Source of the DNA: Lachnospiraceae bacterium | GTDB lineage: Bacteria > Bacillota > Clostridia > Lachnospirales > Lachnospiraceae | Length of the DNA: 48,783 nt | Assembly: GCA_011959285.1 (NCBI GenBank) | Contig: BLLW01000025.1 | Location: 1 to 48,783 of the forward strand | Direction of reading: 5' to 3' | Shown here: positions 1 through 48,783 of the stretch, piece after piece | Layout: each line of letters begins with the position of its first letter | Position numbering within the stretch: the first letter of the stretch is position 1 | Notes under the pieces: generated by a model | Told to the model about the DNA's origin: nothing | Databases searched by the model: none | What the model saw: only the letters and a program-made list of their open reading frames with translations | Translations under genes and position numbers: made by a program

Positions 1-153
1 AGGGAATTAGAAAAGATCCCGGAAGATAAAATAAGTTTCATTTTACAGATTATGCAAGGTATAAATGGATTGTATCATGACATTCAATCAGAAAGGCAAG
101 AAACGTTTTCAAAATTAGAGCAGTTGCGCAGGAAAGGCACTGAAATCAAATGA
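1..153 (+). CDS. 3' end of an unknown protein (5' end outside window)
   Basis: An open frame runs from the window edge to a TGA at 151-153 and gives about 50 C-terminal residues, rich in Glu, Lys and Gln and probably helical (it contains FILQIMQGINGLYHD). I do not recognise it firmly. The spacing resembles the tails of small antitoxin-like proteins of Clostridia, but that is only an impression. Its stop overlaps the start of the next gene in an ATGA arrangement, so the two are probably translationally coupled. Confidence 0.55.
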   Translation, partial: RELEKIPEDKISFILQIMQGINGLYHDIQSERQETFSKLEQLRRKGTEIK

Positions 154-764
154 AAAATCTACTGAATTACCAAACATCCGAATACGACTGCGGACCGGTT
201 TCCATCTTAAACGGAATCCGCTATCTCTTTGACAGGGAAGACATTTACCCCGACATGATTAAATTTATCATGCTCTACTGCATGGATACCTATAATGAGG
301 AGGGGGAACTCTGCAAACGCGGAACCTCGCCTGCTGCCATGAGTTATGTGACCAATTGGCTGAATCACTTCGGCGTTATCAAACATTTTCCGCTATACTG
401 TGAACATTTTTCAGGCGAATGCGTGACGCTGACCCCCGGAAGTCCCATTATGGACGCCCTAAAGAAAGGCGGCGTCGTGGTCTTATTTCTTTACCTTGAA
501 ATTGGGCATTATGTACTTTTGACCGGAATCGAGGACGACCGTGTTCTTCTTTTCGATCCCTTTTATGAGGAAGAAGACGACCCCGAACTGGACGAAGAAT
601 ACTTCACCGAGGAAATCACCTTTATCAACGACCAGCCTAAAAAGGCAAACCGTTCCGTCGCGCTGGAACGGTTAAACCGCACCTCTAAGGATTATTATGA
701 GATGGGAGAACTGCCCTGCCGGGACGCTCTGGTGATGTATAACACCAGCCTTACAAAGCTTTGA
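150..764 (+). CDS. C39-like papain-fold cysteine peptidase-type protein
   Basis: 204 residues with the layout of a peptidase C39-like (papain-fold) domain. Gln8 sits just before Cys14 in the motif YDCGP, His120 is in GHYVLL, and Asp136 is in LFDPF, which together give a plausible Gln/Cys/His/Asp catalytic set. There is no signal peptide and no ABC transporter domain, so this is a stand-alone cytosolic protein and not a bacteriocin-exporting C39 ABC transporter. The acidic stretch around residues 139-155 is unusual for the fold. The gene overlaps the preceding one by four bases and is followed by a terminator-like hairpin at 800-838. Family identity is inferred from motif order; substrate and role are unknown. 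It could be a processing protease or an inactive relative. Confidence 0.75.
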   Translation: MKNLLNYQTSEYDCGPVSILNGIRYLFDREDIYPDMIKFIMLYCMDTYNEEGELCKRGTSPAAMSYVTNWLNHFGVIKHFPLYCEHFSGECVTLTPGSPIMDALKKGGVVVLFLYLEIGHYVLLTGIEDDRVLLFDPFYEEEDDPELDEEYFTEEITFINDQPKKANRSVALERLNRTSKDYYEMGELPCRDALVMYNTSLTKL

Positions 765-799
765 AAATCCCTATTGATCCATTATCCTAAACGCATGCC

Positions 800-845
800 A
801 AACATTCAGCCTGTATCTCGTGTGCAAGCTGAATGTTTGTTTTTA
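800..845 (+). terminator. Intrinsic terminator after the C39-like gene
   Basis: An 11-bp perfect inverted repeat (AAACATTCAGC at 800-810, GCTGAATGTTT at 828-838) is followed on the plus strand by GTTTTTATG. The T run is on the plus-strand side, so it mainly serves the plus-strand gene. spoVT converges from the other side. Confidence 0.75.
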
Positions 846-862
846 TGCAAATTTTGAAACGC

Positions 863-1408
863 TCATTGTTCCATCTGTCTTCCGAGAAACCCTGACGCCG
901 ACTGTACCAGCTTCTGTTCCACTTCTCCCATTTTGCCTTTTTCCCCGTTGTCGATCAGAACCACACCTCCTATGATATCTCCCTCGCAGATAATGGGGCT
1001 GATTGCCTCCTGCTCAAAGTCGTCTGTCACATCCTGGGTAATGGGAATAAAATTTGTATCATCCTTTGATGCGATGATCATTTCCCTCTTATTTAATTTT
1101 TCCTCCAGCTCCTTGCTGATCGATTTACCCAAAATACTCTTAAAACCGCCCGATACCGCAATAAACTGATCCCTGTCCGCAATAAGCGCAGTCCGCCCCG
1201 ATACCTGTGCAAGACTTTCCGCATACTGCTTTGCAAATGTATTCATCTCACCAATGGGAGAATATTTTTTTAATATAATCTCTCCCTCTCTGTCGGTAAA
1301 TATTTCCAGCGGATCACTTTCCCTGATGCGGAGGGTCCGTCTAATTTCCTTGGGTATTACAATACGGCCTAGATCGTCTATCCGTCTGACAATGCCTGTC
1401 GCCTTCAT
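863..1408 (-). CDS. spoVT: Stage V sporulation protein T (transcriptional regulator)
   Basis: 181 residues. The N-terminus (about residues 1-50, beginning MKATGIVRRIDDLGRIVIPK) is the swapped-hairpin AbrB/SpoVT DNA-binding domain, and residues 55-181 are the GAF-like C-terminal domain typical of SpoVT. Length matches the family (about 178). In Bacillus, SpoVT is a forespore regulator acting downstream of sigma G that modulates spore-coat and germination genes; that role is inherited here by homology. GGAGG lies nine bases before the ATG. It is monocistronic, converging with the C39-like gene and downstream of the radical SAM gene. Its presence indicates a spore-forming Firmicute. Confidence 0.96.
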   Translation of the reverse strand: MKATGIVRRIDDLGRIVIPKEIRRTLRIRESDPLEIFTDREGEIILKKYSPIGEMNTFAKQYAESLAQVSGRTALIADRDQFIAVSGGFKSILGKSISKELEEKLNKREMIIASKDDTNFIPITQDVTDDFEQEAISPIICEGDIIGGVVLIDNGEKGKMGEVEQKLVQSASGFLGRQMEQ

Positions 1409-1478
1409 AAAAATAAACCTCCATTTACGCTAATAGTAAAAAATTGCTCTTGTACTATTATTTGTAAAAGAAGGTTTA

Positions 1479-2399
1479 TTATACATTAAAATTAATATCA
1501 AACTCTGGTATAAAACTCTCCTTAGCTGTATCCCCTTCCTGAATAAAAGCATTGCGGATTCCCAATTCTATGGCAAAATCCACCACCGACTCATATTCCC
1601 TTTTGGTGACCTTTCTGCACAATTGCTGAAATTCAGAATGTTCCTTAAGCCTCTCAAAAGGCGTGTACTGATTCATCAGGCTGATATACACCTTCTCTCC
1701 ATAAGTTTCATATACGTACCCAAGAACTTCCTTCGCATTTTTCTTATGACCTGGAAGCAAAAGGTGCCTTACCATCGTCCCCCTGCGCATCATCCCATTT
1801 TCATCAAAAACCGGCTCGCCCGTTACCTTGATCATCTCCTGCAGCGCCGCTTTTGCAACGACAGGATAATCCGGCGCTTTTGAATATTTTTCCGCTAAAT
1901 GCGCATCCATATACTTAAAATCAGTCAAAAAAATATCCACGATTCCGCCCAGTTTTTTTATCACATCCTGTTTTTCATAACCACTTCCATTATATACAAT
2001 CGGAAGGGACAACCCCTTTTTCTTAGCCACCCTCACCGCTTCGACAATCTGGAGCATATAATGGTCCGGTGTGACAAGATTGATATTGGCTGCCCCTTTC
2101 TCCTGCAACGCCAAAAAAGTCTCTGAAAGTTCTTCGACGGAAAGCTGTTTTCCTCGCTGTCCTCGTGCAATTTCGTAATTTTGGCAATAGACGCACCTTA
2201 AATTACATCCCGAAAAGAACACCGTCCCAGATCCCTGACTGCCCGATATACACGGCTCCTCCCACATATGAAGGCCTGCTCTTGCAACAAAAATCCTGTT
2301 ATCCGAAAGACAGTAACCCTTCTGCCCTTTTTCCCTCTCCGCCATGCATTCCCTAGGACACAGATTACAGGGACTGTCACTTAATCCATTTCCCTTCAT
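1479..2399 (-). CDS. PflX-like radical SAM protein
   Basis: 306 residues. The radical SAM cluster motif CxxxCxxC is Cys65, Cys69 and Cys72 in GCNLRCVYCQNY. An N-terminal Cys group (Cys11, Cys14, Cys18, Cys30, in CNLCPREC...GYC) resembles the zinc- or cluster-binding segment of the COG1313 PflX/PflA-like family. These proteins look like pyruvate formate-lyase activating enzymes, but their physiological targets are unknown. The ATG directly abuts the TAA stop of the upstream membrane-protein gene (TAAATG), so translation is probably coupled. No glycyl radical enzyme is nearby, so a dedicated PFL-activating role is not supported by context. Confidence 0.88.
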   Translation of the reverse strand: MKGNGLSDSPCNLCPRECMAEREKGQKGYCLSDNRIFVARAGLHMWEEPCISGSQGSGTVFFSGCNLRCVYCQNYEIARGQRGKQLSVEELSETFLALQEKGAANINLVTPDHYMLQIVEAVRVAKKKGLSLPIVYNGSGYEKQDVIKKLGGIVDIFLTDFKYMDAHLAEKYSKAPDYPVVAKAALQEMIKVTGEPVFDENGMMRRGTMVRHLLLPGHKKNAKEVLGYVYETYGEKVYISLMNQYTPFERLKEHSEFQQLCRKVTKREYESVVDFAIELGIRNAFIQEGDTAKESFIPEFDINFNV

Positions 2400-3800
2400 T
2401 TATTCCGTTTCCTCATATCGCTCTTCCCATTCATCCCGTGGAATCGCCGTAATATTTCCCACATCATAATAAACTTCATAAAACAGATTGATCCAATAGT
2501 CCTTGTCATCCTCAAGTTCCGACTCATGGACATTACTATAGGGATTTTGAAACTCTTCCCTCAATTTAGGAACCACCACGATACCATCCCCATTGGGATC
2601 CGCCCTGTCCGCCCGTATCATGCCAATCCGCTCCTGCTCCTCCCTGTAAATTCTTGCCAGATTGACCAGATTATCCAAATAGGTAAAGAACAGCCATACA
2701 CACAAAATACTGACAAGGCTATATTTTGCTGCCCTCACTGCCAGCTCCATCTGCGCCATATCTGCAATTCCCTGAATGCAAGCAATGAACAAAAAAATCC
2801 CTGCGCCAAAAAATGCCCTGTTCATAGGCGTGGGGGCAATCGCAAGAGCATAGCTTGTCGCCACTGCCACCACCAGAAACAAAACTGTTTCATTTTCTCT
2901 TATCTGCTGCCAGCTGCCCAGCCTTTTTTGAAGCGCCAGAAATACCAGCGTAATCACCGTTATAATAATGACCGTCCAAAACAGCTCCCTTATAGTAAGC
3001 GTGATCTTATAGACTCTAGAAAGGAAACCTACTATGCCATTGTAAGCGTCCTCAGACATGACCTCGCTTCTATTTCTGACACCGGGCGCAGATATCATTC
3101 CCAGAATACCGCAGCACATTCCTATAACGCCGGATATCATAAAGGGATAAATACACCTCTTCCCTGTCTTTTTCTTATTCAGCCAGAAATTAAACCCAAA
3201 CAAAAGCACCAGCAAGAGACCGCCGCCGGAGGTATTTTCATTACACCATCCCGCAAGCACGCCAAAGAAAAAGGTTCCTAACGCCAAAGCCCATCCATGT
3301 TTTATCTTTTCCGGATGCTCCAAAAAATATCGGTAAAAGGTGACGAACCCCAAAATAAACACACTACCCCACAAGTAATTACAAGCGCCGCAGATCCATA
3401 GCATGGTCTGTCCAAAACTCACTGCATACTTCCACAAAAAGGTAATAATTAGCAGCAGGACTAAAAGATCATATTTCCTTTTACGGCGGATATTCTTATA
3501 CATCAGCAAAACCAGCGCAAGGAACATCAGACTGTTCACCACATTAAATACCTGCTTGTCCACCGCCAGCGACAGCCTCACATTAAACTGTCCTATAATC
3601 CTCCCGCTGTTCGACAAATATTCCCCATACTGCTGCTTCACTAAATCCCAGATAGATTCTGCCTTTCTCACCTCAATTGCATAGGCATAATCATCTGACA
3701 TATAGGGCGTCAGCACATTATAGACAAAAATCATCAGAAATGCGATTGCCAGGATAAACCAAAATATATGTTTTCTATGTTTTTCTACGAAAGCCGCCAT
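2400..3800 (-). CDS. Polytopic membrane protein (DUF6056-like)
   Basis: 466 residues with roughly ten hydrophobic helices, beginning at residues 13-30. An extracytoplasmic-looking loop follows helix 1 (MSDDYAYAIEVRKAESIWDL, then NSGRIIGQ). This DD-containing loop after helix 1 and the overall shape recall DUF6056 / GT-C-like membrane glycosyltransferases of Firmicutes, without proof of activity. A short soluble tail (from about residue 400) is charged. I use the ATG at 3800, preceded by AAAGGAAAC, because a good promoter (-10 at 3832-3837) lies upstream and excludes the in-frame ATG at 3860. Coupled to the downstream radical SAM gene. Function unknown. Confidence 0.75.
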   Translation of the reverse strand: MAAFVEKHRKHIFWFILAIAFLMIFVYNVLTPYMSDDYAYAIEVRKAESIWDLVKQQYGEYLSNSGRIIGQFNVRLSLAVDKQVFNVVNSLMFLALVLLMYKNIRRKRKYDLLVLLLIITFLWKYAVSFGQTMLWICGACNYLWGSVFILGFVTFYRYFLEHPEKIKHGWALALGTFFFGVLAGWCNENTSGGGLLLVLLFGFNFWLNKKKTGKRCIYPFMISGVIGMCCGILGMISAPGVRNRSEVMSEDAYNGIVGFLSRVYKITLTIRELFWTVIIITVITLVFLALQKRLGSWQQIRENETVLFLVVAVATSYALAIAPTPMNRAFFGAGIFLFIACIQGIADMAQMELAVRAAKYSLVSILCVWLFFTYLDNLVNLARIYREEQERIGMIRADRADPNGDGIVVVPKLREEFQNPYSNVHESELEDDKDYWINLFYEVYYDVGNITAIPRDEWEERYEETE

Positions 3801-3831
3801 ATTGTTTCCTTTCTTTGCCATCCGATACCCT

Positions 3832-3860
3832 ATTTTAACAAACACCGATTGGGAATGCAA
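3832..3860 (-). promoter_or_regulatory. Sigma-A promoter for the membrane protein / radical SAM pair
   Basis: Read on the minus strand: TTGCAT (3860-3855), 17 bases, TAAAAT (3837-3832), with TGT directly before it as an extended -10. Transcription would start near 3825, just upstream of the ribosome-binding site for the ATG at 3800. Confidence 0.7.
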
Positions 3861-4096
3861 CGCTAAGGTCCCGATTCAGCCTGCAAGGGCAGGACAACAG
3901 TATGGACGTTCTTGCCTCATGGTGTGTTCGCTTTGTTATTATAAACGGCTATCTTGCTTTCTATGTTATATCTGATTATCTTTATCCATAAAACGATATT
4001 ATTCATTAAATATTCATCACAAACACATTGACATTATATCAAAGCGATCCGGCTCAGAAAATAATTTTCGTGTTTACCGCAAGGGTGAACTGTCAC
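3861..4096. other. Intergenic region with no gene seen
   Basis: AT-rich spacer between the divergent membrane-protein and mutS2 promoters. It holds a short hairpin (CCTGC/GCAGG near 3881-3894) and, on the minus strand, an orphan extended -10 box TGATATAAT (4041-4033) with only a weak -35. I found no coding frame, tRNA or riboswitch core. A small RNA or second upstream promoter is possible but unproven. Confidence 0.4.
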
Positions 4097-4125
4097 TGGT
4101 TTACTGCCCAAAAGTATGCTATACT
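4097..4125 (+). promoter_or_regulatory. Promoter for mutS2
   Basis: TGGTTT (4097-4102), a 17-base spacer and TATACT (4120-4125) with an extended -10 TGC. The gene starts 40 bases downstream. Confidence 0.65.
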
Positions 4126-4164
4126 TATGGGAAATAGACAAAAATAGTAAAGGTCAGGTCTTTT

Positions 4165-6546
4165 ATGAACGAAAAAGTTTTACAAACATTAGAATATACA
4201 AAAATCATTGGTTTATTAACAGAGAAAGCCACCTCCGCGCCCGGGCGGGCATTATGTCAAGAATTAAAGCCACAGACGGATTTATCCGCAATCAGGACAG
4301 CGCAGCAGGAGACTGCAGATGCCTTGTCCATGCTTTTTTCCAAGGGGTCAACCTCCTTTGGCGGAAACCGGGACGTTTCCGGGGCGCTGCGGAGCCTAGA
4401 AATCGGCAGCACGCTCTCCGCGCCGGAACTGTTAAAAATTGCCGGGCTTCTTAGCAATGTAAGCAGGATAAAATCTTACGGCAAGGGGACCCGGGATGAA
4501 GAAAAGGAGACCTCACTGACTGCCTATTTTCAGGCGTTAGAGCCCCTTACTTCGCTTTGTACCGAAATCAATCGCTGTATTCTCTCTGAGGAAGAAATTG
4601 CAGATGATGCAAGCCCAGGGCTGAAACATGTAAGACGTTCCATTGCGCTTACCGGCGATAAGATCCACTCTCAGCTTACCAGCATGGTAAACGGCTCTTA
4701 CCGGAGTTACCTGCAGGATGCGGTGATTACCATGCGGGACAACCGCTACTGTATTCCTGTGAAAGCAGAATATAAGAGTCAGGTTCCCGGCATGGTGCAT
4801 GACCAGTCTTCCACCGGCTCCACCTTCTTTATTGAGCCTACCGCCATTGTGAACCTGAATAATCAGTTGAAGGAACTTGCAATCAAGGAAAAGGAAGAAA
4901 TTGAAGCTGTTCTGGCTGATTTAAGCGTACAGACGGGAGAACATGTTTTTGAAATCTCAGAAGACCAGCGAATCATGACGTATCTTGATTTTGTGTTTGC
5001 AAAGGCATCCCTTGCCATGGAGGAAAATGCCACCATGCCCCTTTTCAATACGGATCATTACATCCATATCCGCAAAGGGCGGCATCCCCTTCTACCTCCC
5101 AAGAAAGTAGTCCCTATCGACATTCACTTGGGGAAGGACTTTGATCTGCTTGTGGTGACAGGTCCTAACACCGGCGGCAAGACGGTTTCTCTGAAAACAG
5201 TGGGACTCTTTACCCTGATGGGTCAGGCGGGACTTCACATTCCGGCATTAGACCGGTCAGAGTTATCCATATTTACGGAGGTGTTTGCCGATATCGGAGA
5301 TGAACAAAGCATCGAGCAAAGTCTCAGTACTTTTTCCTCTCATATGACCAGCATTGTTTCCATCTTGAAAAATGCAGATGAAAATTCTCTGTGTCTGTTT
5401 GATGAATTGGGTGCGGGCACCGACCCTACGGAAGGAGCTGCCCTTGCCATTGCCATTTTGGATCATCTCCACACCAGAGGCATCCGCACCATGGCGACCA
5501 CCCATTACAGCGAACTTAAAGTGTTTGCGTTGTCCACAGATTTTGTAGAAAATGCCTGCTGCGAATTTAATGTGGAGACCTTAGCTCCCACCTACCGACT
5601 CTTAATCGGTATCCCCGGAAAGAGCAATGCCTTTGCCATTTCCTCCAAGCTGGGACTTCCCGACTTTATCATAGAAGAAGCAAAATCTCAGATTACCTCC
5701 GAAGATAAAAGCTTTGAAGACCTGCTCACTGACTTAGAGCAAAGCCGCGTCACTATAGAAAAGGAACGTCTGGAGATTGCTTCCTACAAAGAAGAAGTAA
5801 AATCCCTAAAAGAAAAACTACAGTCAAAGAATGAAAAGATAGACAACGCTAAGGAGCGCATCCTGCGGGAAGCAAACGAGCAGGCAAGAGAAATCCTGCA
5901 GGAAGCAAAGAACGTAGCCGACGAGACCATCCGCATCTACCAGAAGGCAGGTCCCGGCGCTTCCTTAAAAGATTTGGAAAAAACCAGAGAACGCCTGCGC
6001 GGCGAAATTGGCCGGAAAAATGACAAGCTGGCATTAAAAGCAAAAGAACCCCAGAAGGATAAGCAGTTAAAGCCCGAACATCTCAAGATTGGCGACAGTG
6101 TCAAAATCCTTTCCATGGGACTTAAAGGAACCGTAAGCACCCTCCCCGACCACAAGGGCAACCTATTCGTGCAGTGCGGCATCATGCGTTCTCAGGCAAA
6201 TATAAAAGACCTTGCATTGCTTGCAGATGAAACGCCTTCCGGACTTTCTTCCCTGCAAAAGAGCCATACAAGCAGGGTAAAAATGTCCAAATCCTTAAGC
6301 ATTTCTTCCGAGATCAATTTGCTTGGAAAGACTGTGGATGAAGCCCTTTCAGAACTGGATAAGTATCTGGACGATGCATACCTTGCCCACCTGTCCACCG
6401 TGAGGGTCGTCCACGGCAAAGGAACTGGCGCCTTAAGGAGCGCTGTCCAAAGCCATTTAAAAAGAGTCAAATACGTCAAGTCCTACCGCCTCGGGGAGTA
6501 CGGAGAAGGTAACGCAGGTGTCACAATTGTAACATTCAAGGATTAA
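4165..6546 (+). CDS. mutS2: MutS2 ATPase with C-terminal Smr domain
   Basis: 793 residues, the normal MutS2 length. Order: MutS core/lever region (about 1-300), ATPase domain with Walker A GPNTGGKT at 333-340 and Walker B-type DELGAGTD at 413-420, a long charged coiled coil (about 520-620), a KOW-like segment, and a C-terminal Smr domain (about 715-793) with HGKGTGALR. The protein binds branched DNA or collided ribosomes; in Bacillus MutS2 has been linked to recombination control and ribosome rescue. The usual LDLRG motif at the start of Smr reads INLLG here, so nuclease activity may be altered. First gene of a plus-strand group with the two-component system and trmL. Confidence 0.95.
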   Translation: MNEKVLQTLEYTKIIGLLTEKATSAPGRALCQELKPQTDLSAIRTAQQETADALSMLFSKGSTSFGGNRDVSGALRSLEIGSTLSAPELLKIAGLLSNVSRIKSYGKGTRDEEKETSLTAYFQALEPLTSLCTEINRCILSEEEIADDASPGLKHVRRSIALTGDKIHSQLTSMVNGSYRSYLQDAVITMRDNRYCIPVKAEYKSQVPGMVHDQSSTGSTFFIEPTAIVNLNNQLKELAIKEKEEIEAVLADLSVQTGEHVFEISEDQRIMTYLDFVFAKASLAMEENATMPLFNTDHYIHIRKGRHPLLPPKKVVPIDIHLGKDFDLLVVTGPNTGGKTVSLKTVGLFTLMGQAGLHIPALDRSELSIFTEVFADIGDEQSIEQSLSTFSSHMTSIVSILKNADENSLCLFDELGAGTDPTEGAALAIAILDHLHTRGIRTMATTHYSELKVFALSTDFVENACCEFNVETLAPTYRLLIGIPGKSNAFAISSKLGLPDFIIEEAKSQITSEDKSFEDLLTDLEQSRVTIEKERLEIASYKEEVKSLKEKLQSKNEKIDNAKERILREANEQAREILQEAKNVADETIRIYQKAGPGASLKDLEKTRERLRGEIGRKNDKLALKAKEPQKDKQLKPEHLKIGDSVKILSMGLKGTVSTLPDHKGNLFVQCGIMRSQANIKDLALLADETPSGLSSLQKSHTSRVKMSKSLSISSEINLLGKTVDEALSELDKYLDDAYLAHLSTVRVVHGKGTGALRSAVQSHLKRVKYVKSYRLGEYGEGNAGVTIVTFKD

Positions 6547-6572
6547 CACGTTTCTAAGAAAGTGAGGTTCCT

Positions 6573-7274
6573 ATGGTAAACAGACAAAAAATCCTAATCG
6601 TAGATGACGACAGCAATATTGCAGAATTAATCTCTCTCTATCTGACCAAAGAATGCTTTGAAACCATGATTGCCGGTGATGGAGAAACCGCGCTGCTGCT
6701 GGCGGATTCTTTTGCTCCCAATTTGATTTTACTGGACCTGATGCTTCCCGGCATCGATGGCTACCAAGTATGCCGCGAAATCCGCGCCAAATCTACCACC
6801 CCCATCATCATGCTTTCCGCCAAAGGAGAAATCTTTGATAAAGTGTTGGGACTGGAACTAGGCGCCGACGACTACATGGAAAAACCTTTTGATTCCAAAG
6901 AATTGGTTGCCCGGGTAAAGGCAGTGCTGCGCAGATATAAGCCCTCCTTTTCCTCCCCGGAATCTTCTAACGACAAGTGTGTGGAATACCCGGATCTTAT
7001 CATTAACCAAACCAATTATTCTGTCCTGTATATGGGAAAAACGGTGGAAATGCCCCCCAAGGAGCTGGAGCTTTTGTACTTTCTTGCTTCCTCTCCCAAT
7101 CACGTATTTACCAGAGAGCAGCTCCTTGACCAAATCTGGGGATATGAATATATCGGGGACACTCGGACCGTGGATGTACACATCAAGCGCCTCCGCGAAA
7201 AAATAAACGATCACGCCGGCTGGCGCATCGCCACCATCTGGGGCATCGGCTACAAATTTGAGGTGCGCCAATGA
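6573..7274 (+). CDS. OmpR-family response regulator
   Basis: 233 residues: receiver domain (1-120) with acidic residues Asp11-Asp13, phosphoacceptor Asp55 in LILLDLMLPG and conserved Lys in MEKPF, followed by a winged-helix DNA-binding domain (about 135-230) with TREQLLDQIWGYEY and TRTVDVHIKRLREKI. GAGG precedes the ATG by five bases. It overlaps the downstream kinase start by four bases (ATGA), so the two form a cognate pair. Target genes cannot be deduced from the window. Confidence 0.95.
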   Translation: MVNRQKILIVDDDSNIAELISLYLTKECFETMIAGDGETALLLADSFAPNLILLDLMLPGIDGYQVCREIRAKSTTPIIMLSAKGEIFDKVLGLELGADDYMEKPFDSKELVARVKAVLRRYKPSFSSPESSNDKCVEYPDLIINQTNYSVLYMGKTVEMPPKELELLYFLASSPNHVFTREQLLDQIWGYEYIGDTRTVDVHIKRLREKINDHAGWRIATIWGIGYKFEVRQ

Positions 7275-8695
7275 GGAAGACCCTTTACTTAAAGTTTCTG
7301 CTTGCCTACTTTATTTTTGGCTTTTTCGGTTTCATGGTGGTTGCCACCTTTGTGAGCAGCATGACTATGGAACACCTTAAACGAGAAAAGGCAGACGCTC
7401 TTTACAGAGAAGCTACCTTGATTGCAAACACCTATGCTTCGGATCTGTACAACAATGAAACTTCCCTGGACACGGTAAAAAAGCAGCTGGATGCTTTGGA
7501 CACCTACCTTTCAGCGAATCTCTGGATCATCAACCCCTCCGGTCGTATGATCCTGGATTCCCAATCCCCTCTTGACGTGGAAACAGAAACCGTGATTACC
7601 GATTTCGACCCTACCGTCACGGAAAACACCTACTATACCATAGGCAATTTTTTTGACAGCTTTTTAGAAGAACAGCTGAGCGTATTTGCTCCCATTACCT
7701 CGGATTATAAAGTCCGCGGATATGTGGTGATTCATTATCCTATAAGCAGCATAGAGACCTCCTGCAACAGCCTTCTGAATATCTCTTATCTGATGCTGAT
7801 CATCCTATTTTTGCTCTCCATGATTATTCTGATCTTCTTCACAGAGATGGTCTATCTTCCTTTGCGCAAAATTACGGAAGCCACTGAGCAGTATGCTGCC
7901 GGCAACATGCAATATGAATTTCAGATTGACAGCGAGGATGAGATTGGCTACCTCGGCGCCACCATCTCCTACATGGCAAGCGAGATTGCCCGTTCTGAGG
8001 ATGACCAGAAGAAATTCGTGGCAAACGTTTCCCACGACTTCCGCTCCCCCTTAACCTCCATCAAGGGCTACTTAGAAGCCATGCTGGACGGCACCATCCC
8101 ACCGGAGCTGTACGAAAAATACCTGACCATCGTCTTAAACGAGACAGACCGGCTGACCAAATTGACCAACAGTCTGCTCACCTTAAATAATTTGAATACT
8201 AGGGGAATCATGCTGGATAAAAGCTTTTTTGACATCAACAAAGTCATCCGCAATACGGCTGCTTCTTTTGAAGGAACCTGCAAGAATAAAACCATCGCCA
8301 TCGAACTGATTCTCACAGGTGATGAACTGCTGGTAAATGCCGACATTGGCAAAATTCAGCAGGTACTGTACAACCTTCTGGACAATGCCATCAAATTCAG
8401 CCATCCCGATTCCATCATCAAAATCGAGACCACTGAAAAGCATAACAAAATATTTGTATCTGTGAAAGACAGCGGCATTGGCATCCCCAAGGATAACTTA
8501 AAATTAATCTGGGATCGCTTTTACAAGTCGGATTTATCCCGAGGCAAAGATAAAAAAGGAACCGGGCTGGGACTTTCCATCACCAAGGAAATCATCCATG
8601 CCCACGGAGAGCATATCAATGTTATCAGCACAGAAGGGGTTGGAACGGAATTTATATTTTCCCTTCCTGTTGCTGCTGATGAGAATGAAGATTAG
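7271..8695 (+). CDS. Membrane sensor histidine kinase
   Basis: 474 residues. Helix 1 spans about 8-30, an extracytoplasmic sensor region about 31-168 and helix 2 about 170-192. Then come a HAMP linker (to about 240), the HisKA domain with His255 in NVSHDFRSPL and the HATPase domain (N-box DNAIKFS, G1 DSGIGIP, G2 GTGLGLS). It autophosphorylates His255 and passes phosphate to the overlapping response regulator. The signal is unknown; the sensor region of about 140 residues has no motif I recognise. Confidence 0.94.
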   Translation: MRKTLYLKFLLAYFIFGFFGFMVVATFVSSMTMEHLKREKADALYREATLIANTYASDLYNNETSLDTVKKQLDALDTYLSANLWIINPSGRMILDSQSPLDVETETVITDFDPTVTENTYYTIGNFFDSFLEEQLSVFAPITSDYKVRGYVVIHYPISSIETSCNSLLNISYLMLIILFLLSMIILIFFTEMVYLPLRKITEATEQYAAGNMQYEFQIDSEDEIGYLGATISYMASEIARSEDDQKKFVANVSHDFRSPLTSIKGYLEAMLDGTIPPELYEKYLTIVLNETDRLTKLTNSLLTLNNLNTRGIMLDKSFFDINKVIRNTAASFEGTCKNKTIAIELILTGDELLVNADIGKIQQVLYNLLDNAIKFSHPDSIIKIETTEKHNKIFVSVKDSGIGIPKDNLKLIWDRFYKSDLSRGKDKKGTGLGLSITKEIIHAHGEHINVISTEGVGTEFIFSLPVAADENED

Positions 8696-8724
8696 AAACA
8701 TACAAATCAGACAAGGAGTTTATC

Positions 8725-9219
8725 ATGCATATCATTTTACATCAGCCGGAAATACCGGCAAATACGGGAAATATTGGAAGAACCTGTGTAGCCACAGGTA
8801 CAGATCTGCATTTAATAGAGCCTTTAGGATTTCGTTTAACGGAAAAGGACCTTAAACGCGCCGGAATGGATTATTGGGAACACTTAAAGGTTACCAGATA
8901 TATGAACTTTGACGAATTTAAGTCTTTACATCCAAAAGCTAAAATCTGGATGGCGACCACCAAAGCAAAACCGTCTTACACAGATGCTGCCTTTGGTCCT
9001 GATGATTTTATTATGTTCGGAAAAGAAAGTGCCGGAATTCCTGAAGAAATTCTGGTTGATTATGAGAGGACCTGCATCCGCATCCCCATGCTTCCCCAGA
9101 TTCGTTCCCTAAATCTGTCCAACTCCGTCGCCATCGTACTCTATGAAGCTTTGCGCCAGCAAAACTTTTCACAGATGCAGCTAGAAGGAGACCTTCACAG
9201 GCTGCACTGGAAGAAATAA
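8725..9219 (+). CDS. trmL: tRNA (cytidine/uridine-34 2'-O) methyltransferase
   Basis: 164 residues, a typical TrmL/YibK-type minimal SPOUT methyltransferase. It begins MHIILHQPEIPANTGNIGRT and has the trefoil-knot AdoMet site GKESAGIP, then RSLNLSNSVAIVLYEA near the C-terminus. The enzyme methylates the 2'-O of the wobble nucleotide in tRNA-Leu in E. coli. AAGGAG precedes the ATG. It follows the kinase gene by 29 bases and is probably cotranscribed with it. Confidence 0.95.
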   Translation: MHIILHQPEIPANTGNIGRTCVATGTDLHLIEPLGFRLTEKDLKRAGMDYWEHLKVTRYMNFDEFKSLHPKAKIWMATTKAKPSYTDAAFGPDDFIMFGKESAGIPEEILVDYERTCIRIPMLPQIRSLNLSNSVAIVLYEALRQQNFSQMQLEGDLHRLHWKK

Positions 9220-9245
9220 TTGAGATTTTTCCCATAAATCATTCT

Positions 9246-9288
9246 ATCCTCCTGCGTATCTTTAACATAACAATACAGACAGGAGGAT
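9246..9288 (+). promoter_or_regulatory. Hairpin that buries the ribosome-binding site of the SIMPL gene
   Basis: A perfect 9-bp inverted repeat, ATCCTCCTG (9246-9254) and CAGGAGGAT (9280-9288), extended inside by GTAT (9256-9259)/ATAC (9273-9276). The right arm contains the whole AGGAGG ribosome-binding site of the ATG at 9294. Only TTT follows, so it is a poor terminator. It looks like a translational gate. Confidence 0.6.
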
Positions 9289-9293
9289 TTAAA

Positions 9294-10121
9294 ATGAAAA
9301 AAAATATTTGTACATTATCAGCCATTGGAATTTTGATTGTGGGACTTACTGGATGTGGAAACGCTTCTTCCGAAATCGTAGCGTCAGCGGAACAGACCGC
9401 CATCCATTCCACAGTGCCTGCACCGGATTCTTCTGATTCTTCACAATCCGGCAAAAGCCAAGCCGCCGATGATGCAAATTCCATCATTGTAAACAGCAGT
9501 GAAAAAGTCACTGTAATTCCTGATATTGCTCAAGTCGTATATTCCGTACGCACTAAGGCGCGGGAAGCCGCTGTCTGCCAGCAGCAAAATACGGAGCAAG
9601 TCAGTCAGGTTATCGAACTTTTGAAAGGACTGAACGTTGCAGAAACCTCCATTCAAACTTCCGATTATTACATGAACCCTGTTTATGACTATAGCGGAAA
9701 TACTCCCCGTGTCACAGGTTACGAGGCAATTACCACCCTAACCGTATCAGACCTGCCTATAAAAGGTCTTGACGAGGTTTTAGCCCAGTCTGTCCAGGGC
9801 GGCATCAATACCATCTCATCCATCACCTATCAGGCAAGCAAATACGATGAAAGCTATCAGGCTGCACTGACATCAGCTGTGGAAACCGCCCGCCAGAAGG
9901 CGGAAGTTCTCGCCAAGGCTGCCGGCTGCAACGTAGGCGGCGTCATAAATATTCAGGAGACCAGCGGCTATTCCGAGGCTCGTTATTCTGATAACGCGCT
10001 TACTAATATGTACCGTTCCACTGCCAAAGAAGAACTCTCCGTAACAGCAGACTCTGCTGGTATCATGCCTGGTGAGATTCAGGTGGAGGCAAGTATTGTT
10101 GTCGAATATCAGCTTTACTAA
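9294..10121 (+). CDS. SIMPL-domain (DUF541) lipoprotein
   Basis: 275 residues. The signal peptide ends in lipobox LTGC with Cys21 as the lipidation site. A Ser/Ala-rich linker runs to about residue 65, and a SIMPL/DUF541 domain fills about 65-275. The motif set includes IIVNSSEKVTVIPDIAQV, GYEAITTLTV and ARQKAEVLAKAAGCNVGGV. SIMPL proteins are periplasmic or surface proteins of uncertain role; some bind membranes or form ring assemblies. The gene is the last of the plus-strand set and ends 18 bases from a converging aminotransferase gene. Its translation may be limited by the hairpin at 9246-9288. Confidence 0.88.
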   Translation: MKKNICTLSAIGILIVGLTGCGNASSEIVASAEQTAIHSTVPAPDSSDSSQSGKSQAADDANSIIVNSSEKVTVIPDIAQVVYSVRTKAREAAVCQQQNTEQVSQVIELLKGLNVAETSIQTSDYYMNPVYDYSGNTPRVTGYEAITTLTVSDLPIKGLDEVLAQSVQGGINTISSITYQASKYDESYQAALTSAVETARQKAEVLAKAAGCNVGGVINIQETSGYSEARYSDNALTNMYRSTAKEELSVTADSAGIMPGEIQVEASIVVEYQLY

Positions 10122-10139
10122 CCAAACATCAAATGCCGG

Positions 10140-11309
10140 CTACCTATCTTTCCTAAGCCTGTCAACAAACGCCCCAATCTTATCAAGCGCAATTTTAAGG
10201 CTATCAATGGAATAAGCATAAGAGATTCTGAGGAATCCTTCCCCACAGTCCCCAAACGCGGTTCCCGGCACCACTGCCACCTTTTCCTCCTGCAGCAACC
10301 TATTGGCAAACTCTTCACTGCTCATCCCAAATTCCTTAATGCTGGGGAACACATAGAATGCTCCATAGGGCTCAAAGCATTCCAGCTTCATTTCCTTAAA
10401 CGCATGCATCAAAAATCTTCGTCTCTGATTATAAGACTCCCTCATCATGGCAACATCTTCATCCCCATTACGCAGCGCTTCCACCGCTGCGTACTGGCTG
10501 GTCGTAGGCGCACACATAATCGCAAACTGATGAATCTTAATCATCTGCTCCATAATCTCCTTAGGCGCACATGCATAGCCAAGGCGCCATCCCGTCATGG
10601 CATATGCCTTTGAAAATCCATTGATGAGAACGGTTCTCTCCTGCATTCCCGGCAGGCTTACGATAGAAACATGCTTTTCTTTGTAAGTGAGCTCTGCGTA
10701 GATTTCATCCGATATCACAAAAATATCCTTCTCACGGATTATCTCTGCAATCGCTTCTAAATCTCCCTTCTCCATAATCGCACCCGTAGGATTGTTGGGG
10801 AAAGGAAGAATCAATATCTTAGTCTTATCTGTAATCGCATCCCGAAGTTCCTGCGCTGTCAAACGAAACTCATTTTCTTCCTTCAGCTCGATAATTACCG
10901 GCTTTGCTCCTGCTAAAATCGCGCAGGGCTCATAGGAAACATAACTAGGCTGGGGGATTAGTACCTCTTCCCCTGGATTAATCATGGCACGCAGCGCAAT
11001 ATCAATCGCCTCAGATCCGCCTACAGTGACAATCACCTCATGATCCGCATCATAAGCAACATCTTGGGTCCTTTTCATGTACTTGGTAATTTCAACTTTC
11101 AAATCCTTCAAGCCTGCATTGGAGGTATAAAAGGTCCTTCCTTTTTCTAAGGAATAAATCCCTTCGTCTCTGATATGCCACGGGGTATCAAAATCGGGTT
11201 CCCCTACGCCTAAGGAAATCGCATCCTCCATCTCACTTACAATGTCAAAAAACTTTCGGATACCGGAGGGCTTTATTGTAACGATTGTATCTGATAACGG
11301 ATTTCTCAT
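10140..11309 (-). CDS. Class I/II PLP-dependent aminotransferase
   Basis: 389 residues of fold-type I aminotransferase. The PLP-binding Lys lies in GFSKAYAMTGWRLGY, with upstream Asp/Tyr motifs ISDEIYAELTY and the NNPTGA loop (FPNNPTGAIMEKGDLEAI). It is closest to the AspC/PatA-like group acting on aspartate or aromatic amino acids; the substrate cannot be assigned. Its ATG overlaps the Lrp-family regulator's stop by four bases, so the two are coupled, a common pairing in which the regulator senses an amino acid handled by the enzyme. Confidence 0.9.
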   Translation of the reverse strand: MRNPLSDTIVTIKPSGIRKFFDIVSEMEDAISLGVGEPDFDTPWHIRDEGIYSLEKGRTFYTSNAGLKDLKVEITKYMKRTQDVAYDADHEVIVTVGGSEAIDIALRAMINPGEEVLIPQPSYVSYEPCAILAGAKPVIIELKEENEFRLTAQELRDAITDKTKILILPFPNNPTGAIMEKGDLEAIAEIIREKDIFVISDEIYAELTYKEKHVSIVSLPGMQERTVLINGFSKAYAMTGWRLGYACAPKEIMEQMIKIHQFAIMCAPTTSQYAAVEALRNGDEDVAMMRESYNQRRRFLMHAFKEMKLECFEPYGAFYVFPSIKEFGMSSEEFANRLLQEEKVAVVPGTAFGDCGEGFLRISYAYSIDSLKIALDKIGAFVDRLRKDR

Positions 11310-11788
11310 GGTGTCACTTTCTCCCTCGTATCTTCATATTTTTTGGTAAGTATGGTCCCGTGATCCTTATATTTTTTTAGGATAAAATGCGTTGCTGTAC
11401 TAAGCACGCCGTCCAAGGTGGAAAGCTTATCGGACACAAAACTTGATACTGCTTTCAGTGATTTTCCATCCAGCGTTACCAAAAGGTCATAGCCGCCAGA
11501 AATCAAGTATACACTATTCACCTCAGGATACTTATAAATCCTCTCAGCAATATTATCATATCCCTGCCCTCTCTGAGGCGTGATTCTCACCTCAATCAGT
11601 GCCGTCACTTTTTCAATAGAAGTCTTCTCCCAGTCTATCATGGTGTGATAACCACAGATTACGCCTTCTTCTTCCATTGCCTTTAACTCATTTGCAATAT
11701 CGATCTCCTCCGCTCCTAAAATCACAGCGAGCTCTTTGATATTGATCCGACTGTTCTTTTCTATAATAGATAAAATCTGTTCTCTCAT
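11306..11788 (-). CDS. Lrp/AsnC-family transcriptional regulator
   Basis: 160 residues: an N-terminal helix-turn-helix (about 1-55, with SRINIKELAVILGAEEIDIA) and a C-terminal RAM/AsnC ligand-binding domain (about 65-140, ALIEVRITPQRGQGYDNIAE and VYLISGGYDLLVTLDG). Such proteins form octamers that bind amino acids. AGGAGG precedes the ATG. It sits between an AIR-synthase-like gene and an overlapping aminotransferase gene in one operon, and probably controls part or all of it. Confidence 0.92.
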   Translation of the reverse strand: MREQILSIIEKNSRINIKELAVILGAEEIDIANELKAMEEEGVICGYHTMIDWEKTSIEKVTALIEVRITPQRGQGYDNIAERIYKYPEVNSVYLISGGYDLLVTLDGKSLKAVSSFVSDKLSTLDGVLSTATHFILKKYKDHGTILTKKYEDTREKVTP

Positions 11789-11809
11789 GAAATTTTCCTC
11801 CTGGATAAA

Positions 11810-12820
11810 TTAGATAAAAAATAATTTTAATATTTCATCCGGACCTGCAGACTCAAGATACCTTGTTTCATCCTGATTCACAATTATTTTGTCATTGCTT
11901 CCATTGGTGTTCCCAATAATTGCGGCAGGAATCCCTTCCGCCTCCAGCATCCTGACAAGTCTTCCGCCATCGGACGTCACCATAATAAGCGCGCCTCCAG
12001 ACAAAAGCTCATATGGATTCAGATGATAAAACTCACATAGTTCTATGGTTTCCTGCTTTACCGGAATCCTTTTTAAGTCAATATAAAGTCCAACGCCTAA
12101 TCTACGGGATAGCTCCCACAATGCACCAAAAATACCGCCGTTTCTCACATCATGCATTGCATAAACCCCGGACTTAAGGGCTATGGCTGCCTCCGACGCC
12201 ACAGACAAATATTTCTCTATTTCCTGCGCGTCATGGATCAAGCGGATGGGATAACGTTTTGAAAGTTCTTCTTCCTTTTCTCCCGCTATGATAGACGTCC
12301 CTTCCATTCCAATCCACTTGCTGATGACCACATCCATCTCCAACGTCTTTGCGCTGCTTCTTTCCTGTATAAGTACCCTCTGCGCTTTTCCCATGGCAGT
12401 TGCTGTGACAACAGGCGCTTTCACTGTGCTGCTTACTTCCGTATGGCCTCCTGTAATTTGAATACCCAGCTTTTTGCAACATTCCCCCGCCTGGTTCATC
12501 AATTCCCTTAAGTCCGTTTCCTCCGCATCCGCTGGAAGCGTTATGGACAAGGATACGGCAATTGCCTGTGCACCTGATGCTGCCAAATTATTCGCCGCCG
12601 CCATAATCGCCAGATAAGCCGGATTCCTTACCGGCAGACTGACGGTCTCTGTGGCGGATGCAAGCACCCTTCCTTCCTCTGTGCTTCCTGGATCTCCCCA
12701 CGACAAAAAGGCGCAGTCAACTCCAATGCCAGCACCTTTCATCACTTCTTTTCTGCTATTTTCTATTAATCTCAATACCGAGCGCTTTAATACGCTTTCA
12801 GATATTTTTCCACTTCTCAT
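11810..12820 (-). CDS. AIR-synthase-family protein (HypE/ThiL/PurM-like)
   Basis: 336 residues with the two-domain PurM fold: an N-terminal half with GAGIGVDCAFLSW and a middle segment NNLAASGAQAIAVSLSITLP typical of the AIR-synthase N-domain, and a C-terminal half with GGHTEVSS and AMHDVRNGGIFGALWE. It belongs to the COG0309/HypE-like branch, but no hydrogenase maturation genes are nearby and no C-terminal PRICx tail (HypE carbamoylation Cys) is seen; it ends ILKLFFI. It is therefore an ATP-dependent enzyme of unknown substrate and not HypE proper. It lies 12 bases after the VanW gene and 21 before the regulator. Confidence 0.82.
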   Translation of the reverse strand: MRSGKISESVLKRSVLRLIENSRKEVMKGAGIGVDCAFLSWGDPGSTEEGRVLASATETVSLPVRNPAYLAIMAAANNLAASGAQAIAVSLSITLPADAEETDLRELMNQAGECCKKLGIQITGGHTEVSSTVKAPVVTATAMGKAQRVLIQERSSAKTLEMDVVISKWIGMEGTSIIAGEKEEELSKRYPIRLIHDAQEIEKYLSVASEAAIALKSGVYAMHDVRNGGIFGALWELSRRLGVGLYIDLKRIPVKQETIELCEFYHLNPYELLSGGALIMVTSDGGRLVRMLEAEGIPAAIIGNTNGSNDKIIVNQDETRYLESAGPDEILKLFFI

Positions 12821-12832
12821 TACTGCCCCTTT

Positions 12833-14371
12833 TTATTGTGCCGGTTCCTCTGCTGGTGCGCTCTCCGCTGGTGCTGGCGCCGGCGGCGCTCCTTCCGCCG
12901 GAGGCTGAGCCGGTACCTCTGCGGCAGGAGGCGCCGCAGCTGCTGCAAGGGCTGCAGCAACATTTTTCACATGGTCAATATTGTTGGTGGAAATAGCCGC
13001 CATAATCTCAGCATGTGCATTGGGATCAGCGGTTGCAACACCCACCGTTGCCGTCCTAGGTGCAACCTGATAATTACTTGAATTAACTTGTTCCCGACTC
13101 ACTTCCACGCCGTTTTCTGTGACTACCTTCCATAGATTTGCCTTATATCCTATATGCGCGGACTGAACAGAAACAGAACCAATGGGAAGCGATTCGCTTG
13201 CATAAATCACCTCTTTATCAGGATAGGTTCTGCTGATTACCTCACTCTCATAACGCACTGCATGACCACTGTCCCTAGTTTCCATTCCATATATGGTAAA
13301 GGTTATGCGCTTATCATCTGATGTTACCCCTTCGATATAAATAGGCGCATCGGTATTATTTACAAACTTAAAATCTTTTCCTGAAGACTCTGCAATTGCT
13401 GCATCTGCAGAAGGATCCACATAAGTCACGATCATAGAATGATTGTGGCGTTCTGTAACCTCCAGTTCTGACAAGAGAACTGCATTGTAAAGTGTGGTGG
13501 AAACCTGACAAATTCCTCCTCCAAGGCTGTCTACTACCTGCCCGTTTAAGTAGGAACCTGCCATATAATATCCATTTGCTGTAGAAAAGGGAGCAACTGC
13601 TTCATATGTAGAAAATTCATCCCCAGGATACAACGTTATCCCGTTAATCAGTTCACAGCCATTGCGCACATTGGCACTCCTGGAAGATCCTGAAGTACTG
13701 AAGCTGGTAGAAAAGGTACCTAGGACATCCTTTACTTTTCCAAGTTCTTCTTCCGTTCCCCTTGCCTCGTCTACTATGACTACCAGTTCCAGGATGTCAT
13801 CCTCTCTGTTCCAGTCATCATGAAAAAAATTGCGAATCAACTCCACGGAAGCTGTCTCATCCACTACCTGCCCGGTCTGTCCGGGATTAACTATAAATGT
13901 TTCATTTTCCCTTACGAGCGTAGCATCTTTTGCTTCCAGATTAAAAACAGAGCATTGCTCTGACAGAATCGTCTTTACCAGCTCCATGTCCACATCAAAC
14001 TCTAACTGATAGACTTTATTCTCATGCTCCAGGTCCTTGGCTGCCTTATAACGCTGTACCACATTTCCTGTCTGACCGATTCTCACCGCTTCTTCTATAA
14101 TTTCCGGATTGCTCCAATTTAAGCCTATATCTGCAGGCGTAATCTGAATCTCATTTCCATCTACAGCCACCAGTGTGATCACCTTGTCACTTAAGCTATC
14201 CACATAATCTTCTATCATTTTCTGGGCTTCGACAGCAGTCTTGCCTTCCAGAGACATTTCCTCCGCGAAAACTCCACCCAGTATTTTATTTTCTTCCTGT
14301 GCCTTTACCGGTAAAATCGATACCAGAAAGATCAGCCCAAAGCAGACAAATCCCTTAATAATTTTTTTCAT
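12833..14371 (-). CDS. VanW-family exported protein
   Basis: 512 residues. The signal peptide (about 1-24, cleaved near VKA-QE) is followed by a YoaR-like peptidoglycan-binding region (about 60-210) and a VanW domain (about 225-360) with GGGICQVSTTLYNAVL and RHNHSM. A beta-rich domain follows, and then a Pro/Ala/Glu-rich tail (about 475-512) that looks like a flexible wall-spanning segment. VanW proteins are linked to the cell wall; despite the name they do not by themselves indicate vancomycin resistance, and no van ligase is present. GGAGG precedes the ATG. Second gene after the microprotein in a five-gene minus-strand operon. Confidence 0.9.
   Translation of the reverse strand: MKKIIKGFVCFGLIFLVSILPVKAQEENKILGGVFAEEMSLEGKTAVEAQKMIEDYVDSLSDKVITLVAVDGNEIQITPADIGLNWSNPEIIEEAVRIGQTGNVVQRYKAAKDLEHENKVYQLEFDVDMELVKTILSEQCSVFNLEAKDATLVRENETFIVNPGQTGQVVDETASVELIRNFFHDDWNREDDILELVVIVDEARGTEEELGKVKDVLGTFSTSFSTSGSSRSANVRNGCELINGITLYPGDEFSTYEAVAPFSTANGYYMAGSYLNGQVVDSLGGGICQVSTTLYNAVLLSELEVTERHNHSMIVTYVDPSADAAIAESSGKDFKFVNNTDAPIYIEGVTSDDKRITFTIYGMETRDSGHAVRYESEVISRTYPDKEVIYASESLPIGSVSVQSAHIGYKANLWKVVTENGVEVSREQVNSSNYQVAPRTATVGVATADPNAHAEIMAAISTNNIDHVKNVAAALAAAAAPPAAEVPAQPPAEGAPPAPAPAESAPAEEPAQ
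12840..12960 (-). repeat. Pro/Ala/Glu low-complexity coding repeat
   Basis: Degenerate GCC/CCG-type repeats in the 3' end of the VanW gene encode the tail containing AAAAPPAAEVPAQ and EGAPPAPAPAESAPAEEP. This is coding repetition, likely length-variable between strains. Confidence 0.6.
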
Positions 14372-14390
14372 AACCTATCCTCCATTTGCT

Positions 14391-14498
14391 TTATAGCAAA
14401 AAAGATGCTATAGTTGGAATGATCATAGCAAGTACTATTAAAATAATAATAATGGATGATACAATTTTCTTATTTTTCTTATTATAAAAATGAAACAT
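14391..14498 (-). CDS. 35-residue membrane microprotein upstream of the VanW gene
   Basis: A small frame from ATG 14498 to TAA 14391 encodes MFHFYNKKNKKIVSS followed by a hydrophobic helix (IIIILIVLAMIIPTIASFLL). It has a Lys-rich cytoplasmic N-terminus and a single membrane segment running to the C-terminus. GGAGG (14509-14505) sits six bases before the ATG, and a near-perfect sigma-A promoter lies just upstream (14561-14533). The VanW ATG follows 19 bases after the stop. Promoter, ribosome-binding site, codon frame and position all argue for a real gene. Function unknown: it may assist VanW-protein export or act at the membrane. Confidence 0.75.
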   Translation of the reverse strand: MFHFYNKKNKKIVSSIIIILIVLAMIIPTIASFLL

Positions 14499-14532
14499 AT
14501 TGTTCCTCCGTTTTATCTATCTATGAAAGGAT

Positions 14533-14561
14533 ATTATATATGAAATTTCCCATTTTTGCAA
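14533..14561 (-). promoter_or_regulatory. Strong sigma-A promoter of the microprotein-VanW operon
   Basis: On the minus strand: TTGCAA (14561-14556), 17-base spacer, TATAAT (14538-14533). The expected start near 14526 leaves a leader of about 28 bases to the microprotein ATG. The element overlaps the start codon (14540) of the divergent plus-strand gene. Confidence 0.8.
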
Positions 14562-15151
14562 GTTTTATTGTCTTTTGTATCTGGTTAGGTTATGAAATAA
14601 AGAAGCACCGCCGCATAGAATCTAAAGCTTATGACTCCTTCTGGGAAAAAGAAGCCGCTGCCAACAGCACTCGGCGCAAATCTCTTGATGATCTCCCTTA
14701 TATAGAGATTCCCTTTGACCGTCTGCCCATGGAACTTTTGAAAGATGATCCGGTAATTGCTGAATATCACGAAACCCTAAGAGAACTCTCAAAATCTCCT
14801 ATCGTAAATTTCACAGGCATCAGTAATACAGACCTAAAGCTTATGTATGGTGCGCCAAATATCGATCTTCTGTCTCGTTATGACCAAAGTTACACCATAC
14901 TTGTCCGTACCCTCCAGAATCTCGCAAAAGTTTTGTACGAAAAAGGATATGTCAATGACGCCTGCTGCATACTGGAATTTGCTGTTGAAACCCGTTCCGA
15001 TATCAGTGCCACCTATAAACTTTTGTCCTCTATTTACCTGGAAAGCAATCAACCTGAAAAAGTACAGGCGTTAATTCCCATCGCCCAGAATTTGAACACG
15101 AGTCTGTCCAGTCACATTGTTTCCATACTGGAGAACAGTTTAAAATCATAG
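14540..15151 (+). CDS. Membrane-anchored helical protein, function unknown
   Basis: 203 residues. One N-terminal membrane helix (about 4-17, ASFIVFCIWLGYEI) is followed by a basic stretch (KKHRR) and a soluble helical domain (about 25-203) that looks like a short tetratricopeptide-type array (VLYEKGYVNDACCILEFAVE, ATYKLLSSIYLESNQPEKV). I chose ATG 14540 over the longer frame because AAAGG lies nine bases upstream. It is divergent from the VanW operon, whose promoter overlaps this start codon, so its own promoter must lie inside the microprotein gene (a weak TGATACAAT is at 14457-14465). No family name assigned. Confidence 0.75.
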   Translation: MKFPIFASFIVFCIWLGYEIKKHRRIESKAYDSFWEKEAAANSTRRKSLDDLPYIEIPFDRLPMELLKDDPVIAEYHETLRELSKSPIVNFTGISNTDLKLMYGAPNIDLLSRYDQSYTILVRTLQNLAKVLYEKGYVNDACCILEFAVETRSDISATYKLLSSIYLESNQPEKVQALIPIAQNLNTSLSSHIVSILENSLKS

Positions 15152-15220
15152 TCTGATACCAGTTTATTCCCATGTGCTCAATAATATTACCCTTTTCACA
15201 TCATGAATTAGTATCGCATT

Positions 15221-15258
15221 AAAAAAGGAAGGACGGCAACGCCATTCTTCCTCTTTTT
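15221..15258 (-). terminator. Intrinsic terminator after dnaJ (also usable from plus side)
   Basis: Minus-strand reading: GAGGAAG and GGC pair with GCC and CTTCC across a small loop, followed by TTTTTT. It lies directly after the dnaJ stop, and the plus-strand side also ends in CTTTTTA. Confidence 0.75.
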
Positions 15259-15261
15259 ATT

Positions 15262-16422
15262 CTATTTCCAGAATTTCTTTTTCTTTGTATCCTTAGCATC
15301 TGTCTTTTCTGCCTGTACATTCTTTGATATATTTAAACTATCTCCAGTCATAGCGTCAAATTGGCGCAGCAATTCCTTCGCCTCATGAGATAATTTATCG
15401 GGGGTCTGCACTACCAATGTCACATAGTGATCTCCCCGGACATCCTTATTTCTCAAGGTAGGAACTCCTTTACCTTTTAAACGAACCTTGGTGTCTGTCT
15501 GTGTCCCCGGCTTAACCTCATAAAGTACCTTCCCGTCAACCGTATCCACCAGCACATCACCGCCCAAAGCTGCTACAGCAAAGGAAACCGGTACGGTAGA
15601 ATAAATATTGTAATCCTGTCTCTGAAAGATTGGGTGACGTCCCACAATCACTTCTACCAGCAAATCTCCTCTTGGACCTCCGTTAGATCCCGGCTCGCCC
15701 TTGTCGCGGATTCGCACGCTCTGCCCGTTATCAATACCTGCCGGAATAGATACCTGTATCTTCTTACGGTTTGCAATGTACCCTGATCCATGACAATCCG
15801 CACATTTTTCTTTAATGACTTTACCTGTACCGTTACATTCCGGGCAAGTCTGCACGTTCCTCACTGTGCCAAAGAATGACTGCTGGGTAAATACCACTTG
15901 CCCCTTACCGCCGCACTTCTGACAAGTCTCAGGACTGGTTCCTGGCTTCGCGCCTGAACCGTGACAGGTTTTACATTCATCCTTAAGTGTGAGTTCAATT
16001 TCTTTATCAACGCCAAACACTGCTTCTTCAAAGGTAATCCGAACGCTAGTTCTAATATTGGCTCCCTTCATAGGACCATTGCTTCCTCTGCCCTTGCGTC
16101 CCCCACCAAAGAAATCACCAAAGATATCGCCAAAAATATCACTGAAATCTGCACTGTTGAAGTCAAAGCCGCCGTATCCGCCGCCGCCCCCTTCAAACGC
16201 TGCATGACCAAATTGGTCGTACTGCCGCTTCTTCTCCGGATCACTCAAAATTGCATACGCCTCCGAAGCCTCTTTAAACTTTTTCTCCGCTTCCGCATCC
16301 CCGGGATTCATATCTGGATGATACTTCTTGGCAAGAGCCCTATATGCTTTTTTAATGGCGGCATCATCTGCGTTTTTATCGATGCCTAGAACCTCATAAT
16401 AATCACGTTTCTGTTCTGCCAT
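15262..16422 (-). CDS. dnaJ: Chaperone DnaJ (Hsp40)
   Basis: 386 residues. J domain (1-70) with HPD in KYHPDMNPG, Gly/Phe-rich linker (about 75-115), zinc-finger domain with four CxxCxGxG repeats ([32 protein letters not shown]), substrate-binding domains and C-terminal dimer region. It stimulates the DnaK ATPase and delivers unfolded proteins. Last gene of hrcA-grpE-dnaK-dnaJ, but separated from dnaK by 187 bases holding two hairpins, so its level may be set separately. GGAGG precedes the ATG. Confidence 0.98.
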
Positions 16423-16455
16423 TTTTTATTCCTCCCATGCTTTCAGCGCACAACA

Positions 16456-16472
16456 TGCCGCCAAGGGCGGCA
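16456..16472 (-). other. GC-rich hairpin in the dnaJ leader
   Basis: Perfect 7-bp stem TGCCGCC/GGCGGCA with a 3-base loop, 34 bases before the dnaJ ATG. No T run follows. It is probably an mRNA structure affecting stability or translation. Confidence 0.6.
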
Positions 16473-16511
16473 CAAAATTAAATATAGTATACAATAAAAT
16501 GGTCCGAAGCA

Positions 16512-16551
16512 CAAGGAGAATGTAACTTACTGAACCGTTACATTCTCCTTG
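16512..16551 (-). other. 15-bp perfect inverted repeat between dnaK and dnaJ
   Basis: CAAGGAGAATGTAAC (16512-16526) and GTTACATTCTCCTTG (16537-16551) are perfectly complementary, with a 10-base loop. There is no T run on either strand. It most likely acts as an mRNA-processing or 3'-end-protecting structure that lets dnaK outnumber dnaJ. Confidence 0.7.
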
Positions 16552-16609
16552 AGATAGTCAACTATACGCCTGCATTACAAATCCTTTTATAGAATTTGAC
16601 CACCTCATT

Positions 16610-18478
16610 TTATACTTCTCTGTAATCTCCGTCAACCACATCATCTGCCGGACCTGCATCTGCACCCATATCAGGACCTGCCCCTGCACCCATATCGGGA
16701 CCTGCCCCTGTCTGCTGCATGTTCTCATACATCTTAGTGAACAGCGCCTGCGCACTTGTGGTAAGTTTTTCCTTAGCTGCTTTGAGTGCATCTAAATCAG
16801 AATCGGACATTTCCTGATCCTTTGTTCTCTCCAGAATATCCTTTACCGCCTGCATATCTGCTTCCACTGTGGATTTCTCGGAAGCGTCAATCTTATCGCC
16901 GACTTCATTCAATGCCTTTTCTGTCTGGAATACGAAGGAATCAGCTTCGTTCCTTGTATCAATCGCTTCTTTTCTCTTCTTATCCTGTGCCTCAAATTCA
17001 GCCGCTTCCTTCACTGCCTTATCAATTTCATCATCAGACATGTTGGAACTTGCTGTAATTGTAATATGCTGTTCCTTACCGGTGCCAAGGTCCTTTGCAG
17101 AAACGTTAACGATACCGTTGGCATCAATATCAAATGTAACTTCAATCTGAGGTACACCGCGCATTGCCGGAGGGATTCCGTCTAAACGGAACTGTCCTAA
17201 AGACTTGTTATCCCTTGCAAACTGTCTTTCACCCTGCAATACGTTGATGTCAACTGCCGTCTGGTTATCTGCTGCCGTTGAGAAAATCTGGCTCTTCTTG
17301 GTAGGAATCGTCGTATTTCTCTCGATCAGCCTAGTTGCAATACCGCCCATGGTCTCAATAGAAAGAGAAAGGGGTGTAACATCCAGAAGAAGAATCTCGC
17401 CTGCACCGGCATCGCCCGCTAACTTGCCGCCCTGGATAGAAGCGCCTAAAGCAACGCATTCGTCAGGATTCAGCGTCTTGCTGGGTTCATGACCTGTGAG
17501 CTGTTTAACTTTATCCTGTACAGCAGGAATACGTGTAGAACCGCCTACCAGCAATACCTGACCTAAATCAGCATTGGTAAGACCTGCATCCTTCATTGCG
17601 TTCTGTACAGGGATTGCTGTCTTTTCAACTAAATCATGCGTCAATTCATCAAACTTTGCTCTGGAAAGATTCATATCAAAATGCTTGGGACCTTCTGCTG
17701 TAGCTGTGATGAAAGGAAGGTTGATATTGGTGGTTGTTGCAGAGGAAAGTTCCTTCTTTGCCTTTTCAGCCGCTTCCTTCAGTCTCTGCAGCGCCATCTT
17801 ATCATTGGATAAATCAACGCCTTCTGCTTTCTTAAATTCATCGATCATCCACTGTGTCAGTCTGTTGTCAAAGTCATCGCCACCAAGACGTGTATCTCCG
17901 TTGGTTGCCAAAACTTCAATAACGCCGTCTCCGATTTCGATAATGGAAACGTCAAATGTACCGCCGCCTAAGTCATATACCATGATCTTCTGCTCTTTTT
18001 CATTGTCAAGACCATAAGCTAAAGCAGCTGCCGTAGGCTCGTTGATGATACGCTTTACATCAAGACCTGCAATTTTACCGGCATCCTTGGTTGCCTGACG
18101 CTGTGCGTCATTAAAATAAGCAGGAACCGTAATAACAGCTTCTGTTACCTTTTCCCCTAAATAGCTTTCAGCATCTGCTTTCAACTTCTGAAGAATCATG
18201 GCCGAAATCTGCTGAGGGGAATATTTCTTGTCATCAATATTGCGCCCTTTGTCCGTACCCATATCTCTTTTGATAGATGCAATTGTCTTCTCTGCATTGG
18301 TTACCGCTTGACGTTTTGCAGGTTCACCAATCAGTCTTTCTCCTGTCTTCGTAAACGCCACTACAGAGGGTGTCGTTCTTGCGCCTTCTGCGTTTGCGAT
18401 AACGGTAGGCTTTCCGCCTTCCATAACTGCTACACAGCTGTTTGTTGTGCCTAAGTCAATACCAATTATTTTACTCAT
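16610..18478 (-). CDS. dnaK: Chaperone DnaK (Hsp70)
   Basis: 622 residues, normal length. The nucleotide-binding domain (about 1-360) begins [20 protein letters not shown] and includes [13 protein letters not shown] and [12 protein letters not shown]. The substrate-binding domain contains [14 protein letters not shown], and the helical lid ends in a Gly/Ala/Asp-rich tail with [12 protein letters not shown]. It refolds proteins with DnaJ and GrpE using ATP. Third gene of the CIRCE/HrcA-controlled operon; a 72-base gap separates it from grpE. Confidence 0.99.
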
Positions 18479-18550
18479 AATGATCTCCTCCTGATTTTTA
18501 TTTATGATACTGATAAATGTTTATTGCTGTCTGGTTATTCATATGATGCG

Positions 18551-19195
18551 CTAGCTTACCACTGCCACCATGCTGTGCCTTACCACGCTGTCCCTGTAAG
18601 TATATCCTTTCAACAGTTCCTGAGCAACTACACCGGATCCATATTCCTCACTTTCCACCTGCATGACTGCGTTATGGAACTCAGGGTCAAATTCCTCCCC
18701 CACTGCGGGAATCGGCTTTACTTCCATCTTCTCCAGTTCTGAAAGAAGCTGCTTGTAAATCATTTCCATTCCTTCTGCAAAAGGAGAATTTTTATCTTCC
18801 TCGGGAACCGTTGCAAGACCTCTTTCAAAATTATCTACCACTGGCAGAATTTTTTCTATGACACTTTTTGCACCCGTTTCAAACATTGTTGTTTTTTCTT
18901 TTTCGGTGCGCTTCCTAAAATTATCAAATTCAGCCATCTGGCGTTTCACCCTGTCTTCCAGTTCTTCGATTTTTTCCTTGAGAGCATCCTGCTTCTTATC
19001 GTTCTTTAATTTTTTCTTTGCTGCCTTCTTGTCAGCCTTGCTCCCTGGCGTCCCATCTTCTGTCTCCTCTTCGCTTCCTGCTCTAGGCTCCGCAGTTTCT
19101 TTCAGTTCTTGTTCCTCCTGCGGGTCTTCCATATCCTGTAATACTTCCTCTGTATCCAGATGATCCTCCATGTCTTTTTTCAATTCATCACTCAT
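18551..19195 (-). CDS. grpE: Nucleotide exchange factor GrpE
   Basis: About 214 residues. A long acidic, Lys-rich disordered N-terminus (1-65) precedes a coiled coil (about 70-110, LKEKIEELEDRVKRQMAEFD and NFRKRTEKEK) and the four-helix/beta-wing part ending in the family signature (EFDPEFHNAV, EELLKGYTYRDSVVRHSMV-like). It releases ADP from DnaK. The ATG at 19195 has AAAGGG nine bases upstream; the ATG at 19204 would be touching that site, so the shorter form is preferred. It follows hrcA closely. Confidence 0.96.
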   Translation of the reverse strand: MSDELKKDMEDHLDTEEVLQDMEDPQEEQELKETAEPRAGSEEETEDGTPGSKADKKAAKKKLKNDKKQDALKEKIEELEDRVKRQMAEFDNFRKRTEKEKTTMFETGAKSVIEKILPVVDNFERGLATVPEEDKNSPFAEGMEMIYKQLLSELEKMEVKPIPAVGEEFDPEFHNAVMQVESEEYGSGVVAQELLKGYTYRDSVVRHSMVAVVS

Positions 19196-19215
19196 CCGTT
19201 TCATCCCTTTCCGTT

Positions 19216-20247
19216 TTATGTCTTATTTTTATATAACTCATCCAACTGGTGGGTAATTGTCTTAAGTGTTCCTACAACCTTATCGTAATCCATGCGTTTA
19301 GGACCTATGATTCCTATGGTTCCCCGCATTCCTTCTCCCAACTCGTAAGTCGCTGTCACCACGCTGCAGTCTTTCATGGTCTGAATTGGCGTCTCGTTTC
19401 CGATGTAAACCTGAATGCCTGTATTCTTCTCATCTGAAAGGGTATCCTGCACCAGTTCCGTTAACATCTGCTTTTCCTCAAAGGTATTAATGATCTCACT
19501 GGCTTTCTGCTGGTCTGCAAGCTCCGGATATCTAAAAATATTATTGGCTCCACTGGTATAGATTTCCAAATCTTCCTCTGCCTTAATGGACTCTGCAATT
19601 GCATCTATTACATCTGCCACGATATCACTGTGTATACCTGCCTGATGCTTCATAGCGGAAATCATGCCGAGATTGATTTCCTCCAGCGTCAAACCGTTTA
19701 GGTGCGTGTTGAGCAGGATATTGAGCTTAAGGAGCGTTTCATCATCCAGTTCTCCGGATATAGAAATGATATTATTCTTAATCACATTCCCCTCCGCCAC
19801 CACCACTGCCAGAAGCTGATTGACATCCACCCTTGAAAGTTGTATGAACTTAATCTTATTCGTATGAATTGTAGGCGCGGAAATCATGGTAGCGTAATTT
19901 GTATTTGTTGCAAGAAGCTTTGCGACCTGCTTGAGAAGATGATCCATCTTATCCTCTCTCTCCAGCATCATTTCCTTTAATTCTTCCAGCTCCCTGTCCT
20001 TCTCCTCCATCATGGTATCCACATAAAGGCGGTATCCTTTATCAGAAGGAATCCTTCCGGCTGATGTATGGGGCTGTAGAATATAGCCCATTTCCTCCAA
20101 ATCCGACATCTCATTCCGAATCGTAGCCGAACTTAAATTTAAATCCGTGTATTTGGAAATCGTCCGGCTGCCTACCGGCTCTCCTGTCTCAAGATAGTTC
20201 CGGATAATGGCCTGCAATATTTTAATTTTTCTTTCACTCAACTGCAC
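19216..20247 (-). CDS. hrcA: Heat-inducible transcription repressor HrcA
   Basis: About 343 residues. Winged-helix N-terminus (QLSERKIKILQAIIRNYL, GEPVGSRTISKYTDLNLSSA) followed by the GAF-like HrcA domain and the dimerisation segment. HrcA binds CIRCE and is kept active by the GroE chaperonin in Bacillus. I prefer a GTG start at 20247: AAGGAG lies eight bases upstream and homologues usually begin directly at QLSERK. The ATG at 20253 is only two bases from that site, and the ATG at 20289 has none and lies only five bases beyond the CIRCE. First gene of its own regulated operon. Confidence 0.95.
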   Translation of the reverse strand: MQLSERKIKILQAIIRNYLETGEPVGSRTISKYTDLNLSSATIRNEMSDLEEMGYILQPHTSAGRIPSDKGYRLYVDTMMEEKDRELEELKEMMLEREDKMDHLLKQVAKLLATNTNYATMISAPTIHTNKIKFIQLSRVDVNQLLAVVVAEGNVIKNNIISISGELDDETLLKLNILLNTHLNGLTLEEINLGMISAMKHQAGIHSDIVADVIDAIAESIKAEEDLEIYTSGANNIFRYPELADQQKASEIINTFEEKQMLTELVQDTLSDEKNTGIQVYIGNETPIQTMKDCSVVTATYELGEGMRGTIGIIGPKRMDYDKVVGTLKTITHQLDELYKNKT

Positions 20248-20293
20248 CTCCATCACTCCTTCCCATCCATTCAATGACAAGTTTTTCATTTTA

Positions 20294-20320
20294 TTAGCAC
20301 TCGTCTTTAGGGAGTGCTAA
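20294..20320 (-). promoter_or_regulatory. CIRCE operator (HrcA binding site)
   Basis: Perfect match to the consensus: TTAGCACTC (20294-20302), nine bases, GAGTGCTAA (20312-20320). It lies just downstream of the promoter -10 box and upstream of hrcA, so the operon is autorepressed by HrcA. A degenerate extra half-site (ATAGCACTT, 20339-20347) overlaps the edge of the -10 box. Confidence 0.97.
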
Positions 20321-20334
20321 TACCTTCTTTACCT

Positions 20335-20363
20335 AAAATAGCACTTACCCTATCTATTGTCAA
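20335..20363 (-). promoter_or_regulatory. Sigma-A promoter of the hrcA-grpE-dnaK-dnaJ operon
   Basis: Minus strand: TTGACA (20363-20358), 17 bases, TATTTT (20340-20335). The transcript would begin near 20328, so the CIRCE is in the first bases of the mRNA. Confidence 0.88.
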
Positions 20364-20400
20364 CACATATATCTCAAAATAATTATTAAAAAATTATAAA

Positions 20401-20428
20401 AGATGGATACCTAAAAAGATATCCATCT
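20401..20428 (-). terminator. Intrinsic terminator after the DUF6465-like gene
   Basis: 9-bp stem AGATGGATA/TATCCATCT (20401-20409, 20420-20428) followed on the minus strand by TTTATAATTTTTTAA. It separates the DUF6465-like gene from the heat-shock promoter. Confidence 0.85.
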
Positions 20429-20475
20429 CTCATTACTGTGCTTGAACAATGTGATTCCCTCATATGAATATAATA

Positions 20476-20910
20476 TTAAATAAAGAAGCTTCCTGTCACG
20501 TCGCCGTTGATTACATAATATGTAGTGTTCTCTTCCGGCTTTACATACAATTCGATGCTCTTAATGTCTTCTTCTTTTCCATTTAAATCATATTTCCATA
20601 CGTCCTTACAGCTCTTTACCAAGTCTTCAGGTGTATATGACTTGCCGTTGAACTGGAAGTTAACAGTTTCATTAACTTCGGCCTTCTTTGCTGCAGGCTT
20701 TCTAACGGCTGCCTTCTTTTCTGTCTCTTTCTTTGCTGCAACTTTTTTAACTGCAGGCTTTCTGCCAAGCTTCTTTGCTTCTGACTTAGCTGCTTCTTTT
20801 ACTTCAGGTTTCGTTTCAGCTTTAGGAGCGACCTTAGCTTCTGTCTTAACTTCTGCTGCCTTTACTTCTTCTTTAACAGGTGCTGCCTTTGCTTTCTTTA
20901 CTTCTGCCAT
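20476..20910 (-). CDS. Lys/Ala-rich H1-like protein with DUF6465-type C-terminus
   Basis: 144 residues. Residues 1-75 are almost only Lys, Ala, Val, Glu and Pro with repeats such as RKPAVKKVAAKKETEKKA, resembling histone H1-like or nucleoid-associated tails. Residues 78-144 form a small beta-rich domain (ETVNFQFNGKSYTPEDLV through NTTYYVINGDVTGSFFI) of the type called DUF6465 in Lachnospiraceae. A nucleic-acid-binding role is inferred from the tail. The gene has a near-consensus promoter, an AAAGGAG site, a structured 98-base leader and its own terminator, which suggests strong monocistronic expression. Confidence 0.8.
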   Translation of the reverse strand: MAEVKKAKAAPVKEEVKAAEVKTEAKVAPKAETKPEVKEAAKSEAKKLGRKPAVKKVAAKKETEKKAAVRKPAAKKAEVNETVNFQFNGKSYTPEDLVKSCKDVWKYDLNGKEEDIKSIELYVKPEENTTYYVINGDVTGSFFI

Positions 20911-20933
20911 GATTAAAAACTCCTTTCACGCTG

Positions 20934-21010
20934 AGAAAACTGTTCTCTAACATGTATACATTGAATAGGTATACAGGATGCTCTCCCCCGAAAACACCCT
21001 GTTTTCTGGG
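20934..21010 (-). promoter_or_regulatory. Structured 5' leader with three hairpins (DUF6465-like gene)
   Basis: Between the promoter and the ATG lie CCCGAAAACA/TGTTTTC..GGG (20987-21010), TGTATAC/GTATACA with a 9-base loop (20953-20975) and GAGAA/TTCTC (20934-20948), the last 11 bases from the ribosome-binding site. No known riboswitch core was recognised. Confidence 0.5.
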
Positions 21011-21014
21011 AAAC

Positions 21015-21043
21015 AGTGTACTCCATATTTTGCTTCTTGTCAA
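21015..21043 (-). promoter_or_regulatory. Sigma-A promoter of the DUF6465-like gene
   Basis: Minus strand: TTGACA (21043-21038), 17-base spacer, TACACT (21020-21015). Confidence 0.8.
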
Positions 21044-21067
21044 CTAATTAACAACTTTTTCACAAAT

Positions 21068-21919
21068 TTATCCCATAATCCCAAAATAAATAAGAACGAT
21101 TGTGCCTAATATAATACGGTACCATCCGAATACTTTAAAGTCATGTTTCTTTATATATCCCATGAGAAAACGAATCACAATTATCGATACAATGAATGCT
21201 GTAATCATTCCTGTGGCTAATATCATAATCTCATTCCCCGAAAAAGAAAATCCAAATTTTACAATCTTAAGAAGGCTTGCGCCAAACATCACCGGAATCG
21301 CAAGAAAAAAAGTAAATTCTGCTGCCACGGTTCTGGACACCCCTATTAAAAGTGCGCCGAGTATAGTCGCCCCCGAACGTGACGTTCCCGGAAAAACAGC
21401 CGCGATCAGCTGGAAGACTCCTATCATAAATGCTGTCTGGAAGGTGATTTCTGATAAAGAGTTAATTTTTACGCTTCTGCCCTTATTCCGATTTTCGATC
21501 AGGATAAAACCAATTCCAAAGACAATCAATGCAGCCGCCACGCAGACGCCATTATAAAAAAGCTTTTCAAAATATTCATCAAAAAAAATACCCACAACAG
21601 CCGCAGGCAAGCAAGCTGCAATAATCTTAAACCATAATATCCAAATGTCCCTCTTGCAATAAGACAAAAATCCCGACTGCTTCACTGGCTTGGTCTTGTT
21701 ATCCTTCCCAAATGGCCATATCTGATTCCAGAATAGAACCACCACAGCCAAGATAGCGCCAAGCTGAATCACCACCAGATACATTTGTAAGAAATCCTCT
21801 GAAACATCCAGCTTTACAAATTCATCCAGCAAAATCATATGCCCCGTACTGCTGATCGGCAGCCACTCTGTGATTCCCTCCACAATACCGAACAACACTG
21901 CTTTCAAAAACTCTATCAT
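21068..21919 (-). CDS. uppP: Undecaprenyl-diphosphatase UppP (BacA family)
   Basis: 283 residues and about eight membrane helices. Family motifs are present: GIVEGITEWLPISSTGHMIL near the N-terminus and FPGTSRSGATILGALL in the second repeat. The enzyme dephosphorylates undecaprenyl pyrophosphate at the membrane to recycle the lipid carrier for peptidoglycan synthesis; over-expression gives bacitracin resistance in other species. GGAGG is eight bases before the ATG. It follows the aminotransferase gene by 46 bases on the same strand and may share its transcript. Confidence 0.97.
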   Translation of the reverse strand: MIEFLKAVLFGIVEGITEWLPISSTGHMILLDEFVKLDVSEDFLQMYLVVIQLGAILAVVVLFWNQIWPFGKDNKTKPVKQSGFLSYCKRDIWILWFKIIAACLPAAVVGIFFDEYFEKLFYNGVCVAAALIVFGIGFILIENRNKGRSVKINSLSEITFQTAFMIGVFQLIAAVFPGTSRSGATILGALLIGVSRTVAAEFTFFLAIPVMFGASLLKIVKFGFSFSGNEIMILATGMITAFIVSIIVIRFLMGYIKKHDFKVFGWYRIILGTIVLIYFGIMG

Positions 21920-21965
21920 AAATCATTCCTCCAAAATATCAGACTTTTCGCAAGTCTTTTCATTT

Positions 21966-23153
21966 TTATTGATAATTCTCCCTCACAAACCTGTGAATTA
22001 CAGGAAGGGAACGTTTCACCTTTTCCGTATCGATGCAATAAGCCATTCTAAAATACCCAGGCATACCAAAGCTGCCTGAGGGCACCAGCACCAGATCATA
22101 AGCAAGCGCTTTCCTGCAGAAAGCCTCTTCGTTCTCTTCCAACGCCTTGGGGAAAATATAAAAAGTCCCTCCTGGCTTTATACATGAAAAGCCAAGCGAT
22201 GTCAGTTCATCATAAAGAAGATTCATATTCTCCTCGTAAACAGACATATCCGAAGTCTGGTCAACCACCTCTGCCACTGCCAGTTGTATAATGGAAGGCG
22301 GGCAGTTATGACCGATTCCTCTTGAAATCTGTCCGCATATGGCGCTGATTAATTCCGCATCACGGCACTTTGGATTTGCCGCCACATATCCAATCCGCTC
22401 TCCCGGAAGGGATAACGATTTGGAATAAGAGTAGCAGGATAGCGTATTATCATAATATTTTGATACATAGGGAACCTCCAAGCCGCCAAACACGATTTCC
22501 CTGTAGGGTTCGTCTGAAATCAGGAAAATATCATGCCCATACTCCTTTTGCTTTCTGCTTAAAAGATCTGACAATTCTTTCAGTGTTTCCTCACTATATA
22601 CCGCTCCAGACGGATTGTTGGGCGTATTAATCAAGAGGGCTGCCACTTTCTTTGTCAGCATTTCTTCAAGCTTCTCAAAATTAATCTGAAAATTCTGGGT
22701 ATTTGCAGGAACTACTTTAAGCTGTGCTCCCGTCATATTGACATATAAATTATATTCAGGGAAATAGGGTGCAAATGTCAGCACTTCATCCCCTGGAGAT
22801 GTAACGCATCGCAGCGCATGTGCCACTGCCCCCGCCGCCCCAGTGGTAGGAAAAATATGATTTCCCGTGTAATTCATTCCAAATCTTCGGTTCAATGAAT
22901 CTGCAATCTTCTCTTTTACAGATGCAATGCCAAGACTTGGACTGTACCCATGAAGTTCCATGGAATTTCTGTTTTTAAGCAGTTCCACCATAACTTCTGT
23001 AAACTTTTCTGGAACTGGTACAGAGGGATTTCCCAAGCTAAAGTCAAAAACATTTTCATAGCCGATCTGTCTGCCCCTGTCCGCAGCAAATTCAGACAAC
23101 TGCCTGATAATAGACTTTTCCTCCAGCATTTTTTTATATTGTCCATTGACCAT
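21966..23153 (-). CDS. PLP-dependent aminotransferase
   Basis: 395 residues of fold-type I. The PLP Lys lies in CYSYSKSLSLPGERIGYV, with NTPNNPSGAVYSEETLKEL and ISDEPYREIVF upstream. The SLPGERIG form is typical of a clostridial aspartate/aromatic-type aminotransferase subgroup. Substrate not assigned. The ATG at 23153 has only a weak site (AAAGG at long spacing); the ATG at 23129 (MLEEKSIIRQL) has none. It is followed by uppP and preceded by a hairpin that separates it from the cNMP-binding gene. Confidence 0.88.
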   Translation of the reverse strand: MVNGQYKKMLEEKSIIRQLSEFAADRGRQIGYENVFDFSLGNPSVPVPEKFTEVMVELLKNRNSMELHGYSPSLGIASVKEKIADSLNRRFGMNYTGNHIFPTTGAAGAVAHALRCVTSPGDEVLTFAPYFPEYNLYVNMTGAQLKVVPANTQNFQINFEKLEEMLTKKVAALLINTPNNPSGAVYSEETLKELSDLLSRKQKEYGHDIFLISDEPYREIVFGGLEVPYVSKYYDNTLSCYSYSKSLSLPGERIGYVAANPKCRDAELISAICGQISRGIGHNCPPSIIQLAVAEVVDQTSDMSVYEENMNLLYDELTSLGFSCIKPGGTFYIFPKALEENEEAFCRKALAYDLVLVPSGSFGMPGYFRMAYCIDTEKVKRSLPVIHRFVRENYQ

Positions 23154-23195
23154 TGTCGCTATCCAAGCCTTTCTTAACTGAAATATTAATTGAGC

Positions 23196-23224
23196 AAAGC
23201 TGCCCCGTCACAAGGGACAGCTTT
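23196..23224. terminator. Hairpin downstream of the cNMP-domain gene
   Basis: AAAGCTG-CCC pairs with GGG-CAGCTTT around a short loop. The T run is good on the plus strand (CTTTTTC) but only three T on the minus strand, where the genes are. It is probably a weak or partial terminator between the glycerol operon and the aminotransferase gene. Confidence 0.5.
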
Positions 23225-23262
23225 TTCTGTTCTTTTGCCTTCACAATCAATACACATATTCT

Positions 23263-25542
23263 CTACATGTAAAGAAATTGTCTTTCCTGTTCAATCTCTT
23301 CAGGAATCGGTTTACCCGTACTGCGCAGTTTCTGACACAAGTTTTCCAAACGGTGGCGTTTTTGCCCCATACGAATCTCATACCGTTCTGAGATTTCCCG
23401 GTACATAGGATTTGCCTTCAGTTTTTCTCTGATTGCCGCCGTAAAGGTACAATAGCTATATAATATGTTTCTTGCTATCTTATTCATTCTGGGAGAACCA
23501 TTGCTTTCAAAAAGAATCCACGTGGTATAATCCATAATGAACATTTCCTTGAAACTGTTCTTGGCACGCCCCATATCCGTCTTGATCTTTTCCTTGGCAT
23601 CTGTGGACAATTCCTGATTTTTCTTATAAAACTGTATATAGTCAAAGTACTCACTGGTAAGTGATCTCTCTGAAACATCATTCCAACGCGCTCCCTGCAC
23701 ACGTTTGCACATTTCCCAGCGGAACTCCCCTGTTAATCTAATCAAAATCAAGGAAAGATCTTCCAGCTGGAAGATAGAACTCATCATTCTTGCCGGCGTG
23801 GTGCGGCGCTTTCCTTCAATTTCCTGCCACATAACGCCTCTGATTCCTACATTGGGCATAAGAATAAAGTCCGGAAGAATTTCTACGTTAATGAACTCCT
23901 TCTGTACCCCCTGCTCTGGCGCTGAAAACATTGTTTCCCTGTAATATGCGCCAAAATCCTTGGTGCGTATGCCGTCAAGTGCAGTATGAAGATTATCAGC
24001 AGAGACAAGAATACTGTCTAAAGGTTTCATCACATTATGCTCTGAAAAAATTGGACAGAAGGTGGTAATCCTGCCATACGTAATCTTATTGACCATAGGA
24101 AATACATTCTCAAGTTCATAGAGAACCTTCGCTGTATTGTCTGTCAAAAGATTCTTTTCTTCTTCCTTGGTAATCGCGCCCGTTTTTCTCTGCTCTACCA
24201 GATATGCCACATAGTCTAAGTCAAACTCATTTCTACTAGGTTCTTTTTTCCCTTCATAGACAGCCATAAGCCATTCATATATAGAGTAGACGCCCCTCTC
24301 CGGCGCTGTTGGCAGCTGATTGATAATGCTGCAAAGATAAGCGGCATTCTTCTCTCCCGCCAGTTCTTCATCAACATAGCCAAAATTGAACAACATCTTG
24401 ACCACCGTAGGAACATCCTGATCCTGAAGACTATTCTTAAACGCAGCAGTGTAAACCTGATAAAATTCTTTGGTCAGCTTATGCCGCAGCGTGCGCACAT
24501 CTTCCTCTGTACCATTTTTGTTAGGCATCTGCTTATATTCCTGCACATGCTTGATAAAGGATGATTCCAATGTGTCATCGCATTTCGCATAAGCAAGAAT
24601 CTTGTGCAGGGAACCTGTAAGATCCTCCATATCTGACACCTGCACCTGACCGCCTTCTTCCCCTGCGGCACTCATTTGTTTCATTGCTTCTAGCTTCTTT
24701 TCAAGGTTACTCCTTCTGGATTTATAGTATGAAATCTCCCCAAACCCAAGATTTTCCAGAAGTTTTGTTACATCATCCATTTTTTTACGCACAGCGGCTG
24801 TGCTGTCCGCCTCCAGCCCGTCTTTTCCTGCCACCTTACCATAAAGAACAGTAAGCAGCTCAAGGAAATCCATACCTTTTTCGTTTACAAAAAAGCTGCA
24901 TATATTTTTCTTATATGCCTGCATCTGACTGCAAAGACCCACCACCGTGCACATATCTTCACTTGCCCTTAGAAGAAAGCCATGTGCAAAATCAATGCTG
25001 TCTTTATCAAACTCCCATACATTCAATGCCTTCTTGAGCGTAACATAATAACCAATCATCCAAAAGGGAATATCTTCTGAAAGACTGATTTTTGACAGTT
25101 CTCCAAATCCCGGCAGTTCTCCCGGTGTTAGGCTGTATTTTGCACATGCCCCAGCATATTCTTTATAGCTGTTAGTGAGATAATCAAACAAATTATTACA
25201 TTCCGACCAGAGACGTTTATATTGTCTGAACATCTCATAAATCTGCCTAAAGTGGGAAATAATGAAATACTTTAATGCTTCTGCATTGTTAATTACGCTC
25301 TCCGGCAATTTTATGCCGTCCAAAGGATATGCAATAATGGAAGCAGCCTCTTCAGCCTTATATTCCATAATCGCCTCACCGCGTCTATATTCGCACAGAC
25401 CGATTACATCTCCGCTGTTTAAAAGATACTTGCCCCCCTTATAAGAAGCGCTGACCGTGCCTTTTGTGACAAGATACAAAGCATCTATTTTCTGTCCGCT
25501 TTCAACTATGATTTGTCCCTGAGTGACTTCTTTTATCTCCAT
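23263..25542 (-). CDS. Large protein with N-terminal cyclic-nucleotide-binding domain
   Basis: 759 residues. Residues 1-105 look like a cNMP-binding (Crp-type) beta-roll: QIIVESGQKIDALYLVTKGT, then LLNSGDVIGLCEYRRG. The remaining 650 residues are largely helical and match no family I know; there is no helix-turn-helix, kinase or cyclase motif. A conserved-looking block near the C-terminus (GARWNDVSERSLTSEYFDYI, then MDYTTWILFESNGSPRMNKI) suggests a folded domain. AGGAG precedes the ATG. It starts 20 bases after glpK in the same direction and so is probably part of the glycerol operon. Role unknown; it may sense a nucleotide or use the fold structurally. Confidence 0.7.
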   Translation of the reverse strand: MEIKEVTQGQIIVESGQKIDALYLVTKGTVSASYKGGKYLLNSGDVIGLCEYRRGEAIMEYKAEEAASIIAYPLDGIKLPESVINNAEALKYFIISHFRQIYEMFRQYKRLWSECNNLFDYLTNSYKEYAGACAKYSLTPGELPGFGELSKISLSEDIPFWMIGYYVTLKKALNVWEFDKDSIDFAHGFLLRASEDMCTVVGLCSQMQAYKKNICSFFVNEKGMDFLELLTVLYGKVAGKDGLEADSTAAVRKKMDDVTKLLENLGFGEISYYKSRRSNLEKKLEAMKQMSAAGEEGGQVQVSDMEDLTGSLHKILAYAKCDDTLESSFIKHVQEYKQMPNKNGTEEDVRTLRHKLTKEFYQVYTAAFKNSLQDQDVPTVVKMLFNFGYVDEELAGEKNAAYLCSIINQLPTAPERGVYSIYEWLMAVYEGKKEPSRNEFDLDYVAYLVEQRKTGAITKEEEKNLLTDNTAKVLYELENVFPMVNKITYGRITTFCPIFSEHNVMKPLDSILVSADNLHTALDGIRTKDFGAYYRETMFSAPEQGVQKEFINVEILPDFILMPNVGIRGVMWQEIEGKRRTTPARMMSSIFQLEDLSLILIRLTGEFRWEMCKRVQGARWNDVSERSLTSEYFDYIQFYKKNQELSTDAKEKIKTDMGRAKNSFKEMFIMDYTTWILFESNGSPRMNKIARNILYSYCTFTAAIREKLKANPMYREISERYEIRMGQKRHRLENLCQKLRSTGKPIPEEIEQERQFLYM

Positions 25543-25562
25543 ATTTGTCTCCTACTCTATTT

Positions 25563-27059
25563 TTATTCCTCTTCCGACCAGGCGAGCGCACATTTTACTG
25601 CTCTACTCCACCCGTTCAAAAGCTTTTCTCTCTCTTCTGTGCTCATTTCATAGGTAAACTCTCTATCTAGCTGCCAATTTCCGCAAATTTCATCTCTCTC
25701 CTTAAAATAGCCACAGGCAAGCCCTGCAAGATATGCTGCACCAAGCGCCGTAGTCTCAATGCATTTCGGTCTGCAGACTTCCGCACCCAAAATATCCGCC
25801 TGAAACTGCATCAGGAAATCATTTGCGCTGGCGCCGCCGTCCACTTTCAGACCAGTTATGGAAACACCTGCATCTTCCTCCATTGCTTTTAGCACATCAT
25901 AAGTCTGATAGGCGATAGACTCTAATACTGCTCTGATAAAATGCTCCTTTTTACAGCCCCTTGTAATTCCCACTACAGTTCCTCTGGCATAAGGATTCCA
26001 ATACGGTGCACCCATTCCGGCAAATGCAGGCACTACATAAACACCTGCCGTGTCCTTTACTCTTTCCACATACTCCTGCGTTTGTGGAGCACTCTTAATC
26101 ATCCGCATTTCATCCCTGAGCCACTGCACTGCAGCTCCTGCAACGAACACACTTCCCTCCAATGCATATTCAACCTGCTCTCCACTGCTTGCCGCAATAG
26201 TAGTAATCAATCCGTTTCGGGATGAAATTGCTTCTGTCCCCGTATTCATAAGCAGAAAGCATCCCGTTCCATAGGTATTTTTGACCTGCCCTTTGGAAAA
26301 ACAGCACTGCCCAAACAGGGCGGCCTGCTGATCTCCCGCAATACCTGCAATTGGAATGCTGCCGCCTAAAACCGCACCTTCCGTGTAACCGTAGATGTAG
26401 CTGGAAGGCTTCACCTCCGGCAGCATGCACAGAGGAATGCCAAAAAGATCAAGAAGCGTTTCATCCCAGCAAAGTCTGTGAATATCATAAATCATAGTCC
26501 GGGACGCATTAGTATAATCCGTAACATGAACCTTTCCCTGAGTCAAGTTGTAGACCAGCCAAGAGTCCACTGTTCCGAACAAAAGCTCACCCTTTTCCGC
26601 CCGCTGCCTTGTACCCGGTACGTGATCTAAAATCCATCCAATTTTGGTTGCGCTGAAATACGCATCCGGTATCAACCCTGTCTTTTCCCGAATCAGATCC
26701 CCATACCCTGCCGCAACAAATTCATCTATTTTGGAAGCTGTTCTGCGGCACTGCCAGACAATGGCATTATAAACAGGTTCCCCCGTCTTCTTATCCCATA
26801 CGATGGTAGTTTCCCTCTGATTCGTAATTCCAATGCCTGCAATATCAGAAGGAGATGCGCCCACCTTCGCCATCGCTTCTGTTGCCACTGCCAGCTGAGA
26901 AGACCAGATTTCCATAGGATTGTGTTCTACCCATCCAGGCTGGGGATAAATCTGTTCAAACTCCTTCTGCGCCATGCTCAGAATCTCTCCTTTTTTGTTG
27001 AACAGAATACACCTAGAGCTGGTTGTTCCCTGATCGAGTGCCATGATATATCTGCCCAT
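25563..27059 (-). CDS. glpK: Glycerol kinase
   Basis: About 498 residues of FGGY kinase, the usual length. N-terminus [20 protein letters not shown], the substrate loop [20 protein letters not shown], and the C-terminal ATP-site motif [20 protein letters not shown]. It phosphorylates glycerol to sn-glycerol-3-phosphate. The ATG at 27059 is preceded by AAAGGGG; a GTG two codons upstream is too close to that site. Cotranscribed with two FAD oxidoreductase genes upstream, consistent with glycerol use. No glycerol facilitator gene is in the window. Confidence 0.97.
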
Positions 27060-27103
27060 GTTCACCCACCCCTTTCTTTTCAGCTAAAATGTATCTTATT
27101 TTA

Positions 27104-28528
27104 TCACTTGCATGGTTCCTTGTTCATATTTCCCGTTGCAATTATCGCTATAGAAGTCCCCGCAACATTTTCAATCAGAACATCACCCACCTTTACCGGT
27201 GCTTCTATAACTGTCATCTTTATTTCCTTCATGCAGGCATCTATTTTCCCTTTAGGAATCTCTGATGCCGTCTTCACGGGAACCACCGCGCCCACGCCCC
27301 CATGGACACGAATTATGGAAGTTACCGTCCGCATAGGCGCCGTCATTTCATTGCGCGCATATGCCTCACCTTTTTTGCAGCTGTTACCAGTAATGGAAAA
27401 ACTTCCATCCTCCTTTTTTTGAGCAGTAATCAGACAACCGACCGGGCATCCAATACAAATCATCTGCCCCTTTTCATCCCTTCCCTCTGGCAGGGCACAC
27501 TTGGTTTTTTCCGGAATCTTCGGGCGAACAGCCTCTCCCCAATCCTCTTCCCCATGCAAAATATAATCAGCCGCAAAAGAACCTGCCTCGTGAGCTTCCA
27601 AAGACACATTATCAACTAAGTCATGAACATGAAGCACATTTCCACATGCAAATACCCCCTGCACCGTAGTTTCCAATCTTGCATTCACCATCGGCCCCTG
27701 GGTCACATCATCTATTTTGGTTCCTGCTGCCCGGCTCAATTCATTTTCCGGGATCAGCCCACAAGATAAAAGAAGTGTATCGCATTTTACATATTCTTCT
27801 GTTCCCGGAATGGGGGTCAAAGTTTCATCTACCCGGCTTACGGTAACGCCCTCCACTCTGTCCCTTCCGTGAATCTGCGTGACCGTATGACTGAGTTTCA
27901 ATGGAATTCCATAATCATCCAGACATTGTACAATATTTCGCTTAAGACCGCCTGAATAAGGCATAATTTCCGCTACCAGTTTCACTTTTGCCCCCTGCAG
28001 CGTCATACGCCTTGCCATAATAAGACCGATGTCGCCTGAACCAAGCACCACCACTTCTCTGCCAGGCATTCTTCCTTCTATATTTACATACCGTTGTGCC
28101 GTCCCAGCTGAATAAATTCCTGCAGGTCTAAATCCGGGTATATTCATCGCACCCCGGGGACGTTCCCTGCACCCCATAGCAAGCACCACCGCTCTTGCAT
28201 GAATTGTGAACATTCCCTGTTTTTTATTCATCGCTGTTACTATGCAGGGCGTTCCCCCCTGCACATCCACTACAATCGTATTTAGCAGACTTGGAATTTT
28301 CTTTTCCTGCACCTTATCTATATAGCGGACCGCATACTCCGGTCCTGTCAGTTCCTCCTTAAAAGTATGCAGCCCAAATCCATTGTGGATGCATTGGTTT
28401 AAAATACCTCCCAATTCTTTATCTCTCTCCAAGATCAGAATATTGGTAATCCCTTTTTCACAGGCAGCTACAGCCGCTGCCATACCTGCAGGTCCGCCGC
28501 CTACAACAACAAGATCTACCGTCTTCAT
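27104..28528 (-). CDS. NAD(P)/FAD-dependent oxidoreductase fused to DUF1667
   Basis: 474 residues. Residues 1-345 form a two-dinucleotide oxidoreductase: FAD motif VVGGGPAGMAAAVAACEKG at the start and NAD(P) motif VVLGSGDIGLIMARR in the middle, ending with ACGNVLHVHDLVDNVS. From about 365 to the end is a DUF1667 domain (ICIGCPVGCLITAQKKEDG, then NSCKKGEAYARNEM) with four Cys that could bind iron-sulfur or metal. In many Firmicutes these are two separate genes next to a glycerol-3-phosphate dehydrogenase; here they are one protein. It overlaps the upstream gene by four bases. Probably passes electrons from glycerol-3-phosphate oxidation. Confidence 0.88.
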   Translation of the reverse strand: MKTVDLVVVGGGPAGMAAAVAACEKGITNILILERDKELGGILNQCIHNGFGLHTFKEELTGPEYAVRYIDKVQEKKIPSLLNTIVVDVQGGTPCIVTAMNKKQGMFTIHARAVVLAMGCRERPRGAMNIPGFRPAGIYSAGTAQRYVNIEGRMPGREVVVLGSGDIGLIMARRMTLQGAKVKLVAEIMPYSGGLKRNIVQCLDDYGIPLKLSHTVTQIHGRDRVEGVTVSRVDETLTPIPGTEEYVKCDTLLLSCGLIPENELSRAAGTKIDDVTQGPMVNARLETTVQGVFACGNVLHVHDLVDNVSLEAHEAGSFAADYILHGEEDWGEAVRPKIPEKTKCALPEGRDEKGQMICIGCPVGCLITAQKKEDGSFSITGNSCKKGEAYARNEMTAPMRTVTSIIRVHGGVGAVVPVKTASEIPKGKIDACMKEIKMTVIEAPVKVGDVLIENVAGTSIAIIATGNMNKEPCK

Positions 28529-29982
28529 AGGTCTTCTCCCTCCTCAGGCGGTAACAGATACCATGCATCCTCACCAGATTTTCGTATTTCGCTTACATCT
28601 GTCTGTAACTCTCTTGCAAGAATCTCAACCACCTTAGGATTGCAGAATCCCGCCTGACATCGCCCCATTCCTGCTCTGGTGCGTCTCTTGACGCCATCTG
28701 TCGTTCTTGCCCCTAACGGTCTTCTGATGGCGTCTAAAATCTCACCCTCCGTTACCATCTCGCAGCGGCACACCACATTGCCATATGCAGGATTTTCTTT
28801 TATCAGCTTGTGACGCTCCTCGTCAGAAGAAAGCGCCATACTGGGTATGCCTTTTCTGGTACTGATAAAGTCTGCCTTTCGCGACGGATGAAGCAAATCC
28901 TTTACTATATCTGCCACATATTCTCCTATTGCTGGGGCGCTGGAAAGCCCAGGCGATTCAATTCCCGCCACATCGATAAATCCTGGCGCATCCGCCGCCT
29001 GATCAATGACAAAATCATCCGTTCTGCCTGCATCATACGCTGTAATATGGGCACGCAGTCCTGCAAAGGATGTAATCACCTGTTTTTCAGGAATCACGCC
29101 TATACTGCTGGATGCCTGTTTAGTCACATGATTCAACCCTTCACTGGACGTATTCGTCCCCTCTTTGTCCAAAATATCCTGCGCTGTGGGACCTGTCATC
29201 AGATTCCCATGCACCGTAGGCGTTACTAAAATCCCTTTTCCGAGAGCCGTTGGCAGCTGGAAGAGGGTATGTTTCACCACATTACCTACATTTTTATCGT
29301 AAAGAAGATACTCCCCTCTTCTGGGGGTAATCTCCATTTTGTTCTCGCTCACCATATTGTGGATCTCATCTGCATATACTCCAGCAGCATTAATCACCAC
29401 TTTCGTTTCATAAGACTGTTTTTCCGTGTGAACCAGATAACCATAAGTCTGTTTCTGTATATCTGATACCTTCGCTCCAAATACAAATTCTGTTCCATTT
29501 ACCGCTGCATTCTCCGCCAGCGCAATGGTAAGCCCAAAAGGGCAGACAATGGCGCCCGCAGGCGCATAAAGAGCCGCCGCCGCGCCATCCCCTATGGCAG
29601 GCTCCATTTTAAGCAGCTCCTGCCTGCTTAAAATGGAAAGCCCATCTACACCATTTAATTCTCCTCTTTGTTTCAGTTCATAAAGCTTATCTTTATCTTG
29701 TTCGTCAAAGCAAAGTACAATGGAACCATTTTTCTTGTAAGGGAAATCCAGTTCTTTGGAAAGCGCCTCCATTTTGCGACTGCCTTCCACATTTAGACGC
29801 GCCTTTAAACTCCCCGGCTTTGCATCATATCCGGCATGGACAATACCGCTGTTTGCCTTGGAAGTTCCTTCACATACATCAAATGCCTTCTCAAGAACCG
29901 CTATTTTTAATTCAAAACGAGATAATTCCCTTGCTATGGCGCATCCACTTACGCCTGCGCCAATAATAATTACATCATACAT
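28525..29982 (-). CDS. Glycerol-3-phosphate dehydrogenase-type FAD oxidoreductase
   Basis: 485 residues. The DAO-family FAD domain starts VIIGAGVSGCAIARELSRF, and a BFD-like [2Fe-2S] domain (about 395-450) carries VVCRCEMVTEGEILDAI and GRCQAGFCNPKVVEIL, giving Cys pairs CxC and CxxxxC. This is the GlpA-like layout that oxidises glycerol-3-phosphate anaerobically; the relative YgaF/L-2-hydroxyglutarate oxidase lacks the Fe-S tail. Adjacent glpK supports the glycerol role. GGAAGGG precedes the ATG. Substrate inferred from context. Confidence 0.87.
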   Translation of the reverse strand: MYDVIIIGAGVSGCAIARELSRFELKIAVLEKAFDVCEGTSKANSGIVHAGYDAKPGSLKARLNVEGSRKMEALSKELDFPYKKNGSIVLCFDEQDKDKLYELKQRGELNGVDGLSILSRQELLKMEPAIGDGAAAALYAPAGAIVCPFGLTIALAENAAVNGTEFVFGAKVSDIQKQTYGYLVHTEKQSYETKVVINAAGVYADEIHNMVSENKMEITPRRGEYLLYDKNVGNVVKHTLFQLPTALGKGILVTPTVHGNLMTGPTAQDILDKEGTNTSSEGLNHVTKQASSSIGVIPEKQVITSFAGLRAHITAYDAGRTDDFVIDQAADAPGFIDVAGIESPGLSSAPAIGEYVADIVKDLLHPSRKADFISTRKGIPSMALSSDEERHKLIKENPAYGNVVCRCEMVTEGEILDAIRRPLGARTTDGVKRRTRAGMGRCQAGFCNPKVVEILARELQTDVSEIRKSGEDAWYLLPPEEGEDL

Positions 29983-30015
29983 AAAAAACCCTTCCGATTT
30001 TAAGACTCTGTTCCC

Positions 30016-30681
30016 TTACTGTTTTTCAGCTGTAAAGAATACAAAATACACATCTCCCTCTGAATCATCATCAAACAGCTCCAGATAAGAAATGGAGAAA
30101 TCCTTCTCACCTTCAGGCACTTCAAACACTAATAATCCTGTTTTTTCTTCATTAATAGCAAGCTCATATGATTCGGGAAGCTGCTCATCGCTCACTTCAT
30201 TGCCATAATAACTAATCGGAACATCGTAATCCTCTTCGGCATCACTGTTCCACTGAATCTGGAAGTCTGAATCAAACATGGGAATAGATTCATTAAAGGT
30301 ATTCTTCACAGTCACATCAGCTACCAACAGGTCTTTTCCTTCCGCGGGTTGATAACCTGCGAATTCCTCACACACATATGCACTGTTAACCTTATAATCG
30401 AAGAAATAGGTCTTCATGGTATCGCCAATGCGTCCCTCTCCATAACCGCCTTCACTGCTCACACTATTTTCGGCGTCAACGTCGTCTCCGGCATCAGCAT
30501 CGTCTTCGGCGTCAGCATCGTCTTCAGTTTCACGGTCAAACAAACTTTCCTTGATCTCCTGTGTGCCTTCACTTTCCTGCGTTTCCTCACTTTCTCTGTT
30601 CAAAGCACTCCTCGCATTGCCACATCCTGTCAGGCAGACTGCCAGTGCAATACCTGCCAGTGCGTAAGAGAATTTTCTCAT
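30016..30681 (-). CDS. DUF4352-like lipoprotein with acidic repeats
   Basis: 221 residues. Signal peptide with lipobox LTGC (Cys20), then a Glu/Gln/Thr-rich linker with three six-residue acidic repeats (EDDADA, EDDADA, GDDVDA at 53-70), and a C-terminal beta-sandwich (about 85-215) resembling DUF4352 (DLLVADVTVKNTFNESIPMF, GLLVFEVPEGEKDFSI). Exposed on the outer face of the membrane; function unknown. It lies 33 bases upstream of the dehydrogenase gene with no obvious terminator between, so it may share the transcript, though the link to glycerol use is unclear. Confidence 0.82.
   Translation of the reverse strand: MRKFSYALAGIALAVCLTGCGNARSALNRESEETQESEGTQEIKESLFDRETEDDADAEDDADAGDDVDAENSVSSEGGYGEGRIGDTMKTYFFDYKVNSAYVCEEFAGYQPAEGKDLLVADVTVKNTFNESIPMFDSDFQIQWNSDAEEDYDVPISYYGNEVSDEQLPESYELAINEEKTGLLVFEVPEGEKDFSISYLELFDDDSEGDVYFVFFTAEKQ
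30472..30525 (-). repeat. Three 18-bp coding repeats in the lipoprotein gene
   Basis: Three near-identical 18-bp units encode the acidic hexapeptides EDDADA, EDDADA and GDDVDA. In-frame tandem repeats like this can change copy number by slippage. Confidence 0.7.
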
Positions 30682-30754
30682 CTTCCTCTTCCTCCTCTTT
30701 TTGTTTTTGATTTTACATTTTAAAGGTATTAAAATAAATACCTCAAATAACGTT

Positions 30755-30784
30755 ATCTTACTATTATCATGTCACCGTTGTCAA
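30755..30784 (-). promoter_or_regulatory. Promoter upstream of the lipoprotein (and possibly glp) genes
   Basis: Minus strand: TTGACA (30784-30779), 18 bases, TAAGAT (30760-30755). A direct repeat CGGTGAC (30791-30785 and 30777-30771) flanks the -35 box. A 7-bp hairpin AGGTATT/AATACCT (30724-30743) lies in the leader. Confidence 0.65.
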
Positions 30785-30804
30785 GTCACCGCCGCCAGAT
30801 GTCA

Positions 30805-31677
30805 TCACCAAGTCAAAACCTCATGCCCTTCCTGCGTAACCGCCACCGTAATTTCCCACTGTGCTGACGGTTTCCCATCTTCTGTATAAACTGTCCAGCC
30901 ATCCTCTTGATCAATATAGATTTCACTGCTTCCCATATTGACCATGGGCTCTATTGTAAACACCATGCCAGGTACCATCAACATTTCTGTTCCTGCCCTG
31001 GTCACATAGCTCACAAAGGGCTCCTCATGAAATTCGAGTCCTACCCCATGTCCTCCTATCTCTACCACAACACTGTATCCATTTGCCTTTGCATGGTCAT
31101 TGATTACCTGCGCCATATCTCCTAAGAAATTCCATGGCTTTACCATAGCAAGACCCTTTTCCACGCACTCTTTGGTGACTCGCACCAGCTTCTTCTTTTC
31201 TTCACTTATTTTTCCAATACAGTACATTCTGGATGAATCTGAAAAATAACCTCTATAAATAGTCGATACATCCACATTCACTATGTCCCCTTCTTTCAGA
31301 AAAACTTCCGAAGAAGGAATTCCATGACACACCACTTCATTGATAGAAGTGCAGACGCTTTTGGGAAATCCTTCATAATTTAATGGTGCCGGAATTCCTC
31401 CCATCTTAATCGTCATGTCATGTACCAAATCATCAATCTGCTGGGTGCTGACACCGGGACCTATCATCCTCTCCACTGCATCGAGCACTGCCATGTTGAT
31501 TACGCTGCTCTCTTTAATTCCTTCAATCTGCTCTTTTGTCTTTATAATTTCCCTTCTGGGTACAATGTGTCCCTGCAGCTCATAATGATGAATCTTTTCA
31601 TCCAACGCCATATGACATGTTTTATACTTTTTTCCGCTGCCGCACCAGCAGGAATCATTTCTACTTATCTTTTCCAT
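30805..31677 (-). CDS. map: Type I methionine aminopeptidase with N-terminal SEC-C zinc motif
   Basis: About 290 residues. A SEC-C motif opens the protein (NDSCWCGSGKKYKTCH: Cys10, Cys12, Cys21, His22), then the pita-bread MetAP domain with metal ligands in VDVSTIYRGYFSDSSR (two Asp), GGHGVGLEFHEEPFV (His), FTIEPMV (Glu) and QWEITVAVT (Glu). It removes initiator Met co-translationally; the SEC-C finger may help bind the ribosome. ATG 31677 preferred over an upstream TTG at 31686; neither has a strong ribosome-binding site. It follows rpe by 23 bases and may be translated by coupling. Confidence 0.96.
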   Translation of the reverse strand: MEKISRNDSCWCGSGKKYKTCHMALDEKIHHYELQGHIVPRREIIKTKEQIEGIKESSVINMAVLDAVERMIGPGVSTQQIDDLVHDMTIKMGGIPAPLNYEGFPKSVCTSINEVVCHGIPSSEVFLKEGDIVNVDVSTIYRGYFSDSSRMYCIGKISEEKKKLVRVTKECVEKGLAMVKPWNFLGDMAQVINDHAKANGYSVVVEIGGHGVGLEFHEEPFVSYVTRAGTEMLMVPGMVFTIEPMVNMGSSEIYIDQEDGWTVYTEDGKPSAQWEITVAVTQEGHEVLTW

Positions 31678-31700
31678 TTTTTCCAATTATTATCTTTAAT

Positions 31701-32366
31701 TTATTCTTTTTCTTTAAATGCTTCCATAAAATGGGAAATATTCTCACTAATACTCCGTTTTTTAAATACAGCGGAACCGGCAACACAGATATCTGCCCCG
31801 GCTCCTATTACCTCTCTGACATTTTTCTTTCCCACACCGCCGTCCACTTCAATCTTGACAGAAAGGTGATGATCGTCAATATAGTCCCGCAGCTTTCTGA
31901 TTCTTCCATATGCTTCAGGCATAAAAGGCTGCCCGCCAAATCCAGGCTCCACGCTCATGACAAGGACCATCTCCACTTGATCTAAATACGGATAGACCTT
32001 TTCGATGGGCGTGCCGGGCTTTAAGGAAATGCCCGCCTTGACACCGGCGGCATGAATTTCTTCTATGATTCTCTCCACATCTCCAACTGCCTCGAAGTGA
32101 AACGTGATACCATCGGCGCCGCACTGCGCAAATTCTTTGATGTACCGCTCCGGATTGACAATCATAAGATGCACATCGAAGAACTGCCTGCTGGTGCCCC
32201 TGATGGACTGGATAAGCGGCATTCCAAAAGAAATGCTGGGGACAAAAATACCGTCCATGACATCTATATGAAGATACTGCGCACCTGATTCCACTGTTTC
32301 CCTGATCTGCTGTCCAAGTATGTTAAAGTCTGCCGCAAGAAGAGACGGCGCTAAAATGTACATCAT
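31701..32366 (-). CDS. rpe: Ribulose-phosphate 3-epimerase
   Basis: 221 residues of TIM barrel: start YILAPSLLAADFNILGQQIR, metal/substrate motifs LHIDVMDGIFVPSISFG, FFDVHLMIVNPERYI, MSVEPGFGGQPFM and EVDGGVGKKNV. It interconverts ribulose-5-phosphate and xylulose-5-phosphate. It follows the two transketolase genes by 14 bases, giving a non-oxidative pentose-phosphate operon. Confidence 0.97.
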   Translation of the reverse strand: MMYILAPSLLAADFNILGQQIRETVESGAQYLHIDVMDGIFVPSISFGMPLIQSIRGTSRQFFDVHLMIVNPERYIKEFAQCGADGITFHFEAVGDVERIIEEIHAAGVKAGISLKPGTPIEKVYPYLDQVEMVLVMSVEPGFGGQPFMPEAYGRIRKLRDYIDDHHLSVKIEVDGGVGKKNVREVIGAGADICVAGSAVFKKRSISENISHFMEAFKEKE

Positions 32367-32380
32367 GTTTTCTCCATTGT

Positions 32381-33328
32381 CTATTTTAAGAAGTCTATTA
32401 CCTGTTCATAAATTCCCTTGCCGTCCAGCTTGTATTTTTCAACCAGTGCAGCCGCAGAACCAGATTCGCCAAACACATCCTGCATGCCAATCTTTTTAAC
32501 AGGCACCGGATACTTGCTGCTAAGTGCATCACATACTGCACTGCCCAATCCTCCGATAACGGAGTGTTCTTCGGCAGTCACCACTTTTCCCGTCTTCTTT
32601 GCGGAAGCAATAATCAGCTCCTCATCTAACGGTTTGATAGTGCAAATATTGATGACCTCTGCGCTGATTCCTTCTTTCGCCAGCACTTCTGCCGCCTCAA
32701 GTGCATTTCCCGCGCAGATGCCGGTGGCAACGATGGTAAGATCCGTCCCTTCCCTTAAAACAGTGCCTTTGCCAATCTCAAAATGATAATCCACTCTGTC
32801 ATTGATGATTGGACAGGCGGCGCGTCCGAATCTCATGTAAACAGGTCCCTCATACTCCGCCGCTGCCCTGACTGCAGCCTTTGCTTCGATGTCGTCCGCA
32901 GGACACATAACCACCATGCCGGGGATGGTTCTCATAAGCGCAATGTCCTCGTTACACTGGTGGGATGCACCGTCCTCACCCACTGTAATGCCTGCATGGG
33001 TAGCTCCTATCTTAACATTCAAATGGGGATAACCCACAGAATTTCTCACCTGTTCAAATGCTCTACCTGCCACGAACATAGCAAAACTGCTCACAAAGGG
33101 AATCTTTCCTGCCGTAGCAAGCCCTGCCGCTACGCCCACCATATTGCTCTCTGCAATCCCACAGTCTATATGCCTGTCAGGAAACGCCTTCTTAAACACA
33201 CCAGTTTTGGTCGCCGCTGCAAGATCGGCATCTAATACCACCACATCGGGATTCTCTGCACCCAGCTGGGCAAGTGCGTTTCCATAGCTTTCTCTGGTTG
33301 CAATCTTTTTTACCGTATTCTCTGCCAT
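32381..33328 (-). CDS. Transketolase, C-terminal subunit
   Basis: 315 residues, the pyrimidine-binding and C-terminal domains of transketolase as a separate chain. Motifs: RESYGNALAQLGAENPDVVV, HIDCGIAESNMVGVAAGLAT, GATHAGITVGEDGASHQ. With the N-terminal subunit it forms the two-chain enzyme transferring two-carbon units between ketoses and aldoses. Its ATG overlaps the upstream stop by one base (TAATG). Confidence 0.96.
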   Translation of the reverse strand: MAENTVKKIATRESYGNALAQLGAENPDVVVLDADLAAATKTGVFKKAFPDRHIDCGIAESNMVGVAAGLATAGKIPFVSSFAMFVAGRAFEQVRNSVGYPHLNVKIGATHAGITVGEDGASHQCNEDIALMRTIPGMVVMCPADDIEAKAAVRAAAEYEGPVYMRFGRAACPIINDRVDYHFEIGKGTVLREGTDLTIVATGICAGNALEAAEVLAKEGISAEVINICTIKPLDEELIIASAKKTGKVVTAEEHSVIGGLGSAVCDALSSKYPVPVKKIGMQDVFGESGSAAALVEKYKLDGKGIYEQVIDFLK

Positions 33329-34170
33329 TATGCTTCCTCCTTCAAAAGTGCTTCGCCGATTTTGTCAAGGTCTGCCATCGCCACAGTATACTGTTCATCA
33401 TTAGGCGCCGTACCATGCCATGCCACATTGCCTTCCATGAAAGAAACTCCTTTGCCCTTTATGCTGTGGGCAATGATTGCCGTGGGCATTCCCTTCGTCT
33501 GCCTTGCTTCTTTAAAGGCGGCGCGGAGGGCATCAAAATCATGTGCATCCACGTTGATGACATGGAAATTGAATGCTTCAAATTTTTTATCAATAGGATA
33601 AGGAGAGCATACTTCGTCGATGGGTCCGTCAATCTGCAGTCCGTTATTGTCCACGATCACTACCAGATTATCCAGCTTACGGTACCCTGCAAACATGGAA
33701 GCTTCCCACACCTGGCCTTCCTGCAGTTCTCCGTCGCCCAGAAGTGTATACACGCGATAATCTTTCTCATCCATCTTACCTGCCAGCGCCATGCCTACCG
33801 CCGCAGAAATTCCCTGTCCCAGGGAACCGCTTGACATATCTACGCCGGGAATGTGCTGCATACAGGGGTGTCCCTGGAGGTATGACCCGAGTTTACGCAA
33901 AGTCAAAAGATCTTCCACCGGGAAGAACCCTTTGTTTGCAAGTACGGAATACAGCCCGGGAGCCGTGTGTCCCTTAGATAATACAAAGCGGTCTCTGTTT
34001 TCCATTTTGGGGTTTTTCGGATCAACGTTCATTTCTTCAAAATAGAGATATGTATAAATATCCGCCGCCGATAAGGAACCGCCGGGATGTCCTGCTTTTG
34101 CACTGTGAACCGCGCTCACAATGCCTTTACGAACTTCGTTCGCCATTTTTTTAAGTTCCAGATTGTTCAT
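33328..34170 (-). CDS. Transketolase, N-terminal (TPP-binding) subunit
   Basis: 280 residues. Motifs: SAKAGHPGGSLSAADIYTYL near the N-terminus and the thiamine-pyrophosphate loop GDGELQEGQVWEA with NNGLQIDG. Start at ATG 34170 because GGAGG lies five bases upstream; the ATG at 34182 forms part of that site. First gene of the transketolase-rpe-map operon. Supplies pentose-phosphate interconversion that could use ribose-5-phosphate from the nearby nucleoside salvage genes. Confidence 0.96.
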   Translation of the reverse strand: MNNLELKKMANEVRKGIVSAVHSAKAGHPGGSLSAADIYTYLYFEEMNVDPKNPKMENRDRFVLSKGHTAPGLYSVLANKGFFPVEDLLTLRKLGSYLQGHPCMQHIPGVDMSSGSLGQGISAAVGMALAGKMDEKDYRVYTLLGDGELQEGQVWEASMFAGYRKLDNLVVIVDNNGLQIDGPIDEVCSPYPIDKKFEAFNFHVINVDAHDFDALRAAFKEARQTKGMPTAIIAHSIKGKGVSFMEGNVAWHGTAPNDEQYTVAMADLDKIGEALLKEEA

Positions 34171-34242
34171 GTTGACCTCCATTCCTGTACGTATTACTTT
34201 TATATGCTTATCTATAGAGTCTTTATTTCCACACTGACTTGT

Positions 34243-34271
34243 ATTTTATCATATTTTAAGGCTATCGTCTA
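34243..34271 (-). promoter_or_regulatory. Promoter of the transketolase operon
   Basis: Minus strand: TAGACG (34271-34266), 17 bases, TAAAAT (34248-34243) with an extended -10 TGA. The leader is about 68 bases. Confidence 0.55.
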
Positions 34272-34372
34272 TACGCTGTGCCATTAAAATACTGCTTTTG
34301 CCATAGTTTGACGTGTATTTTTTCTCCTTGTTTTTCATATATTCAAACAAACCCTTATACGAGGTCAGCGTC

Positions 34373-36199
34373 TTGTTAAAATTTGGAAAACCCAGCAGAA
34401 AGCGGAGGCTTGCTTTACTTCTTTCATTTGTCCTGTCCGCCGCCGCTTTGGGCACTTATCTGTATACAAAGGACAGCCGCCAGTTTCAGGCTCTAACGGA
34501 AAACTTGTTTTATTCAGAGCTTTCTGACAATACTCTAAGCCTGCATTATACCCTGGCTTTCCCGGAAAATTATGGAATCCATGAGCCTGCCCGTCTGCCT
34601 TCTTATGACCCGGAAGCAGATAACAGCGAAGAGGATATCCGTTCTATGCTCCGCCAGTTGTCTGAAATATCGCCGGAACGCTTAAGCGATGAGGACGCCT
34701 ACGCCTATGAACTTTTAACCCGCTATTTATCGCTGCGGCTTGCAGGCTCTGCATATACATATTACAGCGATCCTCTTTCACCTTCTTCCGGCATGCAGTC
34801 CGGTTTACCTATTTTACTTGCCGACTATACCTTCCGTTCCTCAAAGGATGTAGAAGACTACCTGCATATTCTGGATCAGACGGATACCTATTTCGATGGG
34901 CTTATAGAATATGAAAAAGAAAAATCAGAAAACAATCTTTTTATGTCCGACGCATCCGCCGGAAAGATCATCGAGCAATGCTGCTCTATCATGGATAAAG
35001 ACGCTCTCTCTTCGGGCACTCATTTTCTTCACACGACCTTTGAAGAGCGGCTTGACGCCATGCTGCAGGAAGATCTCATTACCGAAGAGCAAAAAAGCCA
35101 GTGGATTTCCGAAAACGACCGGCTCCTTACAACCGTCATGACCCCTGCCTATGAACGGACAGCCGATGCCTTTACAATTCTTCAGGGCAGCGGCTCTAAC
35201 GATATGGGACTTTGTTATTTCCCCGAGGGGCGCTCTTACTATGAATATCTGCTCGCCTCCACTACCGGTTCCTCCCGCAGCATAGGGGAAATAAAGACCA
35301 TCCTTTTTAACGATTTCGAGCAGAATATGACCGCCCTGCGCAGTCTGTTCCTCCAATATCCCGAGCTATCCGCCATCTCTTCTCTGGACGCCGTAATTTT
35401 CCCTTATGCCACCCCGGAAGAAATGCTGGAAGATTTAAAAGTGCGGATGAAGGCTGACTTTCCTGCATTTCCCGTTTCGGAAAGTATTGATTTCACTCCT
35501 TCCTATACCATCAAAGCCGTATCCCCCTCCATGGAAAATTACACCAGCCCCGCTTACTATCTGACGCCTCCTATAGACGATATGAGCAACAACATTATCT
35601 ATATCAACCACAAAAACGCGCCCGACCGCCTGACCCTGTACACCACGCTGGCACATGAAGGCTATCCCGGCCATCTATATCAGACGGTTTACAGCCAGCT
35701 CTACATGAATCAGAAAAAAACTTCCTGCATCCGCTATCTTCTGCATTACGGAGGTTATGTAGAAGGCTGGGCGCTTTATGTAGAAAACCTGTCCTATCAT
35801 TACGCTCAGATGCTGGTACAGGAGCAAAGCCCACTGACAGCTGCCTATTACGAAGCCTGTCGTCTCAACCGAAATATCCAGCTGTGCCTGTATTCCCTGC
35901 TCGACATCGCCATACACTACGAAGGCGCTACCCCCGCCAAAGTACAGGCAATCCTGCGGGAACTGGGAATCACGGACAGGGATACCGTTTCCGCTATTTA
36001 TGCCTACATCGTGGAGGAACCGGTAACCTATCTGAAATATTATCTGGGATTTATGGAATTTACCATCCTGCGCAATGCCGCCCGGAATTTATGGGGAAAA
36101 GATTTCACCCTCCAGCGTTTTCACCGCTTCATATTAGAAACAGGACCGTCCGATTTCCAGGGATTGGAACACAGGCTTGCTTCCTGGAAGCTTTCTTAA
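34373..36199 (+). CDS. DUF885-family metallopeptidase-like membrane or exported protein
   Basis: About 608 residues. A basic N-terminus (KFGKPSRKRR) and one hydrophobic helix (LALLLSFVLSAAALGTYLY) act as signal anchor; the rest is a DUF885 domain with a zincin motif HEGYP (LAHEGYPGHLYQTVYSQL) and YVEGWALYVENLSYH, where HEGxPGH and the downstream Glu resemble DUF885 zinc ligands. Likely a surface peptidase of unknown substrate. TTG at 34373 is the best start: GAGG lies eight bases upstream, and a GTG at 34313 has none. It converges with the Mrr-like gene, 14 bases apart. Confidence 0.82.
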   Translation: MLKFGKPSRKRRLALLLSFVLSAAALGTYLYTKDSRQFQALTENLFYSELSDNTLSLHYTLAFPENYGIHEPARLPSYDPEADNSEEDIRSMLRQLSEISPERLSDEDAYAYELLTRYLSLRLAGSAYTYYSDPLSPSSGMQSGLPILLADYTFRSSKDVEDYLHILDQTDTYFDGLIEYEKEKSENNLFMSDASAGKIIEQCCSIMDKDALSSGTHFLHTTFEERLDAMLQEDLITEEQKSQWISENDRLLTTVMTPAYERTADAFTILQGSGSNDMGLCYFPEGRSYYEYLLASTTGSSRSIGEIKTILFNDFEQNMTALRSLFLQYPELSAISSLDAVIFPYATPEEMLEDLKVRMKADFPAFPVSESIDFTPSYTIKAVSPSMENYTSPAYYLTPPIDDMSNNIIYINHKNAPDRLTLYTTLAHEGYPGHLYQTVYSQLYMNQKKTSCIRYLLHYGGYVEGWALYVENLSYHYAQMLVQEQSPLTAAYYEACRLNRNIQLCLYSLLDIAIHYEGATPAKVQAILRELGITDRDTVSAIYAYIVEEPVTYLKYYLGFMEFTILRNAARNLWGKDFTLQRFHRFILETGPSDFQGLEHRLASWKLS

Positions 36200-36213
36200 C
36201 CAGGCTTTTAATC

Positions 36214-36684
36214 CTATCCGTCCTCCTCCATCATACTTTCTATATAACCGCCGTCCCAGAGCAGAATCTTAAGTTTCTTTGCCGCTTCCACCGCGGGAGC
36301 GGTAAAGAACTGATTGGTCATCACAGCCCCTACCATACGGTCATAATAATCCCTGCCGGCATATGCTTCCTGAACAGCCTTTACTCCTACCGGCGCGGTG
36401 TGGCGTTTACATTGAACGGCATAGGTTACTCCCTCTTTCTCCGCCAGAATATCAACGCCGTAATCTCCGCTTCCCTTCGTCACCTCTACATCCACAAACC
36501 CTCTCTGTCTGAGAAGATCGGCACAAAAATATTCAAATTCGTGCCCCTCCATATCCTCAAAAAGATTGGAATCTGCGCGCCTTCGTCCCAAAAAATACCA
36601 AATGAGTGCCAAAAAAAGAATGATCAGCATACATATAACGACTGTTATTATTATTTTTTCAGTAGGGATTCCTATATTCATCAT
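36214..36684 (-). CDS. Membrane-anchored Mrr-like restriction endonuclease-fold protein
   Basis: About 157 residues. An N-terminal membrane helix (about 11-33, IIITVVICMLIILFLALIWY) precedes an Mrr_cat domain (about 45-150). The PD-(D/E)xK-type catalytic set is visible: GSGDYGVDIL (Asp) and YAVQCKRH (Gln-x-Lys). Some Mrr-fold membrane proteins of Firmicutes are of unknown role and are not part of a restriction system; no methyltransferase is near. GAGG lies before the ATG at 36684. Own promoter upstream. Confidence 0.82.
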   Translation of the reverse strand: MMNIGIPTEKIIITVVICMLIILFLALIWYFLGRRRADSNLFEDMEGHEFEYFCADLLRQRGFVDVEVTKGSGDYGVDILAEKEGVTYAVQCKRHTAPVGVKAVQEAYAGRDYYDRMVGAVMTNQFFTAPAVEAAKKLKILLWDGGYIESMMEEDG

Positions 36685-36748
36685 TTTCACCTCTTTTGTA
36701 ACGTTGCAGGCTGTGCCTTGTACTTCATTTCTTTTCGCCTTATGTATG

Positions 36749-36757
36749 ATTATATCA
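36749..36757 (-). promoter_or_regulatory. Extended -10 promoter of the Mrr-like gene
   Basis: Minus strand TGATATAAT (36757-36749). The -35 is poor, but the extended -10 is perfect. Confidence 0.5.
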
Positions 36758-36787
36758 GAATGAGTGTCCTATAAAAAGGACTTATTC

Positions 36788-37318
36788 TCATATCATCATT
36801 CCTGCCAGCACTACACTTGCTATAATCCCTGCAACGGTAGATAAAAGGGCTCCCTTTAATGTATATCTTGTTTTTGTGACCTTGGCAGCTATGAAGTATA
36901 CGCTCATGGTGTAAAAGATGGTTTCTGTACAGCTCATCATGATGGAGGTAATTAGCCCCACCATGGAATCCGTTCCGTAATTTTTGAAGATATCCAGAAC
37001 CAGACCGGTGGCTGCGGAGGAAGAAAACATTTTGATAAAAGCAAGAGGAACCAGCTCCGCGGGGAACCCTACTTTCTCACTTAAAGGTCTCACCAGATTT
37101 CCTAAGAAAGTCAAAAAGCCGGATGCCCGCAGCACTCCCACTGCAGTCATAAGCGCTACCAGCGTAGGCAAAATTCCTACAACTGTCTTAAGCCCCTCCT
37201 TCGCCCCCTTCACAAAATCCTCATACACATTCGTCTTGCTACAGATTCCATAAGCAATAATATAAAAAATAACAAGTGGTATTATAATATTAGAGATATT
37301 AGACAATACAGCCGCCAT
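36788..37318 (-). CDS. spmB: Spore maturation protein B
   Basis: 176 residues, membrane protein with a nucleoside-recognition-type (Gate) domain: IIPLVIFYIIAYGICSKTNV, ALMTAVGVLRASGFLTFLG, and PLAFIKMFSSSAATGLVLDI. In Bacillus SpmA and SpmB help dehydrate the spore core. spmA is normally the gene just before spmB, but here a 200-base gap and an ECF gene on the other strand are found instead. AGGATG precedes the ATG. Confidence 0.93.
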   Translation of the reverse strand: MAAVLSNISNIIIPLVIFYIIAYGICSKTNVYEDFVKGAKEGLKTVVGILPTLVALMTAVGVLRASGFLTFLGNLVRPLSEKVGFPAELVPLAFIKMFSSSAATGLVLDIFKNYGTDSMVGLITSIMMSCTETIFYTMSVYFIAAKVTKTRYTLKGALLSTVAGIIASVVLAGMMI

Positions 37319-37350
37319 CTATTTCATCCTGATTCACATACATTTTCTAC

Positions 37351-37379
37351 AATATATGGCTTTTCCACCAAATATATAC
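37351..37379 (-). promoter_or_regulatory. Possible sigma-E-type promoter of spmB
   Basis: Minus strand: GTATATATT (37379-37371), 12 bases, CATATATT (37358-37351), one mismatch from the sigma-E -10 CATACANT. Spacing is slightly short. Biologically sensible because spmAB is sigma-E-dependent in Bacillus. Confidence 0.35.
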
Positions 37380-37469
37380 CACTATGCCTGCCCTTCTCCC
37401 TCAACTCCCTTTTCAACTGGCTCTATTATAAATTCTTAAATTGGCAGTTTCTACAATACCAATTCCCTG

Positions 37470-37509
37470 TATAATAAGCATATCAAAAGCTCCTCAAAAC
37501 ATCAGGAGC
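37470..37509 (+). promoter_or_regulatory. -10 box and leader hairpin of the ECF gene
   Basis: TATAAT (37470-37475) preceded by weak -35 TTTCTA. The leader begins with a 6-bp hairpin GCTCCT (37489-37494)/AGGAGC (37504-37509). CTCC of the left arm could instead pair with the GGAGG ribosome-binding site at 37520-37524. Confidence 0.5.
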
Positions 37510-37532
37510 CATAAAAAATGGAGGGATTTATT

Positions 37533-38120
37533 ATGCATATGTTAAAAGACACAAAATCACTGGCTGTTACCGCTCTGATGGCAGCGTTTACCTGTATCGC
37601 CACCATGAGCATCCGGATTCCTACCCCCACCCTCGGCTACATACATCCCGGGGACTGTCTGGTACTGCTTTGCGGCGTAATCTTAGGACCCGTTGCCGGT
37701 TTTCTCGCGGCCGGGATTGGTTCCATGTTCGCAGATATTTTATCGGGATATATTATCTATGCCATTCCAACCCTCATTATCAAAGGCGTCACAGCACTTA
37801 TTGCCGCCGTGCTCTTCCGAAGGCTGAAGCAGATATGGAACGCAAATCATTCCTTCCTTTTTATCGCCGCCGGAATCCCCGCTGAGCTGAACATGGTTTT
37901 CGGTTATTTTGCGAACAAAATCATCCAGACCATGTTTCTTGCCGGAAGCTGCAATTCCGAGACCTTTGCCACAGGATTTGCAAGCGCTCTTACCGGTATT
38001 TTTACGAATTGCGTACAAGGCGCTGCCGGCGTTGTTTTAGGCATGCTGCTGCTCCCTGTTCTGTCACAGATACCGGACGTGCGCCTCTGGCTGACTCCAA
38101 AAACACGGAAGAGTTTATAG
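37533..38120 (+). CDS. ECF transporter S component (substrate unknown)
   Basis: 195 residues and about five or six membrane helices, with the S-component start (SLAVTALMAAFTCIATMSIR) and GDCLVLLCGVILGPVAGFLA typical of COG4720-like S components. These membrane proteins bind a vitamin or micronutrient and pair with a shared EcfAA'T module encoded elsewhere. The substrate cannot be told. The ATG at 37533 has GGAGG eight bases upstream. Its stop TAG at 38118-38120 touches the converging ADP-ribosylglycohydrolase stop at 38115-38117. Confidence 0.87.
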   Translation: MHMLKDTKSLAVTALMAAFTCIATMSIRIPTPTLGYIHPGDCLVLLCGVILGPVAGFLAAGIGSMFADILSGYIIYAIPTLIIKGVTALIAAVLFRRLKQIWNANHSFLFIAAGIPAELNMVFGYFANKIIQTMFLAGSCNSETFATGFASALTGIFTNCVQGAAGVVLGMLLLPVLSQIPDVRLWLTPKTRKSL

Positions 38121-39509
38121 AAATTTCCTGTATGCTGCCACAGTTTCTTCCGTCAATTCTTCTATCGTAAATGTTTCTCTTCCATATAGATAAGTGGACA
38201 GTTCCCCCGAAACCGGAGCTGTCCATTTTGGGTCGATGTGGTCTATCCCGGTAATGATTGCCGCTGCCGTCAAAAGTTGTGCCGCCGTACAGTCCGCATC
38301 ATACCCTTCCAGACATATGATTTCAAGCATCTTCTCAAAATCATTATCGCCGAACCAGATTGCAACCACCTCTGCCGCCGCATTAGGATAGGCATGTACC
38401 CATGTGTATTCCTTTAATTCCTCAAGACACGTCTCCCACGCAGTCCGCCAGTTATCAGACCGTGCACAGATATCCATAGTATTCTTGATAACACCGGCAT
38501 ATTCAGAATTTTCCGGCAGCATGTCCGCCGTCTTTTTCAGCACCCTGCGTATATCCTGTTCCGCGTAAGCACATGAAACCAAAAGCGCGCTGAATACCTC
38601 TCCAATGATTCCATTGTTTGCATGAGAAATCTGACCGTCTATCCATGCCAGCCGTGCCGCCTCAAAAGGATCCGCTGGCGCCAACATTCCGCATATGGCC
38701 CCGCGCATCTGAGCGCCGATCCATTCGCAATAAAAGTTACCGGTCCGCCCGCTTTCCGGCGGGTAAATCCCCTGCTTTAAATTTCTCATAGCGACCCCTT
38801 CTGCACTCATCCCAAAGGGGATCAACGAAAGCCACTCATGTGCGATATCCTTAGAAGTAAGCTCTCTTCCTCGTTTTTTGTATGCTTCCAGGAAAGCAAT
38901 TTCGTAGGTGATATCATCATTGTAGACAGAAGGCGTCTTTAAATATCCGCTAAACTCCTGAAGGTTCCTGGCAATTTCTTCATAATGATACCCTTCTAAC
39001 TGAGACCCTGCCGTACCGCCAATGATCTGTCCGTACCAGCCCGCCCTGGTTTTCCTTACATACGCTTCCTCCGTTATAGACCTGCGGGGCATCCATTTTG
39101 TCACTGCCCCGCAGTATGCCTGCCACGTCTCTATTTTCTGAAACTTCCTATATTTATGATCAGAATCTTCCTTTGCGCAGTACAGGCACCGATGAATTTC
39201 ACTGGTGATTACGCGCAGCCTTTTCCAATTCTTTTTTTCTAATGCTTCAAGACCTGCTTCCATTAGGCGCTCAGCTTCTTCTACTATATATCCCATAGAT
39301 TTCATGCTGGCAATTGCTCCACAGATTCCGCTAAGTCCACTTGCCCCCGAAGAAGGCAGCACCACTCCCATCCACTGACGATGCAAAAGCGCTTCCTCCT
39401 TTTGCGGGCATGGAATCAAGTCATTCCACATCTTGTCTGCCTGCTCCTTTTTAGGAACAGACAGCCTGCTGCTTTTTAGAACCTTTAAATGATATTCGTA
39501 TGCATCCAT
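38115..39509 (-). CDS. ADP-ribosylglycohydrolase-family protein
   Basis: 464 residues. Residues 1-145 form a helical N-terminal extension; residues about 150-464 are the ARH fold with RKTRAGWYGQIIGGTAGSQL, metal-binding YNDDITYEIAF, WIDGQISHANNGIIGEVFSA, and GYDADCTAAQLLTAAAIITG (the last is the conserved D-x-D/T-type ligand pair). ARH enzymes use two Mg ions to cleave ADP-ribose from proteins or small molecules. It is the last gene of a nucleoside uptake operon, so the natural substrate may be a small riboside. ATG 39509 has AAAGGA upstream. Confidence 0.88.
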   Translation of the reverse strand: MDAYEYHLKVLKSSRLSVPKKEQADKMWNDLIPCPQKEEALLHRQWMGVVLPSSGASGLSGICGAIASMKSMGYIVEEAERLMEAGLEALEKKNWKRLRVITSEIHRCLYCAKEDSDHKYRKFQKIETWQAYCGAVTKWMPRRSITEEAYVRKTRAGWYGQIIGGTAGSQLEGYHYEEIARNLQEFSGYLKTPSVYNDDITYEIAFLEAYKKRGRELTSKDIAHEWLSLIPFGMSAEGVAMRNLKQGIYPPESGRTGNFYCEWIGAQMRGAICGMLAPADPFEAARLAWIDGQISHANNGIIGEVFSALLVSCAYAEQDIRRVLKKTADMLPENSEYAGVIKNTMDICARSDNWRTAWETCLEELKEYTWVHAYPNAAAEVVAIWFGDNDFEKMLEIICLEGYDADCTAAQLLTAAAIITGIDHIDPKWTAPVSGELSTYLYGRETFTIEELTEETVAAYRKFL

Positions 39510-39519
39510 GATGTTCCTT

Positions 39520-40467
39520 TCACCCTTTTTCATTCAGCCGGATAAATTCTTCAATCTCTTTGGCAGAAGGCATTGATTTCTGCGCCCCTTTCCTGTTCAC
39601 TGACAATCCGCTTGCGTAATTGGCATAGCGGACCGCATCGAAAAAGCTATCTCCTTTTTCAAGTCTTGTACAAAAAGCGCCTGCAAATGTATCTCCCGCT
39701 GCAGTTGTATCCACAACAGGAATTTCTATGGCAGGAACCAAAATCTCTCTTTCCCCGTCTGTTGCGTAAACACCCTGTCCGCCCATCTTGACAATTACAT
39801 TCTTTACGCCCTTTTTTAGGAAAAAGTCTGCCGCTTTTCTGGCACTTTCTTCATCCGTCACCTTGATTCCAGACAACATCTCCGCCTCGATTGCATTGGG
39901 CGAAATATAGTCCAGCATTTCGTATGTACTTTCCGGCAGACCCTGAGGCGGAACCGGCGCCGGATCAAGAAATGCCGCAATGTTATGTTCTTTTGCATAA
40001 GCGATTGTCCGGGTGACACATTCTATGGGAATTTCCAGCTGCAACATGACAATCTTCAGATTCTCCAATCGATCAAGCGCTTCTAAAATCTCATCCTCTT
40101 TGACGCTTCTGTTCGCACCAGGACAGACAATGATGCTGTTTTGCGCCTGACTGTCCAGCACAATAATTGCAATTCCGGTCGTATTTTCTTTATCTGTACC
40201 AATGCCTTCCGTATTGACACTCTGCTCTTTCAGCGCCTTTTTAATAATTTCACCGTTGATATCATCGCCTACCCTGCCGATCATCTGGACGCTGCCTCCA
40301 ATCCTCCCGGCGGCATACGCCTGATTGGCGCCTTTTCCTCCCGAGGTGATCAATACATCATTTGCCAGAATCGTTTCGCCTGCCACCGGTCTTTTATCCA
40401 GCATGACAGAATAATCCATGTTCAAGCTTCCCACTACTGCAATTTTAATATGTTTTGCCTCTGGCAT
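39520..40467 (-). CDS. rbsK: Ribokinase
   Basis: 315 residues of PfkB fold. Substrate motif VVGSLNMDYSVMLDKRPVAG then GGKGANQAYAAGRIGG; catalytic motif DTTAAGDTFAGAF with the base Asp. It phosphorylates ribose to ribose-5-phosphate using ATP. It sits between the nucleoside hydrolase and ADP-ribosylglycohydrolase genes in one operon, so ribose released by hydrolysis is the likely substrate. A second ribokinase-like domain lies in the divergent regulator fusion. Confidence 0.95.
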   Translation of the reverse strand: MPEAKHIKIAVVGSLNMDYSVMLDKRPVAGETILANDVLITSGGKGANQAYAAGRIGGSVQMIGRVGDDINGEIIKKALKEQSVNTEGIGTDKENTTGIAIIVLDSQAQNSIIVCPGANRSVKEDEILEALDRLENLKIVMLQLEIPIECVTRTIAYAKEHNIAAFLDPAPVPPQGLPESTYEMLDYISPNAIEAEMLSGIKVTDEESARKAADFFLKKGVKNVIVKMGGQGVYATDGEREILVPAIEIPVVDTTAAGDTFAGAFCTRLEKGDSFFDAVRYANYASGLSVNRKGAQKSMPSAKEIEEFIRLNEKG

Positions 40468-40486
40468 ACCTTTTCCCCCTTTGTCT

Positions 40487-41437
40487 TCAACCTAAACTGG
40501 CAATCGCCGAAACCATCATGTCCCAAAACAACTCAAAGTTCAGTTTATCGCCCACATAAACATTGGGCTCTTTCAATTCCCTTCCGGAATTCATGCGGAA
40601 AACATCAATACATGTCATGCCGTAAGTAAACTCCCCTTTTGTCTCAATATCCACCCTGAGATGTTTCGTTGTAAACACATTCCGGTCAATCAAATACGCA
40701 ACACAGCACGCATCATTTACAGGCGCTCCGTTCTTCCCTGCCCGCTTTGAATGATCGTTGTAAAAAGTCATAAAGTCATTCACAAAATCACTTACCGGAG
40801 AATGAATCTCCTGAATCCTTTTCATCACTTCCGGCGTGGCAACTGCCTGATAGGTCAGGTCAATCCCGCACATGACCTTGGGAATTTCACTTTCAAACAA
40901 AATACGCGCCGCTTCCGCATCGCTCCAGATATTAAACTCTGCTGCCGGGGTGATGTTGCCAAATCTTCCGCCTCCCATAATCACCAACTGTTTTATCTTT
41001 GCCCCAATTGCAGGTTCCTTCCTCAGTGCAAGCGCAACATTGGTCAAAGGACCAGCCGCCACAATGGAAATGTCTCCCTCCGATTCCATTAAAGTGTCAA
41101 TCAAAAAATCGCATGCATGTTTTTCAATCGGCTTTCTTTTCGGCTCAAACAATTTTGCCCCGTCCAGCCCCGACTCGCCATGCACGAAAGGCGCAGTATA
41201 AAGAGGTTTTACCAAAGGCGCACTGCAGCCGGCAGCCACCGGAATATCTGCACCAATGATATCCATCGTAATCAGCGCATTTCTTGTGGTCATTTCCAAA
41301 GGAGCGTTTCCCGCAACGGTGGTCACACCCAGCAAATCTATTTTCGGACTTCCCGCCGCCAGCAGAATTGCCATCACATCGTCATGTCCCGGGTCACCGT
41401 CATATATCATTTTTACTTTTGTATCACTGCCTTCCAT
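40487..41437 (-). CDS. Nucleoside hydrolase (IunH family)
   Basis: 317 residues. The calcium-binding signature DGDPGHDDVMAI is near the N-terminus, with VTTVAGNAPLEMTTRN and FNIWSDAEAARILFES. The C-terminal motif reads APVNDACCVAYLID, where most members have His before the Ca-binding Asp; here it is Asn, which may alter the substrate. It cleaves the N-glycosidic bond of nucleosides to ribose plus base. AAAGGAGG precedes ATG 41437. Upstream transporter and downstream ribokinase fit nucleoside uptake and breakdown. Confidence 0.93.
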   Translation of the reverse strand: MEGSDTKVKMIYDGDPGHDDVMAILLAAGSPKIDLLGVTTVAGNAPLEMTTRNALITMDIIGADIPVAAGCSAPLVKPLYTAPFVHGESGLDGAKLFEPKRKPIEKHACDFLIDTLMESEGDISIVAAGPLTNVALALRKEPAIGAKIKQLVIMGGGRFGNITPAAEFNIWSDAEAARILFESEIPKVMCGIDLTYQAVATPEVMKRIQEIHSPVSDFVNDFMTFYNDHSKRAGKNGAPVNDACCVAYLIDRNVFTTKHLRVDIETKGEFTYGMTCIDVFRMNSGRELKEPNVYVGDKLNFELFWDMMVSAIASLG

Positions 41438-41461
41438 CATCATCCTCCTTTCCTGCCCCTT

Positions 41462-42394
41462 TTATTTTACCGGAGCCATCATCTTTCTGTTATTCTGCAG
41501 CACATGGATTGCCAGCATCAATATCGTAACCGCATAAGGAATCGCCTGAATAAACTGGCTGGGAATCGACAATCCCGGATAAGTTTCAATCAAAATTGCA
41601 ATGGCATTGGCAAACCCAAAAATCAAACCGCCACGCAGGACGCCATACGGTCTTGCATTCCCAAGGCTGATCACCGCCAAAGCAATAAAACCGTTACCTG
41701 CCGTCATGTCCCTCACAAACATGCTGGTCGTTCCTGTGGAAAGAAAGGCACCTCCTATCCCGCAAAGGACACCGCAGATCACAAAGGCGGAATATTTTAT
41801 TTTCAAGTCATTGATGCCCACGCTCCTTGCCGCCTGCACATTTTCGCCCACAGCAATCAGATGTGCCCCCATAGGCGTCTTATAAAAAACAATGCTGCAA
41901 AGAACGACACACAAGAAAGCGATCCACACGATCAAGCTGTGTCCGCTGATCACGGAAAGTATGGGAATGTCTTCAATAACCGGGATATTCACCACCGGTA
42001 TCATTGCAACTTCCTCCGGCTGGTATGACCCTGATGAACCAAAAAAAGTCTGCAGCAAAAAGACCGTTATGGCGGAAGCAAAGGTATTGATGGCAAACCC
42101 CGTCACAATATGATGCGCCTTATACTTAAACGTAAAGAATGCCAGCATAAGACATAGGAACACGCTTGCCGCGCACCCCGCCAGTATCCCTAAGAACCAA
42201 TTCCCCGTCAAAGCGTTTATCACAATGGAAAAAAATGCCGATACAAGCATGGCTCCTTCCAGTCCGATGTTCATTACGCCCACTTTTCCGCAAAACAATC
42301 CGCCTATCGCCGCTAAGATCACAGGGGCTACCAGCTTAAACACAATTGAAAAAACCGATAAATTTAAGATCTGTTGAAAAAAGAAACTAGCCAC
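41462..42394 (-). CDS. ABC transporter permease (NupQ/YufQ-type)
   Basis: 310 residues with about 8-10 helices, belonging to the BPD_transp_2 family: GKVGVMNIGLEGAMLVSAFF, ITGFAINTFASAITVFLLQT-like, and ALAVISLGNARPYGVLRGGL. With the other permease it forms the membrane channel of a BMP-type importer. GTG at 42394 is the start: AGGAGG lies nine bases upstream. It overlaps the restored end of the upstream permease by eight bases. Confidence 0.93.
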   Translation of the reverse strand: MASFFFQQILNLSVFSIVFKLVAPVILAAIGGLFCGKVGVMNIGLEGAMLVSAFFSIVINALTGNWFLGILAGCAASVFLCLMLAFFTFKYKAHHIVTGFAINTFASAITVFLLQTFFGSSGSYQPEEVAMIPVVNIPVIEDIPILSVISGHSLIVWIAFLCVVLCSIVFYKTPMGAHLIAVGENVQAARSVGINDLKIKYSAFVICGVLCGIGGAFLSTGTTSMFVRDMTAGNGFIALAVISLGNARPYGVLRGGLIFGFANAIAILIETYPGLSIPSQFIQAIPYAVTILMLAIHVLQNNRKMMAPVK

Positions 42395-43444
42395 TCTTTT
42401 TAACCTCCTTTGCAAATTTTCTCTTATTCAGATAAGGAGTAAGCATTCTCGATGAAATCAGCATAATCATAATGACCTGTATGATGAGCACCAGTTCCCG
42501 GGACACATCTGTATTCTGCTGCATAATCTGTCCGCCCACTTTTAAATAGGCAAAAAGAAGCTGATCAGTAAAACTCCTACAGGATGGTTGGATGCCAAAA
42601 GTGCGATGATTAGCCCGTCTCCGCCCATTCCGCTTGCAAAATCATCAAAGAAGGATCTGTGCATCCCAAGCACTTCCACAGAGCCGGAAAGTCCGGCAAG
42701 CCCGCCGCTGACAGCAAAGCAAAAAACGGTAATCAGCTTAATGTTCAACCCTCCATATTGGGCAAAAACCCTGTTCTTTCCCACTGTTTCCATACGATAT
42801 CCAAAAATGCTGTGTTTCATTAAAAAGTAAACCAGAACCACCATCGCCAGCGCAATCAAGAATCCAGCATGTGCTGTGATCAGTGAAGAAATTTCCTTTA
42901 ATTCCAGATATTCCGGTATGTAGCGCATCCTGATGACCCCGCCGCTGTCCGGATCCCTAAAGTAAGAATTGGTCATTCCCGATGTCACCAGCGTTGCAAT
43001 ATAATTCAGCATCAGAGTGGTCACAACTTCGTTAATATTAAAGTAAGCTTTCAAGACGCCTGCCACAATTGCATAAATGACGCCCCCGCCCACTGCCGCT
43101 ATAAAAACTGCCACCACGTGCAGTCCCTTAGGAAGTCCGATCAGATAATTGCCCGCTATTGCCGCCATAAACGCGCCTACATAAAACTGCCCCTGCACCC
43201 CCATGTTAAAAAGTCCGGTCTTAAAAGCCACAGATGCAGAAAGCCCTACCAATATAAGCGGCGTCACTTTATTGATAATATTATTCATATAGAATGTATT
43301 GGACAGCGGCAGCACAAGAAGACTTTTTATTGCCAAAAAAGGTTCGTCCGAGACCAGCAAGATCAAAAGACATCCCAGCAGCACGGCAATCACAATAGAC
43401 AATACAGTAGATAACATATTCGTGTTCTTTAATTTCTGCTTCAT
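42387..43444 (-). pseudogene. ABC transporter permease (NupP/YufP-type), frameshifted near 3' end
   Basis: The frame from ATG 43444 gives 300 residues and stops at TAA 42544-42542, cutting off the last helix. One base after the T5 run (A5 at 42552-42556 on the plus strand) the alternate frame continues with FAYLKVGGQIMQQN and ends at TAG 42389-42387; adding one T gives a 352-residue protein, the family's usual length, that overlaps the next start by eight bases as in an intact operon. It may be a mutation, a sequencing or assembly error, or recoding. GGAGG precedes ATG 43444. Family motifs: KTGLFNMGVQGQFYVGAF, EVVTTLMLNYIATLVTSG. Confidence 0.85.
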
Positions 43445-43445
43445 C

Positions 43446-44993
43446 CTATTCCTCCGTCCCGCTCTGATCCTGACGCCCGTTCAGGATATATTTTCCTATT
43501 TCGTTTTCGGTTATCGTATCATCATTATCCCGGATTGCCACCAGTTCTCCATCATAAAGCATCCCAATCCGATCGCTTAGCCCCATAATTTCTGTAAGTT
43601 CCGCCGAAATCAAGAGGACTGCGGCTCCCTCATTGCGTTGTTCTATGATTTTATTGTGAATATACTCAATGGACGAAACATCCACTCCCCTCGTAGGCTG
43701 ACAGGCTATCAGCAGATCCGGTTTCTTACTGATTTCCCGCGCCACGATGACTTTCTGAATGTTTCCGCCTGACATAGAACCCACCAAAGCGGTTTCCCCG
43801 TCTGTCTTAATCTCATATTCCCCGATTAAGTGTCTGGCCTCTTCTTTGACCTCCTTCCAGTTCAAAAAAGGTCCCTTGTTAAATTCTCCGCCGCTGTGAG
43901 AACAGATAATGAAATTTTCAGCTACAGATTGGTTAAGGCTCGAACCTCGCAGGTTGCGGTCGTCAGGAATATATCCGATGGATTCTCTTCTAAAATCAGC
44001 TGTACTGACTCCTGTTATGTCTTTTCCGTCATAAAACACCTTGCCCGACGCAGGTTTCAAAAAGCCGATGATTGCGTCAATGAGCTCAGACTGCCCGTTT
44101 CCTTCCACTCCGGCAATTCCGAATATTTCCCCCTCTTTAATGGAGAAAGACATATCCTTGATCTTCAGCGCCCCTCTCCTGTCCATGACATTCAGATGGG
44201 CAACCTCAAAAATCGTTTTTTCTCTTTGCCGTTCCACCCGCTCTCTCTTAGGCTTTAACTGCCTGCCGATCATCAGACGCGTTATCTCGTCCGGGTTCGT
44301 CTCGCTTGTTTTTAAGGTCTTGATCGTCTGTCCGTTCCTCAGCACAGTGACAGAATCTGAGATGTCCATCACCTCTTTTATCTTATGGGTAATTAAAACA
44401 ATGGTATAGCCGTCCTTCACCATCAGGCGCAGCGAACAGAATAACTCTTCTGTCTCCTGCGGCGTCAGCACTGCCGTGGGCTCGTCCAATATAATAATCT
44501 TGGCATTGTTATACAGTACTTTCAGAATCTCAATCCGCTGTTTCGCCCCCACCGACAAGCGGTAGACCGGCTCGTCAAAATCCGCCGTCAGACCAAATTG
44601 CTTTGAAATCTTTTCCATCTGCTCCTTTTCCGCCTTCCGGTCGCAGAAAATCTTTTTCTTTTTTTCATTGCCAAGAGCGATATTCTGCGCCACCGTATAA
44701 GAGGGAACCAGCATAAACTCCTGATGTACCATCCCCATACCGCTGGCGATTGCTTCTCTTGGACTTTTAAAGTTCACTTCTTTTCCGGAAATATAAACTG
44801 CTCCCTTCGTCTTTTCCTCCAATCCGAAGAGCACTTTCATCAAAGTCGTTTTCCCCGCTCCGTTTTCTCCCACCAGAGCGTGAATCTCTCCCCGCTTTAC
44901 ACGGAAATTAACGCCGCTGTTTGCCACCGTGCCGTTGGGATAGATTTTATACATATCTTTCATTTCAATTACATATTGAGTATCCGCTCCCAT
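43446..44993 (-). CDS. ABC transporter ATP-binding protein (two ABC domains)
   Basis: 515 residues with two ABC modules. The first has Walker A GENGAGKTTLMKVL, signature LSVGAKQRIEI and Walker B IIILDEPTAVLTP. The second has the degenerate Walker A GVEGNGQSELIDAI and signature MSGGNIQKVIVAREI, followed by LLIACQPTRGVD. This is the RbsA/NupO layout that powers nucleoside import with one active and one degenerate site. GGGAGG precedes the ATG. It starts 55 bases after the binding-protein gene, separated by a stable hairpin. Confidence 0.96.
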   Translation of the reverse strand: MGADTQYVIEMKDMYKIYPNGTVANSGVNFRVKRGEIHALVGENGAGKTTLMKVLFGLEEKTKGAVYISGKEVNFKSPREAIASGMGMVHQEFMLVPSYTVAQNIALGNEKKKKIFCDRKAEKEQMEKISKQFGLTADFDEPVYRLSVGAKQRIEILKVLYNNAKIIILDEPTAVLTPQETEELFCSLRLMVKDGYTIVLITHKIKEVMDISDSVTVLRNGQTIKTLKTSETNPDEITRLMIGRQLKPKRERVERQREKTIFEVAHLNVMDRRGALKIKDMSFSIKEGEIFGIAGVEGNGQSELIDAIIGFLKPASGKVFYDGKDITGVSTADFRRESIGYIPDDRNLRGSSLNQSVAENFIICSHSGGEFNKGPFLNWKEVKEEARHLIGEYEIKTDGETALVGSMSGGNIQKVIVAREISKKPDLLIACQPTRGVDVSSIEYIHNKIIEQRNEGAAVLLISAELTEIMGLSDRIGMLYDGELVAIRDNDDTITENEIGKYILNGRQDQSGTEE

Positions 44994-45013
44994 TTTTCCT
45001 CCCGTATGATTCA

Positions 45014-45041
45014 GGCGCCTTCCAAAGAATCAGAAGGCGCC
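45014..45041 (-). other. Stable hairpin between binding-protein and ATPase genes
   Basis: Perfect 9-bp repeat GGCGCCTTC (45014-45022)/GAAGGCGCC (45033-45041) with a 10-base loop and no T run. Such structures often protect binding-protein mRNA and raise its level over transporter genes. Confidence 0.7.
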
Positions 45042-45048
45042 CATACTG

Positions 45049-46083
45049 TTAATACAGTTCAGATTTAACCTCGATTTCTCCATTCATCAAAGCTGTCGTA
45101 ATCTTTTCCATTTCCTGTTTGATAGAATCGGGGACATACTGCTCATACAATTCATCCGTGGCAAGACCAATACAATTCTCTTTGATTCCCCACAATTGAG
45201 AAGTTCCCATTTCAAGCTCCCCCTTCTGATACAGTTCGATTGCATTGTAGATACCGGTTCCGCTGGTCTTAAGCATGGAAGTCAGCACGCTTCCCGGATA
45301 AATCCCATTTTGGTTGATATCGACGCCGATGGTGTATTTCCCTGCCTCATTGCCGGCTTCCAGCGTTCCAAGCCCGGCACTTGCTCCTACGTTAAAAATA
45401 ATATCCGCATTCTGTGAATTATACATTGCCATAGCAAGCTCTTTTGCCTTCGGCGCATTGACAGCGTCTCCCACATAAGATTTTAAAACTTCGATTTCGC
45501 TGTCCACATAATGAGCGCCCTGCTCATATCCATCATAGAAGTCATTGATTGTAGGGGAATCCATTACTCCTATAAAACCAATCACTTTATCAGGATTGCT
45601 GCCTTCAAGCTCTGTACTTGTAGTTACCAGCGCCGCAAATGCCCCTGCAAGGAAAGAGCCTTCACACTGATTGTACATGGCATTGAATATGTTGGGTCTG
45701 ACTTCCGTCATAGTCGTATCCATTACAAAAAAGTCCTGCTCAGGATACTTGTCCGCCAGTTCCAGGACAATATCGCTGGTCTTTCCTGTCAATGTGACAA
45801 TTATGTCATACTCTCCGCTGACTGCCAGCGCCTCGATTGCCGGCTGATAATCCGCCTGATCGGAACCGCCTTCAATGAGTTTCGCCTTGACGCCCAATTC
45901 CTTTTCCGCCCTAAGAACACCTTCCTTGTTTCCATCAAAATAAGCATTATCTCCAAAACTGCCATTTGCATAAAAAACAACGCTAAGCGTTTCCTTCTCC
46001 TCAGATTCCTTCTTCCCGCACCCTGTCATCAATGTCGCTGCCAAAATCACTGCTGTCAAAAGCAAAGTACCAAGTCTTTTCAT
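45049..46083 (-). CDS. BMP-family nucleoside-binding lipoprotein
   Basis: 344 residues. Signal peptide with lipobox LMTGC (Cys22). The PnrA/BmpA-type periplasmic-binding fold has VVFYANGSFGDNAYFDGN, VIGFIGVMDSPTINDFYDGY, and GVDINQNGIYPGSVLTSMLK. BMP family members bind purine nucleosides, with conserved Asp and Phe residues clamping the ribose. Start at ATG 46083, with GGGAGG nine bases upstream. First gene of the import operon. Confidence 0.94.
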   Translation of the reverse strand: MKRLGTLLLTAVILAATLMTGCGKKESEEKETLSVVFYANGSFGDNAYFDGNKEGVLRAEKELGVKAKLIEGGSDQADYQPAIEALAVSGEYDIIVTLTGKTSDIVLELADKYPEQDFFVMDTTMTEVRPNIFNAMYNQCEGSFLAGAFAALVTTSTELEGSNPDKVIGFIGVMDSPTINDFYDGYEQGAHYVDSEIEVLKSYVGDAVNAPKAKELAMAMYNSQNADIIFNVGASAGLGTLEAGNEAGKYTIGVDINQNGIYPGSVLTSMLKTSGTGIYNAIELYQKGELEMGTSQLWGIKENCIGLATDELYEQYVPDSIKQEMEKITTALMNGEIEVKSELY

Positions 46084-46223
46084 CTTTTCCGCCCTCCCGG
46101 TTTTTGTTTGTAAAATTTTCATTGTTTCAGAGTAAATCTTTTTGCCAAACCGCAATCCTCCTGCCCGCTCCTCCTCTCTTTTGTTAATGAAACTATTTTT
46201 CTAAAATGTTTTCCTATGCAATA

Positions 46224-46252
46224 ATGATACAGCGGCATATTATATTTGTCAA
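46224..46252 (-). promoter_or_regulatory. Sigma-A promoter of the nucleoside operon
   Basis: Minus strand: TTGACA (46252-46247), 17 bases, TATCAT (46229-46224). Its -35 lies inside an inverted repeat (46244-46273), so a repressor there would block transcription. Confidence 0.82.
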
Positions 46253-46276
46253 TAGTTTTATATATTGCCAAATATA
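46244..46276. promoter_or_regulatory. Candidate LacI-type operators over the nucleoside-operon promoter
   Basis: ATTTGTCAATA (46244-46254) and TATTGCCAAAT (46263-46273) form an 11-bp inverted repeat with one mismatch and an 8-base spacer. The right half lies within an imperfect 16-base palindrome (TATATT-GCCA-AATATA, 46261-46276). The overlap with the -35 suggests repression by the divergent LacI-like fusion protein. Confidence 0.55.
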
Positions 46277-46296
46277 CACAATAATATCTTATTTTT

Positions 46297-46323
46297 ATTA
46301 TGCACTTTGTACATTTGCATAAT
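46297..46323. promoter_or_regulatory. Inverted repeat upstream of the fusion gene promoter
   Basis: ATTATGCA (46297-46304) and TGCATAAT (46316-46323), perfectly complementary, with an 11-base spacer, ending eight bases before the -35 of the regulator promoter. It may be an additional operator site or a hairpin-forming sequence. Confidence 0.5.
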
Positions 46324-46331
46324 CCTGGTTA

Positions 46332-46360
46332 TTGACAGATATTTCTTTCTGTTACATAAT
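46332..46360 (+). promoter_or_regulatory. Sigma-A promoter of the LacI-PfkB fusion gene
   Basis: TTGACA (46332-46337), 17 bases, CATAAT (46355-46360); the ATG at 46383 follows after an AAAGGAG site. Confidence 0.85.
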
Positions 46361-46382
46361 AAAGAAAAACAAAGGAGAACTT

Positions 46383-48278
46383 ATGACAATCAAAGAAATT
46401 GCTGCGCTTGCCGGCGTATCCGTATCTACCGTTTCCAAAATCATGAATGGCAAGGATGGGAACATCAATCCGGCGACCCGCAGCCGGGTTTTAAAAATTG
46501 CAAAGGAACATCACTACGAGCCTTACAGCACCATCAAGAATATCACGGCTCCCAAAAAATTTCTCATAGGTCTGTTGTTAAATTCTTTCTGTTCCTCAAA
46601 CAGGATGATAGAAGGGGTGTTGGAAACTGCCCAAAAATGCGGCTACCAGCTTCTCATTTTTAATAGCATTCATTCTCTTTCCCAGGAATTAAAGCATATC
46701 ACAGCACTCTGCAACAGCAGAGTAGACGGCGTAATCTGGGAACCTGTCAGCGGTCAGAGCACAGAATACGAACATTTTTTTTCCAAACAGAATATTCCTG
46801 TCTGTTATATAAATGCCCCGGATGATATTCCATCCTACTCCATCGATTTTGTAAAAGCCGGTTATGCCATGACAAAGGAATTAATCGATCAGAAGCATAC
46901 TCGCATTACCTGCCTGCTTCAGGAAGGCGATCCCATATCCTCCATGATTCTGGAAGGCTTTCAAAAATGCTTGTATGATTATAAAATTGCCTTTGAAAAA
47001 CAGCAGATTTTATATTCTCCTATCGATAATTGCTATACTTCCCTTATTGCCCACGGGATAACCGGCGTTATAAGCGCTTATTATTCCCACGCGCTTATGC
47101 TATATGAGCAGTTGGTAAATCTGCATTATTATATCCCCTCTTCCCTATCCTTAGTCAGCCTAAGCGATACGGAAGAATACGCCCATTATCCTCATATTTC
47201 CTGTATACAGGTTCCTTATCATGAATTTGGGCGCCATGTATGCGAAGCGCTGATCCTGCAATGCGAGAAATCTCCTCAAAGCAGCCCTCCTTCGCTGTTT
47301 ACACCTGCGTATACGCTTACACACAAAAAAAGCATCCGCATCCCTTCCTTTCTGCGCATGAAGAAGCTGGTGGTGGCAGGCAGTATCCACATGGACCTGA
47401 CCTTCATTGTAAACCGCCTTCCGCAGGCAGGTAAAACTACCGAAATCCTCACCTCCGTCATTTCAGTAGGAGGCAAAGGCGTCAATCAGTCGGTAGGGGC
47501 GGCGAAACTTGGACGTGAAGTGTCCCTGATTGGAAAGTTGGGAAATGATTTTGACTCAAGTCTGATTTTAAATACATTAGAAAAGGAGCATGTGACAGCC
47601 CACGGAATCTACAGGGATATGAATGTGCCCACAGGCAAGGCATATATTTATACGGGGGAGGATGGAGAAAGCACTATTACCGTCCTTTCCGGCGCAAACC
47701 AGAATCTCACGCCGGAAGATATTCGGAAGCAGGAGCACCTTTTTGCCAATGCGGGCTTCTGCCTTCTCTCAACCGAGATTCCTGTGGACGCCATTATAGA
47801 AGCCGCAAGGATCGCGCATTCATCTGACGTAAAAGTCATTTTAAAGCCTGCCGTCCTGCAGACCATTCCCGACGAGCTTCTTGCCCTGACCGATATTTTC
47901 ATTCCAAATCAAAAAGAAGCTGCGACCCTTTGCCCTCACGAAGACTCCGCTGAAAAACAGGCAGAATATTTTTTGCAAAAAGGAGCCGCAGCCGTTATCA
48001 TAACCTTAGGTCACAAAGGATGTTATTTAAAGAATAAAGAAGAGGCACATTTCTTTCCGGCAGAAAATTTTGCATCCATCGACACTACTGGCGGCGCCGA
48101 TGCTTTCATCTGTGCGCTTGCCTCCTATCTGACCGAAGGATATCCAATCTGCAAGGCAATACGCATAGCCTCATACGCCGCCGGCTTTTGTGTATCCCGT
48201 CAGGGCGTCGTATCCGCCCTTGTAGACCGAAGCACACTGGAAACATATATCACCCAGCATGACCCGTCGCTTTTATAG
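46383..48278 (+). CDS. LacI-type repressor fused to a PfkB (ribokinase-like) kinase
   Basis: 631 residues in one frame. Residues 1-50 are a LacI helix-turn-helix (MTIKEIAALAGVSVSTVSKI). Residues about 55-300 are a periplasmic-binding-protein-like sensor (FLIGLLLNSF, SRVDGVIWEPVSG, ITGVISAYYSHALMLYEQ). From Met326 a full PfkB kinase follows: VVAGSIHMDLTFIVNRLPQA, ISVGGKGVNQSVGAAKLG, and DTTGGADAFICALAS with catalytic-base candidate Asp573. The usual GAGD is GGAD here, so activity needs testing. AAAGGAG precedes the ATG. Probably regulates the divergent nucleoside operon and phosphorylates or senses its sugar. Confidence 0.9.
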   Translation: MTIKEIAALAGVSVSTVSKIMNGKDGNINPATRSRVLKIAKEHHYEPYSTIKNITAPKKFLIGLLLNSFCSSNRMIEGVLETAQKCGYQLLIFNSIHSLSQELKHITALCNSRVDGVIWEPVSGQSTEYEHFFSKQNIPVCYINAPDDIPSYSIDFVKAGYAMTKELIDQKHTRITCLLQEGDPISSMILEGFQKCLYDYKIAFEKQQILYSPIDNCYTSLIAHGITGVISAYYSHALMLYEQLVNLHYYIPSSLSLVSLSDTEEYAHYPHISCIQVPYHEFGRHVCEALILQCEKSPQSSPPSLFTPAYTLTHKKSIRIPSFLRMKKLVVAGSIHMDLTFIVNRLPQAGKTTEILTSVISVGGKGVNQSVGAAKLGREVSLIGKLGNDFDSSLILNTLEKEHVTAHGIYRDMNVPTGKAYIYTGEDGESTITVLSGANQNLTPEDIRKQEHLFANAGFCLLSTEIPVDAIIEAARIAHSSDVKVILKPAVLQTIPDELLALTDIFIPNQKEAATLCPHEDSAEKQAEYFLQKGAAAVIITLGHKGCYLKNKEEAHFFPAENFASIDTTGGADAFICALASYLTEGYPICKAIRIASYAAGFCVSRQGVVSALVDRSTLETYITQHDPSLL

Positions 48279-48783
48279 AAACTGTGGATGCCTCTTTCGT
48301 AAAGGCATCCCTTTTTTCGTAATCAAAGAGAACAAATACCGGTTTCGCGCTCTTTTCCCACACAAAATCGTCCTCTCTTTTCCATACAGGATAAAAAAAT
48401 GCATCCATATGGGTCATTTTCATGGTCTGTCTGGCATGGTACGCCCGATAATGCCGCAAAAGTTCAGGCTCTGCTTCTTCCTGTTGATAAAAGTTCCATA
48501 TTTTCTCCCGGTAAGGGGATAAATCAGCACAAAACGAGGGACGGCTCTTGGCATTTTCCCGCAAATAGTAATCATAGGTCAGCAGTTCCCGATAAAGCTG
48601 CTCCTTTTCCGGCGTTTTTTCGAGCGCAAACTCTAACAGTACATGATATCGGTGGCTCCGCGCCGGTGAATTAACAAAATACCCCCTTTGCTCATAAAAG
48701 TCTGCCAGCTGCTCAAACATTTCAAAAGCCCCCTCAAATTCCCGCTCCAGAACAAGCAGGGTGTACATAAACTGGTTGGAGTT
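48250..48783 (-). CDS. C-terminal part of a probable DUF4080 B12-binding radical SAM protein
   Basis: The frame is open to the right window edge, so the N-terminal domains (B12-binding, radical SAM) are outside; about 177 residues are visible. The tail (YFVNSPARSHRYHVLLEFAL then FVLFDYEKRDAFTKEAS) resembles the DUF4080 C-terminal domain found after B12/radical SAM domains. The Met at 48768 is internal. The coding region contains the terminator of the converging fusion gene and overlaps its last 29 bases. Confidence 0.65.
   Translation of the reverse strand, partial: NSNQFMYTLLVLEREFEGAFEMFEQLADFYEQRGYFVNSPARSHRYHVLLEFALEKTPEKEQLYRELLTYDYYLRENAKSRPSFCADLSPYREKIWNFYQQEEAEPELLRHYRAYHARQTMKMTHMDAFFYPVWKREDDFVWEKSAKPVFVLFDYEKRDAFTKEASTVSIKATGHAG
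48286..48317 (+). terminator. Intrinsic terminator of the fusion gene, inside a converging coding region
   Basis: Perfect 8-bp stem GGATGCCT (48286-48293)/AGGCATCC (48303-48310), a 9-base loop, followed by CTTTTTT (48311-48317). It starts eight bases after the stop and lies within the coding sequence of the minus-strand gene, where it encodes KRDAFTKEAST. Confidence 0.88.

Follow-up and report, generated by a model that had tools for sequence, protein, structure and literature searches.

A LacI-type repressor and a ribokinase-like domain in one reading frame beside a nucleoside operon of a Lachnospiraceae bacterium

The fused gene and its neighbours

The window, which is the whole 48,783-nucleotide stretch of Lachnospiraceae DNA analysed here, contains a gene in which a LacI-type repressor and a ribokinase-like kinase share a single uninterrupted frame of 631 amino acids (Table 1). 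LacI-family repressors are a textbook gene switch. The frame runs from the ATG at 46383, directly 5′ of which the window reads AAAGGAGAA, to its stop codon with no internal stops. The N-terminal helix-turn-helix matches PF00356 at 55.6 bits against a cut-off of 27 (60.5 bits in the scan of the own genome), the sensor domain matches PF13377 (Peripla_BP_3) at 49 bits (cut-off 26.5) over residues 165–317, and the kinase half matches PF00294 at 190 bits (cut-off 25.8) over residues 326–612. In fold comparisons, the sensor domain is matched by Foldseek to the CcpA, RbsR, PurR and LacI structures, and the kinase half to E. coli ribokinase (1rkd) with a TM-score of 0.94 by target length. At an E-value of 0.001, the whole protein matches seven Pfam families, namely LacI, three periplasmic-binding models, PfkB, Phos_pyr_kin and HTH_3.

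A first-pass annotation of this DNA had described a LacI repressor and a PfkB kinase in one stop-free frame, with the catalytic motif DTTGGADAF and no internal ribosome-binding site before Met326. The frame itself and the Pfam matches over their cut-offs agree with this description, re-reading of the sequence confirms the motif, and no Shine-Dalgarno-like stretch is found ahead of Met326. Moreover, the Met326 column of the alignment contains no Met in the other 27 fused rows. A second product started internally at Met326 was ruled out on these two grounds.

The same annotation had placed a nucleoside import and hydrolysis operon with its own ribokinase divergent to the fused gene, and the Pfam and TIGR02152 matches identify these genes (Table 1). 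The operon ribokinase lies below the cut-off of a second ribokinase model, PRK11142 (291.7 of 341). Searching for proteins with both LacI and PfkB domains and comparing their gene neighbourhoods, the check proposed at that time, returned many fusions. By raw counts, a standalone ribokinase lies near the fusion in 24 of the 36 fetched stretches and a nucleoside hydrolase in 20, while at least one of a ribokinase, a nucleoside hydrolase and a BMP importer gene is present in 29. None of the three is found in the other 7 fetched stretches, and some of these fusions adjoin other sugar genes.

Table 1. Genes, domains and predicted regulatory elements at the fusion locus (window coordinates).
Feature	Position	Strand	Basis
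Fused repressor-kinase gene, 631 aa	46383..48278	+	Open frame and Pfam domains
LacI-type helix-turn-helix, residues 2–47	46386..46523	+	PF00356
Hinge segment, about residues 48–60	46524..46562	+	Canonical N..AR.L absent; low-confidence coil in both models
LacI-type periplasmic-binding-like sensor domain	46563..47342	+	PF13377, residue counts, fold matches
Ribokinase-like PfkB domain, residues 326–631	47358..48275	+	PF00294, fold match to 1rkd
Lys488 codon, clade-specific; aligned with Asn166 of E. coli RbsK	47844..47846	+	K in 36/36 fused, 0/100 standalone
Anion-hole motif Gly-Gly-Ala-Asp, residues 570–573	48090..48101	+	Residue comparison
Predicted fusion-gene promoter, TTGACA-17-CATAAT	46332..46360	+	Consensus scan; TTGACA and CATAAT conserved in genus genomes
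Predicted nucleoside-operon promoter, TTGACA-17-TATCAT	46224..46252	-	Consensus scan; sequence partly conserved in genus genomes
Shared predicted operator	46186..46215	.	Motif discovery, leave-one-out scan, genome pattern search, genus conservation, L188
BMP/PnrA-like substrate-binding protein, first gene of divergent operon	45049..46155	-	PF02608
ABC transporter ATPase	43446..44993	-	PF00005
Two permeases (BPD_transp_2)	41462..43444	-	PF02653
Nucleoside hydrolase	40487..41443	-	PF01156, 326 bits
Standalone canonical ribokinase	39520..40467	-	TIGR02152, 331.3 bits (cut-off 299.65)
ADP-ribosylglycohydrolase-family protein	38115..39533	-	PF03747

Distribution, origin and operator of the fusion

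At least 45 distinct fused proteins were gathered, among which 7 pairs are more than 90% identical. Of these proteins, 36 were given full analysis; 8 fusions of the genus (L180–L187) and L188 were added later and lie outside the 36-row counts. The window's own genome contains a second stop-free fusion (C35:13220-15091), one genome of the same genus contains a fusion at 82% identity, and further fusions at about 30–57% identity occur across many genera. Chance or an assembly slip is therefore unlikely. How widespread such fusions are, which had been left open at first, can be answered in part. A fused stop-free frame is found, patchily, in at least 18 of the 392 sampled genomes of the window's order, and outliers occur in Treponema parvum and, on an Enterococcus plasmid, in Enterococcus raffinosus. 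These counts are lower bounds, with at most 8, 3 and 3 candidates scored per genome in the three genome surveys. L052 is cut off by a contig end, and L026 starts at one.

Trees of the LacI and kinase halves, the latter built with 49 of the 100 standalone kinases used below and E. coli RbsK, agree with one old fusion event, and a single origin is likely. L080, whose frames are separate and overlap, was considered as a pre-fusion ancestor and rejected, as was the second copy of L050; both fall inside the fused clade of the kinase tree, and L080 does so in the LacI tree as well. Both break at or beside a single-base run, and they are thus read as broken or mis-sequenced fusions. Unfused LacI-ribokinase neighbours do exist (L074–L079, L114 and L138), which makes adjacency before fusion plausible.

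A shared operator is predicted upstream of many of these genes. An unsupervised motif search of 36 upstream regions with a 24-base model gave a summed score of 607–617, compared to 397–409 in 8 Markov shuffles. A leave-one-out model was built from 21 sites, picked by the analyst from the 36 motif-search sites; for every locus scanned, that locus and any close copies of it were removed from the model. In 27 of 37 loci, the top-scoring site anywhere in the stretch (3–49 kb) falls upstream of the fusion, although the scores of L056 (11.0), L087 (12.2, from the cultured gut relative Schaedlerella arabinosiphila) and L086 (15.8) barely exceed background. In the other 10, the top site is not upstream of the fusion. 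The exact pattern, which was written to fit the window's site, has one match in the 4.23 Mb genome. In addition, two genomes of the genus, with relatives 82% and 55% identical, have kept the operator, and a site scoring 31.5 lies ahead of the Enterococcus fusion, which was outside the training set. The clearest copy, at L188, consists of two tandem LacI-type palindromes (GAAAA-nn-TTTTC-like) spaced 13 bp centre to centre. No operator was found upstream of the paralogous C35 fusion, where the best score (17.9) lies elsewhere in the stretch, or upstream of its relatives L183–L186.

The promoters in Table 1 were predicted by a consensus scan, which gave 5 promoter-like sites in 301 bases against 1.9 expected. 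The operator sits just downstream of the -10 element of the predicted nucleoside-operon promoter. The region 46244–46323, where the first-pass annotation had expected DNA binding, was discarded as the operator region, as the motif search and leave-one-out scan map the shared operator outside it. The accompanying proposal that the fused protein represses the divergent operon has fared better, and the shared operator at the operon's predicted promoter makes it likely.

Altered residues in the two halves

The hinge and sensor of the LacI half differ from those of 19 comparison LacI proteins, for which 8 of the own genome's 14 non-fusion LacI genes were used (script-pattern extraction). The hinge Asn of the N..AR.L motif is present in 0 of 36 fused rows versus 15 of 19 comparison proteins, and the hinge Leu position is Leu in 6 of 36 versus 12 of 19. 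No hinge helix is seen in either structure model, both of which give this segment as coil with low confidence. An Arg equivalent to R197 of LacI is found in none of the 36 fused rows compared to 18 of the 19, and an Asn equivalent to N246 in 5 compared to 13. An Asp equivalent to D274 is found in 1 fused row compared to 18 of the 19, where a one-residue alignment shift could mask a retained Asp, since Asp stands one place past this column in 23 fused and 10 comparison proteins. R197 and D274 are taken here to be the canonical effector contacts of LacI. With these contacts largely gone in the fused clade, the earlier assumption of conventional sugar sensing by the LacI half is unsupported. The sensor domain of the fused proteins might also have acquired a new pocket.

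Judged by sequence identity, the sensor domain has diverged more in the fused clade than in unfused neighbours. At 35–50% kinase identity, mean sensor identity is 24% (28% re-aligned pairwise, 42 pairs) for fused pairs of the same operon type and 37% (38% re-aligned; 21 pairs, 7 loci) for unfused LacI-ribokinase neighbours, with ranges that overlap (11–41% and 29–48%) and pairs that are few and not independent.

In the kinase half, D16, G41, G42, K43, N46, E143, N187, E190 and D249 (E. coli RbsK numbering) are kept in all 36 fused rows. N14, presumably a sugar contact in RbsK, is replaced by His in the window protein and L063, which means that the window's own sugar site is incompletely kept. 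The anion-hole Gly254 is gone in 34 of 36 fused rows, and the full GAGD is retained in two, L064 and L065. In the window protein, Ala572 stands for Gly254 and Asp573 occupies the catalytic-base position, and this GGAD matches neither GAGD nor AAGD. A second change, Lys488, lies at the end of a strand in the structure model and, in sequence, between the equivalents of E143 and N187; ribokinases have Asn or Asp at this place. The nine fusions added later (L180–L188) all have Lys-Pro here and carry Ala or Ser at 254. The catalytic-base Asp255, a residue that a true pseudokinase could dispense with, is retained in 35 of 36 fused rows, and the active-site Lys could also help catalysis; both are counterpoints to weak catalysis.

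The 100 standalone kinases used for comparison come from neighbour loci (23) and from loci retrieved by searching for A[GNQ]VSxSTVSK and D[TSN]TG[AG][AG]D[AS]F (77). The standalone counts at D249, G252 and D255 are biased because the second pattern fixes these places. At 253 and 254 this pattern restricts the choice to Ala and Gly; Gly254 is kept in all 100, and the permitted Ala is never seen there. On TIGR02152, the fused kinase scores 259.2 bits, below the cut-off that the operon ribokinase exceeds. The first-pass suggestion that the kinase half may be altered or purely a sensor gains support from the widespread loss of Gly254, and the best reading of these residues is that the kinase half is weakened or inactive for phosphate transfer.

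A possible mechanism and its relation to known systems

Chances are about even that the fused protein is a local repressor dedicated to the divergent operon, in which sensing has shifted from the LacI domain to the weakened or inactive kinase domain. The LacI helix-turn-helix would bind the tandem operator, which lies over the predicted transcript start of the operon, and would thereby block transcription. The kinase-like domain would bind ATP and a ribose-type sugar, either free or as the ribose part freed from nucleosides. With its altered anion hole and active-site Lys, this domain would transfer phosphate slowly or not at all, leaving the ligand in place for long enough to serve as a signal. 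As the kinase lid closes over the ligand, the movement may be relayed through the LacI sensor domain, which is now degenerate and would be retained as a scaffold for dimerisation and leverage, and the response would be release of the DNA. Metabolic phosphorylation would be the work of the normal ribokinase next door. A broader proposal, put forward a little more tentatively, is that the proteins of the window's order, with the Treponema and Enterococcus-plasmid outliers, form a distinct repressor class. In this class, effector recognition would reside in a fused ribokinase-like domain that is crippled for phosphate transfer and keeps its ligand site, with the LacI sensor as scaffold.

It is less probable, and on balance unlikely, that the protein is a NadR-type bifunctional trigger enzyme, a working sugar or nucleoside kinase in which repression depends on the catalytic state and flux through the kinase, rather than mere binding, sets expression. 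NadR offers a precedent for a repressor with a nucleoside kinase (PMC12421817), and in favour of this reading all the sugar and ATP residues listed above are kept, as is the catalytic base in 35 of 36 rows. However, the anion-hole Gly is gone in 34 of 36 rows, and metabolism needs no second active kinase where a canonical ribokinase is near, as it is in 24 of 36 loci. It is quite doubtful that Lys488 makes the kinase pocket bind a phosphorylated product, such as ribose-5-phosphate or ribose-1-phosphate from neighbouring enzymes. The constancy and position of this Lys fit such a sensor, and the neighbouring ribokinase would supply the phosphate, but the ATP-site residues, needless for a pure product sensor, are kept too. 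Improbable as well is a plain fusion of rbsR-rbsK-type neighbours into an ordinary sugar-sensing LacI repressor and an ordinary ribokinase; unfused neighbours occur, but the LacI half has not kept its canonical hinge and effector contacts, only 2 of 36 rows have an unaltered kinase motif, and 24 of 36 loci have a normal ribokinase close by. Two products of one frame, or a sequencing artefact, can be practically dismissed, for although the window's kinase half begins with Met, there is no ribosome-binding site, the Met is missing in the other 27 aligned rows, and many other genomes have the identical open-frame layout.

If sensing does reside in the kinase half, these proteins represent a conserved LacI branch in which a former enzyme appears to replace the sensor, with the old sensor left in place. 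The 45 fused proteins would provide a natural series for how an enzyme turns into a sensor, and the predicted operator gives a concrete handle for testing this idea. The fusion is also likely to be a point at which bacteria, probably those of the gut, control their use of nucleosides.

Within the text returned by a literature search of open-licence PubMed Central, no description of a LacI-PfkB or repressor-ribokinase fusion was found. The fused protein shares with LacI/GalR repressors such as RbsR, CcpA and PurR an N-terminal LacI helix-turn-helix, a periplasmic-binding-like fold, pseudo-palindromic operator elements (here predicted from DNA) and, probably, local control of a sugar or nucleoside operon. 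It differs from them in its C-terminal kinase domain, in its lost hinge and effector-contact residues, and in an operator of two tandem elements, 13 bp apart in L188. With ribokinase RbsK of the PfkB family, it shares the fold and most sugar- and ATP-binding residues, while the fused form has Lys at N166, lacks Gly254, falls under the ribokinase equivalog cut-off and is joined to a repressor. ROK repressors such as NagC and Mlc also use a sugar-kinase-type fold as the sensor on a DNA-binding protein, but this is another kinase fold, and there is no LacI domain. The helix-turn-helix and kinase folds of NadR likewise differ from those of the LacI-PfkB fusion.

NadR of Enterobacterales contains a repressor and a ribosylnicotinamide kinase in one chain (PMC12421817). 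Unlike the fusion, it serves NAD metabolism; its enzymes are active, and its architecture (helix-turn-helix, adenylyltransferase and ribosylnicotinamide kinase) is not that of the seven Pfam families found here. UriR of Corynebacteria is a LacI-family uridine regulator (PMC4052901). The rbsR-rbsK neighbours of ribose operons and the Corynebacterium glutamicum uridine operon (PMC3146418) resemble the window's locus in having a local repressor, a ribokinase, an importer and a nucleoside hydrolase, but they use separate genes with ordinary domains.

The fused frame and its kinase half

The first-pass annotation had read a repressor and a kinase in a single frame, and this is borne out by the window sequence, in which the frame runs without interruption from its ATG to its stop, and by Pfam domains of both halves. 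These comprise a LacI helix-turn-helix (residues 2-47), a sensor of periplasmic-binding-like type at 165-317 and, from 326 to 612, a PfkB kinase. Confidence in the AlphaFold models is high outside the hinge, both for the full-length protein (mean pLDDT 87.8, pTM 0.61) and for the LacI half alone (87.1, 0.82). Because the full-length pTM is low, the model does not fix how the two halves are arranged. In fold comparisons of the model, E. coli ribokinase 1rkd aligns with the kinase half at a TM-score of 0.94 by target length and 1.6 A, and the LacI half resembles CcpA, RbsR, PurR and LacI (TM-scores about 0.6-0.7).

Kinase residues were numbered after E. coli ribokinase, from which we take their functional roles, and compared between 36 fused and 100 standalone rows. 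D16, G41, G42, K43, N46, E143, N187, E190 and D249 are kept in all fused rows. N14 is kept in 34 of 36, being His in the window and in locus L063, and the catalytic base D255 is kept in 35 of 36. The position of Asn166 is Lys in 36/36 fused rows vs 81 Asn, 18 Asp and 1 Val in standalone kinases. The anion-hole Gly254, present in 100/100 standalone rows, is replaced by Ala, Ser or Cys in 34/36 fused ones. Nine fusions collected later agree with this pattern. A strand of the AlphaFold model ends at Lys488; this residue lies in sequence between the equivalents of E143 and N187, so its side chain should point toward the active site. At locus L055, the exception at D255, the fused protein reads DTTGAAN, with the catalytic Asp changed to Asn; by sequence it is a candidate natural dead kinase.

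The DTNGAG anion hole and catalytic Asp have been described for adenosine kinase (PMC6086891). The fused kinase scores below the TIGR02152 ribokinase cut-off, whereas the divergent operon's own kinase scores above it, though below a second ribokinase model, PRK11142. The fused kinase half thus has the PfkB fold but fails both ribokinase tests run, the equivalog score and the anion-hole motif.

The sensor and the predicted operator

The LacI half was compared with 19 LacI proteins (8 from the same genome, 11 from neighbour loci). The R197-like position, the sugar-contacting Arg of LacI, is hydrophobic or Cys in 36/36 fused proteins vs Arg in 18/19 of the comparison set. The D274-like Asp is kept in 1/36 vs 18/19; an Asp one place later, where an alignment shift is possible, occurs in 23/36 and 10/19. 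The N246-like Asn is found in 5/36 vs 13/19, and the hinge Asn in 0/36 vs 15/19. DNA-binding domain and fold class the fused protein with the LacI-type repressors; hinge and effector contacts do not. CcpA, which has a protein as its co-repressor (PMC4052901), has also partly lost effector contacts in our alignment, so the loss fits a LacI-type protein whose cleft does not sense sugar.

Sensor divergence was compared within a band of 35-50% kinase identity, using 11 fused loci of the same operon type (42 pairs) and 7 unfused LacI-ribokinase loci (21 pairs). Mean sensor identity is 24% in fused pairs (28% re-aligned pairwise) vs 37% (38%) in unfused ones, with overlapping ranges (11-41% and 29-48%), and across all 449 fused pairs in the band it is 22%. 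Since HTH-plus-hinge identity is alike (54% fused, 50% unfused), the drift lies in the sensor, not in the LacI half as a whole.

An unsupervised search of 260 upstream bases covered 36 loci, namely the split copy L080 and 35 of the 36 fusions (L026 has too little upstream sequence). A single strong motif resembling TAGGAAAATATTTTCCTAAATCATTTTCTT emerged; its 24-base model has a summed score of 607-617 vs 397-409 in eight Markov shuffles. A 21-site model was then used for scanning, each time after removal of the locus under test together with its near copies; in 27/37 loci the top-scoring site of the entire stretch is one upstream of the fusion. Weak cases among these are L056 (11.0), Schaedlerella L087 (12.2) and Treponema L086 (15.8; next best 13.5). 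L050 and L065 have strong upstream sites (26.6, 32.0), yet a stronger one before another operon; the best site of L063 (31.9) falls one base beyond the distance limit, and that of L067 precedes a neighbouring operon. The scan found no good upstream site in L026, L052, L053, L055, L059 or L073. In the Enterococcus locus L188, outside the training set, the site consists of two palindromes, GGAAAACGTTTTCC and GAAAATGTTTTC, with centres 13 bp apart.

The pattern GAAANNNTTTTYYTAAANNNTTTTC, written to fit the window site, matches the 4.23 Mb genome exactly at one place; two further hits with two mismatches are at chance level because a control pattern gave 5. At up to three mismatches the operator is the sole site in the window (0.17 expected). 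Genomes whose fusion has 82% and 55% protein identity keep it as well. The operator is sited a little downstream of the -10 element of a predicted promoter, the usual spot for a repressor that blocks transcription start. L069 and L071 each have a second operator-like site (15.1, 13.5); the gene that starts about 210-235 bases farther on, encoding some 200 aa, is possibly a further regulon member.

Positions of the fused gene, predicted control elements and side observations
Feature	Stretch	Position	Strand	Remark
Fused repressor-kinase gene	window	46383-48278	plus	open frame
Shared predicted operator	window	46186-46215		motif search and leave-out scan
Predicted promoter, TTGACA-17-TATCAT	window	46252-46224	minus	
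ADP-ribosylglycohydrolase-family gene	window	38115-39533		end of nucleoside operon
ECF transporter S-component, riboflavin type	window	37518-38120	opposite to adjoining operon	Pfam
Second operator-like site	L069	17857		
Second operator-like site	L071	17848		
Fusion with DTTGAAN	L055	8703-10670		
Fusion with other sugar-type neighbours	L083	8136-9656		
Fusion with other sugar-type neighbours	L067	4209-6076		
Paralogous fusion and eroded operon	L053 (contig C35)	3500-23400		
Broken fused-clade copy	L080	8114-10083		
Broken fused-clade copy	L050	2616-4554		

Neighbourhood, distribution and origin

As raw counts over fetched stretches of differing length, a separate ribokinase lies near the fusion in 24/36 loci, a nucleoside hydrolase in 20/36 (16 by BLAST, 4 more by Pfam), a BMP-type substrate-binding protein in 15/36, and at least one of the three in 29/36. 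A relative of the window's ADP-ribosylglycohydrolase-family gene occurs in 7/36, the window's included. Treponema parvum has the full set of importer, hydrolases and ribokinase; the Enterococcus locus has hydrolase, ribokinase and importer genes labelled ECF-type-like from BLAST to an ABC protein and gene order. None of the three partners was found in the fetched stretches of L026 (a 3.2 kb contig), L052, L055, L059, L061, L067 and L085. Some of these, and L083, adjoin AP_endonuc_2, MocA-type oxidoreductase or alpha-L-arabinofuranosidase genes; L083 and L067 are examples with arabinofuranosidase or MocA/xylose-isomerase-like neighbours. Such neighbours suggest that the ligand may differ among clade members, with some branches perhaps controlling other sugars.

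The same genome has a second stop-free fusion, on contig C35. The operon beside it appears eroded: its ribokinase lacks the middle, and its ABC and ADP-ribosylglycohydrolase genes are fragmented. A nicotinate phosphoribosyltransferase-like gene, so labelled from its translation, adjoins it.

Judged by its relatives, the source of the window is probably a member of the Lachnospirales. In the genus, 9/37 genomes match (E 1e-50), all with an open frame. The family sample gives 11/150 (E 1e-60), at least 10 with a fused stop-free frame, this genome included; one of these frames, that of L052, is cut by the contig end. The order sample gives 21/392 (E 1e-55), at least 18 of them fused and 3 whose halves are separated by stops. 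Among the matches in the phylum sample (7/398), this genome is the sole fused one among the candidates scored, the others being three adjacent pairs with stops and three kinase-only matches. A named collection adds at least 8 fusions among 80 loci kept: MAGs of Dorea, Blautia, Ruminococcus and Lachnospiraceae (two), together with Schaedlerella arabinosiphila, Clostridium porci and Treponema parvum (complete genome). Seventeen plasmid records match; among the matches listed, two from Enterococcus raffinosus align full-length in one piece (40% identity), and the remaining eight carry annotations of LacI and rbsK as distinct genes. The E. raffinosus record examined (1.14 Mb) has a single 647-aa fused frame.

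Fused proteins form one side of a branch in both the kinase-half tree (88 rows) and the LacI-half tree (56 rows), with SH-aLRT 99 in both; the trees were built by a quick method, have no bootstraps and include some long rows. They would be best accounted for by a single fusion event, after which the gene was inherited, lost in places and sometimes passed on laterally. On the E. raffinosus plasmid p1_Er676 (L188) the fusion is accompanied by the tandem operator as well as by hydrolase, ribokinase and ECF-like importer genes, and lateral transfer to Bacilli is likely. In each of the fused-clade copies L080 and L050 the reading frame is split in two, at or next to a single-base run, through either true decay or sequencing error.

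Mechanism and known systems

The simplest model suggested by these sequences is an operator-binding repressor released by closure of its kinase half. The repressor would bind the tandem operator and let the DNA go once the kinase half shuts over its sugar, whether or not nucleotide is bound too. The kept binding residues and lost anion-hole Gly would fit a ligand site with poor turnover, and the normal ribokinase nearby makes a second metabolic copy unnecessary. By analogy, the protein might instead be an active bifunctional enzyme-repressor, for which NadR is a precedent (PMC12421817). Alternatively, the new Lys might serve to detect product, making the protein a product sensor. The last rival is a plain fusion of repressor and kinase.

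The LacI plus PfkB architecture is probably already included in domain databases. A targeted search of open-licence PubMed Central literature found no description of a LacI-PfkB or repressor-ribokinase fusion. In a comparative LacI regulon study, the main text of which does not contain the terms "fused", "fusion" or "kinase domain", LacI factors are presented as two-domain proteins (PMC4052901).
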